Shown here: positions 1 to 40,990 of the stretch, piece by piece
Position numbering within the stretch: position 1 is the first letter of the stretch
Layout: every line of letters starts with the position of its first letter
DNA from: Salinadaptatus halalkaliphilus
Lineage (GTDB): Archaea; Halobacteriota; Halobacteria; Halobacteriales; Natrialbaceae
Length of the DNA stretch: 40,990 nucleotides
Direction of reading: 5' to 3'
Assembly (NCBI RefSeq): GCF_006543045.1
Contig: NZ_RBZW01000015.1
Coordinates: forward strand, 1 to 40,990
Notes under the pieces: model-generated
What the model saw: only the letters and a program-made list of their open reading frames with translations
Told to the model about the DNA's origin: nothing
The model's database searches: none
Position numbers and translations under genes: made by a program

Positions 1-168
1 TTCGGCGGAAACTATTTCGAAAACCGGGGAGAAAAGCGCTCAAACACGCTATCAAAGCTACACTGTGAAATCAACAAAGTGCTACACAAGAGCGAAACTA
101 TGAGCCAATCTATCGGGAAAGGCTTGGTGGAGCAGTCCGAAATACATCAGTGCAACCAGACCTCATAG
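1..168 (+). CDS. 3' end of an open frame running in from upstream
   Basis: The frame is open from the first base to a TAG at 166-168 and overlaps the start of the next gene by 19 bases. It is rich in Lys, Asn and Ser and matches no family I recognise. The frame of the next gene is also open from base 69, with a protein-like stretch (YEPIYRERLGG) but no start codon before GTG 150. This may therefore be the tail of a separate upstream gene. It may instead be the N-terminal part of the primase-like gene, joined through a frameshift near base 97. Confidence 0.3.
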   Translation, partial: FGGNYFENRGEKRSNTLSKLHCEINKVLHKSETMSQSIGKGLVEQSEIHQCNQTS

Positions 169-3100
169 AAGACGCTATCCAGATCGGTCTCGCCTCAGAA
201 CAAATTCTTCCTTGTGGCGGTGACGGAAAAGATGCCGTACGTCTCCCCAGCCCACGAGAAAACTTTGAGCACCATCTCAACGACGAACAAATCGATTTCA
301 CACAATCGTATGAAACATGGGCTAATATTTGGGAAAAATCGGGCTTGAAAAAGGATGAAAAAGAAGAGATAGCCTCTACCATAGCAACCTTAAAACTCAT
401 ATATGACTATAATTCTACTGAAGCACAAGCAGGGGTTGGTGCTGCGATTACAGCCGGCGTATTAAAAGAATCCGGCAAACAAATCACTCTTGGAGAAAGA
501 AAAATCCCCACATTTTGGGCTAATATCTACAATGAATTCTCATACTCACCCCACGAACCAATGCCAAAAGCCCGACTTCAGATCGGTTTGGAAAAGCTAC
601 ACGATTTAACAGAAGACGAAGCTAACGCAACAATAAAACTAGCACTTGACCACGGGATTCTATACAAACACGAGGACCGCTTCAGCATCAACACACCTCG
701 AGATGACAAAGGCCCCCAGATCGATGACGCAGCTTTCAATCCTGAAAGCTATCCGGTCACCATCGATAGCACAGATTCCGATCCAGACGACAAAGAGAAC
801 GACAACGACCCAACCGACACCCTAGAAGAACAATCAGCCCAAGGTACCTCCGCTGATCCCTCGCCCGAAAAGAGCCCGACCGATCCGGCCTCAACATCTG
901 AGCAAACAACTGAAACCGAAAGTACTGAGCTTGAATATACCTCTGACGAAGACGAACCACCCACAGAGAAAGCCACTTCGGACACACCACCCGGTGGCCA
1001 ACAAACACTCGGGGCTTCACTCACAGCAGAACCTCAGCCTCCCACCGACTCCACAGATCCAGCCCCAGAATCCAATTCACAGCAAGAGACAGACGCACAA
1101 TCGGATTCCACAACTGACCCAGTGGATTCCATAGATAGCTCGCAAAAATCCAATCAGGAACCAACAGAGCCCCCTCACCCAGACGACTCCACTGGCCAAG
1201 ACACAACTGAGGATTCAGAGTCCGAAACTTTCGGCTCTGGGTTTTACTCAGCAGATACTGTAACAGACTCTGAGCCTGCCCAGGACCCCGAAGGTGATCA
1301 ACACTCCAGTACCGACACCAGCAAATCGAACTCACAGCCCCAAGCAGACACACAAGCCGATCGCGACTCTCCCTCGACGAATACCCCTTCTACCTCATCC
1401 GAATCCGCTCAGGAACAATCTGAGCGCGAAACAGAAGACAGCACTGAGCCGGCAGAGTCTCCAGATTACTCTGACGACCCACTTGCCGCCGAACCCAACA
1501 GTATGCTCAAAGAGGTTGATGTCGACGATCTCAACCTCCGACCCAAACCCCGGCTTGAACGAATCCAAGCCTGTCTCGAGGAAGCAGCCGCATTCTTCCA
1601 CGCTCAACTCGAGACACCAATCGACGAGAATATCGAGTGGAACGAGACAAAGGCCTACGAGGAAGGCTACCGGAAACCCGAAACAGCACGAGAATACTTC
1701 GGCACGCCAGATACGGACCCGATACCAATCCCCCTCGAACAGGATCCAGAGGCACTCGAGAATCAACCTGCCCACCGGGACGAACAACACTCTGGCGTCA
1801 TCCCGACCGCCGACGCCAAAGCCGACGATCGTACCCCAGAGGAACTAGCAGCCGACGACCAACCTTACGCCTACCTCGGAACGGATCACCGTGGGTGGCC
1901 TGACGAGACGATCGACGACAAACAACTCGGCTGGGCACCCATCGACACCACTGCACTTTTCGACCATCTCCAGGCACACGGCTTCGAACACCACACGATG
2001 GTCGCAACTGGCCTCTTTGCCAGACCGTCCGACGCCGGCGGCAAAACCGACAACAACCGAGAGTGGGTCGACTACACGACCCAAATCGACGACGATGAAG
2101 AGCCAGACCCCCTCAAATGTCTCTTCTGCGCTCGATACGTCTTCCCATACTACGACGAGCACAATCGAGTCACGTTCCTCATCGGCCGGAAAGTCGGATT
2201 CGACACCGAACACGGCATCCACGAAAATGACTTCCTCAAAGGGAAGTACATCAAACTCGCGATGAGCAAGGGCTACTCCGCCGCCAACGAACCAATCTAC
2301 GGCCAAGAGTCCATCGTCGACGGCGAACCACTCGTGATCACCGAAGGGATTGCCGACGCGATCTCAGCTCACGCTCACGGCATCCCCTGTATCAGCCCCG
2401 TCACGACAACCGTGAAAACAGAACTTCGCGACAAACTGAGCGATATGATCCAATCTCACGGCATCCCCGACGTCCATTTCATTCAGGACGCCGACCCACC
2501 CGAGACGAGTATTCCCGCCGAAGACGACCTCGAGTACGACGAGGAGGCGTGCAAAGAGGCACTGAACACTCGACTGCTGTTCTCGCCGACCGACCTTCCA
2601 GCCGACCTCACAGCCGACCAGATCGTCGACGCCTACCAAAGCGACGAACTCGGAGCGCTACTCGAGGAGCACAACATTGCCACCGACCCCGAGGATGTGC
2701 CGGTCCACATCTTGACCGACGACCCATCGATCAGCGACAGTGGTCCAATCTCGGAAGTCCTGACGATCGGCCAGGATGGGCCAGGGGTGAAATCCGCTGT
2801 CCAAATGGGACAGATTCTCGACGCGAAAACACCCGACCAGTACTCTGCAGAACACGGCGACCTCCAACAGGCTGCATCGATCTACGAGGACCACGTCGTC
2901 AACGCACCCCCAGAGGACCACCCAACCAACGCCGAACTCGACACGCTACTCGAAGAGACGCTCGAGGAGATTGCCGCCGAAGAAACCGAAGACGAAGACG
3001 AAGCAAATCCAGCTCCAGACACGGACGGCAAAATCGACGTTCCGAGCGACTACGAAGGGACCAACATCTGGGTGACGGAACTCCCGCAGTTCGGTGACGA

Positions 3101-4574
3101 AAAACGCGACCTCGACGACTACCTCCAAGAGGGGTGGCTCTCGATCATGCCACCAGCTCAGTTCGGCCTCTGGTCGATCCTCGAGACCTTCCCAGCAACA
3201 CCCAGCGATGGACCGACCCAACCCGCCGATTGGCTGGCGAGTCTCACAAGCGACGAGGAGCCGGTGAGAGCCTACCCATCGAAGATCGATCCAACCATCC
3301 TTCGGTATCCACCAATCGACTCTGCGACACCAGAAACCTACGGGAGTGTCAAGCGTGACTGCATGGCTAGCTCCAGTGCAGTCTACAACCCAATCACCGA
3401 CACAGAACAACTGGCCACTCTCGCTCAACAGGGACTGGCAACCACCCCGTACCACCATGCTTCGTTGTTCGGCACACTCCCCTCGCTGACCCCCGGCCAA
3501 CACCCGGCATCAGCACTCCCCCCAACTGGGGGCCAATCCGGCACCGATCTCAACCTCGATCCGCAGGAACTCGAGGACCGAATTGAGTCGAACGAATGGC
3601 AGAATCTCACCGGCTCTCACAACCCCCTCTGGAGTGCCACCTTACGGGACCTTGGGTTCACGCCTGGATTCCGAGGAAAGAATCCCTTCGGCCATCACGG
3701 CGAGAGTGAAAATTACTTCGTCGTCTACGACGATGACAAAGCCTATTGTTTCAAGAACAATGTGCTCTATAATTTCTTGAACGCAACCCTGGTCGAGATC
3801 GGTGAACGACACCACGCAAATGCCGAAGGCTCGCTCTCAGATCGGGAGAAATTTTTGGTCTGGAAATACGCTCGAACAAACGGCATCGTTCCTGCCCATA
3901 CTCCTCTCCCGATCGACTCGCTCGTCTGGTACGGACTCGAGAATGATCTCGTCGAAGAATCCCAGCTCGAGCGCTGGGATACTGACGACACTGACGGCGA
4001 TGAAACCAACGCCAGCAACGCCGCGCCCAAAACCAAGTTCCCGTACGACAACTACACCCAGACACTCGAGCATATCGAAGAACACCACGGCGTCACACCA
4101 GCCCGTCTCGTCACCCTGCGCGAGGGGGATTCTTCCAGTGACAATCATAGCGGTAACGAAGATAGTCCCAAATCTGATACGATGAGCTGGGACGATGCTC
4201 TGCTCCAGTACGGTTCCTTGCACCAGCAGCAAGACGATTCGCCCGAACCACTCCAACAGTTCCTGAACTTCTTCGTCGAGATCGACACCGATGTTGACGA
4301 GCCCAAAGAGAGTGACCTGTACATCCCAACCGAGCAATTCAGAGAAGCTTATTACACCTGGGTCGATCTGGTAAACGAATACACGAGCAACACAGATGGT
4401 ATCGACTATGCTGATGTTGAAAAGAAAGCACCAAATATCTTGGGAAGAAATCTGAATGAAAATGATGATGTGTCAAAATCCCGCCGCCGAATAGACGGGC
4501 CTCTCACTTCGTGTTACATTGGAATATGCTTGAACTCAGACGGTAACAAACTATCTAACTTGACCGAAGACTAA
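150..4574 (+). CDS. large DnaG/TOPRIM primase-like replication protein
   Basis: This 1474-aa acidic protein probably makes or supports primers for plasmid replication. Residues 1-200 are an unrecognised N-terminal domain. Residues about 205-445 are a low-complexity linker of Asp, Glu, Ser, Thr and Pro. From about residue 460 it resembles the DnaG core: an Ala-Pro-Ile...GL stretch, RYVFPYYDEHNRV, and GRKVG near residue 678. A TOPRIM signature follows: TEGIADAISA near 731, with the acidic pair in FIQDADPP near 777. A single CxxC (CLFC) precedes the core, and no complete CHC2 zinc finger is seen. The C-terminal 450 residues contain a region around NPFGHHGESENYFVV that may be a further replication domain. 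The GTG at 150 is the first start codon in frame after a stop at 66-68. The iterons lie directly downstream, as expected for a replicon initiator gene. Primase activity is inferred from TOPRIM only. Confidence 0.72.
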   Translation: MQPDLIEDAIQIGLASEQILPCGGDGKDAVRLPSPRENFEHHLNDEQIDFTQSYETWANIWEKSGLKKDEKEEIASTIATLKLIYDYNSTEAQAGVGAAITAGVLKESGKQITLGERKIPTFWANIYNEFSYSPHEPMPKARLQIGLEKLHDLTEDEANATIKLALDHGILYKHEDRFSINTPRDDKGPQIDDAAFNPESYPVTIDSTDSDPDDKENDNDPTDTLEEQSAQGTSADPSPEKSPTDPASTSEQTTETESTELEYTSDEDEPPTEKATSDTPPGGQQTLGASLTAEPQPPTDSTDPAPESNSQQETDAQSDSTTDPVDSIDSSQKSNQEPTEPPHPDDSTGQDTTEDSESETFGSGFYSADTVTDSEPAQDPEGDQHSSTDTSKSNSQPQADTQADRDSPSTNTPSTSSESAQEQSERETEDSTEPAESPDYSDDPLAAEPNSMLKEVDVDDLNLRPKPRLERIQACLEEAAAFFHAQLETPIDENIEWNETKAYEEGYRKPETAREYFGTPDTDPIPIPLEQDPEALENQPAHRDEQHSGVIPTADAKADDRTPEELAADDQPYAYLGTDHRGWPDETIDDKQLGWAPIDTTALFDHLQAHGFEHHTMVATGLFARPSDAGGKTDNNREWVDYTTQIDDDEEPDPLKCLFCARYVFPYYDEHNRVTFLIGRKVGFDTEHGIHENDFLKGKYIKLAMSKGYSAANEPIYGQESIVDGEPLVITEGIADAISAHAHGIPCISPVTTTVKTELRDKLSDMIQSHGIPDVHFIQDADPPETSIPAEDDLEYDEEACKEALNTRLLFSPTDLPADLTADQIVDAYQSDELGALLEEHNIATDPEDVPVHILTDDPSISDSGPISEVLTIGQDGPGVKSAVQMGQILDAKTPDQYSAEHGDLQQAASIYEDHVVNAPPEDHPTNAELDTLLEETLEEIAAEETEDEDEANPAPDTDGKIDVPSDYEGTNIWVTELPQFGDEKRDLDDYLQEGWLSIMPPAQFGLWSILETFPATPSDGPTQPADWLASLTSDEEPVRAYPSKIDPTILRYPPIDSATPETYGSVKRDCMASSSAVYNPITDTEQLATLAQQGLATTPYHHASLFGTLPSLTPGQHPASALPPTGGQSGTDLNLDPQELEDRIESNEWQNLTGSHNPLWSATLRDLGFTPGFRGKNPFGHHGESENYFVVYDDDKAYCFKNNVLYNFLNATLVEIGERHHANAEGSLSDREKFLVWKYARTNGIVPAHTPLPIDSLVWYGLENDLVEESQLERWDTDDTDGDETNASNAAPKTKFPYDNYTQTLEHIEEHHGVTPARLVTLREGDSSSDNHSGNEDSPKSDTMSWDDALLQYGSLHQQQDDSPEPLQQFLNFFVEIDTDVDEPKESDLYIPTEQFREAYYTWVDLVNEYTSNTDGIDYADVEKKAPNILGRNLNENDDVSKSRRRIDGPLTSCYIGICLNSDGNKLSNLTED

Positions 4575-5040
4575 GAATCTAATATTTATTCAGATACATT
4601 TTCACCCCAAACAAATAGCCCCGCTAGCCGGTTTCATAGCACCACTTCGGATAGAGATCTTCCTATAGTTTGTTTTGAGAGGGACCTAACTCCCATAAAG
4701 ACATAACCATAAAGAATCACCAATAATTGGATTTCTACATCTGAAACGGAATATATTGAAATAAACCATACAACGAGGGGGTGTTCAGGGATAATCCGAT
4801 AAAAATATCAAAATTAATATTCAGCCTAATATAGCCAATAATTGCTATACGTAGCGGTGTTCAGGGATGCATAATTTCAACACAATATAGGTAAATCTCA
4901 CGATATAGGAATTCAGTATATCAATACTGATGCTATGTCTATTAGTTAAAGTGAATGGACATGCGAGTAATGCCGATTTGAGAAATCACGAAAAAAACCA
5001 TACGTAGCGGTGTTCAGGGATAGAATATGACCTATTCTAC

Positions 5041-5096
5041 CTATCCCCGAACACCCCCATCTAATCGCAAGAAGACTTAGGGGTGTTCAGGGATAG
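5041..5096. repeat. 56-bp inverted iteron pair, unit 1
   Basis: The left arm CTATCCCCGAACACCCC (5041-5057) pairs with the right arm GGGGTGTTCAGGGATAG (5080-5096) with one mismatch, around a 22-base centre containing CTAATCGCAAGA. The unit recurs almost unchanged at 5209-5264. It could bind an initiator dimer or extrude as a cruciform. Confidence 0.8.
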
Positions 5097-5208
5097 CCTC
5101 CTGACTTTATTCCGCCATATATAGAAATATTCTTGATAGTTTTTCTCTCTTTACTGAAAAAAACCATACGGCGGTACGATAGCTTCCAATTCGAGTGTTG
5201 TTTGAAGC

Positions 5209-5264
5209 CTATCCCCGAACACCCCCGCCTAATCGCAAGATGGCTTCGGGGTGTTCAGGGATAG
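5209..5264. repeat. 56-bp inverted iteron pair, unit 2
   Basis: Same arms as unit 1 and the same spacing: left arm 5209-5225 and right arm 5248-5264. The centre shares CTAATCGCAAGA and ends in a short variable part (TGGCTTC here, AGACTTA in unit 1). Conserved arms and length with a drifting centre suggest that arm spacing matters to a bound protein. Confidence 0.8.
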
Positions 5265-5410
5265 ATGTACTTAAACGGGGTGGATAGGGCATATTCTTGG
5301 CAAATATGGTGTGATAGAGCTTATTGCAGGAATATAGTCCCCATTTTCACTGCTCTTTATTTCACCCTATTTTGGACCCCCCGATTTGACTAGCGGCGTC
5401 TGAGTTAATA

Positions 5411-5448
5411 CCCCCATTTACCCCCGTTGGGTGGGGGGTGAATGGGGA
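5411..5448. repeat. C-tract/G-tract palindrome
   Basis: CCCCCATTTACCCCC (5411-5425) faces GGGGGTGAATGGGGA (5434-5448), giving a long imperfect stem with a loop of about 8 bases. It lies just beyond the iteron zone. G-tracts occur in haloarchaeal origin boxes, so this may belong to the origin. It could also be a transcription terminator. Confidence 0.5.
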
Positions 5449-5496
5449 TTTGCCAAGTTGTATGGCTCCTAGATATACTGGCTTCACCAGCATCAC

Positions 5497-5524
5497 CCCC
5501 AGTCCCCCTGTGAGGGGGTTGGGG
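5497..5524. repeat. second C/G-tract palindrome
   Basis: CCCCAGTCCCCC (5497-5508) pairs with GGGGGTTGGGG (5514-5524) around a short loop. It is similar in kind to the palindrome at 5411 and about 90 bases from it. Confidence 0.45.
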
Positions 5525-5529
5525 TATTG

Positions 5530-6278
5530 GGAAGACCAGAGGAAAACGAAGATTGGAGATGGGGGAGGGTGGGAAGACAAGTTGGACTGCCACCACGATC
5601 TCCAAACGGCCGATCGGCCTCGACGAACTCGACGTGCTATCGCGACCGCCGGTCGTTGCACTCCCATCGACTCCAACTGACTCCCTCGAAACTATCTGAT
5701 TTCCTAGATTGGACTCACCGATGTCTTCTGGGTCAGACGGACCAAGGGATGACACAATTTTTCGAGCGGTGACGACCGCCGCTTCCCGAGTGAGTCTCGA
5801 CGCGGTCGCACCAGCTGGATCGCCACCAGATTTTGACCACTCGTCTCACCGCGATACCGACTCGGATCTCAGTCGACTTCCCGGTCAGTCGGACTCGATT
5901 CGAGGAGTGATTTCACCGAGAGTTCGTCGACGGTGATCGACCCAATACTGACCCAGGTCTGGTCACCGGACGGTCGACCACGAACACCAGGTAACTCACT
6001 CGCCGATCGGCTCAGTTCGAGAGGACGAATCCCGCCGGCGACCGTCGCCATCGGAACGGTGCAGACGTGACCGACAGTCACTCTCAGAAATCTGATATCG
6101 GCTGGTGACCAAACGCCATCTGTCGGGAGTCGTCTCAGGGTCCGTCAGCCCAGGTCTGATGCCGGTCGCGAACAGCCGGTCGGCAGGCTCCGACCAAGCC
6201 GCCCCAGCTGCGACGGTCGCCGCGCCGATCGAGGTTCCATTGACACTGGGTGGCCCCCAGTAGGACGGTCACCGCCAC
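5530..6278. other. 750-bp stretch without a convincing gene
   Basis: Base composition returns to the GC-rich level of coding DNA, but all frames are broken or short. The best are a 75-aa frame on + (5709-5936) and a 70-aa frame on - (5869-6081). Neither has a recognisable domain or ribosome-binding site. Short GACGGTCG-like words recur (about 5967, 6044, 6210 and 6265). The stretch may be decayed coding sequence, or the worn left part of the tandem array that starts near 6279. Confidence 0.4.
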
Positions 6279-7380
6279 GCTTCGTTCACCACCTCCGATG
6301 GACTGCAACGAACCCTACAGCCCAGGTCGGGCCGCCTGTTTTTTCGGCGCTGTATTTACCCTGGAATGAGGTCAACCAGATGGGCCGTGCAGGCAGGGTT
6401 TGTTACATTCGCATTTTCAAGCCGAATTTATCCGGCATTTGCTTTGGACACTTGGTGTTTCTTGCTACTGCTGTTAGGCACACAATTTACTCACCGATTT
6501 GGACTCCTACCCACGGGTTTGTTGAGGCCATTTAGGATTGCAAGTTAGCCCCGATTCTGAATGGAATCTCGGCTGTTTCTTCAGGCTACTATCGAAGCCG
6601 AAACGAACCACTACCTCAACCGGGAACTTCCATAGTTTGTTCGAGGTTCTTTGCAGACCGAAACGAACTCACCATTGAGGGTTGTACTCACGGTTCGTTT
6701 GACACCCATTACAGGCCGAAAACAAGGTCGGATATTGGGTGGGTATTTCGGGTTTCTTTCGGAACCGATCAGGTTTCCAACGAACGGCGACCTCGAGCGA
6801 GGGGAGATTTTGTTTCCACTGCTGTAGCGTGGCGTAAGCAAGGTCGGTCTCGAGAGGGCGGCGGTTGTTCGTTCGAGGCTCGGATGACCTTGAAACCAAG
6901 GACAGTCTCGAGGACCAGCAGAAGTTTGTTCGAGGTCCAGTCATGGCCGAAACCAAGGACGGTCTCGAGAAGCAGTGGGTGTTTGTCCGAGGCGCGATCG
7001 ATCCTGAAAGCAACCACAGTCTCGAGCAGCAGTGGAAGTTTGTTCGAGGCCCAGATCGACCTGTATCCAATGGGAGTGTCGCAGGGGAGTGGCTGTTCGT
7101 TTTGGATCGCAATCGACATGGAAACAACACCAGTCTCGAGGGGGTAGTCGGGGTTGGTTGAGCGCTCGATCAGCCCCGTCTGTAACGCCAGTCGCCAGGG
7201 GGTGATTTGGAGCTGCCTCAGTACCAAGTCCCCCAGTGGGACAAGCGTGGCTCCCGTGGGGGCAATGGTGTTCTGAACCCCTTGCTTTCCACTCGAGTTT
7301 CGGTCACTCTGCAAAGGGGTATCGTCCGTTACTGTGGGTGTAATCAGCCGACCGATTGTCCCCATAGGGAGGTGTCTCGG
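6279..7380. repeat. diverged tandem array, about 18-19 units of 55-60 bp
   Basis: Units begin with GTTTGTTCGAGG or a relative at 6279, 6338, 6398, 6457, 6517, 6575, 6635, 6693, 6752, 6812, 6867, 6924, 6981, 7038, 7095, 7153, 7212, 7268 and 7324. The middle of many units carries CCGAAACNAAGG, and the later units carry TCTCGAG. The best-preserved units (6867-7094) are exactly 57 bp long. Outer units vary from 55 to 60 bp and drift strongly. A 98-aa frame crosses the central units as 19-residue repeats (FVRG...). The non-multiple-of-three units and stops elsewhere argue against a protein. Candidate roles are a centromere-like or replication-associated satellite, or a relic of a repeat-protein gene. 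Confidence 0.75.
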
Positions 7381-7394
7381 ATCGGCGGTGATCA

Positions 7395-7553
7395 CTTCGT
7401 CGACGTCGACGCCGGCGAACCACACCACTTCGAAAGCCCTCGGGCCGCTCGAGGTCGCTCTGCGGGATATCGACGGACGTCGTTGCGTCGATAGAGCCCA
7501 CAGAGACGACCACGTACACTCGAGCGACCCTCGCCCTTTCAGTCCACCAGGGG
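7395..7553. repeat. 159-bp direct repeat, copy 1
   Basis: This stretch is repeated at 9182-9340 with no length change and roughly 95% identity by eye. It starts at CTTCGTCGACGTCGACG and ends at AGTCCACCAGGGG. On the - strand both copies carry a peptide-like stretch (VDIPQS.LER.EGF) followed by an apparent frame change, so both may be copies of a decayed gene end. Both lie directly upstream of a promoter. Confidence 0.8.
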
Positions 7554-7569
7554 ACGGTGGCGGCGGCAG

Positions 7570-7651
7570 ATATAGCGCCGACAGTAAGGCTATCTACCGG
7601 AGATGAGGGTTTATCGCCCCCAGAGGGGCGAGGTCCCTCGGAGTGACTATC
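7570..7651 (+). promoter_or_regulatory. shared structured 5' leader, copy 1
   Basis: The GCCGACAGTAAGG box (7577) is followed by GGAGATGAGGG, a stem CGCCCC/GGGGCG, then CCCTCGGAGTGACT and the ATG 75 bases after the box start. GAGGG can pair with CCCTC as an outer stem around the hairpin, leaving the GGAG ribosome-binding site just outside it. A TATAGC sequence just before the box is the likely TATA element. That puts the transcript start near GATGAGGG. Confidence 0.7.
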
Positions 7652-7921
7652 ATGAGTTCGAATCCACAGACCGTCCAGCAGTCCAGCACCGACAACCCAG
7701 AACCAGTCGTCGCGACGTTCAAGAGCAAAGACGATGTGGTCGGCCGGCGTCCCGACCACGATCCCCACGGAGAGTCCCAAGCACTAGCCGCCCACTGTAC
7801 CACGTCGTGTGACAGCTGCGGTATCACCGGCCTCGTCCCCGAAGAGACGCTCATCTACGCCGACGGGCTCTGTCGAGACGGGCCGGAGAAAGACATCATC
7901 TGTCCCGACTGCGACGAGTGA
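7652..7921 (+). CDS. small zinc-ribbon protein
   Basis: This 89-aa protein is unrecognised. The C-terminal half has two CxxC pairs (CDSCG near residue 53, CPDCDE at the end), the usual layout of a small zinc ribbon that binds nucleic acid or protein. The N-terminus is Ser/Thr/Gln-rich and probably disordered. ATG 7652 is preferred over an in-frame GTG at 7643 because the GGAG of the leader lies 9 bases upstream and the three sister leaders also end at an ATG. A T-tract terminator follows at once. Confidence 0.75.
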   Translation: MSSNPQTVQQSSTDNPEPVVATFKSKDDVVGRRPDHDPHGESQALAAHCTTSCDSCGITGLVPEETLIYADGLCRDGPEKDIICPDCDE

Positions 7922-7945
7922 ACCCAGCCGGTCGCCTCTTTTTTT
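7911..7945 (+). terminator. stem-loop plus T-tract
   Basis: GCGAC at the end of the gene pairs with GTCGC across CAGCCG, followed by a run of T (7938-7945). It is one of four related terminators that share the CAGCCGGTCG centre. Confidence 0.7.
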
Positions 7946-8035
7946 GCGCTGACAATCAGCCCGACATTCGTCTAAGTGGATAGATGCAATCCACGATACG
8001 ACTCGAGGTTTCGACCGACGCAGGCAGCATTTATC
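7946..8035. other. intergenic CTAAGTGG block
   Basis: After the terminator comes GCCCGACATTCGTCTAAGTG (from 7959), a sequence that recurs after other genes (13046, 13729, 14258). TTTATC at 8030 is the likely TATA element of the next leader. Confidence 0.5.
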
Positions 8036-8111
8036 GCCGACAGTAAGGCCAACTTCCGAAGATGAGGGTTTCGACCCCAGGGGGGTCGGATCCACCCTCG
8101 GAGTGACTACC
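8030..8111 (+). promoter_or_regulatory. shared structured 5' leader, copy 2
   Basis: Box GCCGACAGTAAGG at 8036, then AAGATGAGGG, a hairpin CGACCCC/GGGGTCG and ACCCTCGGAGTGACT, with the ATG 76 bases after the box start. The inner stem differs from copy 1 on both sides, so pairing is kept. The outer pairing GAGGG/CCCTC is also kept. Confidence 0.72.
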
Positions 8112-8549
8112 ATGACTCAGAAAACCATTCAGCGAAGCCGTCGCACCGATACCGAGACCGAATCGACCAACGCGAACTACTACCTGCTGGCTCCCGGCAC
8201 GTCGCTGTCTAGCCGGACGCTCGAACAGATCGGCCCGAACGCGACCCAGACGGTCTACGATTGCCAGCTCGAGGCCCTCGTCCACGATCTGGCGTTCAAC
8301 CGCTCCCGGAAGTTCCACGTGCTGCGTGTCGACCCGGAGACGAACGAGGCCGCCGTCGGCAGTGGAGACGGCGCAATCCACCCCAACCCGGTCGAGGGAG
8401 TCAGCACGGCCGACGAGACGGTCTTCTGCAAGAACAAGCCCTGGAGTCGATGCGGTCGCCTCTCCTCGGATGCCCTCTTCGAGATCGACACCGAATGCCT
8501 CTCCCTCGAGAAGCAACAGGGAAGCCAGTTCACGATCGCCTCGGAGTGA
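8112..8549 (+). CDS. 145-aa protein of unknown function
   Basis: No family is recognised. It is an acidic protein of mixed composition with a basic, Thr-rich N-terminus and three to four scattered cysteines (VYDCQLE, VFCKNK, SRCGR, TECLS) that do not form clear CxxC pairs. ATG 8112 follows the leader GGAG at normal distance. An in-frame GTG at 8103 is rejected because it lies inside the conserved leader. It is a single-gene unit, bounded by its own leader and by a T-tract terminator that starts at its stop codon. Confidence 0.72.
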   Translation: MTQKTIQRSRRTDTETESTNANYYLLAPGTSLSSRTLEQIGPNATQTVYDCQLEALVHDLAFNRSRKFHVLRVDPETNEAAVGSGDGAIHPNPVEGVSTADETVFCKNKPWSRCGRLSSDALFEIDTECLSLEKQQGSQFTIASE

Positions 8550-8574
8550 GGCCAGCCGGTCGGCCTCTTTTTTT
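8548..8574 (+). terminator. stem-loop plus T-tract
   Basis: GAGGCC (8548-8553) pairs perfectly with GGCCTC (8562-8567) around AGCCGGTC, followed by seven T. The stem changes in step with its sisters (GAGAC/GTCTC at 11724). Confidence 0.75.
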
Positions 8575-8660
8575 GCGCTGACAATCCGCCCAACACAGCA
8601 GTAAGTGCTTGGGAAAAAGCAGTCGGTACTGAACTCCCCGTGGTCTGGATGCCTCAGCAG

Positions 8661-8741
8661 ATTCGTCGCCGACAGTAAGGCCATCGACCGGAGATGAGGG
8701 TTTTCGCCCCCAGAGGGGTGAGGTCCCTCGGAGTGACTTCA
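8661..8741 (+). promoter_or_regulatory. shared structured 5' leader, copy 3
   Basis: Box at 8668, GGAGATGAGGG, inner stem CGCCCC/GGGGTG (one G-U pair) and CCCTCGGAGTGACTTC, with the ATG 74 bases after the box start. Nearly the same sequence as copy 1. Confidence 0.72.
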
Positions 8742-8852
8742 ATGTCTGACAACCCAACTCCCGAGCAGCAGCAGCGACTCACCAGCATGTTCAACGCCCG
8801 CAACCGAGTAAAGCACTTTGCAACCGACGAAACGGAGGTCGAAGGCCGATGA
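8742..8852 (+). CDS. 36-aa small protein behind the shared leader
   Basis: The peptide starts MSDNPTPEQQQRL and ends VEGR, with one short amphipathic helix and no known domain. It is short, but its start sits exactly where the three sister leaders start their genes. Its stop overlaps the next start as ATGA, which marks translational coupling. Confidence 0.6.
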   Translation: MSDNPTPEQQQRLTSMFNARNRVKHFATDETEVEGR

Positions 8853-8977
8853 GCCGTCGTGTCACCTTCAGCCTTTCCGGTCACGCCGTTACCCGCCAAC
8901 GCGGGTCGGAGGTGGACAGCGTCCAGACGACCACCGGCGGGGCATCGATCAGCGACCTTCTCGAGAACCTCGAGTGA
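8849..8977 (+). CDS. 42-aa small protein coupled to the previous one
   Basis: It runs from ATG 8849 (ATGA overlap) to TGA 8975-8977 and is followed directly by a T-tract terminator, so the two small genes form one transcript. The peptide starts MSRRVTFSLSGHAV and ends in an acidic helix (ISDLLENLE). Two tiny proteins in one operon could be a small toxin/antitoxin or modulator pair. Nothing in the sequence proves this. Confidence 0.55.
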   Translation: MSRRVTFSLSGHAVTRQRGSEVDSVQTTTGGASISDLLENLE

Positions 8978-9002
8978 GCCCAGCCGGTCGCCTCTTTTTT
9001 TT
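8975..9002 (+). terminator. stem-loop plus T-tract
   Basis: GAGCCCAGCCGGTCGCCTC is followed by eight T (8995-9002). Same CAGCCGGTCG centre as the other three copies. Confidence 0.65.
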
Positions 9003-9404
9003 GCGCTTCTCGACGCCTCCACCACCCACCACCTCCAGGTTCCGGGCTGCCGATGCCTTCGGCATCGGTTCCGGGCTTTCCCTTCCACTCCAGTCGCCAA
9101 GTCCTCATCCAGCTCGGTTGAACGGCCGTCGTGACGGTCGCGATCTCTCCGGTGGGGACAGAGACACTGGGGCAACTACCTCTTCGTCGACGTCGACGCC
9201 GGCGAACCACACCACTCCGAAAGCCCTCGAGCCGCTCGAGGCCGCTCTGCGGGATATCGACGGACGGTGTTGCGTCGATAGTGCCCACAGAGGCGACCAC
9301 GTACACTCGAGCGGCCCTCGCCCTTTCAGTCCACCAGGGGCCGCCGAGGTCTAGTGAGTGTGTGCTCAGTACGGCATTTGTATATCGTGACGGGTAGAAC
9401 GAAC
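9003..9404. other. 400-bp intergenic stretch with hairpin and repeat copy 2
   Basis: This stretch holds a CACC-rich module with a perfect hairpin CCGATGCC/GGCATCGG (9050-9068), the second 159-bp repeat (9182-9340), and a promoter-like GGCATTTGTATATCG at 9373, about 25 bases before the next ATG. No gene is evident. Confidence 0.55.
9182..9340. repeat. 159-bp direct repeat, copy 2
   Basis: Partner of 7395-7553, with the same length and about 8-9 substitutions by eye. It again ends shortly before a promoter. Confidence 0.8.
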
Positions 9405-10112
9405 ATGACGGAATCTACCCACCCAGAGGAAAAGGCACAATCGTTCGAATTTACCCAGACTAGCCCATTGTCACTATCGGATTTTGACGGGGCCGACCAC
9501 CGCCGAAAGCACAAGCTGTCGTTCGATACCTCGACGTTGCCGGACGACGCAGACCCGTGGATGGCCGACCTACTCGACTGGCTTCTGGATGGGATCAATG
9601 CCATAACGAACTACCCGACCCTGTGTCTCTGGCTTCGTGGATCGACACGCGATCTCCTGTTGGGATACGAACCGGCCGACGGCCACGAACGTGCTAGATT
9701 CATTCGTGCAGCAACGTTTTCCAACTCCGGCCTCTCGGCCTTCGAGTTGTCTCGAGACAACGAAATCGACGCCGGACTGGTGACAGTCTTCGACGCCGTG
9801 AATATCCTGTACGATTTCGTCTGTGGTGTCGGTGGCCACTACGGCGAGGAACCATCGGTCGTACTCACCGATATGATGTACCTGCAACAGGTTGCCAGTG
9901 CCACCCACCCAATCGCCACCGACATGCCAGACGGAACCGAATCCTGGAGTCGATCACAGCTGGTAGATCGCCGCTTCCCTCTTCCCAACGACCGCGACCG
10001 TGTCGCACTCCCCGAACCCGTGTTCGACCCATCTTGGCACCAGCAGGATCCTCCCGAAGACCCTCACAACCATCCCGAACAACTACTCTCTGAGCACATC
10101 GATCAGAGTTAG
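9405..10112 (+). CDS. 235-aa protein of unknown function
   Basis: No family is recognised. The protein is acidic, with a long central helical part (residues about 50-170) containing PWMADLLDWLLDG and FDAVNILYDFVCGVGG. Its C-terminus is Pro/His-rich (PPEDPHNHPEQLL) and probably disordered. No membrane segment is clear. ATG 9405 is chosen because the TATA-like GCATTTGTATATCG lies about 25 bases upstream, which gives a leaderless or nearly leaderless transcript typical of haloarchaea. An in-frame upstream start at 9354 would precede that promoter. Confidence 0.7.
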   Translation: MTESTHPEEKAQSFEFTQTSPLSLSDFDGADHRRKHKLSFDTSTLPDDADPWMADLLDWLLDGINAITNYPTLCLWLRGSTRDLLLGYEPADGHERARFIRAATFSNSGLSAFELSRDNEIDAGLVTVFDAVNILYDFVCGVGGHYGEEPSVVLTDMMYLQQVASATHPIATDMPDGTESWSRSQLVDRRFPLPNDRDRVALPEPVFDPSWHQQDPPEDPHNHPEQLLSEHIDQS

Positions 10113-10150
10113 GCCTATCCAGCTCGTGACTGTTAGCCAGACACTGTCGT

Positions 10151-10239
10151 ACCGCATTTATGTGCCCGAATGGGCAGGTCCAGTTCCGACGGACCAGAGC
10201 GAAGGACGACCAAGGGAGTCGGCCTTCGGAGTGATCTTC
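10151..10239 (+). promoter_or_regulatory. CCGCATTTAT promoter with variant structured leader
   Basis: ACCGCATTTATG at 10151 is the TATA region. The leader contains a stem CCGAC (10186)/GTCGG (10218) and ends TTCGGAGTGATCTTC before the ATG. This closely matches the ribosome-binding end (CTCGGAGTGACT) of the shared leader but lacks the GCCGACAGTAAG box. Confidence 0.5.
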
Positions 10240-10800
10240 ATGAGTACGACACAGCAGACCCAGTCCCCACGACGATGCATCGAGACGCCAACTGCCTACG
10301 ATTCCGAGCTCGAGAACTCCGAGACTATCCGTCTCGAGGTGGAATGGATGCACGAACGAGCAACCGGCTTCGCGATGAAACTGTCGCGGTTCCTCGACAC
10401 CGGCGACGAAGTCCACCTCAAAAAGGCCTGTGCCGCGCTGTTGATGGCCCTCGATATCGCCGAAGACGCCAACGATTCGATCGACATCGACGACAAGTGG
10501 GTGATCGACGGCCCGTCCGTCGACCGCGATGCACACCACGTTGTCCGCTGTTCCTCGCCGGTCGAACTCGAAATCGAACATCTCGACCAGCGGGCTGCAG
10601 ACGCGATCCAGCACCAGCTGGCCCACATCTGTCGCCACCGCGACACCGACGATCTCCACACCGAACTCGAGTACCTTGCGGACATGCTCGCAACGGTCAC
10701 GGAGGACGGCCAACGGTCGATCGTCCGCATCGCGAAGCCCGAAACCAGTGTCCAGCCCAACCTCGAATGGCACACTGACAACACCCCGCTTGCGAAGTGA
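10240..10800 (+). CDS. 186-aa protein, paralogue of the product at 13179-13709
   Basis: Function unknown. Its C-terminus (SIVRIAKPE...LEWHTDN) closely parallels that of the 13179-13709 product (SVIRLPAPD...LEWHTDT), and both have a central stretch around (V/I)ELEIE or IELQIE. The middle part is strongly helical. The shared LEWHTD motif also resembles the VEWHTE in the 920-aa protein at 14557, so it may be a short docking motif of this gene set. Start ATG 10240 is set by GGAG 10 bases upstream. The open frame extends to 10000 but overlaps the previous gene. Confidence 0.72.
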   Translation: MSTTQQTQSPRRCIETPTAYDSELENSETIRLEVEWMHERATGFAMKLSRFLDTGDEVHLKKACAALLMALDIAEDANDSIDIDDKWVIDGPSVDRDAHHVVRCSSPVELEIEHLDQRAADAIQHQLAHICRHRDTDDLHTELEYLADMLATVTEDGQRSIVRIAKPETSVQPNLEWHTDNTPLAK

Positions 10801-10836
10801 AAACAGCCGATTTTCGCCGGTAGAGGCCCCACATAC

Positions 10837-11517
10837 ATGAGTTCGAGTTCCCAATCCGTTCAGCAGAACCGCTACCCGACTGTCCACGAGTCCGATGTCG
10901 AACACGCCCGGTCGTTCTCCGTCGACGATCTCGAGGTTCCCGAGCCCGTCGCCGAAACGATGGGTGTCGACGACCTTGCAGCGTTCGACGGGTTCGAGCA
11001 CCGAGGGATCACCGTCGAGATCACCGACGTCGTCAAGTCGGCCCGCCATGCCCTCTACAACGAACACGTTGCACAGGGCGAGGAGGCTGCCCCCCAGACC
11101 TCGATCACCCTCCACGATGCCGCCGATCGGCTCGCGTCGTTCCTTGGGAGTCGCTTCGATACCTGGATGACGACCCAACCCGAGATTGCCCTCGAAACCA
11201 GTTCGGAAGCACTCGACGAATCGGATGTGTGGGGCTACCTCTGGGGAGACGATCCACTTGGCCTTCGCGACGGAGGAATCAATTACCATGCAGATATTCA
11301 CCGAGACTTGATCGTCTCGGCACTGGCCGTCGTTTTCTCCCACGCCGTTCCCCAGGAGGAGGCTGACATGGACGTTCGACGGGAGGATGCCCAGCGCGAG
11401 CTGAAGATGGTCGTGGCCGGCGAAGCACACGGTGCGTTGTCTCGCGAGGAAGTTCACGAGGTCGTCGACCAGATGTACGACCAGATGGACGACCGCTTCG
11501 GCGCTCTCGAAGACTGA
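10837..11517 (+). CDS. 226-aa acidic protein of unknown function
   Basis: No domain is recognised. The N-terminal 25 residues are Ser/Gln-rich, followed by a mixed alpha/beta part. The C-terminus is helical and charged, ending VVDQMYDQMDDRFGALED, where a heptad-like pattern suggests a coiled coil. It lies 36 bases after the preceding gene in the same direction, so co-transcription is likely. A small coiled-coil gene follows 34 bases later. Confidence 0.72.
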   Translation: MSSSSQSVQQNRYPTVHESDVEHARSFSVDDLEVPEPVAETMGVDDLAAFDGFEHRGITVEITDVVKSARHALYNEHVAQGEEAAPQTSITLHDAADRLASFLGSRFDTWMTTQPEIALETSSEALDESDVWGYLWGDDPLGLRDGGINYHADIHRDLIVSALAVVFSHAVPQEEADMDVRREDAQRELKMVVAGEAHGALSREEVHEVVDQMYDQMDDRFGALED

Positions 11518-11551
11518 ATCGCTCACCGATCCGATTCCAACCACCGAATCT

Positions 11552-11725
11552 ATGACCAATCTCCAAGACACAATCGACCTGCTTGACGAGGCTGAAGAAC
11601 TGCTTTCCGAACAAAACCCAGGGAGTCGCGAAGCCCGTGCTGCAGCGAAGATTCGCGAGGCCCGGACTCGAGCCGAACGCTCTCGAGAGGAGGTTGTCCG
11701 AGTGCTCGGTGCAGACGAAGACTGA
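11552..11725 (+). CDS. 57-aa helical/coiled-coil small protein
   Basis: The product starts MTNLQDTIDLLDEAEELL and is almost wholly charged helix (REARAAAKIREARTRAERSREEVV), probably one long coiled coil. ATG 11552 is the first ATG after the previous stop. The open frame to 11432 only overlaps that gene. A T-tract terminator closes the presumed three-gene unit 10240-11725. Confidence 0.65.
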   Translation: MTNLQDTIDLLDEAEELLSEQNPGSREARAAAKIREARTRAERSREEVVRVLGADED

Positions 11726-11749
11726 GACCAGCCGGTCGTCTCTTTTTTT
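11724..11749 (+). terminator. stem-loop plus T-tract
   Basis: GAGAC (11724-11728) pairs with GTCTC (11738-11742), followed by seven T. The stem bases differ from the 8548 copy on both arms while the CAGCCGGTCG centre stays, so the pairing is supported by covariation. Confidence 0.75.
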
Positions 11750-11772
11750 ATGCCATCTGGTCCGACAAACAC

Positions 11773-11834
11773 GCCGACAGTAAGCCTTTCTCCCGGCGAC
11801 GGCGTTTTTGTCCTTCGGACAAGTGTTCAATACC
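11773..11834 (+). promoter_or_regulatory. GCCGACAGTAAG box with a different leader hairpin
   Basis: The box at 11773-11784 is the same as in the four structured leaders. The downstream leader instead has a TTGTCC/GGACAA hairpin with a TTC loop (11808-11822), and no GAGGG/CCCTC pair. This separates the box, probably an operator or core-promoter element, from the leader RNA structure. Confidence 0.6.
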
Positions 11835-12185
11835 ATGACTGAAAACGAATCCACCCGTGTTGGGCATTGCAAGCAGGACGATTGCAGCGTGTATATCGGC
11901 CGGGGCTACGACGGCGAAGCGATGGGCGATGTGGAGATCGGCGAACGAGGCTGGCTCGGGAATCCGTATCCCCTCGACGATGGATACAGTCGCGAAGAGT
12001 CGATCCGACTGTTCGCTCTGGATCTCCTCGAGCGTATCGACGAGGATCCACAATTTCGAAAGGCGTTGTTCGACATCCAGGGCGAGACTCTGGGCTGTTG
12101 GTGTCACGGACTCGACGAGGAAGAACCGGCCTGCCACGGCGACGTGCTTGCTCGAGCAATCGATGCGATCCAAAAACGCGAATGA
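11835..12185 (+). CDS. DUF4326-like protein
   Basis: The 116-aa sequence matches my memory of the DUF4326 family in order: VYIGR near residue 20, GWLGNPYPL near 40, a charged helix with EESIRLF, then LGCWCHG and CHGDVLARAI near the C-terminus. The family occurs in phages, plasmids and accessory regions. Its biochemical role is not settled as far as I know. The conserved Cys and His residues (CWC...CHGD) could bind metal or form a catalytic site. Start ATG 11835 follows the box-containing leader. Confidence 0.75.
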   Translation: MTENESTRVGHCKQDDCSVYIGRGYDGEAMGDVEIGERGWLGNPYPLDDGYSREESIRLFALDLLERIDEDPQFRKALFDIQGETLGCWCHGLDEEEPACHGDVLARAIDAIQKRE

Positions 12186-12283
12186 AAGTAGTAGTCGTCT
12201 CAACTTCAGTACAGCACCGGTAGTACATACAGTGAGTTTGATACAGGAATACATTCAATAGGTTTCAATACATCCAATAGAGT
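12186..12283 (+). promoter_or_regulatory. promoter region with 14-bp direct repeats
   Basis: AATACATTCAATAG (12248-12261) and AATACATCCAATAG (12267-12280) are direct repeats with one mismatch, 19 bases apart, ending just before the wHTH gene. This position and form fit an autoregulatory operator bound by the wHTH/toxin complex. That role is inferred. Confidence 0.5.
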
Positions 12284-12664
12284 ATGCCAATCAGCAAAGA
12301 TCAATTCGAAGAAATCGGTGACCGAAAAGACAGGGATGGCCCTACACCTGGAACAAACGCGGCGAAAATTCTCTCCTTTCTCCGTACTCACCCGAATAAA
12401 GCGTTCACACAAAGCGAAATCGCAGAGAAAACCGACGTAACAAGTGGTTCCGTCGGGCCGACACTCGTCCGGTTACGGGAACGCGGACGAGTTGATCATC
12501 GGGGCAAGTACTGGCGCGTCAGCGATCACGACCAGAGTGTGGATACTGCTACCGGCCATGCAGCTACTGCGTTAGCAGCACGAGAAGACGACAACGAGAA
12601 GCCCCAGATGACAAACTGGCAAGAACACGCCGTCGACCCTCGAGAACATCGAAATGCACCGTGA
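12284..12664 (+). CDS. winged-helix protein, likely antitoxin of a PemK-like toxin
   Basis: In this 126-aa protein, residues about 25-85 form a MarR/Lrp-like winged helix: ILSFLRTHPNKAFTQSEIAE, the recognition part TDVTSGSVGPTLVRLRERG, and the wing VDHRGKYWRV. The C-terminal tail is charged and flexible, as expected for the part that binds a toxin. It overlaps the PemK-like gene by 11 bases. The 29867-30241 product has the same domain and the same partner type, which supports a two-gene toxin-antitoxin family. Direct repeats before the start suggest autoregulation. Confidence 0.72.
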   Translation: MPISKDQFEEIGDRKDRDGPTPGTNAAKILSFLRTHPNKAFTQSEIAEKTDVTSGSVGPTLVRLRERGRVDHRGKYWRVSDHDQSVDTATGHAATALAAREDDNEKPQMTNWQEHAVDPREHRNAP

Positions 12665-13013
12665 CCCATTCGAATCCGGCGATGTGTTCTGGGCACCCGA
12701 TCCGTATCGCACAGGAGACAATCCTCGGCCATGGCTGGTGCTAGCCGCCGAAACCATTCCGTATGTCGGCGAAGAATACATTTGTGCTGGGCTGACGATG
12801 AGTGACCTCCCAGACAATATCGAGGTGAAAAACAAAGACTGGGTCGTAGGGAACGACCCAGCCAAGACCTCGTACTGTTCACCGTGGGTGCTGGCTACAG
12901 TCAAACACGATACAGTAGCAGGACCACAGGGATACCTCACAGACGAGTTCACTCGCGAGATCGTTCAACAAAGCGTTGGATATCTTAACGGGGACGTGAA
13001 CAGCAAGCCGTGA
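12654..13013 (+). CDS. PemK/MazF-like toxin candidate
   Basis: This 119-aa protein has the general PemK/MazF look: an N-terminal FESGDVFWAPDPY where the family has RGDI-(W/Y) and a strand, then PRPWLVLAA, EEYICAGLTMS, and a C-terminal YLTDEFTREIVQQSVGYL helix. Family members are ribosome-independent endoribonucleases. It overlaps the wHTH gene and must be translated with it. It is related to the 29400-29870 product (matching VFWAPDP/VVWGVDP and PRPWL motifs). Catalytic residues could not be assigned by eye, so toxin activity is inferred. Confidence 0.68.
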   Translation: MHRDPFESGDVFWAPDPYRTGDNPRPWLVLAAETIPYVGEEYICAGLTMSDLPDNIEVKNKDWVVGNDPAKTSYCSPWVLATVKHDTVAGPQGYLTDEFTREIVQQSVGYLNGDVNSKP

Positions 13014-13045
13014 CCTCCCTCCGCTAATTTGTTTCGCTCGTAGCC

Positions 13046-13178
13046 AGCCCAACATTCCTGTACGTGGTTAGGAGATACAGACTCCTTTTCCAATCCGTTG
13101 TTCCGGTTGGCTGTCGGGACACTGCTTTCGACATTTATATGCTATCGGACAGGTACAATGTGGTTAACGACTTCCGGA
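13046..13178 (+). promoter_or_regulatory. CTAAGTGG-type block and TATA of the next gene
   Basis: AGCCCAACATTCCTGTACGT followed by GGTTAGGAG (13046-13074) belongs to the recurring intergenic block. ACATTTATATGC (13131) is a good TATA element. Confidence 0.5.
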
Positions 13179-13709
13179 ATGAACGTTTCGATGGAAACCG
13201 CAACTCAGTACGAGGATTTCGATCCAGCCGAGGCAGTTCTTCTCACGGTCCCCGAATTCTCCGAGGACCAGGCCCAGCTGTTTGCAGAACAGTTGTCGGC
13301 CTTCCTCGAGAGCCACGATGGTCGGTCGCTGCTTCGCTGTGTCTCGCTGTTGTACACCGCTGTCGAAGAAGACAGCGAAGCACAGGCCGTCGCGACGACC
13401 GGCGATCTCGACGCCGTCGACGACGACCTCGAGTCCAACTGGTCGATCGAACTCCAGATCGAAGGCCTCTCCTCCGAGGCCGCCGAGAAACTCGCCCGGA
13501 ACTTCCAGCCGATCCTCGACGGCACCCTGAACGATCCAGCACTTCTCCTCCTGGGGGGTAGCCTCGCGTTTGAAACCGAACACCAGCCACGCTCTGTCAT
13601 CCGTCTCCCGGCCCCCGACGGTGCCGATCGCAACGACCTCGAGTGGCACACCGACACGACAGTATCCCAGAAAACCTTCTGCGAGGAATACGACGAAGTC
13701 TCCACGTAG
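13179..13709 (+). CDS. 176-aa protein, paralogue of the product at 10240-10800
   Basis: Function unknown. The N-terminal half is helical (EDQAQLFAEQLSAFLE), the middle contains SIELQIEGLSSEAAEKLARN, and the C-terminus SVIRLPAPD...LEWHTDT parallels the 10240 product. ATG 13179 is one of three in-frame candidates (13158, 13179, 13191). It lies about 43 bases after the TATA centre, so a short leader is possible, but the choice is uncertain. Confidence 0.68.
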   Translation: MNVSMETATQYEDFDPAEAVLLTVPEFSEDQAQLFAEQLSAFLESHDGRSLLRCVSLLYTAVEEDSEAQAVATTGDLDAVDDDLESNWSIELQIEGLSSEAAEKLARNFQPILDGTLNDPALLLLGGSLAFETEHQPRSVIRLPAPDGADRNDLEWHTDTTVSQKTFCEEYDEVST

Positions 13710-13728
13710 TTCGTTTCATCGTTCCACA

Positions 13729-13853
13729 GCCAAACACTCGCCTAAGTGGTTAGGAGTTACCAGTATTTTTTGACTGGTATCTGTTCTGGTGTGGCTGTCG
13801 GTACAGGCTGGTATTCTCGTGGCTATCACGCATTTGTCGGCGTGGAACGGTCG
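13729..13853 (+). promoter_or_regulatory. CTAAGTGG block and CGCATTTGT promoter
   Basis: AACACTCGCCTAAGTGG followed by TTAGGAGTTAC (ending 13760) is repeated almost exactly at 14265-14288. ACGCATTTGTCGG (13828) precedes the next ATG by about 20 bases, which fits leaderless transcription. Confidence 0.5.
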
Positions 13854-14231
13854 ATGCTCGAATCCGTTAACGACCTCGATCTCGAGGAGAACGAAGCTGT
13901 CCGCGTCGAAGGTGCCAACGGTCGCCCAGACCGATGCATCTATATTGGCCGTGTCGGATCAACCATTCTCGAGGTCTCGTCCGACCGACTCCGAGAACTC
14001 TCCCCGGAGGCAGCCCACTACGTGGTCTGTGCTGGCCTCGCGACCTCGCAGACGACGATCGGCGAGGCCTTCGAGTTCTTCCACGGTGACTACGAGCCCG
14101 AGATCACGTATTTCTGTCTCGGCTGCGGGTCGACGTCGACGCCAGGATCCAAGAAGTGCTGTGGATGTCCGGTCGGCTGCGAGATCGACTCCGTTGATTG
14201 GCCGCCCGTCCCGACTCCTTCCTCCGCGTAG
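13854..14231 (+). CDS. 125-aa zinc-binding protein of unknown function
   Basis: The N-terminal part is a small beta-rich domain (EAVRVEGANG, CIYIGRVGSTILEVS), followed by a helix containing SPEAAHYVVC. The C-terminus carries a cysteine cluster, CLGCGS...KKCCGCPVGC, which can hold one zinc or more. ATG 13854 is preferred because the CGCATTTGT promoter ends about 17 bases upstream. The longer open frame to 13746 crosses the repeated intergenic block. Confidence 0.68.
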   Translation: MLESVNDLDLEENEAVRVEGANGRPDRCIYIGRVGSTILEVSSDRLRELSPEAAHYVVCAGLATSQTTIGEAFEFFHGDYEPEITYFCLGCGSTSTPGSKKCCGCPVGCEIDSVDWPPVPTPSSA

Positions 14232-14257
14232 TCACTCTTTGTTTCACCACTTTCCAA

Positions 14258-14388
14258 CTCAACACTCGCCTAAGTGGTTAGAAGTTACACGACGGCCGGC
14301 TGCCAGGTGTCTGCGTTCCCGCATTTATACACGACGAATTGGTGCAGTATCGTCGATCCAACGGATCGACTGCAGCCAGTCTCCACAC
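14258..14388 (+). promoter_or_regulatory. CTAAGTGG block and CCGCATTTATA promoter
   Basis: The second close copy of the block (to 14288) is followed by CCGCATTTATACACGACGAA (14319). This resembles the promoter at 19901, where CCGCATTTGT is also followed by GACGAATTGGTG. The promoter faces the mini-ORF at 14389. Confidence 0.5.
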
Positions 14389-14493
14389 ATGCTCGCCGTT
14401 GTGGACAGCCGGGTCGGTCGACATTCAGACGACAGCCGACCCGAGACGAGTACCGTGGTTGGGGGAGACTGGCTGATTCATCGCCGACAGTAA
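14389..14493 (+). CDS. 34-aa mini-ORF ending inside the next leader
   Basis: The peptide MLAVVDSRVGRHSDDSR... ends in HRRQ, and its TAA stop lies within the GCCGACAGTAAG box of the following leader. It lies behind a plausible promoter, and its GC-rich third positions look coding. It could be an upstream peptide whose translation influences the leader. It could also be chance. Confidence 0.3.
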   Translation: MLAVVDSRVGRHSDDSRPETSTVVGGDWLIHRRQ

Positions 14494-14556
14494 GGCTAAC
14501 TTCCGGAGATGAGGGTTTCGGCCCCCAGGGGGGTCGGACCCGGAGTGACTGTTATC
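14476..14556 (+). promoter_or_regulatory. shared structured 5' leader, copy 4
   Basis: Box at 14483, then GGAGATGAGGG, inner stem CGGCCCCC/GGGGGTCG, ACCCGGAGTGACTG and the ATG 74 bases after the box start. The inner stem is extended relative to copy 2 and still pairs. The outer stem is GGGT/ACCC here rather than GAGGG/CCCTC. Confidence 0.72.
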
Positions 14557-17319
14557 ATGAGTCGAAATACCGATTCCGAGTTCGAGATGGACGCACAGAC
14601 CACCAAGTACAGCGTTGAGTCGACCAGCCACGACGGTGAGGTTCTCGAGGCTGCCGACGTTGACGAGCCGGTCACCGCCGACGAGCCGTCGCCAGAACAG
14701 AACGTCACTGCCGACTACGACGAAATCGCGAACCTGCCACGAACCTCGTTCGGTCGCACGATCAACGCCCGAGCGTGGCACCCAAGCTGGGGTCCAACGC
14801 CTGCTGGCTACGACAACGTCGTTCCCCGAACCCAGGCAGTCGTCAGTGCCGATACCGACGTGAAGCTCGGCGAGACGGACGACGGACAAGCCCTGAAACA
14901 GAGCGTTCGCTCGATCCGACAGGGCAACTACTCGAACACCCCGGACGGCATGGGCGCAACCGTCGGCTCCGGATGGACCTACGACATCCCCGACTACCAG
15001 CTGATGGAGCGCGAACTCGCCGGCCACGGTGTCGAACTCAGCGGCTCGCCCTCGGCCCGTGTCGAAGCCGCTCACGCCGAGCAGCGCGAAGAAGAGTTCC
15101 AGCGAGCCCAGATCCCCACCCAGCAGGACGTGCATGAGCACTACTCGGTCGACATGACCGAAGGCGTCTCAGGCGACGAACGAGCGTTCACCATCGGCGA
15201 CGAGTTCGCCGAAGAACTCGAGGAGCAGACCCAGTGGGACCTCACCGAGGAAGCGATGATGTCGATGACCGAGAAGTGGGAATCCGTTCGCGAGTACACC
15301 ATCGACTGTGCCGATCGGCGAGCCCGTGAGTCTCGAGAGGCAGTCGCCGAGATGGGCGTGACGAACACGGCGACTCGCGACTTCGAGCGCTTCACTGACG
15401 ACGGTGACCGAGCACCGGAAGCCGAGATGGCGGGCGAGCAGGCTGCAGATCACCGGAACTACCACGCCCGATTCACCCGAACGCGCTACCCAGAAGGCCG
15501 CTGCCCAGCGTGGCCAGAGGGTGAAGCCGAGACGGAGACGATCGACCTGGGCGGCGAGACGGTCGAAGTCGCAACGGAGCCAATCGCGCCGGCGTCGGCC
15601 GAGGAGCTGAAGTGGGCCGCAGAGCAGGCTCGAATCGAGTGTCTCCCAGAGTGGCTGCTCGAGAAGGTCGAACGCGGTGCGATGCGGTTGTGGGATCGCA
15701 ACGCCGAGTGCGTCGGTGTCGACGCCGAGAACACGTTCTACGCGGATCTCTCGGACGAACTCGAAGATGGCGAAGAACACCCAGCCAACGAGGAGGCACC
15801 TGCATTCGTGACGGCAGATGGTCGAATCCCGGCACTCAGCGACTCGAGTGCGCCCGGCCTGCCGAGTGTGGACCGAGCACGAACCAGTTTCGAGCGAGCG
15901 CTGGCCACCGAGCGCGAATACATGTACGCCTTCGAGCCGGCGATGGAGAACCTCTGGCACGCAGACGGCACGCAGTCCCTCGAGACGATCGAGCCGTACT
16001 GGAACGGCTGTTCGGTCAAGGTCGAAGTGACGCGCTCGTACGTCCCGAACGACCCACAGAGCCAGAACCAGATCCTCTACGTGAAGGATGTGACCCCGAC
16101 GGCGACGGGCGAAGGACAGCTTGGCGAGGAAGCGAAGTTGACAGTCTGGCGAGCATCCAACCTCGACAGTCGGGTCGCAGTCGGTGACACGTTGTACATC
16201 TCGAACGCGAAGCCCGGTCAGTACAAGAACCAACTGACCCTGGCTGCCACGAGCGACACGACCATCGAGGTCGTCGAGGCGGGCGATGGCCCGATCAACA
16301 CCCACCGAGACGCCCTGATCGGGGCGATCAGCGGAGCCAACGAGGCACACCGTCCCGAGGGCGACGACCACCCACCAAGCGTCGGTGGAGAGATCGTCGA
16401 GGAGAACCCAACGAAAATCTTCCAGAAGCGCCACCGGCCGCCGGAGATGACGTTCCAGGTCGGACCACCGTACGAAGGCAAGAACACCCGCGTCGGTCGC
16501 CCGATGGAGGAACGTCCCGTCCCGATGACGTGGACGTACCCGATCACCGAGTGGGTCGACGAACACGCCGATGTTCGCTCGGAGGAAGCCGACGGCGAGG
16601 TGGCACCAACGGTCCACGAGCCCGACGAGGTGCTCGAGGACGATACGACCCAGATCACCCCAGACGAGTTCGCACAGGCGCTGGCCACCCTCGACGCCGA
16701 GGACAGCACGCCCGGTGGCCGGTACTGGGAGGCAGACGACTTCGGGGCAACGGTCGAACTCCTTGACGACCCCGAGGCACTGGGTGGCATCGACGAATTC
16801 GTGGCTCGGATCGGTCACCACCCGCACGCGGCAGATGAACTGGAGATTCGTGTTCATTCCGGGATTCCCCTGGAAGAGGGTGAGCCGAAGGCGATTCGGA
16901 TCGTCGAGTGGCACACCGAGGAGGACGCACCAACAGCGTTCCGACCGAAGGTCCACCTGACGCCGGGCTGGGAACAGCGGTTGGTCCGGAAGGTCCAATC
17001 GCTCCACGGCGCTCGCCACGACCCATCGCGGTCGTTGGAGGCGGCGAAGCTCAAGGCAGCGACGGGCGCGGACGAGAGCGGTGTGCCGGTGGTGCAGCCG
17101 AGCGCGGCGACGGAGAGCGCAGGACGGTCGCCGTCGGAGCGCCCGGACTGGGAGCCCCGGCGGATCTTCCAGAACGGGAGCTACTTGCATGAGTGTCCAG
17201 TCGACAGCTGTGAGTTCTCGCATCCGAAGAAGATGCGAGTCGTCCAGCACATGGGCGGGAAGGCGAGTGGCGCGGACGATCCCCACAGCGCAGCGAGCGA
17301 GAAAGCAGCTGCCGAGTAG
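14557..17319 (+). CDS. 920-aa OB-fold and zinc-finger-like protein, unknown role
   Basis: No family is recognised. An OB-fold-like stretch lies at about 480-575: CSVKVEVTRSYVP, then LYVKDVTPTATGEGQL, KLTVWRASNLDSRVAVGDTL and LTLAATSDTTIEVVE. The order (substrate strand, W-containing strand, VGDTL turn) resembles RPA/tRNA-type OB folds, so it may bind single-stranded DNA or RNA. Near the C-terminus C880 and C885 with H898 form a CX4CX12H finger. The rest is acidic, charged and helical. A VEWHTE motif recalls LEWHTD in the 10240 and 13179 products. It is the largest gene of the accessory block and sits behind the structured leader. ATG 14557 is chosen from the leader. A GTG at 14509 lies within it. 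Confidence 0.7.
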   Translation: MSRNTDSEFEMDAQTTKYSVESTSHDGEVLEAADVDEPVTADEPSPEQNVTADYDEIANLPRTSFGRTINARAWHPSWGPTPAGYDNVVPRTQAVVSADTDVKLGETDDGQALKQSVRSIRQGNYSNTPDGMGATVGSGWTYDIPDYQLMERELAGHGVELSGSPSARVEAAHAEQREEEFQRAQIPTQQDVHEHYSVDMTEGVSGDERAFTIGDEFAEELEEQTQWDLTEEAMMSMTEKWESVREYTIDCADRRARESREAVAEMGVTNTATRDFERFTDDGDRAPEAEMAGEQAADHRNYHARFTRTRYPEGRCPAWPEGEAETETIDLGGETVEVATEPIAPASAEELKWAAEQARIECLPEWLLEKVERGAMRLWDRNAECVGVDAENTFYADLSDELEDGEEHPANEEAPAFVTADGRIPALSDSSAPGLPSVDRARTSFERALATEREYMYAFEPAMENLWHADGTQSLETIEPYWNGCSVKVEVTRSYVPNDPQSQNQILYVKDVTPTATGEGQLGEEAKLTVWRASNLDSRVAVGDTLYISNAKPGQYKNQLTLAATSDTTIEVVEAGDGPINTHRDALIGAISGANEAHRPEGDDHPPSVGGEIVEENPTKIFQKRHRPPEMTFQVGPPYEGKNTRVGRPMEERPVPMTWTYPITEWVDEHADVRSEEADGEVAPTVHEPDEVLEDDTTQITPDEFAQALATLDAEDSTPGGRYWEADDFGATVELLDDPEALGGIDEFVARIGHHPHAADELEIRVHSGIPLEEGEPKAIRIVEWHTEEDAPTAFRPKVHLTPGWEQRLVRKVQSLHGARHDPSRSLEAAKLKAATGADESGVPVVQPSAATESAGRSPSERPDWEPRRIFQNGSYLHECPVDSCEFSHPKKMRVVQHMGGKASGADDPHSAASEKAAAE

Positions 17320-17377
17320 GCGCTCGACGCGGTAGGAAATCCGGTCGCCCTAGCCCGCCGGTTCCTTCGAACACCGA

Positions 17378-17428
17378 CACCACCCACCGCCCTCCATGTT
17401 CCGGGCGGCTAACGCCGCCGGGCTTTCA
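17378..17428. repeat. CACC-rich module with GC hairpin
   Basis: CACCACCCACCGCCCTCCAT is followed by an imperfect GC-rich hairpin, GCGGC-TAAC-GCCGC at its core (17401-17422), and GGGCTTTC. The same module occurs at 25712-25765 and, with changed stems, at 9012-9079 and 25823-25875. It may be a terminator of the 14557 gene. Confidence 0.55.
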
Positions 17429-17641
17429 CCAGCGTCGACGGTCCGGGATGCAGTACACGAGGTTGCAATCGCGACCGTTCAGCGAGAGTTGGACCGGTCA
17501 GCCGCACCTCTCTCGATATTTGTGTCTCTGAAAGAGGTGGTGGTCGTCCAGGTTCGACCTCGAGCACCACGAGTGGTGTTCGAGTCGCTGGGTGATCACC
17601 GTGGCGAGTCGTACAGTCTGCAGTCCATCGAACCACCATAG
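17396..17641 (+). CDS. 81-aa open frame, probably a gene fragment
   Basis: The only ATG lies inside the repeated hairpin module. Residues 15-81 look coding (VRDAVHEVAIATVQREL, then VVVVQVRPRAPRVVFE) with GC-rich third positions and no known family. It may be the remnant of a longer gene that lost its 5' end, or a small real gene. It ends about 40 bases before the IS element. Confidence 0.35.
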   Translation: MFRAANAAGLSPASTVRDAVHEVAIATVQRELDRSAAPLSIFVSLKEVVVVQVRPRAPRVVFESLGDHRGESYSLQSIEPP

Positions 17642-17681
17642 CACCCCAAGTCGGGTCTATCAAAATCGTAAGACTGACGTG

Positions 17682-19084
17682 CATCCGTCTTTAGTTAGGC
17701 GCAAAACCGCACGATAGCGGCGGCTTATCGGAGTTACTTTTCGGAAGGAATGAGGAGGCGGAAGATGTGCACTCTAACCCCTCCTCACAGGAAGTGGAAC
17801 GCCATCTCACTAACTTCCTTCCATCTGAAGCGCTCGAAGACCACGCCGATGCCGTCGGCGTGGTCGAGCGTGACCGGAAGCTGCAGATACCGCCGCTCGT
17901 TTGGTCATTTGCGTTCGGCTTCGCCGGCGGCGCAAGCCGAACGCTCGCCAGCTTCAGACGGAGCTACAACTCGACTGCAGACAGGACATTGTCCGCAGGA
18001 GGCTTCTATCAGCGGTTGACGCCGACTCTCACAGAGTACCTCCGCGACCTCGTCGAGTACGGGCTCGACGAGGTCGCTGTTCCTCACACCGTCTCAGAGG
18101 AGTTCAACCGATTCAGAGACGTGATGATCGCAGATGGAACGGTTCTCCGGCTCCATGAGTTGCTTTCTGAGGAGTACGAAGGTCGCCGTGATGAGCAGGC
18201 TGGAGCACGGCTCCACCTGCTCCATAACGTCACTGAGCAGACGATCGACCGGTTCAGCGTCACAGATGAGAAAAGACACGACAGCACGCAGTTCGAGACA
18301 GGATCGTGGCTCGAAGGTCGGCTAGCGATCTTCGATCTGGCCTATTTCAAGTACCGGCGGTTCGCGTTGATCGACGAGAACGACGGCTACTTCGTGAGTC
18401 GACTGAAACGCAGCTCTAACCCGGTTGTAACCGACGAATTTCGGGAATGGCGCGGCCGCGCCATTCCCTTGGAAGGGAAGAAAATCTTCGACGTCGTGGA
18501 CGATCTCTGTCGCAAGTACATCGACGTCGAAGTTGAGATCGAGTTTGACCGGAGAGAGTACGCGGGCACGCAGTCGCGCGATACGAAGCGGTTCCGCGTC
18601 GTCGGCGTCCGCAACGAGGACGCCGACGACTACCACCTGTACATCACGAATCTCTCACGCGAAGAGTTCCTGCCGGAGGATCTAGCGACGATCTACCGGT
18701 GTAGGTGGGAAGTAGAACTACTGTTTCGGGAGCTGAAGACGCAGTACAGGCTGGATGAGTTCGATACGACGAAGAAGCACGTCGTAGAGATTCTGCTGTA
18801 CGCGGCGCTGTTGTCCTTGGTTGTGAGCCGTGAGTTGCTCAGTCTGGTCATCGAACACGCAGATGATGAGCTCGTGTTCCCGCCGGAACGCTGGGCGGCG
18901 ACCTTCCGGTCGCACGCCCAGCTCATTCTCTACCGGTTGAGTGACTACCTCGGGTACTCTCCACCGCCACTGCTTGATCGGCTGATCGCCGACGCGCAGA
19001 AGATCCACAAACAACGGCCGGTTCTCCAAGAACAGCTCGCTACCGCCCTCAAACCGGCTGCTGAGGCCTAACTAAAGACCAATG
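17682..19084 (+). mobile_element. IS4-family insertion sequence, ISH8 type, complete
   Basis: The ends are the inverted repeats CATCCGTCTTTAGTTAGGC (left) and CATTGGTCTTTAGTTAGGC (right, read inward), two mismatches in 19. GACTGACGTG flanks both sides (17672-17681 and 19085-19094) as a 10-bp target duplication, the size I recall for the ISH8 group. The 1403-bp length also fits that group as I remember it. An intact duplication and an intact transposase indicate a fairly recent insertion. Confidence 0.92.
17767..19071 (+). CDS. IS4-family transposase (ISH8 type)
   Basis: This 434-aa DDE transposase appears intact. The IS4 signature is seen as YRCRWEVELLFRELK (Y-R-E-K pattern) near residue 318. 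Upstream acidic residues sit in MIADGTVLRLHEL near 119 and in IFDLAYFKYRRF near 190. It fills nearly the whole element, and the stop overlaps the right inverted repeat. The start is GTG 17767; an ATG two bases earlier is in another frame. Confidence 0.92.
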   Translation: MHSNPSSQEVERHLTNFLPSEALEDHADAVGVVERDRKLQIPPLVWSFAFGFAGGASRTLASFRRSYNSTADRTLSAGGFYQRLTPTLTEYLRDLVEYGLDEVAVPHTVSEEFNRFRDVMIADGTVLRLHELLSEEYEGRRDEQAGARLHLLHNVTEQTIDRFSVTDEKRHDSTQFETGSWLEGRLAIFDLAYFKYRRFALIDENDGYFVSRLKRSSNPVVTDEFREWRGRAIPLEGKKIFDVVDDLCRKYIDVEVEIEFDRREYAGTQSRDTKRFRVVGVRNEDADDYHLYITNLSREEFLPEDLATIYRCRWEVELLFRELKTQYRLDEFDTTKKHVVEILLYAALLSLVVSRELLSLVIEHADDELVFPPERWAATFRSHAQLILYRLSDYLGYSPPPLLDRLIADAQKIHKQRPVLQEQLATALKPAAEA

Positions 19085-19094
19085 GACTGACGTG

Positions 19095-19586
19095 TTGTTG
19101 GTCACTGATGTCAATCTGCCGTTCCAGAGTCTCCACCTCGCTCTGGTAACGACAGATACCTTCCCTTCCCCAACCCCTCTTTCGAGCAACTGGGGAGCCA
19201 AAAGAGCGCACATCGGTTCGACAGGGAGCATCGGTTCGTCCGCGCCGGCACCCCAACCCGGCGGTTCGAAGCGGTGTTCCCCGAATCGTGTCGCGCATTC
19301 GTGCGCTGAAGCGTCGAACTCATGCACCTCAGCCAGACAGTCTGTGTCAGAGTCACTCCGATCGACACCCCCCTAACCTCTGGAACGAGTCGGCGGCTGC
19401 AGACAAGCCCATCCGGCTCGACGACATTCGTCATATTCGACTGAACGGTTTCTCGAGAGCATACTCTCTCGAGAAGCGGTTCGATTCCGCGCCAGTCGAT
19501 TCCCTTCTCGTTCGTCGAACAAAGACCTTCGATAGCTAGCGGTATATTGCAAATTTCCAAGTATTACACCCTCCTACCCCCTCACT
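19095..19586. other. 490-bp stretch without a convincing gene
   Basis: Open frames of 94 aa (+) and 149 aa (-) cross this region but have unusual composition and no recognisable domain. The sequence directly right of the IS may be the rest of whatever locus it interrupted. An A/T-rich promoter-like zone (19540-19580) precedes the AbrB-like gene. Confidence 0.35.
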
Positions 19587-19847
19587 ATGGACAAAATAAA
19601 AGGCGAAACCACCGTCACCGTCACAAGCAAGGGGAGAGTCACGATCCCGAAAGAGTTCCGAGACAAGCTCCACATCGACACGCCAGGCCGTATCCGATTG
19701 ATCGAGAAAGAAAACGGAGAGATCATAATCCGACCAGTCAAGCGTCCGTCCGAGCTCCGAGGAGCACTCGCAGCAGAAACCACAGGGGACGACGAAAAAT
19801 CGGCAACAGAACTCCTTCGCGAAACTCGAGAACAAGACCTCATCTAG
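19587..19847 (+). CDS. AbrB/SpoVT-type DNA-binding protein, orphan antitoxin-like
   Basis: In this 86-aa protein, residues 9-50 are a typical swapped-hairpin AbrB domain: VTVTSKGRVTIPKEFRDKL, followed by PGRIRLIE and EIIIRPV. The C-terminal 30 residues are charged and helical, as in VapB antitoxins. No PIN-domain or other toxin gene follows; the next gene is a zinc-ribbon protein 134 bases later. It is therefore either a stand-alone regulator or an antitoxin that lost its toxin. Confidence 0.85.
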   Translation: MDKIKGETTVTVTSKGRVTIPKEFRDKLHIDTPGRIRLIEKENGEIIIRPVKRPSELRGALAAETTGDDEKSATELLRETREQDLI

Positions 19848-19899
19848 CGGTTCCGTGGTCAGCTCGGTCAGCCATTCCACCGGAAGTCCGGTGTCTCGC

Positions 19900-19981
19900 A
19901 CCGCATTTGTATTGACGAATTGGTGGTCTCGTTTTGAGTCGGCTTCCAGAGGCGACACAGAGGCGAGATCGGAGTTACACA
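19900..19981 (+). promoter_or_regulatory. CCGCATTTGT promoter with GGAG leader
   Basis: ACCGCATTTGTATTGACGAA at 19900 matches the promoter at 14319 through GACGAATTGGTG. The leader ends GGAGTTACACA before ATG 19982. Confidence 0.55.
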
Positions 19982-20218
19982 ATGAACCGAGAACCGTCAT
20001 TCCCAGAGCCGTCAGAAAGTTCCGACATCGTCGAAATCAACGTTGCAGAACTCGAAGAGAGCCTCCAATTCGAGAGCGAAGTCTACAACGGCATGCCGGC
20101 TGTCCAAGCCGAACGCGAGGCACCACAGCCCGATGTCCATGAAGAGCTTGCGCCCGACGAGCGCCCGCTCTGCCCGCTGTGTGGCGACCACGATTGCACG
20201 GTCCACAACACTCGGTGA
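19982..20218 (+). CDS. 78-aa zinc-ribbon-like protein
   Basis: An acidic N-terminal part (VEINVAELEESLQFESEVY) is followed by a C-terminal CPLCGDHDCTVH, which gives three Cys and one His for a small zinc site. It is the first gene of a tight run (19982-21499) with gaps of 5, 4, -8 and 11 bases. Function unknown. Confidence 0.68.
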   Translation: MNREPSFPEPSESSDIVEINVAELEESLQFESEVYNGMPAVQAEREAPQPDVHEELAPDERPLCPLCGDHDCTVHNTR

Positions 20219-20223
20219 TCACG

Positions 20224-20697
20224 ATGCAGGAACCAGCTACTCCCCTCGAGCCGGCAAAGCCGTCCGTTCCCAACACGATGGGTGTTCGCGAGCACGTCCT
20301 CGAGAGCCCAATCCCGAAACTGGCACAAGGTCGCCAGCTGTCGACTCCAGAAATCGACAAGATCGCGCCGGGCGACGTTGTGGCGGGCTCGGATTTCTTC
20401 GTCGTCGTCGATATCGAGTACCACAGCGATCCCGCAGAGTCTCAAGTCGTGCTGTTCAACCAACGGACGACGAATTTCGAGCGCGTACGAGCCAGCCTGT
20501 TGTCGGAGTGGGTCGACTCGCCAATGTTCCCGGTCAAACACTTCGGCGACGTTCTCATTCCAGCCGACAGCAACTACCAGGTTGAACCGCCCACGCTCGA
20601 GACCGAGCGTGCGACCGAAATTCCTGTCGCCGGCGTTCGCGAAGACGACGCCCAAGAAGAATCGGAACCAGAACTCGACGAAATCTACCCGATGTAA
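20224..20697 (+). CDS. 157-aa protein of unknown function
   Basis: No family is recognised. After a Pro-rich start, residues about 45-120 look like a beta-rich domain (GDVVAGSDFFVVVDIEYH, VVLFNQRTTNFERVRASLL). The tail is very acidic (EESEPELDEIYPM). It starts 5 bases after the previous stop and ends 4 bases before the next start, so it is part of one transcript. Confidence 0.7.
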   Translation: MQEPATPLEPAKPSVPNTMGVREHVLESPIPKLAQGRQLSTPEIDKIAPGDVVAGSDFFVVVDIEYHSDPAESQVVLFNQRTTNFERVRASLLSEWVDSPMFPVKHFGDVLIPADSNYQVEPPTLETERATEIPVAGVREDDAQEESEPELDEIYPM

Positions 20698-20701
20698 ATA
20701 C

Positions 20702-21043
20702 ATGACCGAGATTCCACCAGAAGCGACCGACCTTTCCGAAGAACAATTCCGAACTGCTTTCGCCGTCCTCGAAACCGCTCGCGAATGGAGTGCAGAAAAC
20801 GGCCTCGAGCCGGAGCGAAATGCATTCAACGACGCTCACCACTGGTTGCAGGAATTCGAAGCGCTTCTCCACAACCAAGGCCACCTCGAAGAGAAACAAC
20901 CGCACTCGGTCACAGAGCACGCCTTCACCTGCTCGGAATGCGGCCACGAAGAATGGTCGACCGAGGAACCAACTCTCGGCGGGAACACGTGTCCGAACTG
21001 CGGGTGCGGAATGACTGATGCTGTCAGCCAACAGCATGACTGA
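20702..21043 (+). CDS. 113-aa protein with C-terminal zinc ribbon
   Basis: The first 75 residues are helical (SEEQFRTAFAVLETAREW, HHWLQEFEALLHNQ). The C-terminus has CSECGHEEW...CPNCGCG, a classical four-Cys zinc ribbon like those of transcription or replication accessory proteins. Its last 8 bases overlap the next gene. Confidence 0.72.
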   Translation: MTEIPPEATDLSEEQFRTAFAVLETAREWSAENGLEPERNAFNDAHHWLQEFEALLHNQGHLEEKQPHSVTEHAFTCSECGHEEWSTEEPTLGGNTCPNCGCGMTDAVSQQHD

Positions 21044-21227
21044 CGGTGATCCCGACGATATCGTCGTGGGCCAGTGCGAAGAGTGCGGATACGTATTCGA
21101 CGACGATGTCGATTTCCGATTCCCCCAGCCCGCCGAATGCTCGTGCGGTCGCACGCTAACCAGTACAACTGTCGCCGACGTCGAGACTCTCGAGTCGGTC
21201 CTGCCAACCACTGTCAACTACGCCTAG
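21036..21227 (+). CDS. 63-aa zinc-ribbon protein
   Basis: Short acidic protein with CEECGYVFDDD and CSCGRTLTS, giving four cysteines in zinc-ribbon spacing. ATG 21036 overlaps the end of the previous gene (ATGACTGA), which implies coupled translation. An alternative ATG at 21018 would lengthen the overlap. Function unknown. Confidence 0.65.
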   Translation: MTDGDPDDIVVGQCEECGYVFDDDVDFRFPQPAECSCGRTLTSTTVADVETLESVLPTTVNYA

Positions 21228-21238
21228 AAACCCCCACA

Positions 21239-21499
21239 ATGCAAATCCAGCAATCTCAAGCCGACCAGACCCAATGCACAGACCGTCTTTGCACCGAAGA
21301 GGCTGAATTCGGGTACTGGATGCCCGCCCTCGACGATTTCTCGCGTGTTCGCGATCCCGAACGTGACGAACTCGAGGACGGCGATCTCTGCCCGCACGTA
21401 TGCAAATCCTGTCGCAACCGTCGTCTCGAGAACGGCCAGTACGACGCCGACCGCTTCGTCCGGATCCGCCGAGAGCCCAGACAACCCGAAATAGCCTGA
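21239..21499 (+). CDS. 86-aa Cys-rich small protein
   Basis: Contains QCTDRLCTEE near the N-terminus and LCPHVCKSCRNRR in the middle. The four to five Cys can bind one zinc. The C-terminus is basic (RFVRIRREPR), so nucleic-acid binding is possible. It is the last gene of the tight run, 11 bases after the previous one. Confidence 0.65.
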   Translation: MQIQQSQADQTQCTDRLCTEEAEFGYWMPALDDFSRVRDPERDELEDGDLCPHVCKSCRNRRLENGQYDADRFVRIRREPRQPEIA

Positions 21500-21582
21500 A
21501 GCACTGTATTTTTCTCCCGAAATTGTGTGTCGATTCGTTCACTATTGGATTCACTTCCATTACCAGCGACAAACCAACACCA

Positions 21583-22347
21583 ATGTCCACAGATACACCA
21601 CCCACCGACATTCAAGAAGAATTGGAAGACCGACCCACCATCTCCGCAACCGAACCAGCTTGGGTCACAAGCGACTATAAAATTACAGAAGATGGGGTTC
21701 TCGAGCGCGTCAGCGTCCCAACCGTCTCTCATCCAATCCACTCGATTCCCCAGGACCCAACATATCGATTCGAGGATGGTACTGTTCTCCGTTCTTGGAA
21801 CGATGCAACCGCCTACGCAAGCGCATTCTCGAGCGGGAAAGATCCAAGCCTTTTCTTGCTCGCACACGGGTATCTCGAAGTTGACAAAGAACTGGTTCCA
21901 CTGATCGAAGAAAGCCGCTCTTGGTTCGAAAGTGCCGAAGACCAGTACCAGATGGCAGCTGGCGGCTTCGGAACAATCGAATCGTTCTCCCCCGGCGGAG
22001 CCACCTTTGCGTGGGTCAACAACCTCCACCCAGCGAAGGAATTCCCCCACCGACGAGACAATTTTGAGGCACTCGTCGCTCAAGCAGAAACGCAGGCCAC
22101 TGTCGTCCCAGACCGAGCTACCGGCATCCAGATCTCCTCCCAGGAAAGAAAAACCACCACTTGGCGAAATGTAACGCCAGGTGGCGACCTCGAGATCTTC
22201 GAACGAGTTCCCTTCGAAGAAACCGTAACCGATTTCGACACTCTCGAAACCGAACTCAGCCGGATCATGGAGTCGCCACCTGATTTCGACCTTCTCGAGA
22301 GAGATGCCACTGCCGTGGCCAAAGAGATGGAAGCCATCCCAGAGTAG
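21583..22347 (+). CDS. 254-aa protein of unknown function
   Basis: No domain is recognised. The sequence is acidic and mixed alpha/beta, with stretches such as ATAYASAFSSGKDPSLFLLA, WFESAEDQYQMAAGGFGTI and ATFAWVNNLHPAKEF. There is no signal peptide or membrane segment. ATG 21583 follows an 83-base gap with AT-rich sequence (TGTATTTTTCTCC at 21505) that may hold a separate promoter. Confidence 0.68.
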   Translation: MSTDTPPTDIQEELEDRPTISATEPAWVTSDYKITEDGVLERVSVPTVSHPIHSIPQDPTYRFEDGTVLRSWNDATAYASAFSSGKDPSLFLLAHGYLEVDKELVPLIEESRSWFESAEDQYQMAAGGFGTIESFSPGGATFAWVNNLHPAKEFPHRRDNFEALVAQAETQATVVPDRATGIQISSQERKTTTWRNVTPGGDLEIFERVPFEETVTDFDTLETELSRIMESPPDFDLLERDATAVAKEMEAIPE

Positions 22348-22356
22348 CCGACACGA

Positions 22357-22386
22357 ACCGCATTTGTCCCTCCAGAAGGAGTACAG
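22357..22386 (+). promoter_or_regulatory. CCGCATTTGT promoter
   Basis: ACCGCATTTGTCC lies about 25 bases before ATG 22387, the distance expected for a TATA element of a leaderless transcript. GAAGGAG just before the ATG could also serve as a ribosome-binding site. Confidence 0.55.
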
Positions 22387-23067
22387 ATGTCCGATACTCC
22401 AGACTCGTTACCGCCAGGGGTCCTGGCGTTGTGCGACGAATTCGACCTCGAGCAGCCAACACCCGGCGAACGCTGGGAGTTCGATTTGGCCAATCCACCA
22501 ACAGACATCAGTGACCGACTCGTCCGTGCTGGCTGTCAACTTCGGTGCGAGTACGCAACCGACAACGGCCGCCGATACGAGTATGTCGTCCCCGAAGCGG
22601 GATGGCCAGACCCACTGGGCTATGTGACCACCGACGACCCACAGTGGGTCGGCCCGCAACACGGCTGGAATCCAGCCGATCGATACCACGGGAACGTTCG
22701 CGGGTCGATTCCGTCCCCTGGAGACTGCGACCGCCATCCCGACCTGCCTGCCAACGCCTACGCTCTTTCCAGAGTCACACTGTATCCGCCAAAATCTGAG
22801 GCCAAATTCCATGCCAAAACGTCGCTCGAGCCTCCAACTGGGGCCTGGGTCGCCGTGCTGACCTACGAGCAGGCGACTCGAAGCCACAGTTCTCACGTTG
22901 GTGTGTATTCATCCGAACTCGGCGAGTTCCCCGAATGCACCAAGTGGACGTCCGCACCGTATACCAACGACGAACGTCGCCACGTCGAGTGGTTCGATAC
23001 ACTCGAGGACGCAACCACGTTCGTCAAACGCGAAACCGGCCTCGCTGTCCCGCCCCGATCCGATTAA
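22387..23067 (+). CDS. 226-aa protein of unknown function
   Basis: No family is recognised. It is rich in Pro, Trp and Tyr, with ELGEFPECTKWTSAPYTNDE and a C-terminal helix (DTLEDATTFVKRE). Residues 135-185 look beta-rich (ALSRVTLYPPKSEAKFHAK, AWVAVLTYEQATRS). Leaderless start at ATG 22387. The next gene follows after 24 bases. Confidence 0.68.
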   Translation: MSDTPDSLPPGVLALCDEFDLEQPTPGERWEFDLANPPTDISDRLVRAGCQLRCEYATDNGRRYEYVVPEAGWPDPLGYVTTDDPQWVGPQHGWNPADRYHGNVRGSIPSPGDCDRHPDLPANAYALSRVTLYPPKSEAKFHAKTSLEPPTGAWVAVLTYEQATRSHSSHVGVYSSELGEFPECTKWTSAPYTNDERRHVEWFDTLEDATTFVKRETGLAVPPRSD

Positions 23068-23091
23068 CGACTTTCCACACGTTCACCAACC

Positions 23092-23421
23092 ATGACTGAG
23101 AATCGCAATTCGACCCTCGACGAGGAGTATCGCAACGGAGTGTACTACGATTGCCACGCTGGCGAATTCTGCCGGTTCATCGAAGGAGACGGTACAATCT
23201 GCCTTGTACACCCCAAGACCGGAGATATCTACCACGAAATCGACGTTGCCGACTGGGGCGAGATGAAGAACGATTTCGATCCCGTTCCGGACAAGGCGAT
23301 CGAAGCCCCTACCGAGTTTCTCGAGGACGCTATCGAAGATCTCGCGTACCACCACGAGCCCGGCATTGGTTTCAACTTCGCTCGACAACACACCGAAATC
23401 GTCGAGTCTAGCTCCAGTTGA
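23092..23421 (+). CDS. 109-aa protein of unknown function
   Basis: Small acidic protein with an N-terminal YYDCHAGEFCRF and IICLV-like strands (GTICLVHPKTGDIYHE), then a helical tail. The pattern suggests a small beta-sheet domain. It is in the same direction and close to the preceding gene, probably co-transcribed. Confidence 0.65.
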   Translation: MTENRNSTLDEEYRNGVYYDCHAGEFCRFIEGDGTICLVHPKTGDIYHEIDVADWGEMKNDFDPVPDKAIEAPTEFLEDAIEDLAYHHEPGIGFNFARQHTEIVESSSS

Positions 23422-23868
23422 GTTCGGCTCAAGGCCCTTTCCCCCTCGAACGCACCGCATTTGTCCGTATTGAGGAGTGGATCGCGTTCGTTCCATGATC
23501 TCACAGATGCCATTCCCGGTCGGTTCGCCGGACAGCACCGTCCGACCCGCGACCGCCCCGCATTTGTGGACAAACATGGGTGAGGCGATTCGACGACTCG
23601 AGTTGCCTGACACACTCGTCCAGATGACTCACAGTACAACTGCAATTCCGAGTTCCAGCAGAGACACCCCTTCAGTGGGGGCGACTCGGAAGGCGTTCGA
23701 ACCGGCGAACGCACCGCATTTGTGGGTGAAAATGGGTGAGGCGATTCAGACGCGACGAATCGACTCGACACGAGACGACACAGACGAATAGAAACGTAAT
23801 CTCGACGCTGTTGCCCTCCGGGTGGCGACACGTCGGTACGCAGAGCCCGGATTCAGATTCACATAACT
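23422..23868 (+). promoter_or_regulatory. 447-bp zone with three promoter-like repeats before rpa
   Basis: CACCGCATTTGT occurs at 23453, CCGCATTTGTGG at 23558 and ACCGCATTTGTGG at 23713. The last two continue alike: a few bases, then AAAATGGGTGAGGCGATTC or AACATGGGTGAGGCGATTC. A fourth copy lies at 24825 before rpap. An open frame covering 23576-23791 translates through the repeats (MGEAIRR...) but is probably incidental. Confidence 0.55.
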
Positions 23869-24783
23869 ATGAACGACATTCAGTCCGCTGCAGCCGACCT
23901 CGCAGAAACGGCCGACCAAATGAACGCAGACGTTTCCGAAGCCCAGATTCGAGACCAAATCGAAGAACTCACCGAGTACCGCATTCCACTCGAGGATGCC
24001 GTCAGCACCGTCCGAAGTCGCCACGAACTCTTCGGCCCGATGGAAATCGACGCGGTCGCTGACATCGACGAGGACGGTGAGTGGTTCAATCTCGAGGTCC
24101 AAGTCGTGGAGCTCTGGGAACCAAATTCGGATGCCATTGCCCAGACCGGGCTCATCGGTGACGAGAGTGGTACGATCAAGTTCACGTGGTTCGACGGCAC
24201 GGACCTGCCAATGCTGGAAGAAGGCGAAAGCTACCAGCTCGAAAGCGTCGTCTCGGACCTCTACCAGGATCGGATGTCGGTGAAGCTGAACAAGGCCACC
24301 GACGTGGTCGAACTCGAAGAGGACATCGAAGTCGCAGACCGCGAAACCGAATTCAACGGCCGAATCGTCGACATTCGGGACAACAGCGGACTCATCAAGC
24401 GCTGCTCCGAGGAGGACTGCAACCGAGTGCTCTCGAACGGCGAGTGCCCAGTCCACGGGCAGGTCGAAGGTGAGTGGGACGTGCGAACAATCGCGGTCGT
24501 CGACGACGGTACCGAGACTCGTGTGGCCACCTTCGACGCCGAAGCCACCGAGGAACTCGTCGGGATGTCTGTCGAAGACGCACGCAACATGCTCGCGAAG
24601 AACCCCGACCCAGACATGATCCAGCACGAAATCGAGACGGAAACGCTCGGCCAGCGTGTCTCGGTGACGGGTCCACAGTACGAAAACGACTCCTCGCCGA
24701 CCATCTTCGTCGATTCGTTCGAAACCGTCAGCGGCGTGACCATGGACGACATCGACAACGTCCTGGTTCGCGCTCGCTCCTAA
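23869..24783 (+). CDS. rpa: replication protein A (single-stranded DNA-binding)
   Basis: This 304-aa haloarchaeal RPA binds single-stranded DNA in replication and repair. Residues about 55-150 form an OB fold (FNLEVQVVELWEPN, GTIKFTWFDGTDLPML, GESYQLESVVSDLYQDRMSVKL). A zinc finger C179-C184-C193-H196 sits in a second domain, as in archaeal RPA large subunits. The N-terminal helices resemble the usual start of these proteins. The RPAP gene follows 194 bases later, the arrangement known for haloarchaeal rpa/rpap pairs. Within this replicon it may be a plasmid-specific copy. Start ATG 23869 has no competitor. Confidence 0.9.
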   Translation: MNDIQSAAADLAETADQMNADVSEAQIRDQIEELTEYRIPLEDAVSTVRSRHELFGPMEIDAVADIDEDGEWFNLEVQVVELWEPNSDAIAQTGLIGDESGTIKFTWFDGTDLPMLEEGESYQLESVVSDLYQDRMSVKLNKATDVVELEEDIEVADRETEFNGRIVDIRDNSGLIKRCSEEDCNRVLSNGECPVHGQVEGEWDVRTIAVVDDGTETRVATFDAEATEELVGMSVEDARNMLAKNPDPDMIQHEIETETLGQRVSVTGPQYENDSSPTIFVDSFETVSGVTMDDIDNVLVRARS

Positions 24784-24814
24784 GCGGGTTCGGAACTCGG
24801 AAGACGTTCGAACC

Positions 24815-24977
24815 AGCCGAACGCACCGCATTTGTTCGGAAAAATGGGTGCAGCGATTCGCGCCGATCGGCGGCGTGACCAGACGAACAATGAGTGAAAC
24901 AGATTCGTCGGTGGTATCGCTCGGAGCCACCGAGGAGTTGCGGTTGTAGTAGCGATCCGAGCATCCTTGATTCAACA
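24815..24977 (+). promoter_or_regulatory. promoter repeat before rpap
   Basis: CGAACGCACCGCATTTGTTC at 24819 continues with GGAAAAATGGGTGCAGCGATTC, the same extended repeat as at 23558 and 23713. rpa and rpap may therefore respond to the same regulator although they are separate transcripts. Confidence 0.5.
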
Positions 24978-25631
24978 ATGAGTACCAACGCTCAAGCTCA
25001 GACCCAGGCACAGACTCAGACTCAGACCGACGCCGAAGACGATGACGCCCAGCGCTACCAGCGTCAGGAGGCTGTTCGCGCTCTCGCCAGTGAGATCAAC
25101 GCAGCGAAATACGAATTCCAGGAAGCAGACGGCGACCGAGAACCCAGCTTCCAGGCACTCCCCAGTGGCATCGGTGCAAACCGCGTGCTGTTCAGCGGGA
25201 CGCTCACCGATGTCGAGGATGTCGGCAACGACACCGAGTACCTCAAAGCCGAGATCATCGGTGCGACGGGGACTGTCTACGCCTACGCTGGCGACTACTC
25301 GCAGGAGGCACGTGCGTTCCTTCGCAACGCAGAGGCTCCGATGTTCGTGACGATCTGTGGCAAGCTCAACTGGTTCGCAGAGGACGACGACGAGTCGCCG
25401 GTGGCCGACCGGAACGTCTACATCGATCCCGAGTGGGCCGTCAAGACGGACGCCGACGATCGAGACCGAGCGGTCCTGGAAGCTGCAGAGGCAACTCTGG
25501 ACCGTCTCGAAGCAGACACCGACCCCAACCTGGAGCAGGTGATAGACGTCGTCTACGGCGAAGACGAGGATGTCCAGGATCTCGACCTTCGCGACGAGGT
25601 CGTTCGGGCTCTCGAAAATCTCGAAGACTAA
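24978..25631 (+). CDS. rpap: RPA-associated protein
   Basis: This 217-aa protein matches my memory of the RPA-associated protein family (COG3390) that partners archaeal RPA. The Gln/Thr-rich N-terminus (AQTQAQTQTQTDAE) is followed by YQRQEAVRALASEINAAKYE, an OB-like part (NRVLFSGTLTDVEDVGNDTE, IIGATGTVYAYAGDYSQEA, MFVTICGKLNW) and a C-terminal acidic helical domain. The start is ATG 24978; the in-frame ATG at 24894 lies close to the promoter repeat and is less likely. Confidence 0.85.
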   Translation: MSTNAQAQTQAQTQTQTDAEDDDAQRYQRQEAVRALASEINAAKYEFQEADGDREPSFQALPSGIGANRVLFSGTLTDVEDVGNDTEYLKAEIIGATGTVYAYAGDYSQEARAFLRNAEAPMFVTICGKLNWFAEDDDESPVADRNVYIDPEWAVKTDADDRDRAVLEAAEATLDRLEADTDPNLEQVIDVVYGEDEDVQDLDLRDEVVRALENLED

Positions 25632-25899
25632 CAGCCGAAATCCGGCCCGCTGACCTCGCCGGCTCTCCCCCTCTCTCGGTTGTTCACTCTCTTTTTTGCT
25701 GTCTCAGACACCATCACCGCCCACCACCCTCCATGTTCCGGGCGGCTAACGCCGCCGGGCTTTCACTGACGTTGTGATTAGCCAGTCCTCATTGCTGGCG
25801 TTATTTTTTGCTGTCTCAGACACCACCACCGCCCACCACCCTCCACGATCCCGGCGGCTTGCCGCCGGGCTTTCGCTTTCCAGCACCGCGATAGTTGGG
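25632..25899. repeat. two CACC-rich hairpin modules in tandem
   Basis: TTTTTTGCTGTCTCAGACAC followed by CACC-rich sequence occurs twice (from 25692 and 25804). Each copy ends in a GC hairpin: imperfect at 25738-25759, perfect CCCGGCGGC/GCCGCCGGG at 25850-25869, then GGGCTTTC. They lie between the convergent rpap and par operons and could be terminators for one or both. There is no gene here. Confidence 0.6.
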
Positions 25900-26075
25900 C
25901 TGGAAGGCCATTAGAAGTAGTGGAGTTGGAAGTCGTGAGACAGGAGAATGGATTGGAAGCCTTTAGTATTAGCATTTTGATTGGAAGTCGTATTCAATAA
26001 TTTGTATTAGAAGACGTATGATATATAGTCGGTTTGAAAGTCGTCTGAACAAACGGTTTGAAATTCTAATTTGAG
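25900..26075. repeat. about seven 24-28 bp iterons, candidate centromere
   Basis: TTGGAAGTCGT or close variants start at 25900, 25926, 25953, 25981, 26007, 26034 and 26058, so the period is near 27 bp. A half-unit (TTAGAAGTAG) sits at 25911. The array is AT-rich and lies about 350 bases downstream of the par operon. Direct repeats next to parA genes commonly act as partition sites. Confidence 0.65.
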
Positions 26076-26424
26076 TCCTTGTAAACCACATTCCACTCTC
26101 CGCCTGGCTTCCGCACGGCGGTCCTGGGAACTCCCGTTCCACCAGCTGAATACTAACGGAGAACTCCGACCGATAGCAGCCCCATCGGACGCTCCTCGTC
26201 GATTTCCGGCTGCCGGAGAGCGCCCGATTCTGCCCCACAATCGCGCGCGAGGAGAGCGTAGCCGGTAGTAGTAGTAGACCAAAGTTTAGCCAGTAAGTGT
26301 TTTACGGACATATGAATGTATATTGCTGATAGGGCAGCGGCAACTGCTACTGCCCCCAAGCATCGATCGGGGGAGCAGTCTAGAATGGTATTCGTCGCCC
26401 TCGCGACTGCTTTCTTCGGTACTG
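26076..26424. other. 350-bp intergenic stretch after the par operon
   Basis: No credible gene is present. It contains short open frames only and an AT-rich part (26270-26330) with several TAGTAG words. Confidence 0.35.
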
Positions 26425-26955
26425 TCAGTCTTGACCGACCTGTCGTCGCTCCTCGAGGACGAGTTCGGCGACCCGTTCGGGTTGTTCGTTCGCAAGGCGG
26501 AGCACCGCGTCGTGGATCTCACGGGTCTCCTCGTCGAGGACCTCTGCCTGAGCCAACTTCGGAACAATTATTGTCCGAATGACGCTTTCGAACTGATCGA
26601 CCGTCTCGCTGCGCGCGTAGAACGGCTTCTGCTGGACGTCACTGTACTCGAACGCCGGACCCGATTCCGCGGGAGACACCGGCTCCAATCCCCCGGACGT
26701 GTCGGCGTTGTTATCGGCCTTGGACTGGCGGGTCGTCGGCGATTTGCTCGAACTCGAGTCCGTTTCGATAGCAGCACTCGAGAGATCGTCGGACGGCGTC
26801 GACGAATCGGCAGTCGTCTCGTTCGCAGCCACTGTTGACTGTTCGATTTCGGTGGTAGTTTCGTCGCCCGACGCGCTCTCGTCCGCATCGGGTGATTCGG
26901 CCGCGGTTGACTCCGGACCATCGTCTTCCTTGAGATCGTCGAACGGATTGCTCAT
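26425..26955 (-). CDS. ParA partner, candidate centromere-binding protein
   Basis: Residues 1-95 of this 176-aa protein are acidic and Ser/Thr-rich, certainly disordered. Residues about 105-176 are an ordered helical domain (KPFYARSETVDQFESVIRTI, LDEETREIHDAVLRLANEQP, AELVLEERR). It is translated directly from the parA message: the start overlaps the parA stop by 4 bases. In plasmid partition loci the second gene encodes the DNA-binding adaptor, so this is the probable ParB analogue. It has no ParB/Srx or CopG signature I can see. Position is the main evidence for function. Confidence 0.72.
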   Translation of the reverse strand: MSNPFDDLKEDDGPESTAAESPDADESASGDETTTEIEQSTVAANETTADSSTPSDDLSSAAIETDSSSSKSPTTRQSKADNNADTSGGLEPVSPAESGPAFEYSDVQQKPFYARSETVDQFESVIRTIIVPKLAQAEVLDEETREIHDAVLRLANEQPERVAELVLEERRQVGQD

Positions 26956-27842
26956 CGCTCTATCCCTCCGGCCGCAACGATCTCGGCGAGTTCCTCGTAG
27001 TAGACGATCTGGTCGTTCTCTGGATCGTAGTCCTGCAACGGCTGGTTGTGCTGCAGCGATCGCGACAGCGCCGACCGGTGCCGGATCCCCGGCTTGGGCG
27101 GCGTAATCTCGCCGGTGTCGATCGCCTCGAACTCCTCACTCGTGATCCGGGCAAAGTCGGGTACGACCTCCTTGAGAGGCTGGCTGGGGTTTACTTCATA
27201 GGTTGCCGTGTTCAGGTTCTCGATCAGTTCTCGGTCTTCGGTCTGTTGATCAATCCGGTCGGAGAGCTTGTTCGGAACAACGGCAAGAACGTCAACATCG
27301 ATGTACTCCCGTGCGGGCTCGATGAGCCGTTCCATCGTTCGCTTGTAGCCGCCGATTGCGCTCGAGCCTGGTTCGATCGGGATCATGACGTTGCCTGTTG
27401 CGACGAGGGCGTTATTATTGAGCATCCCCGGATACGCTGGGCAGTCGAAGACCACATAGTCGTACTCCTCCCCTAATAGGGGATCGACGATTTTCGACTT
27501 GATCCGTGCGGACCCCTGCATCGCCCCCGCGAGATCTTTCTCGACGTCCTCAAGAGTGTCCGACGAAGGGAGCAGGTCGAACCGGTGATCGGTCGGTCGG
27601 ATCAGATCGTGAGGTGTCGCCTCGCCCTCGAGGATGATGTCGCCAAGATTGATATCGCTTTGATAGGCGTCTTCGAACCCAAGGCCGTTAGTCGCGTGCC
27701 CGTTCGGATCGAGGTCAGCAAAGAGGGTCTTGCCGTGCTCGGCGAGCTGGCGCGCAAGGTTCATTGAGGTCGTTGATTTGCCGACGCCACCTTTCAGGAT
27801 GACCACGCTGACGGCACGTGAGCCGGTCGTTGTGTCGTTCAT
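26952..27842 (-). CDS. parA: ParA-family partition ATPase
   Basis: In this 296-aa protein the deviant Walker A motif KGGVGKSTT has the signature Lys at 17 and the catalytic Lys at 22. The Walker A' DLDPNGHATN follows near 43-52, and the Walker B-like YDYVVFDCPAYPG lies near 127-139. These define the ParA/Soj branch of the MinD/ParA ATPases, which moves plasmid copies on the nucleoid. The C-terminal 70 residues are charged and may contact the partner encoded just downstream. Iteron arrays lie on both sides of the operon. Confidence 0.92.
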   Translation of the reverse strand: MNDTTTGSRAVSVVILKGGVGKSTTSMNLARQLAEHGKTLFADLDPNGHATNGLGFEDAYQSDINLGDIILEGEATPHDLIRPTDHRFDLLPSSDTLEDVEKDLAGAMQGSARIKSKIVDPLLGEEYDYVVFDCPAYPGMLNNNALVATGNVMIPIEPGSSAIGGYKRTMERLIEPAREYIDVDVLAVVPNKLSDRIDQQTEDRELIENLNTATYEVNPSQPLKEVVPDFARITSEEFEAIDTGEITPPKPGIRHRSALSRSLQHNQPLQDYDPENDQIVYYEELAEIVAAGGIER

Positions 27843-27961
27843 TGTCGACTGCCCTCCACTTCGAATGGGTCGGAGTAGCTACCTATTGTTTCGATATGCA
27901 TTATCTCAGTTTATATAGAACATATCTAATTCAGGTCTCTTAATTCTACCTACTGTAAACA
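27843..27961 (-). promoter_or_regulatory. parA promoter and CTACCTAYTG boxes
   Basis: CTACCTATTG (27879) and CTACCTACTG (27946) flank an AT-rich stretch with TTTATATAG (27910), the probable TATA region read on the - strand. The boxes are the reverse complement of the CAATAGGTA unit of the neighbouring array, so one protein may bind both. Confidence 0.55.
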
Positions 27962-28058
27962 AGGTAGGCGAAGTAGGTACAATAGCTACAATAGGTAAAG
28001 TAGGCCCAATAGTAGGTGTAGATGCAATAGGTAAGGTAGATGCAATAGGTAAGGTTCG
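27962..28058. repeat. 9-bp tandem repeats, candidate centromere/operator
   Basis: The sequence divides into about ten consecutive 9-mers without a break: AGGTAGGCG, AAGTAGGTA, CAATAGCTA, CAATAGGTA, AAGTAGGCC, CAATAGTAG, GTGTAGATG, CAATAGGTA, AGGTAGATG, CAATAGGTA. The last four form two perfect 18-bp copies (28018-28053). A strictly phased short repeat upstream of a parA promoter recalls parS/operator arrays of ribbon-helix-helix partition systems. Function is inferred. Confidence 0.75.
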
Positions 28059-28149
28059 TGGAAAAGCGATTACAGGTACTGAGTCTAGGATAGCTGGCTT
28101 GAGGTATTCAGCTGTCTTGAATGAAACAAATCGGCTCACACTACAAGTT

Positions 28150-28302
28150 CCCTTATAGAATTTCAAGGCGAATACACCTTCCCGTGAGGAGGGGGTGTTC
28201 CGACGACTGTCGGAACCGAGTGACGAACAGGCGGGTGATGAAGCCGACACGGTGAGCAACAGTCCACCGGTTACACCACGGCTGGATATTCCACGCTGAC
28301 CA
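28150..28302 (+). pseudogene. possible tnpB 3' fragment of an IS200/IS605 element
   Basis: An open frame ends at TGA 28300-28302, with a C-terminal stretch such as EEGVFRRLSEPSDEQ and VTPRLDIPR. Its stop lies about 30 bases before the IS5 element, whose other side carries an IS200/IS605-like right end at 29291. If the IS5 copy is removed, stop and right end are about 100 bases apart, a normal tnpB arrangement. The link to tnpB rests on this geometry rather than on recognised TnpB motifs. Confidence 0.35.
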
Positions 28303-28332
28303 CAATCTTTACATTTCAAAAGAGTATAAGCT

Positions 28333-29258
28333 GCTCTGTTGAAGAGCGGTCTAATCGGCTGATATCACGGGTTAGAAGGACGAAGCCGAGGAAACCGAGC
28401 TTGGAATGGAGATCGATATCCTCGACTTCGTTGAGCAGTGTCGAGACCTAGCTAAACAAGCGTTGGGGAAGCACGCGGGCGAGCCCGCCAGCGGCGGGTT
28501 CGCCCGCTGGATACACGTCGTTTTGCACTGTTTTCGGCTCGAAGAGGGCCATAGCTACCGTGAAACGCCGAACCGGCTGAAGTACATGTCTGAAGTACGT
28601 GACGTACTTGGCCTCGATCGGGACGAGTTGCCGGATTACAGCACGATCTACAAGTCGTTCGATCGGCTGAAAATGTGGGTGTGGCGGGCGTTGCTGCGCA
28701 TTTCAGCGCAGCAACACCCGCACTCTGGGCACGTCGCTCTCGACAGTACGTTCTTCGACCGACGCGCTGCTTCCTCATACTACCGTCAACGATCCGGGAA
28801 TAGCGTTCAGACGCTGAAAGTGACAACACTAACCGATGTGGAGTCTCTTGCAGTTCTTGACGTCCATATCTCTGCCCGGTGGAAACACGATACGAAGACA
28901 GGGCCGCAGGTCGTCCGCCGGAACGCGGACGACCTGCTTTCAGTGGCAGCTTACAAAGCCTTCCACAACTGGCACACCAAATACGAGTTCTACGCTCTCG
29001 GTGTCGAACCACTGATCTTACAGCGCGGATCAAGACCACTCACGACGGGGAACAACGGGCTAATCCGGACAAAAGACTACTCTCAGCGCTGGATGGCCGA
29101 AACTTCGTACTCGACAACGAAGCGCTCGCTCGGCGATGCCGTGCGAGCGCTGGGCTGGTATCGACAGTTCCGTGAAATTGTCCTCATGTTCGCCATCATC
29201 AACATAGAAAAGCTCTGTGAGCCTCTCTAACCATCATTCAGCAGCTATTCAACAGAGC
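28333..29258 (+). mobile_element. IS5-family insertion sequence, probably inactive
   Basis: The termini GCTCTGTTGAAGAGC (28333-28347) and GCTATTCAACAGAGC (29244-29258) are inverted repeats with one mismatch. The 926-bp span and one-gene layout fit haloarchaeal IS5-type elements. ATAA occurs on both outer sides (28326 and 29259), but I cannot fix the target duplication. The transposase carries a damaging-looking change. Confidence 0.8.
28406..29230 (+). CDS. IS5-family transposase with altered catalytic site
   Basis: This 274-aa DDE transposase of haloarchaeal IS5 type is recognised by SGHVALDSTFFDRR (Asp113), the conserved middle HDTKTGPQVVRRNADDLLSV and the C-terminal WMAETSYSTTKRS (Glu232). 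The second catalytic Asp in relatives lies in a VAADK-type motif, from memory. Here position 183 reads VAAYK, codon TAC at 28952, a single-base change from GAC. The following part (GSRPLTTGNN) also looks worn. The protein is probably inactive. Confidence 0.82.
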   Translation: MEIDILDFVEQCRDLAKQALGKHAGEPASGGFARWIHVVLHCFRLEEGHSYRETPNRLKYMSEVRDVLGLDRDELPDYSTIYKSFDRLKMWVWRALLRISAQQHPHSGHVALDSTFFDRRAASSYYRQRSGNSVQTLKVTTLTDVESLAVLDVHISARWKHDTKTGPQVVRRNADDLLSVAAYKAFHNWHTKYEFYALGVEPLILQRGSRPLTTGNNGLIRTKDYSQRWMAETSYSTTKRSLGDAVRALGWYRQFREIVLMFAIINIEKLCEPL

Positions 29259-29290
29259 ATAATATCCCAATCCAGCGGTGCGGTGCCGTG

Positions 29291-29325
29291 GGATTCCTCC
29301 GCGTTCACGCGGAGGAGGATGTCAA
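29291..29325. repeat. IS200/IS605-type right end, copy 1
   Basis: A 35-base sequence with the perfect hairpin CCTCCGCG-TTCA-CGCGGAGG, ending GAGGATGTCAA, is identical to 35391-35425. From memory, haloarchaeal IS605/tnpB elements end like this. In such elements the hairpin lies close to the 3' end of the guide RNA (reRNA) scaffold. Confidence 0.6.
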
Positions 29326-29399
29326 AAGCGCCGTCCAGCTTGCATTGACCCTTGGCGATTAGGACGTTTTGAGCTCTAAGGGATCCATTCAATTTACTA

Positions 29400-29870
29400 T
29401 TAGGAAGCGAGCGTTTCTTCAAAATAGGCGATGACCTTTCGTGTCGCCTCAGCAGTAACATCCTCCACGAGCTGCCCCTGATAGCCATCCCTCGGAACAT
29501 CGTTGTCTGGAATGCTGTCGAGACGAGCGACGAGATCACCAGTTGTATCCAAAAATCGCTGTTGAATCGCGGAGATCGACCACGGCATGATCGACGACCC
29601 CTCTGGTGAGCCGCCTTCTACCCAGTCCTCTGCTGAGAGAGGAATCGATTCGTCGTGCCATGTTCGCGTCGTGAGCGTAAGACAGATGTATTGCTCAGGA
29701 TGGAACGGGACAGCATCAGTGCTGATGATCAGCCACGGACGCGGTGTAACACCACCATCGTCAAGAGATGTTTCGTGGTTCGTGGTCAGGTCTTGCTTGA
29801 ACGGGTCAACTCCCCAGACGACATCTCCGCGCTCAAATGCGATAATCTCTCCGTCAGCATCTCGCTTCAT
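29400..29870 (-). CDS. PemK/MazF-like toxin candidate, second module
   Basis: This 156-aa protein has the same outline as the 12654-13013 product: FERGDVVWGVDPF at the N-terminus (RGDVVW is the family hallmark), then PRPWLIISTDAVP, EQYICLTLTTRTW, a loop with LSAEDWVEGG, MPWSISAIQ and a long C-terminal helix. It overlaps the upstream wHTH gene by 4 bases (ATGA). An mRNA-cleaving activity is known for the family but is not proven here. It differs from the first module by insertions and a longer tail. Confidence 0.74.
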   Translation of the reverse strand: MKRDADGEIIAFERGDVVWGVDPFKQDLTTNHETSLDDGGVTPRPWLIISTDAVPFHPEQYICLTLTTRTWHDESIPLSAEDWVEGGSPEGSSIMPWSISAIQQRFLDTTGDLVARLDSIPDNDVPRDGYQGQLVEDVTAEATRKVIAYFEETLAS

Positions 29871-30241
29871 ACGTCGTTTGTCTTCTCGGCTGTGTCCGTA
29901 GCTGGCATATGCTCAACCCACTCGGCGGGGTCCTCTTCACCATAGAGATCGTTTAGACTCTCCGTGACGAATTCATATTGTGTGAGCGAGTGGAGGCGGT
30001 CTCGATCGTCTGTAATCGCCCAGTATTCTCCCTTATGCCTAACGAGCGCTTGTTCTTCGAGACGCCGCAGGACGGAGTTGATGGAGTTTTGCGGGATATC
30101 CGTCTTCTCAGCGATTTCGACTGGCCGAAACGCCTGATCAGCGTGGGTTGCGAGGAACGACAAGACACGTTCCGGCTGTGTGAGTCCACCGCCAAGGGCA
30201 TCTTCTGAACTCCCTTCGAATGTATCGATGTCAATTGGCAT
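29867..30241 (-). CDS. winged-helix protein, likely antitoxin, second module
   Basis: The winged helix of this 124-aa protein lies at residues about 22-75: PERVLSFLATHADQAFRPVE, IAEKTDIPQNSINSVLRRLE and the wing VRHKGEYWAIT. The closest relative in the window is the product at 12284-12664, which has the same IAEKTD motif and the same downstream partner. The C-terminal tail is acidic. Start ATG at 30239-30241 (on the - strand) was chosen because it matches the other antitoxin (MPI...). A longer frame to 30352 is basic and unlikely. Confidence 0.75.
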   Translation of the reverse strand: MPIDIDTFEGSSEDALGGGLTQPERVLSFLATHADQAFRPVEIAEKTDIPQNSINSVLRRLEEQALVRHKGEYWAITDDRDRLHSLTQYEFVTESLNDLYGEEDPAEWVEHMPATDTAEKTNDV

Positions 30242-30575
30242 TGTCACTGTGTACCTACGTCTGCCTGTACGATAAACCTTTGTACGCTGTGTAGTACTCG
30301 CGCTGGTCGGTAGAATTCGGTAGGTACTGCTCTGCTTTCTCACAGGTAGCAATACGGAGAGTCACCTGTACACCGAGTTCTAAACTCTGAGCTACTAGAA
30401 GTGTTGGAGCTTTGGTGGTTTGTAGAAATCCAAACGCAGAATCTCTGGACTCCAGCACGTTTTCGGGATCTACCACCGCTACAAACGAGATCAGAGAGAA
30501 GTTAGCTCGATTTGAGACATTTGTACCTGAATCGGCTGGTGTAGTTCACCGATGACCAGTGATATCTAGCAAACT
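30242..30575. other. 330-bp intergenic stretch
   Basis: The 30 bases next to the wHTH gene hold GTAC-rich short repeats and a TATA-like TTTATCG (on the - strand), the likely toxin-antitoxin promoter. The rest shows no gene. CTAGCAAACT at 30566-30575 is the left copy of the next IS element's target duplication. Confidence 0.4.
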
Positions 30576-32634
30576 ACGGCTTCCCATGCAAGATTTTGCG
30601 GAGAGTACGAGTGCTGCGGCTCTCGAAGAGCAGCCTATGGGCCGCAGCTGCACCTTCAGCCGCCCTCGCGGAGATATTTTCCGATCGCCCGGACGAACGT
30701 CTTGGCAGTCACGACTGGTGGAGAGCGAATATCACGCCCCATCCCGACTTTCACCAGATAATCAGTGAGTCGCCAGAGATTGTAAAGCAGGGCTGCGAAC
30801 GTGAAGCCAAACAACCGCACACGGTAGTCCTTCGAGGACGTCTTCGGGAGAAACGCCTTTACCGACTTGTATTGGTTTTCGATGTCCCAGCGTCGGCTAT
30901 AGCTGTTGGTGACGTGCCTGATCTCGTTGGGAGTGACGTGGTCGCGGTTGGTCACGAACACGGCGTAATTGCCGTCTGCTTCCTCGTCAGTTGCTGGCAC
31001 GTACAGGAATTCAGCGGTGTGATGGAGTTCGCCATTGATCGCGAACGGAACATCGTGCTTAACAGCGGCGTCAACCCCGTCTTTGCTCTTGATTTTCGCA
31101 ATCGACTCGTAGTCGTTTTCGTACTTCGGTACCGGCGTCATGTACACCAACCCACGGTCGTGGATCGTTGCGTACACGTCGTTGCTGTAGAATCCTCGAT
31201 CAAGGAGCACTTCGTCGAGATCGACGTACTGCTGGGCAATCGCCAGCAATCGGTCGACTACATCTGCCTTCGAACCGGCTGGAGCATCTTCTGGTTCCCA
31301 CGCAGAGCATTCTTTGACTGGTTCAATACCCAAGATGATCGGGACGTCGTTCCCGACGACCGTAATCGTCGCGAACGTATACCCGTGCTTGATTTCACCG
31401 TCGCCTTTGTACCCGCTGACCATCGGCGGATAGTCTGCCTTCGGGATTTGCCTGTCCTTGTCGATCCACGGCCAGACGTGGTAGGGGACGTGTGTGAAGT
31501 CGATAGCTGCTGCCACGTGGCGGTCATCGAACGGATCTTCGTGGCGAATCGTGCTGAGAATGTTCTCGGTTGCAGCGTCGAACGACTCCATCAGCGTCTC
31601 ACGAAATTCCTCGGTGAAAGCGACAACATCCCCGATGCTGTACTCCTGAAATGGTTTTGGAAGCTCCTGACCCGGTGACATCGAGAACTGCTTGATCACT
31701 CGCAGAAACGTCGAATCGTCACAGAAGTCGTTCTTATCGAGGAACCACCCTGCTTCCCCTTCAGAGTGGGCACTTCCCTGTGTCAGGCATGCGTTGGCAA
31801 ACAGATCGAGGATCTGTTCGTCCTCGTAAACTCTGTTGTCGGCTCTGTCGGATCTGAACTCGGCGAAGCCGTGTCGGCGAGCGAGTTCGACGACCTTGCT
31901 GCCATGGTCGTGTACATACTTGCGTGTCGCTGTTGACTGATCTTCGGTCTCTTCGATGTCGTTCTCGCTGGGTTGTAGTGGTAGCAATACGTCGGTGATA
32001 AGGCCCTGATCGTGGGCTTCCAAGAGTATTCCTCGTGATGCGGCCTCAAGCGTGACTTTCGTCTGTTCGCTGAACTGGCTCCAAGCATACGAGATGTTCT
32101 GTTGAGTCGGTGGCTTGGGCATCCCGAAGCCCTTCAATAGTGCTGGGCGATTCGCAAGACGGTCCGCGAGTTCGCTCTGGGAGAAGTCGTGAACCATCTG
32201 GTAGATGTAGAGTCGTGCCATCGACTCGGTGCTAAAGGTTGCTTTATTCTGATTGCGGGTATCCGTGAGCTCAGCAACTGGAATCGAGACCCGGTTGAGA
32301 AGTCGCCAGAGTGTATCAACTTGGTCACAGAGCGTTTTCGCATGATAGACGATTGCTCCTGCCATCGCGGGAGCATCATCATCCAGCGTAGGCGTCAATT
32401 CGTGTGCCACAGTAGTTCAAAATATGAGAACAGACGTATATGAATTATTCAACTAACTGCTTAGAGAATTACTTGTAGACCAGGGAGTTGATTTTTCGTA
32501 TGTAGATTATTATTCGCACACAAATAGGTCATATACTACTCTTTGAAAGACATATATCATTTCGAAAACTAGGATGTGGGTGGACTGGCTAGTTGTTAGC
32601 CCTTGTCTTTCCAGTGTTAGCTATGTGCGGGAAC
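30576..32634 (-). mobile_element. 2.06-kb insertion sequence with 10-bp flanking repeat
   Basis: CTAGCAAACT occurs directly before (30566-30575) and after (32635-32644) this span, as a target-site duplication would. The ends share only an imperfect inverted repeat (GGCTTCCC at the left, GGTTCCC read inward at the right). One transposase gene fills most of it. The exact ends are uncertain by one or two bases. Confidence 0.65.
30656..32410 (-). CDS. 584-aa DDE transposase (IS4-like superfamily)
   Basis: Recognised as a transposase by three acidic stations: AAIDFTHVPYHVW, VLLDRGFYSNDVY and YSRRWDIENQYKSVKAFLPK, the last with a Y-R-E-K-like pattern as in IS4-type enzymes. The N-terminal 150 residues are helical and would bind DNA. 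The C-terminus FGFTFAALLYNLWRLTDYLV is typical of the last helix bundle. The frame is intact, so the element could be active. I do not assign it to a named IS group. Confidence 0.85.
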   Translation of the reverse strand: MAHELTPTLDDDAPAMAGAIVYHAKTLCDQVDTLWRLLNRVSIPVAELTDTRNQNKATFSTESMARLYIYQMVHDFSQSELADRLANRPALLKGFGMPKPPTQQNISYAWSQFSEQTKVTLEAASRGILLEAHDQGLITDVLLPLQPSENDIEETEDQSTATRKYVHDHGSKVVELARRHGFAEFRSDRADNRVYEDEQILDLFANACLTQGSAHSEGEAGWFLDKNDFCDDSTFLRVIKQFSMSPGQELPKPFQEYSIGDVVAFTEEFRETLMESFDAATENILSTIRHEDPFDDRHVAAAIDFTHVPYHVWPWIDKDRQIPKADYPPMVSGYKGDGEIKHGYTFATITVVGNDVPIILGIEPVKECSAWEPEDAPAGSKADVVDRLLAIAQQYVDLDEVLLDRGFYSNDVYATIHDRGLVYMTPVPKYENDYESIAKIKSKDGVDAAVKHDVPFAINGELHHTAEFLYVPATDEEADGNYAVFVTNRDHVTPNEIRHVTNSYSRRWDIENQYKSVKAFLPKTSSKDYRVRLFGFTFAALLYNLWRLTDYLVKVGMGRDIRSPPVVTAKTFVRAIGKYLREGG

Positions 32635-32695
32635 CTAGCAAACTGTCATCCTATCAGCCTCCATTGGGCAGTTCATCAACTGTTGGTATCTGGGA

Positions 32696-33780
32696 TTAGT
32701 CGTCAGCTATCGCTTCGTAAGTCGCTGCCGTCTCACGGACGGCCTGCTGTTCGAGCCAGTCCTCGGCATCGAGGGCAGCCATGCTTCCAGTACCAGCGGA
32801 CGTGATTGCCTGTCGGTAGTCGGGGTCCATCACATCACCCGCGGCGAAGACGCCTTCGACAGTTGTCTCCGTCGTCATTCCCTCCCTAGTTTCGACATGA
32901 CCGGTGTCAGCCAGTTCGACCGGTGTCTCTTCGAGAAAGTCCGTGTTTGGAACGTGACCGACGCCGTAGAAGATCCCGCCGATGTCGACGGTCTCACGTT
33001 CGACCTCACCAACATCTCGCGTCTTCGCCGCTTGATCTGCCACGTCGCCGTGTGCCGCGTTCGTCTCGAGTTTCTGCTTCGGATAGCCGTCAGGGTGGCT
33101 CACCAGGGTTGCACCGGTGACGCCCTCATTCTGCGAGCCCTGGATTTCGAGGAGTTCGGTGTTCCAGCGGAACGAGATTGCGTCGTGGTTGCGAGCGCGT
33201 TCGGCCATAACCTCGGAGGCGCGAAGTTCGTCGCGACGGTGAACGATCGTAACGCTGTCGGCAAACTTCGTCAGGAAGAGCGCTTCTTCCATAGCGCTGT
33301 CGCCACCACCGATCACGAGCACGTCGTCGCCGCGGTGGAACGCACCGTCGCAGGTTGCACAGGTTGAGACGCCGTACCCCATCAGCTCGTCCTCGCCGTC
33401 GGCTCCGACCCAGCGAGCGCTCGCACCGGTCGCAACGATCAGGGCGCGCGTTCGGAGTCTCTCTCTCCGTTCGAAAGACCGAGTTCGAACGGTCGATCGT
33501 CGAGCGTCGCGTCCTCGAGGGTTCCGTGGACGAACTCGGCGCCGAATCGCTCGGCCTGTTCTTTCCCGCGCTGGATCAACTCCATGCCACCGACGCCCTC
33601 GGGGAAGCCGAGGAAGTTCTCGACGTCGGTCGTCAGCGTCAGCTGGCCGCCCGGCTCCGGGCCCTCGAGCACGATCGGCTCGAAATCGGCGCGTGCGGCG
33701 TAGACCGCAGCCGAGAGGCCGGCGACGCCGGAGCCAATGATCACCACGTCGTGGACGAGTGCGTTCGTGTCCTCGTTCAT
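32696..33780 (-). pseudogene. trxB: thioredoxin reductase, frameshifted
   Basis: The N-terminal part (33439-33780) has the FAD motif GSGVAGLSAAVYAAR and PGGQLTLTTDVENFLGFP. The C-terminal part (from about 33440 down to 32696) has ATGASARW, the active-site CATC, the NADPH motif GGGDSAMEEA and GVFAAGDV. The two parts lie in different frames. The break coincides with five TC repeats (33458-33467). Removing one dinucleotide there gives a continuous reading (NGERLRTRALIVATGASARW). The enzyme would reduce the thioredoxin encoded just upstream. It may be a true frameshift, a phase-variable tract or a sequencing error. Confidence 0.85.
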
Positions 33781-34136
33781 TCAGTGTGGCCTTGGATCAG
33801 GTCGCGGAGTCGATCCGCCGGCAGTGCGCCGGTGTGTTGTTCGACCTGTTCGCCGTCCGCGAAGAGCACGAGCGTCGGTACCCCGCGAACGCCGTACGCA
33901 CCTGCGAGTTGCTGGTGTTCGTCGACGTCGACCTTCGCGATCACGCCCTCGGTCTCACGCGCCAACTCTTCGAGAACGGGCTCGAGCATCTTGCAGGGTC
34001 CACACCAGTCGGCGTAGAAATCCACGAGCACAACGTCGTGCTCGTCGACGATCGCCTCAAGGTGGTCTCCACCCTCGACGTGAATCGGTTCGTCAATCGG
34101 GTCGTCGTTCGATTCGGGGTATGCGTCAGTTGCCAT
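33777..34136 (-). CDS. trxA: thioredoxin
   Basis: This 119-aa protein is a canonical thioredoxin fold: VVLVDFYADWCGPCKM with the redox pair Cys45/Cys48, then KVDVDEHQQLAGAYGVRGVP with the cis-Pro, and TLVLFADGEQVEQHTGALP. An acidic N-terminal extension of about 20 residues is common in haloarchaea. It overlaps trxB by 4 bases (ATGA), so the two form an operon. ATG 34136 lies about 29 bases from the TTTAAA box, which fits a leaderless message. A longer upstream frame is hydrophobic and precedes the promoter. Confidence 0.93.
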   Translation of the reverse strand: MATDAYPESNDDPIDEPIHVEGGDHLEAIVDEHDVVLVDFYADWCGPCKMLEPVLEELARETEGVIAKVDVDEHQQLAGAYGVRGVPTLVLFADGEQVEQHTGALPADRLRDLIQGHTE

Positions 34137-34160
34137 CACTCCACTGTAGAGCCCGACAGT

Positions 34161-34190
34161 GTTTAAAGGTTTTGTGTGTATTGCACAATA
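34161..34190 (-). promoter_or_regulatory. trxA promoter with redox-type operator
   Basis: Read on the + strand, GTTTAAAGG, then TTTTGTGTGTATTGCACAAT. The TATA box and the adjacent semi-palindrome match those before both OxsR-like genes (35946-35975 and 39969-39997) in sequence, order and spacing. Confidence 0.65.
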
Positions 34191-34557
34191 TAGGATAAGG
34201 ATTAGGCGGTGGTCGCGGATCAATGATGATAACCCGACGATCAGAAAGATCGTGAAAGAGACAAGCATCGAGCGTCACTGGCCCGAAGCCGAAAATGAGT
34301 CCCGAATGGCGAAGCTGTCGAGTTGATGAAACCACATGTCGGGTGCTGCGGTCGTTCGTTGAGATTGAACTATTGGCACAAATTTACTGGAGAGGAAGGT
34401 CATCACCACGAAGAACGAGTAAGTCAGTACAATTGAACACAGTAGCTCACAGAACATTGGATCCAGGATCAATCTACAAACAGTACAGGTAGCGAAACCA
34501 GCGTTCACGAATAGCAGTAGGAGAAACCACTTCCGTCTACCCCCAAAATGAAAACAT
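34191..34557. other. 360-bp stretch without a clear gene
   Basis: On the - strand a stretch reads as a hydrophobic peptide (SIVLTYSFFVVMTFL) followed by MWFHQLDSF, possibly a relic, but the frame has no credible start. No other feature is evident apart from the promoter side for the + gene at 34558. Confidence 0.3.
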
Positions 34558-34842
34558 ATGACAACTGATTCCGAGGAGTCCGTTCGCGTGTGGCTCGTCG
34601 AACGGACGTACTCCGACGACGAGCAAAACCTGATTATCCTCACGTACGCCACCACCGACGGAGAGCGATACTTCCGTAAAGAGCGCGCACTCACTTCTTT
34701 CACCGACGTTCGCGACACGACTGCCGCCGTTGACGCCGACTCTGATAACCTCGGCACCGTCAACGATGCCGATCTGCGAGAGCGGTATGCTGCTGAAGCG
34801 CAGCGTATGGCAGACATACACGATCCTGACGATGTTATTTGA
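34558..34842 (+). CDS. 94-aa acidic haloarchaeal protein
   Basis: The N-terminal half is a compact beta unit (VRVWLVERTYSDDEQNLIIL, YATTDGERYFRKERALTSF) that I recall from small conserved haloarchaeal proteins without an assigned role. The C-terminal third is an acidic helix (NDADLRERYAAEAQRMADIH). ATG 34558 is preceded by AT-rich sequence. It stands alone between trxA (opposite strand) and an IS remnant. Confidence 0.75.
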   Translation: MTTDSEESVRVWLVERTYSDDEQNLIILTYATTDGERYFRKERALTSFTDVRDTTAAVDADSDNLGTVNDADLRERYAAEAQRMADIHDPDDVI

Positions 34843-34917
34843 TCTTCACGAACCGCAACACAAGTTCACCAGACGACTCGTTTTCCCGGATTCCACACCT
34901 TATTATACGGATTGAAG

Positions 34918-35425
34918 GAGAATACCTGTGGCTTTAGCCGCAAGATGAATCCGATATCTCGAAATCAAATCACGATACGATAACCACTCCGAAATCTCCA
35001 AACACATAGTTTTAAGCGACAGGTGACTGATTGTTTATATAGGAATCAGGTCGGGAACAGAGCGATTCCACCTCGTCCTACGATGGCGGCCTGTCCGCCC
35101 CAAGCAATGAGACAGTAATCGGAACCAGTCGGATGAACGGTCGGTTCCTACAATGAACCGATGCAGTGCCCGACTGCTTGGAACCCTCAAAAAGTAACTC
35201 CGAGTCCGCCGAAGTCTGCCGGACTCCCCGTGGCAAAAACAACACCGGGAGTCCGAACATGACCGAGGATAGGAGTACCGGGGGCTTGGCACTCCCAGCA
35301 GTCCCACCCGCCAAAGACCATGAGCATCCCGACGGATTCTCACCGACTGGATGCTCGGTGAGGCTGCAAACCTGAAATAGCCAACGCTCAGGATTCCTCC
35401 GCGTTCACGCGGAGGAGGATGTCAA
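34918..35425 (+). mobile_element. IS200/IS605-type remnant with tnpB 3' end
   Basis: The right end at 35391-35425 is identical to 29291-29325. An open frame ending TGA at 35373-35375 (MPDCLEPSKSNSESAEVCRT... to TGCSVRLQT) has the Ser/Pro-rich look of a haloarchaeal TnpB tail. A small palindrome (GTGGCTTTAGCCGCAAG, 34929) may mark a left end. No intact tnpA or tnpB is present. The element may be a deletion derivative or a non-autonomous relative. Confidence 0.45.
35391..35425. repeat. IS200/IS605-type right end, copy 2
   Basis: Same 35 bases as copy 1, including the perfect CCTCCGCG/CGCGGAGG hairpin and the GAGGATGTCAA end. It lies 16 bases after the stop of the presumed tnpB tail. Confidence 0.6.
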
Positions 35426-35512
35426 TGATTTTGACTTCGTCCGGGTCGTATTAACACGATATTTGCCTATTCGAAGGTCACAATCCATAATCGAACAACA
35501 GCAGGGACCCGT

Positions 35513-35917
35513 TCAGCTCTCGGCGGCAACTACGCTCTCGTCGACGGATTCGTACTTGTCCTCGAACTCCTGAATGAGTTGGCCCATCTTCGCGTACCAG
35601 TCGTTTAGCTTGCGTTGCATGTCGTCGGCAATCTGGGACGGATCGGTCGGATAGTAGACGTGATAGTATCCCCCCTGGTCGTAGTTGATCTGTTCCTTCT
35701 GGATGAATCCCGCTTGGAGCAACCGCTGAATCGATCGGTAGGCGGTCGAGCGTTCGCGGTCAACTCGGTCCGCGACCTCGTCGATCGTCAGTGGCTCGTC
35801 ACTCTCGACCATTGCCCGGAAACAGTCCTTGTCCAGTTGCTTGAGACCGTGAATACACTCAAGCAACCCTTCACACTCCATGTCCTGCTGGAGTTGTTCT
35901 GCCATCGAATTAGCCAT
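35513..35917 (-). CDS. OxsR-like winged-helix regulator 1
   Basis: In this 134-aa protein the winged helix spans residues about 20-95: LDKDCFRAMVES, LTIDEVADRVDRERSTAYRS, IQRLLQAGFIQKEQINYDQG and the wing YYHVYYP. The N-terminus carries ECEGLLECIHGLKQ, a Cys pair I associate with the haloarchaeal redox regulator OxsR (TrmB-like family). The C-terminal helix (DWYAKMGQLIQEFEDKY) is a likely dimer coil. A close paralogue lies at 39536-39946. ATG 35917 fits the upstream promoter, and ATG 35905 is an alternative. The promoter carries the same operator as trxA, which suggests autoregulation and control of trxA. Confidence 0.82.
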   Translation of the reverse strand: MANSMAEQLQQDMECEGLLECIHGLKQLDKDCFRAMVESDEPLTIDEVADRVDRERSTAYRSIQRLLQAGFIQKEQINYDQGGYYHVYYPTDPSQIADDMQRKLNDWYAKMGQLIQEFEDKYESVDESVVAAES

Positions 35918-35945
35918 TATTCTATTTCGGGATAGGGACCGCGCT

Positions 35946-35975
35946 GGTATAAGGGTTGTGTGAATATTGCGCAAG
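35946..35975 (-). promoter_or_regulatory. promoter/operator of OxsR-like gene 1
   Basis: GGTATAAGGG, then TTGTGTGAATATTGCGCAAG on the + strand. The TATA (TATAAG) is about 31-33 bases from ATG 35917. Same layout as the trxA and 39969 promoters. Confidence 0.65.
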
Positions 35976-36065
35976 TCCAATAAACGATGATCTCAGCGGT
36001 GAAGACAGACGATTGACTCCAACAGCCGAAATGTGTCGTCGTTGGTTGCCCGGCTATTAGCGTCA

Positions 36066-37184
36066 TTACCACTCACCGGCAAGCACCTCGAGAACCGCGT
36101 CTATTTCGGCAGACGTGTTGACGGCGTGAACTGAGACCCGAATTGCGTTCGGAGACGGAAGCGCTCGGACGACGATCCCTTCGTCATCGAGGCGACTGAC
36201 GGTTTCGTCGGGTGCATCAACGTCTATCGTTATGAGACCTGACTCGGGAGACGCCGGACTGAGCAGGCGGTTGTTGGGGACGTTCGATGCCAATCGATCA
36301 GCGAGGTTCTGGATTCGGCGTTCGATAGTGTCGAGGCCGACGTCCGAGACCGTGTGAATAGCCTCCCGTAGCGCGACGTGTGGAGCCGGATTCGCAGATC
36401 CGATTTCGAAGCGCCGAGCGCCAGCGGCGAACGTCGGTTCGGCTGCTGTGGGCGTCTCGACGCTTCGGTACCCGACCGCCTGCGGTTCGAACTGCTCGGC
36501 GACGTCACAATCGACGTACAGGAAGCCGCTCCCCCAGAGACCGAGCAACCACTTGTGCCCGGCAGCGGCAACGATATCTGCATCCCATTCGGCAACGTCC
36601 ATCGGCAGCTGTCCCGGCACCTGTACGGCGTCGACGAGCGTGAGTGCGCCCGCATCGTGCGCGATGTCGACGAGTTCCGATACCGGGAGTTTCGTTCCGT
36701 GGGTCCAGGTAACGGCGCTGAACGAGACGAGTCTCGCGTCGGCAACTGCCTCGGTGTATGCCTCGCGATCGAGACGCCCATCGCTGGTCTCGAGGGTCCG
36801 AACCTCGACCCCCTCCCGCTCGAGGCGTTGCCAGGGGAGGACCCCGGCCGGATGCTCGAGGTCGGTACGAACCACGATATCGCCGGGTTGCCAGTCGATC
36901 GCGCCGGCGATTGCGTTGATTCCGGCGGACGTACTCTCTGTAAGGGCAATCTCGTCCGGCTGTGCGCCGATAAACGAAGCGACCTGGTTTCTCGTTTCGT
37001 CAAATTCGCCGAACGCCGTTTCGTACGGGTCGCCCACCGCAGGCACGTCGTACTCGTGTCGTTGAACGAACTCCGTCGCAGCCTCAACTACGTACTGCGG
37101 ACTCGGCCCATGTGCGCCGTAATTCAGATACGTCGCGTCCTGTAGTGTTGGGATATCAGCACGGAGTTCTGTCGGCGTTAGCAT
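36066..37184 (-). CDS. class-V PLP-dependent aminotransferase-fold enzyme
   Basis: This 372-aa protein has a fold-type-I PLP layout: YLNYGAHGPSPQYV at the start, TESTSAGINAIAGAI (cofactor phosphate loop), LVSFSAVTWTHGTKLPV, LTLVDAVQVPGQLPMD (the Asp that binds the pyridine nitrogen) and AAGHKWLLGLWGSGFLY with the Schiff-base Lys. This is the class V group that includes cysteine desulfurases, C-S lyases and isopenicillin-N epimerase-like enzymes. No active-site Cys loop of a SufS/IscS desulfurase was seen, so a C-S lyase or aminotransferase role is more likely. The redox neighbours would fit sulfur metabolism, but the substrate is unknown. Confidence 0.85.
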   Translation of the reverse strand: MLTPTELRADIPTLQDATYLNYGAHGPSPQYVVEAATEFVQRHEYDVPAVGDPYETAFGEFDETRNQVASFIGAQPDEIALTESTSAGINAIAGAIDWQPGDIVVRTDLEHPAGVLPWQRLEREGVEVRTLETSDGRLDREAYTEAVADARLVSFSAVTWTHGTKLPVSELVDIAHDAGALTLVDAVQVPGQLPMDVAEWDADIVAAAGHKWLLGLWGSGFLYVDCDVAEQFEPQAVGYRSVETPTAAEPTFAAGARRFEIGSANPAPHVALREAIHTVSDVGLDTIERRIQNLADRLASNVPNNRLLSPASPESGLITIDVDAPDETVSRLDDEGIVVRALPSPNAIRVSVHAVNTSAEIDAVLEVLAGEW

Positions 37185-37487
37185 CGAATCAGCCCTGTCG
37201 TGGACAACTCCATATCAAATCGAAGGCGCTGGTCGCACAATAGTTTTGGGTTATCAATACAATACAATGTGGGGAAAACATCTGTCCTGACAGCTACGTC
37301 AAACAACGTTCCTAGTACAAAAGTCTGGATAGCGGCTGTAATTCCCATACAACTGCAATTTGTACTACCGGCACTCTCTCGGAACCGGTCAAGTACTGGG
37401 ACCTGCAGCGATTCCCCCAGCATATATTCTATAGAATTGGGGACAACGCACAACACTTTTGTACCCCGTCACCCAACACAGTATTGC
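37185..37487. other. 300-bp divergent intergenic stretch
   Basis: It separates the PLP enzyme (-) from the VKOR gene (+). The open frame of the latter continues to 37200 but has unfavourable composition. An AT-rich tract with ATATATTCTATAG (37421) may hold the + promoter. No gene is called. Confidence 0.4.
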
Positions 37488-38123
37488 ATGTCTACTGAAA
37501 CACCAAGATCAATGGCGTTCGATTACGAATGGGAATACTCTCCGAGAGTTACGGAGCTGTTCGGAGTATTCACGCTCGTCGCGGTTCTCGGCTGGCTCGT
37601 CACTGTCATCTTGACGGCGATTCACCTGTTCGCAATCCCCGCAATACCAGCTGATGCACCAGTCCAGGGAAGCATCGAAGTGATCACCAGTCAGTGGGCG
37701 TACGTCTTGGGCATCCCGCTCGCGACTCTCGGCGGATTCTACTACCTGACGACGATCGGACTCGCACTCTGGTGGTTCGATACGCGCCACCCGCTGATCA
37801 TCAAGATCCTGACGCCGATCACAGCCAGCGGCGTCGCGTTCTCGGCGTACTTCGTCTACCTGCAACTGGGCGTCATCGGCGCGATCTGTCCGTTCTGTAT
37901 GGTGTCTGCCGCAGCGACGGTCATCCTGTTCGCTCTCGAGCTGGTGATTCTTCACCAGAGTGCGACGCCGTCGCTGTCCAGCATGGGTAGTGACCTCGGT
38001 CGCGTTTTCGAGAAGACAAACTACGCACTCGTCCTCGTCCCAATCCTCATGGGGTTGGTCACCATCGCAGGCCTGTTCGTGGTACCCGTGCTCCCGCTGC
38101 CGGAAGTGGTTCCGTTCGCCTAA
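37488..38123 (+). CDS. VKOR-family membrane thiol oxidoreductase
   Basis: This 211-aa protein has about five hydrophobic segments (residues about 25-50, 70-97, 103-127, 138-156 and 178-203). The redox motif ICPFC (Cys134/Cys137) sits at the start of the fourth, as in vitamin K epoxide reductase family proteins that pass electrons between quinones and disulfides at the membrane. These are the only two cysteines. The loop after the first segment (PAIPADAPVQGS) lacks the second Cys pair many homologues use to shuttle electrons to a partner. ATG 37488 was chosen because upstream residues are not conserved-looking. The trx and OxsR-like neighbours support a thiol-redox role. Confidence 0.85.
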   Translation: MSTETPRSMAFDYEWEYSPRVTELFGVFTLVAVLGWLVTVILTAIHLFAIPAIPADAPVQGSIEVITSQWAYVLGIPLATLGGFYYLTTIGLALWWFDTRHPLIIKILTPITASGVAFSAYFVYLQLGVIGAICPFCMVSAAATVILFALELVILHQSATPSLSSMGSDLGRVFEKTNYALVLVPILMGLVTIAGLFVVPVLPLPEVVPFA

Positions 38124-38279
38124 ACAGGGAATCCAGTGGCATTCATCGACGGTAGAAACTTGTTTTTAACACGACTGATCATCACGACGTTCAGCGTCGG
38201 CGAACCGCTGCCCTTGAGCAGCGACAGGAACGGGGTCGAACAGAGAACGGACAATCGAAGCGAGTCGGTTCCGGGCCGA

Positions 38280-39527
38280 TCACTCGCCGACGTCTCGGCG
38301 TGCGAATGCGTTCGGGAGCCGAGCGTACACCCTCGCCGTCGTCTCGAGTGCGTCGACCGTCGTGTATTCGTCGCAGGCGTGGACTGTATCGGTCCCGATG
38401 GCGAACTCGACAGTAGGTATCCCAGCGTTGCGGAGTCGCTTCGCATCGCCACCGCCGGTCGCGCTGCGTCGGTGGACCACATCGTCGAGAACCGCAGTCG
38501 CTGCAGTCGTCGTTGCGTCCACAAGCGGTGATTCGGGCGCTTCGTACGTTCCAACGCTCCAGCTGACGTCGGTAATCGAGACGTCCTTGTCCTCGTGGAG
38601 CCACTCCCTGACGTCCTCGAGCACGGCTTCCGTGTCTACCCCTGCAGGAAGCCGAATGTCAAGCTCCGCGCGAGCAAACCGAGGGACGCTATTGACGGTC
38701 TCCCCGCCCTCGATCGTACCGAGGTTTACTGTCGGCTGATCGAACAGGCGTCGGGCTGTGTCCTCGTTCATTGACTCTCCGTAGTAGTCGATCGACTCCT
38801 CGAGAATCGGCTCGACCGGTACGGGGACTGTGATGGGATAGTCCGCGAGTCGTGCCCGAATCGTCTCGAGGGCGTCCCAGAGCGCATCAATCGCATTAGT
38901 GCCGAGCATCGGTCGCGAGCCGTGAGCCGCCTCACCGGTGGCTTCGAGCGTCAACCAGAGGCTACCCTTGTCGGCGACGGTGATCGACGGGGCATTCAGT
39001 GGACCGGTCGGTTCGCCGATCACGCAGGCATCGGCCGTGAGTCGGCCTGCATCGAGTACCGCCTGTAATCCGGCGTCGCCGGCCACTTCTTCGTCGCTGA
39101 CGAACGCGAACGCGAGCGTCACGGGCGGGCGTCGGTCGGCCACGACGTAAGTGCGGGCGAGTTCGAGCATTGCGGCAACGCCGCCTTTCATGTCCGTCGT
39201 CCCTCTCCCGTAGAGGCGATTATCGATGCGCTCGCCGAGCGGGTCGTACGACCAGCCGTCGGGATCGTACGGGACCGTATCGAGATGTCCGCTGTAAAGC
39301 AGCGTCGTCGATCGTTCGCCGGGGAGCGTCGCAAGCAGGTTCGGTTTCGTCGGATCGGTCGCCACCCGTTCGGTTTCGAGACCGAGGTCGGTGAGTGCCG
39401 ATTCGATCCAGTCGACGATTTCGCGGGTATCACCTGGCGGGTTCGTCGTATCGAAGGCGACGAGGTCGAGCGTCGTTTCAACTAGCCGTTCCCGAGGAAT
39501 TTCGGGCGGACGTTCGCGACTGGACAT
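38280..39527 (-). CDS. M20-family metallopeptidase (ArgE/DapE type)
   Basis: This 415-aa protein has motifs of the two-zinc M20 hydrolases in order: YSGHLDTVP (zinc His and catalytic Asp) near residue 81, YGRGTTDMKGG (bridging Asp) near 108, FVSDEEVAGDAGL (Glu-Glu) near 146, CVIGEPTG, and the C-terminal HACDEY near 387. A dimerisation domain lies in between (SLWLTLEATGEAAHGSRP). Family members deacylate N-acyl amino acids or cleave dipeptides, and the exact substrate cannot be told. It starts 8 bases after the OxsR-like gene 2 on the same strand, so both are probably one operon. Confidence 0.9.
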   Translation of the reverse strand: MSSRERPPEIPRERLVETTLDLVAFDTTNPPGDTREIVDWIESALTDLGLETERVATDPTKPNLLATLPGERSTTLLYSGHLDTVPYDPDGWSYDPLGERIDNRLYGRGTTDMKGGVAAMLELARTYVVADRRPPVTLAFAFVSDEEVAGDAGLQAVLDAGRLTADACVIGEPTGPLNAPSITVADKGSLWLTLEATGEAAHGSRPMLGTNAIDALWDALETIRARLADYPITVPVPVEPILEESIDYYGESMNEDTARRLFDQPTVNLGTIEGGETVNSVPRFARAELDIRLPAGVDTEAVLEDVREWLHEDKDVSITDVSWSVGTYEAPESPLVDATTTAATAVLDDVVHRRSATGGGDAKRLRNAGIPTVEFAIGTDTVHACDEYTTVDALETTARVYARLPNAFARRDVGE

Positions 39528-39535
39528 GGAGTCAG

Positions 39536-39946
39536 TCAGAACGCCTCATCTGGCGTCGGTTCGTCGATGGAGTCGTATTTGTCCTCGAACTCCTGGACGA
39601 GCTGGCCCATCTTCGCGTACCAGTCATTGAGTTGGCGTCGCATGTCAGTCGCAATCTGCTCGGGATCAGTCGGGGAGTAGACGTGATAGTAGCCGCCCTG
39701 ATCATAGTTGATCTGTTCTTTTTCGAGCAGGCCACGTCCCAGCAACCGCTGGATCGAGCGGTACGCGGTCGAGCGTTCGCGGTCGATCCGGTGTGCAACC
39801 TCGTCGATGGTGAGCGGGTCGTTGCTCTCGACCATCACGCGGTAGCATTCCCTGTCGAGTGGTTTGAGCCCGTGTAAGCATTCGAGCAGCCCTTCACAGG
39901 CGATATCACGTTCCAGTTGATCGGTTATCGACGACTGCCTAGCCAT
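39536..39946 (-). CDS. OxsR-like winged-helix regulator 2
   Basis: This 136-aa protein is strongly similar to the product at 35513-35917 over the whole length: ACEGLLECLHGLKPLDREC with the same Cys pair, LTIDEVAHRIDRERSTAYRS, EKEQINYDQGGYYHVYSP and DWYAKMGQLVQEFEDKYDS. The C-termini differ (DEPTPDEAF here). Two copies within 4 kb suggest duplication with divided targets. ATG 39946 lies about 26 bases from the CATAAG TATA-like element, consistent with a leaderless message. It is followed by the M20 gene. Confidence 0.83.
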   Translation of the reverse strand: MARQSSITDQLERDIACEGLLECLHGLKPLDRECYRVMVESNDPLTIDEVAHRIDRERSTAYRSIQRLLGRGLLEKEQINYDQGGYYHVYSPTDPEQIATDMRRQLNDWYAKMGQLVQEFEDKYDSIDEPTPDEAF

Positions 39947-39968
39947 ACTCGAACGTAAGCGTCGCGCC

Positions 39969-39997
39969 GGCATAAGATTTGCGCGTATCGTACAATA
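39969..39997 (-). promoter_or_regulatory. promoter/operator of OxsR-like gene 2
   Basis: GGCATAAGA, then TTTGCGCGTATCGTACAATA on the + strand. It aligns with the trxA and 35946 sites, with one base fewer between the TATA and operator parts. Confidence 0.6.
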
Positions 39998-40110
39998 CTA
40001 TTTCGGCGAGCGACGAGGACGCTGACTGAAGCTTCCAACACAGGCGGTCATTTCCGGTTCGACCGCGACGTGAACAGTGGCCGCATCGGTGTATCGGTAC
40101 GCCTTTCATT

Positions 40111-40990
40111 TCAGTCGTGTGGGTGGAACCGCTTGACGGCGCGATCGACGGCTTCGGTCTGGCCGAGGAACGTCACACGGTCACCCTCCCGGAGTTCGTG
40201 ATCGCCTGTTGGAACTTCCGTCGCGCCGTTCCGGTGGGTGAGCAACCCGACGATGACACCGTCGGGGATTTCTGCGTTGAGATCGGCGATCGTCTTCCCG
40301 ACGAGGTCCGTGGCCGTCACCTCGATCTCCTGGACGTCGCCGGTGCGGCCGAGTTCGTTCATCCACGCCGACAACGACGGACGCTCGAGGACGTTCTCGA
40401 GCGACCACGCGGTCGCCATCGAGAGGTCGATCGCGTGGACGCCGAGCGATTCGAACGCATCGACGTTGTCGGGCTGGTTGACCCGAGAGGCGACGCTCTC
40501 GACGTCGTATGTCGTCTTCGCGAGCTGGCAGACCAGCAGGTTGACGTCGTCGTCGGGCGTGGTTGCAATGACCGTCTTCGCGTCGCCAGCGCCCGCCTGC
40601 TCGAGAACGTCGGCATCGGTGCCGTCGCCCTCGAGAGCGGTGAGACCGCGTTTGCGGGCTTTTTCGACCGCATCGGGGTCGAGATCGATCAGTAGTACGT
40701 TCTCTCCGTCTTGTTCGAGCCGTTCTGCGAGAGACAGGCCGACCCGTCCCCCGCCGACGATTATCGTACGCATTGGTGATACCTCGAGGTAATCCGCGAT
40801 CTGTCGTGCGAGGCCGGCCTGAAGGACGACCGTCGCGAAGATAATGAGAAAGACGGTGCCGGCGAGCAACTGGGCCTCCTGTGGCCGACCGAGGGCCTGC
40901 AACTCGACGGCAAACAGCGTCGCGACGCTCGCGGGGATGATCCCGCGCGGGCCGACGGCGCTCAGGAAGAGCCGCTCGTTGTGCGTAAAC
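40111..40990 (-). CDS. cation/proton antiporter with TrkA/RCK domains (5' end outside window)
   Basis: The frame is open to the last base, so the N-terminus lies beyond the window. The visible part starts with the end of a CPA1-type transporter (LFLSAVGPRGIIPASVATLF and one more membrane segment, LAGTVFLIIFATVVLQAGL). It continues with a TrkA-N domain (MRTIIVGGGRVGLSLAERL, VLLIDLDPDAVEKA, TVIATTPDDDVNLLVC) that binds NAD(H) or a nucleotide, and ends in a TrkA-C domain (EVTATDLVGKTIADLNAEIP, LREGDRVTFLGQ). Such fusions move Na+ or K+ against H+, with RCK domains gating transport, a normal need in a halophile. Ion choice cannot be read from this part. Confidence 0.88.
   Translation of the reverse strand, partial: FTHNERLFLSAVGPRGIIPASVATLFAVELQALGRPQEAQLLAGTVFLIIFATVVLQAGLARQIADYLEVSPMRTIIVGGGRVGLSLAERLEQDGENVLLIDLDPDAVEKARKRGLTALEGDGTDADVLEQAGAGDAKTVIATTPDDDVNLLVCQLAKTTYDVESVASRVNQPDNVDAFESLGVHAIDLSMATAWSLENVLERPSLSAWMNELGRTGDVQEIEVTATDLVGKTIADLNAEIPDGVIVGLLTHRNGATEVPTGDHELREGDRVTFLGQTEAVDRAVKRFHPHD

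Follow-up and report, generated by a model that had tools for sequence, protein, structure and literature searches.

In phage P4, the crr region is located 46-345 bp past the alpha gene; it consists of two 120-bp repeats containing ten type-1 iterons, and its annotation states a requirement in cis for replication. The alpha protein has TOPRIM and PF03288 (59.8 bits). In Streptomyces, clt is read by the C-terminal winged helix of TraB. TraB loads at 8-bp clt repeats, as described in a review (PMC12857230). According to the same review, no relaxase is known on archaeal VirB4/VirD4 plasmids, and it is an open question how archaeal conjugative plasmids, having no recognised relaxase, select their DNA (PMC12857230).

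The DNA analyzed here (40,990 nucleotides from Salinadaptatus halalkaliphilus; referred to as the window) contains a repeat cluster that starts approximately 200 bp past the stop of the gene at 150-4574 (Table 1). Seven cores had been claimed in this cluster: five were exact copies of GGTGTTCAGGGAT on the + strand (4780, 4856, 5009, 5082, and 5250), while the two inverted copies on the - strand (5043 and 5211) were GGTGTTCGGGGAT, with one mismatch to GGTGTTCAGGGAT. When up to two mismatches were allowed, eight core matches were found in the window versus 0.96 expected from a dinucleotide shuffle, a number reached by 0 of 100 shuffles; the eighth was a stray at 13664, outside the cluster, and no second dense cluster of the core was found elsewhere in the window. 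In the whole 4.5-Mb assembly, GGTGTTCRGGGAT was found only in the array and as a single match on another contig (C6). The two inverted pairs with the same arms and 22-base spacing, noticed previously, were seen as units B and C: each had 17-nt arms with one mismatch (the same C.A mismatch in both) and a 22-nt spacer, and the units were 91% identical over 57 nt and 168 bp apart. The AT-rich character of the cluster was also borne out (GC content of 0.39 versus 0.51 in the final kb of the gene).

Table 1. Coordinates of the array elements and of the gene in front of them (positions in the window).
Feature	Positions	Strand	Remarks
Arm 1, single GGTGTTCAGGGAT	4780..4792	+	
Arm 2; site of unit A, left arm and core degenerate	4856..4868	+	
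Arm 3, single, after an E motif	5009..5021	+	
Unit B, inverted arms flanking core	5041..5096	.	
Unit B core AATCGCAAGA	5063..5072	+	
Unit C, inverted arms flanking core	5209..5264	.	
Unit C core AATCGCAAGA	5231..5240	+	
E motif copy 1, GAAATAAACCATACA	4758..4772	+	
E motif copy 2, GAAAAAAACCATACG	4990..5004	+	
E motif copy 3, GAAAAAAACCATACG	5156..5170	+	
Palindromic element ACCCCCGTTGGGTGGGGG	5420..5437	.	at +846 to +915 past the gene in 11 of 11 loci compared
1474-aa ORF, DnaG_N/TOPRIM primase region and C-terminal wHTH	150..4574	+	equivalent to residues 1825-3302 of a 3310-aa relative
Primase region: DnaG_N (residues 573-632), TOPRIM-like (729-782; ITEGIADA at 730)	1866..2495	+	weak HMM scores under the Pfam cut-off
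C-terminal domain, winged helix of PF03288 (Pox_D5 / P4 alpha) type	4215..4571	+	family inference; window copy alone not over cut-off
Wing segment RRRIDGPLTSC, co-varies with arm sequence	4482..4514	+	

The window contig was rich in insertion sequences, with a transposase-like ORF at 17767-19071 (Pfam DDE_Tnp_1) and probably two more, judged by eye, at 28406-29230 and 30656-32410. A 304-aa ORF at 23869-24783 gave weak OB-fold/RPA-type matches (RMI1_C and Rep_fac-A_C), possibly being a plasmid-borne single-strand-binding protein. A ParA-family partition ATPase was encoded at 26952-27842 (- strand), 21 kb from the array, and its 3' end was overlapped by an ORF at 26425-26955.

Homologues of the window gene were found at seven loci in GTDB genomes, and 15 plasmid records were matched. 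A search for iterons next to homologues had been set beforehand as a check: the array was present directly 3' of the gene in 11 of 11 close homologues (window counted), and a homologue without iterons, the case that would speak against the prediction, was absent among them; on the other hand, a search behind the more distant gene of Halobaculum magnesiiphilum revealed no cluster. Such a cluster also stood directly behind the homologous gene in seven divergent plasmids and, within a second family, in 19 or more of the 20 members. The common architecture consisted of arms, usually the core AAYCGCAWGA, and a GAAAATAACCATACG or AACCAACTAGTATA motif. In the close homologues, units with this core stood near +310 to +360, +523 to +567, and +698 to +748 past the gene, with GAAAATAACCATACG-like motifs preceding units B and C; the window retained only the latter two core units (+489 and +657). 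Units A and C were flipped in L015, L018, and L019, and in L016 two of the three units were retained with at most one mismatch to the core. In the whole sequence of the PV6 plasmid, the core was confined to the array. When the array itself served as a DNA query, no plasmid was matched, which would be expected of arms that differ between loci. As judged by this conservation, the cluster is a conserved and probably functional array.

A palindrome similar to ACCCCCGTTGGGTGGGGG, namely GGGGGTACCCCGTTGG, stood behind the arrays of the compact family (see below); a terminator, a nick site, and a second binding site are candidate roles. No viral homologues were found for either protein alignment or in phage records. 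Twelve viral contigs with paired TGTTCAGGGTAA were discarded as unrelated because these repeats were AT-rich and apparently coding.

The ORF in front of the array opened 150 nt from the contig edge, and the N-terminal VirD4-type motor part was found nowhere in the assembly of this genome; since the contig begins 150 nt ahead of the ORF, truncation is indistinguishable from a contig break. Intact relatives were 3210-3343 aa in length and possessed a VirD4/TraG-type ATPase ahead of the primase region, with PF10412, PF12696, and PF01935 over the cut-off and the Walker A/B signatures GSTGKGKS and MDEF. The full-length protein is a VirD4/TraG-type coupling ATPase rather than a plain primase, with a DnaG-type primase fused in the branch of the window; this membership is that of the gene family, not of the truncated window ORF. 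No match to D5_N or an SF3 helicase was found in the 3.3-kaa relatives, and membership in the P4 alpha family was rejected, the motor being of the VirD4 type instead. PF03288 was over the cut-off in a compact member (L126) and weak, below the cut-off, in others, and gave no match for the window copy. The original prediction of a primase-like gene was correct in that the primase region is present, but incomplete: the family is that of a T4SS coupling protein ending in a conserved DNA-binding tail, pHAR01 has no primase part, and the compact proteins gave no match to a primase domain. The P4/D5-type DNA-binding domain and primase region suited the earlier interpretation, and the P4 crr array sits likewise.

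The motor was cut or missing in Hezz (L009), PV6 (L010; the gene also contained one in-frame stop), and L018, as well as in the window contig, while pHAR01 (L036) had lost the primase part and kept the motor, C-terminal tail, and array. The giant fusion protein thus loses parts independently (the motor in Hezz, PV6, and L018, possibly also in the window; the primase in pHAR01), and the C-terminal tail was never lost. The dN/dS values of the primase and tail between close relatives (0.00-0.20) indicated purifying selection. AlphaFold2 models of the tail domain were uninterpretable (mean pLDDT of 41 and 44), and a PDB sequence search with the tail profile gave no match.

Arms were alike within a locus and unlike between loci, while parts of the spacer were common. 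The arm sequences were TGTTCAGGG in the window, TATCCGGGG in Hezz, L017, and L016, GGTCARGGG in PV6 and L020, CGTCAAGGG in pHAR01, TGTCCGGGG in L014, L018, and L087, TGTCGGAGG in L015 and L019, and TGTGCAGGGG in Halobaculum DT55. Exact arm matches averaged 3.33 per own cluster versus 0.021 per foreign class. In a covariation test on 33 loci, for which the register of the arms was assigned manually on script-found repeats, the wing was associated with the arm given the rest of the domain (partial Mantel r of 0.51 in the large family and 0.44 in the compact family, p of 0.0002 each, these p-values being optimistic because related loci are not independent). After the wing, the rest of the domain had no residual effect on the arm within either family (p of 0.67 and 0.16), while both contributed when the 33 loci were pooled. 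Two natural exchanges do not rest on these p-values. Between L010 and L016, the background was 7% different (control region 93% alike), the wing 69% different, and the arm different at 4 of 10 positions; between L009/L017 and L020, the corresponding values were 5% (95% alike), 69%, and 3 of 10 positions. This covariation, together with a swapped wing accompanying a swapped arm in two near-identical backgrounds, suggested that the product of the gene, through its own tail, very probably reads the array, and pointed to ~11 residues as the suspected determinant of the target. A one-residue rule (Leu with TGTT; Arg, Lys, or Gln with TGTC) was fixed before six new plasmids were fetched. It held for Leu (2/2) and Arg (1/1), but failed for Gln and left two Pro cases uncovered; it was rejected as a code and is a tendency.

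When the tail profile was run over 125 genomes of the family Natrialbaceae, to which the window belongs, matches were obtained in 33, mostly from a compact family of (mostly) 1020-1470 aa with the motor and tail. Repeated arms were found behind the compact gene in at least 19 of 20 fetched neighbourhoods, the arm of L120 being uncertain; they were direct repeats, mostly flanking the same core, followed by a AACCAACTAGTATA-like motif. The next gene belonged to one homologous family in all 20 neighbourhoods and started 53-368 bp past the stop; a scanned member gave a match to the NrS-1 polymerase HBD domain (110 bits). Upstream of the compact gene were genes for a 377-aa protein (a homologue of which is fused into the large proteins), VirB4 (NF045971, E value of 3e-50), and a membrane protein. 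The compact gene matched 111 plasmid records, and plasmids carrying this branch were typed as relaxase-less. On a 90-kb Natrinema plasmid, pilin, VirB4, VirD4, the array, and the downstream gene stood in a row; this plasmid was typed as MPF_T and non-mobilizable (MOB-suite), and carried a separate orc1/cdc6. In six further plasmids from five haloarchaeal families, for which predictions were fixed first, the AACCAACTAGTATA motif was found in 6/6 and three or more arms in 5/6; the core was within one mismatch in just 2/6, so that AAYCGCAWGA is not universal. VirB4 of the compact type was found neither on the five complete window-branch plasmids nor in the genome of the window. PF03432, the sole relaxase family searched, was found in 4 of 125 genomes and was absent from this one. 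No transmembrane segment was found in the motor protein.

The absence of Orc1/Cdc6 from the window, stated previously, extended to its contig (C17), while several Orc1/Cdc6 genes were found on other contigs of the genome. On each of the five complete large-gene plasmids, one to four Orc1/Cdc6 genes were found. An ORB-like array beside orc1 of pHAR01 differed in sequence from the gene-linked array; six ACACATCGATAGAGGGGTGT repeats in this region (L060, 974-1536), with inverted copies across orc1, form a candidate Orc1/Cdc6 origin. The array was thus unlike the Orc1/Cdc6-adjacent repeats seen here, consistent with the original prediction that the iteron-like sites belong to the gene in front. 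In the 14-kb Halorubrum BOL3-1 plasmid p13 (L011), the array core (AATCGCATGACTGCG) and AGAATAACCGCC each occurred twice at 1818-2320 with 167-bp spacing, together with a third related block. This plasmid had neither orc1 nor an annotated VirD4 gene, encoded a distant primase homologue, and is perhaps a mobilizable plasmid borrowing the reader or a distant origin.

We consider there to be an even chance that the cluster acts in cis as the loading array of the preceding gene's product, serving as a transfer-initiation (oriT/clt-like) site. From the conservation and position of the array, its locus-private arms, their covariation with the wing, and the T4SS context of the compact branch, we infer binding, motor loading, and transfer as follows. 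The C-terminal wing would bind the arms specific to its locus, several monomers would be positioned by paired arms flanking the core and by the AT-rich E motif, and the motor ring would assemble. DNA would then be primed by a primase, which is fused in the window's branch and, in the compact branch, is probably encoded separately by the NrS-1-like gene that directly follows the array. The likeliest purpose would be to mark the plasmid for cell-to-cell transfer, as an analogue of oriT/clt read by the coupling protein with no relaxase. The class of the motor, the compact T4SS operon, and the scarcity of PF03432 relaxases argue for transfer, as do the Orc1 genes found separately on each complete window-branch plasmid and the survival of the array after primase loss in pHAR01. 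This reading is weakened by the lack of a compact-type VirB4 on the five complete window-branch plasmids and in the window's genome, so that transfer there would depend on a partner acting in trans or on a mode like that of TraB, by a motor missing or cut in the window, Hezz, PV6, and L018 while the primase and tail stay under purifying selection, and by the motor protein having no transmembrane segment. A P4/D5-type tail with a primase is also typical of replication proteins, and this counts against transfer.

These last points lead to a serious rival, possible if on balance doubtful, in which the array is a P4-type replication origin: the primase-motor protein would bind the array via its C-terminal domain, open AT-rich DNA, and prime plasmid replication. 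The layout is the same as that of P4 crr, with its TOPRIM/PF03288 protein and cis requirement, and the type-1 sites of P4 (CTGTTCACC) may be compared with GTGTTCAGGG of the window. The pRN1 origin likewise stands behind its rep gene (PMC4234260), the primase and tail are kept without the motor, the primase is fused or probably adjacent, VirB4 is not found on the five complete window-branch plasmids, and p13, which has no orc1, repeats two array motifs. However, Orc1/Cdc6 genes occur on all five complete large-gene plasmids, that is, other candidate origins exist on the same replicons, which goes against the origin as originally proposed. The compact branch resides in T4SS operons with no primase domain detected in its protein, and pHAR01 lacks the primase part. 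The GC-skew check gave no independent support: in the whole PV6 and DT55 plasmids, the extremes near the gene coincided with the gene's own strong skew, and those of DT55 were not above block shuffles. Transfer and replication may also be combined, the array being a loading site of the coupling ATPase where transfer replication is primed.

An operator or partition site, through which the C-terminal domain would autoregulate its operon or which would be centromere-like, appears unlikely. The compact array does lie between two co-oriented genes, and parA-like genes occur on the same contig or plasmids; however, ~2 kb without an annotated gene follow the large gene in complete window-branch plasmids, leaving no nearby gene to regulate, the reader is a DNA motor rather than a stand-alone regulator, and parA is 21 kb off in the window. 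It is highly improbable that the inverted, nearly complementary arms of units B and C act as a hairpin in a structured RNA or cruciform, given the direct-repeat arms around the same core in the compact branch, the shared C.A mismatch in both window units, and no Rfam match near the gathering score.

If the preferred reading as a transfer loading site is correct, the array may be the missing address by which haloarchaeal plasmids choose DNA to transfer or copy. The gene-plus-repeats pair is usually found inside a DNA-transfer operon on haloarchaeal plasmids, and the array and tail represent a concrete candidate site and reader on dozens of such plasmids of several families, including Haloferax. 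Somewhat more tentatively than for the loading site itself, we propose that these plasmids choose the transferred DNA without a relaxase: the coupling ATPase would have its own P4-type tail, the label would lie behind its gene with a co-evolving private code, and one branch would have fused a primase, thereby joining selection, pumping, and priming. If the array is instead an origin, it would add another replicon type to the Orc1/Cdc6 and RepH types of haloarchaea, with uses in vectors and in incompatibility typing. No published description of the array was found in the open PubMed Central literature.

Among known systems, Orc1/Cdc6 origins with G-string ORBs on haloarchaeal replicons likewise have inverted repeats, G-rich at their ends, within AT-rich DNA (PMC3528665), but the present array has no adjacent orc1, its arms follow the tail of the neighbouring gene, and the orc1 repeats of pHAR01 differ in sequence. 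The Sulfolobus pRN1 origin is similarly a cis-acting site directly behind a primase-helicase gene (orf904) with a winged helix (PMC4234260), but consists of one 100-nt stem-loop rather than a repeat array, and the primase and helicase belong to other families. Archaeal VirB4/VirD4 plasmids (pNOB8 and Thermococcus pT33-3) and haloarchaeal fusexin elements share VirB4 and VirD4 with no recognised relaxase, although the accessible parts of the sources describe neither an array nor a DNA-reading tail (PMC12857230, PMC9259645); these were compared by description. The resemblance to phage P4 comprises the TOPRIM primase with C-terminal PF03288, iterons in both orientations, duplicated blocks behind the gene, and the half-site TGTTCA. 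On the other hand, alpha has a D5/SF3-type helicase instead of the VirD4 motor, P4 possesses a second iteron set at ori, and the alpha tail was too diverged from that of the window family to give a clear match in a direct profile comparison (hmmsearch E value of 0.048). TraB resembles FtsK and operates without a T4SS, whereas the haloarchaeal motor is of the VirD4/TraG type, is mostly encoded in a T4SS operon, and has a primase fused or adjacent. In both systems, a DNA-translocating ATPase is associated with short plasmid-specific repeats, which TraB reads at a cis-acting transfer locus (PMC12857230, PMC4170104), and the wing-arm covariation and natural swaps support a similar specificity of the VirD4-type, not FtsK-type, motor protein for its own repeats.

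Follow-up and report, generated by a model that had tools for sequence, protein, structure and literature searches.

A 9-bp repeat array upstream of parA as a candidate centromere of haloarchaeal plasmids

Introduction

Partition systems of type Ib are among the closest described counterparts of the locus discussed here. They consist of a small ParA devoid of an N-terminal DNA-binding domain and of a small DNA-binding protein encoded directly after it, whose flexible N-terminal tail carries an arginine finger. According to the accessible part of the source, it is established that this type carries repeats of both orientations, direct and inverted, ahead of the operon (PMC5016525). The delta/omega system of pSM19035 operates with a ParA and a small ribbon-helix-helix (RHH) partner, and its contiguous short direct and inverted repeats extend over the par promoters. 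Each parS site counts 7 to 10 repeats, of which at least four contiguous ones are needed for full ParA activation, as stated in the available portion of the report (PMC9499535). A second type Ib pair, ParA/ParB of pCXC100 from Leifsonia, uses a direct-repeat centromere and its ParB is counted among the RHH partners in the accessible text (PMC5016525).

In archaea, the available sections of a segregation review describe SegAB of Sulfolobales and pNOB8 (PMC5120986), and the main text of a later review holds no word beginning with 'halo' (PMC9178275). SegAB associates a ParA-type ATPase with an RHH protein encoded by an overlapping downstream gene; according to the accessible portions of the sources, it is the RHH protein that binds upstream of the operon (PMC5120986; PMC12284271). 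Haloarchaea have many large plasmids and polyploid chromosomes to pass on. No study of a haloarchaeal partition site was found among the matches listed by a search of full-text literature, in which subscription papers lie mostly outside the cover.

Here we analyse a stretch of 40,990 nucleotides of Salinadaptatus halalkaliphilus (contig NZ_RBZW01000015.1, positions 1 to 40,990), hereafter called the window. It contains a parA cassette preceded by an array of 9-bp units, and we offer for such replicons a candidate partition site, its candidate reader and the register in which both would meet. The initial annotation of this DNA knew of no haloarchaeal example of such an array. The absence of reports agrees with our literature search. 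The array is no rarity, however: a 9-bp period upstream of parA is found across haloarchaea, for instance on pNRC100 and on PHS3 of Halobacterium salinarum R1.

Loci and tests

Close relatives were represented by 14 named plasmid loci fetched with their flanks and by 37 haloarchaeal loci of a genome collection (39 minus two from Brachyspira), some of them duplicates. L039 and L040, which repeat L015 and L014, were left unused, L057 was kept over the identical L021 and the record ends L019 and L020 were not counted. For the class-wide survey, 73 hand-picked loci were fetched, and tblastn placed parA in 78 of 78 divergent loci. Periodicity was assessed by a test that ignores the word and retains the best period between 5 and 15, over a region extended to +45 to accommodate arrays hugging the gene. 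A profile of the repeat was trained on the close loci themselves, and the raw TAG grid, scored against dinucleotide shuffles, provides the independent test. Partner ORF starts were picked mechanically, and L138, whose ParA was mis-parsed, stands outside the partner counts.

The parA cassette

The features of the locus are collected in Table 1. In ParA, the KGGVGKST motif occupies residues 17-24 and the AAA_31 domain spans residues 9-172, which leaves no room for a further N-terminal domain, as in the small ParA proteins of type Ib. The partner gene and parA share 4 nt at the parA stop, and this order is general: the next ORF begins inside the end of parA in 67 of the 68 non-redundant fetched loci examined. 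The partner displays an NPFDDL motif near its N-terminus, an acidic linker predicted to be disordered and a conserved C-terminal domain of about 75 aa. An F.DL-type motif is encountered within the first 25 residues of 64 of the 68 partners, and Q..[ILFVM]Y in the C-terminal part of 60.

Table 1. Coordinates of the features of the parA locus in the window
Feature	Position	Strand	Remarks
Partner gene, 176 aa, proposed centromere-binding protein and repressor	26425..26955	-	
parA, Walker-type partition ATPase, 296 aa	26952..27842	-	Pfam AAA_31, E=2.8e-30; plasmid relatives annotated ParA family protein
Operator-like imperfect palindrome CAATAGGTAGCTACT (parA strand, 27888-27874)	27874..27888	-	operator role proposed
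AATTAAG, TATA-like element of a proposed core promoter for parA	27939..27945	-	promoter role proposed
Inverted box CTACCTACTG, CAGTAGGTAG on the parA strand	27946..27955	-	abuts TATA-like AATTAAG
Array, proposed centromere: ten 9-mers centred on TAG, exactly in 9-bp phase	27960..28054	+	basis: letters, shuffles, genome count
Possible decayed continuation of the array	28055..28100	+	weak in-phase sites at 28074 and 28092 (trained profile); weak

On the named plasmids, the partner is called a hypothetical protein wherever it is annotated; its homologue on pNRC100 is WP_010890437.1. Judging from profile comparisons, it has no credible Pfam or NCBIfam family: the protein of the window gave no match at E<=0.1 and its relatives gave only weak or low-complexity ones. 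The ParB N-terminal CTPase/HTH region was matched neither in the window's partner nor in any family recorded for 30 relatives (11 of Pfam, 7 of NCBIfam). No RHH family appeared among the Pfam matches of 49 partner members, one of which touched RepB-RCR_reg (E=0.024), and two of the 49 matched PHROG families of unknown function (best E=0.00021). A search of viral contigs found no relative. Matches to Stm1_N in 6 of the 30 relatives (best E=0.00017) were set aside as low complexity.

For the C-terminal domain, an AlphaFold2 model (mean pLDDT 84.8, pTM 0.65) places helices at residues 16-36, 44-57 and 59-74 and leaves residues 1-15, the location of the conserved Q..[ILF]Y.R, without regular structure. 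The strand of the ribbon-helix-helix fold pairs only in the dimer. An RHH monomer would look like the modelled domain, with an unstructured start followed by helices, and an RHH fold is a likely candidate, but Foldseek returned no match to this model under E=5 in PDB or BFVD, and profile searches of PDB with the partner family gave only weak, unrelated matches (best E=0.012, over the linker; best E=0.65 in another search). The model of the full partner (mean pLDDT 62.2) yielded nothing usable in fold searches.

An array of 9-bp units upstream of parA

TAG recurs at ten consecutive 9-bp steps upstream of parA (27965, 27974, 27983, 27992, 28001, 28010, 28019, 28028, 28037 and 28046). Within the 600 bp preceding the gene, this same-phase run of 10 compares with a mean of 1.9 and a maximum of 4 in 100 dinucleotide shuffles. 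The stretch 27958-28058 matches itself at fractions of 0.52, 0.61, 0.50 and 0.58 at lags of 9, 18, 27 and 36, and at 0.34 or less at the remaining lags up to 39. The initial annotation had described about ten uninterrupted 9-mers of CAATAGGTA type forming a strict tandem repeat. The ten steps and their exact phase hold; the strictness does not, as the array holds three exact copies of CAATAGGTA, besides one inverted copy, and the remaining units are degenerate, with mainly the TAG core in common. As described by Tandem Repeats Finder, the array has an 18-bp unit with 74-80% match. It may continue in decayed form to about 28100.

Elsewhere in the window, CAATAGGTA with one mismatch is found twice, which is not above chance (mean of 2.3 in shuffles). 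In the draft genome (77 contigs, 4.5 Mb), four TAGs at 9-bp spacing have seven occurrences, each of them within the array. The same word read backwards gave 18 matches, so that finding a three-base word four times at this spacing is in itself nothing rare.

The two inverted single boxes that had been noticed alongside the array are present, CTACCTATTG at 27879-27888 and CTACCTACTG next to the TATA-like element, both located between array and parA. The former is one arm of the imperfect palindrome CAATAGGTAGCTACT. The distance from the TATA-adjacent TAG to the operator TAG is exactly 63 bp (7 x 9) in the window and in 26 of 40 close loci under a strict pattern. The operator was scored as a palindrome in 29 of these 40 loci, the less perfect copy of the window being among the 11 that fail the pattern. 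In the 40 non-redundant close loci, counting that of the window, sites of both orientations are concentrated with respect to the operator: a single phase of nine holds 112 of the 216 forward sites and 138 of the 243 inverted ones. Counted modulo 9, the array TAGs are displaced by 4 bases from the operator TAG; array and operator are thus not a single grid. A second TATA-like stretch lies at 27911-27918.

The segment from the TATA-like element to the operator is conserved and may form a leader structure. In L012, L014, L038 and other close loci, GTCCGCTGAAACAG ... GCGGAC, about 30-75 bases before parA, forms by eye a conserved imperfect inverted repeat around the operator palindrome, perhaps the hairpin of a leader or perhaps an additional site for a protein. 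No Rfam family reached its gathering score over 27800-28400.

Conservation in close relatives and across the class

The array, whose absence beside close parA homologues had been named beforehand as evidence against the initial interpretation, is kept there. The TAG grid beats all 100 shuffles in 41 of 44 close loci and ties with the best shuffle in the other three (L014, L054 and L057), which reach p=0.005 in the word-free test. By this test, 9 is the best period at p<=0.05 in 42 of the 44, the exceptions being L051 and L059. The trained profile recognised 1,024 sites in 43 close loci, with same-strand spacings of 9, 18, 27 and 36 bp counted 318, 256, 192 and 150 times, respectively. Among forward-then-inverted pairs of the close loci, 194 of 322 share one phase of nine.

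A ParA related at E<=1e-60 is encoded by 159 of the 391 genomes of the window's class, Halobacteria. Without regard to the word, 9 was the best period in 110 of 122 parA upstream regions (108 with p<=0.05). After removal of 13 near-duplicate or short regions, it remained so in 100 of 109 non-redundant haloarchaeal regions, 99 of them with p<=0.05 (200 shuffles). In 192 control stretches taken from elsewhere in the same loci, 9 was best in 38, 19 of them with p<=0.05 (100 shuffles), and periods 12 (55 stretches) and 15 (46) were commoner, as expected from codon periodicity. Another period was best in L101, L102, L103, L122, L124, L125, L126, L153 and L164, and L150 gave 9 without significance. 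Well-known replicons are included, each with p=0.005 for period 9: pNRC100, Hfx. lucentense pSVX82-3, H. salinarum R1 PHS3, Har. sinaiiensis pHsi139 and Nab. magadii pNMAG02. Two other loci of the window's genome, encoding ParA of a more distant type, have best periods of 15 and 13. The cassette is thus found on haloarchaeal plasmids and probably also on some chromosomes; 13 of the fetched loci lie on contigs of 2.7 to 4.1 Mb, which are probably chromosomes.

The spacing is shared and the word is not. By eye, it reads TAGGTA in the window, CTATTC/GAATAG in pNRC100 and TCTACT in R1 PHS3; several loci use CCTnAGG and others ACATT-like or TGTACA-like words. NC_002608, which we take to be pNRC200, carries two parA loci of different lineages on one replicon (65322-66182 and 131048-131914), whose relatives on pNRC100 and PHS3 have different words.

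Which protein follows the word could be addressed with 84 loci having a significant period and a parsed partner. Over all pairs, the similarity of words increases both with the identity of the partners (r=0.56) and with that of the ParA proteins (r=0.50); as partial correlations, 0.29 is left for the partner and 0.15 for ParA, both above all 500 permutations. Between lineages (ParA identity under 0.55; 2,474 pairs), the word correlates with the identity of the partner C-terminal domain (r=0.33, reached by 0 of 1000 permutations) and not with that of ParA (r=0.02, p=0.315), permutation p-values being too small in such sets of related, non-independent loci. Since the word tracks the partner C-terminal domain and not ParA between lineages, covariation points to the partner as the reader of the repeat. 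Column by column, covariation ranked column 48, in a predicted helix, at the top and also listed columns 9, 12 and 14 of the proposed strand; a residue-level specificity code was dropped, the columns being mixed.

Comparison with described systems

With type Ib, the haloarchaeal cassette shares the small ParA and the small gene directly after parA, whose product would bind DNA. Conserved repeats are present upstream and are a candidate centromere. The N-terminal tail of the partner is predicted to be disordered, but the arginine is another matter: the first 30 residues contain none in the window's partner, and only 21 of 68 partners have one there. The array would work like type Ib sites, but as the tail arginine is missing we do not file it under that type. 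The contact with ParA is probably different for the same reason, and NPFDDL is a candidate for it.

Compared with pSM19035, the units are 9 bp long instead of the 7-bp WATCACW, pairs of which show no excess in the window (11.9 matches expected, 7 observed). The genes overlap here, whereas separate promoters serve those of pSM19035 in the part of the source available (PMC5016525). The geometry differs as well: at 10.5 bp per turn, a 9-bp step amounts arithmetically to about -51 degrees and a 7-bp step to about -120 degrees, which implies an arrangement unlike the heptad one. At -51 degrees per step, seven units would return the sites to the same face after 63 bp. The core repeats of pCXC100 are reportedly also 9 bp long, and its ParB is said to lack a domain recognisable by sequence. 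That system is bacterial, whereas the haloarchaeal array has both orientations and a word that varies between lineages.

SegAB resembles the cassette in its gene order and, if the partner binds the array, would do so in binding upstream of the operon. Its sites differ from a 9-bp array in being 13-bp palindromes, numerous and scattered over the chromosome, as far as the accessible text goes (PMC5120986; PMC12284271). The SegB palindrome TCTAGA-S-TCTAGA, allowing up to three mismatches, has 5 matches in the window against 7.9 expected, none of them within 2 kb of the array.

Among haloarchaeal elements, ORF46/ORF47 of phiCh1 encode a related ParA (38.5% over residues 17-193) and, from a small gene that overlaps its end, a protein with a low-complexity linker. 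Partners of this type align weakly with the partner family by profile (E=0.0028, probability 11%). By eye, their C-terminal stretch resembles an RHH more clearly than does that of the partner family; two of 15 touch RHH_5, at best with E=0.086, which falls short of its cut-off. The locus of phiCh1 itself has no significant period (p=0.204). In the phiCh1-type clade, 9 is the best period at p<=0.02 in 7 of 24 tested loci (L199, L200, L201, L203, L205, L207 and L209), with other words; the periodicity of several of them falls at the gene start or inside it and may be coding.

As upstream repeats are already established for type Ib in the accessible part of the source (PMC5016525), the haloarchaeal array is not a new kind in that respect. 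The combination of a fixed spacing with a lineage-varying word points to an undescribed kind of centromere.

Proposed mechanism and alternative explanations

We consider it probable that the array is a parS-like centromere and at the same time the operator of its ParA cassette, bound by the partner with one dimer per 9 bp, self-repressing and moved with its plasmid by ParA. Partner dimers would dock side by side and cooperatively through their C-terminal domain, probably an RHH, and form a nucleoprotein filament beside the core promoter. With one box at the TATA-like element and a palindrome before the parA start, the partner would repress the operon that encodes it. With its NPFDDL end, the disordered acidic tail would reach nucleoid-bound ParA and stimulate its ATPase, whereupon the plasmid would move. 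Binding, the dimer per unit, repression, ParA stimulation and partition are what we infer; the computation itself shows the array, its period and conservation, the gene order, a preferred phase to the promoter and the covariation of the word with the partner. If at least four contiguous repeats were required for full ParA activation, as the available portion of the pSM19035 report describes (PMC9499535), the length of the array would have a function. A partition array read by the 26425 product in the manner of RHH heptads had been proposed in the initial annotation. As a partition array it is the best-supported reading, the arrays of close loci being kept; the RHH comparison fits the predicted secondary structure only, with no Foldseek match, and the step geometry departs from that of heptads.

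That the array could be an operator and nothing else, through which the partner or another regulator sets parA expression with no part in DNA movement, is suggested by the positions of the boxes, one at the TATA-like element and one shortly before parA begins, with a separation of 63 bp in 26 of 40 close loci. We regard this as unlikely. In the 40 close loci, a profile trained on these same loci finds between 7 and 29 sites per 600 bp (median 18.5, uncorrected for chance), which exceeds an operator's need. In bacteria, the type Ib sites ahead of the operon function in partition, and the proteins that bind them act as repressors as well, according to the accessible part of the source (PMC5016525).

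Short direct repeats are also typical of replication origins, and the 9-mers might be iterons bound by Rep or Orc1/Cdc6: orc1/cdc6 adjoins parA in R1 PHS3 and is annotated in the flank (up to 3 kb) of 4 of the 14 named plasmid loci (L006, L008, L015 and L017). With no annotated orc1/cdc6 in the fetched flank of the other 10 (a count of orc1/cdc6 only, one flank being 0.7 kb and one record unannotated) and a word that tracks the partner between lineages, we judge an origin very improbable. Neutral slippage or coding for a repeat protein would account for a unit of 9 bp, equal to three codons; a minus-strand ORF (27906-28319) reads through the array of the window, and an open frame covers -400 to -100 in 6 of 40 close loci. 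Such an origin of the repeats is scarcely credible, considering that no frame is open over that interval on either strand in 34 of the 40, that TAG is kept on the grid while other bases vary and that the two orientations hold preferred phases.

Building on the centromere reading, we tentatively put forward, at slightly less than even chances, a class-wide machinery in which the centromere is set by the fixed 9-bp register and not by its sequence. The same filament would be assembled everywhere, and the partner face and the word would have drifted together into mutually exclusive codes. Were this true, plasmids sharing a cell would be kept apart, a situation to be compared with the two parA loci of NC_002608, and the code would be predictable from the protein. 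The system occurs in Halobacterium, and the natural variants of the word provide built-in specificity controls. Under the centromere reading, the hypothetical-protein gene found beside the haloarchaeal plasmid parA genes examined receives a candidate role.

Neighbourhood of the cassette

Another contig of the same genome (C54) carries parA and the partner gene a second time, in broken form, at 696-1428; the pieces are 69%, 86% and 61% identical, and this copy is perhaps the remnant of another plasmid. No array was seen by eye adjoining this copy, nor any four-TAG run. The window encodes three DDE transposases (17767-19071, 28406-29230 and 30656-32410), of which the latter two lie to the right of the array. 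As the second of these genes starts about 350 bp past the array, the far flank of the site may be rearranged. Near the partition genes, a replication factor A-like gene is located at 23869-24783 (PRK07217.1, 277.6 bits, below the model cut-off of 353).
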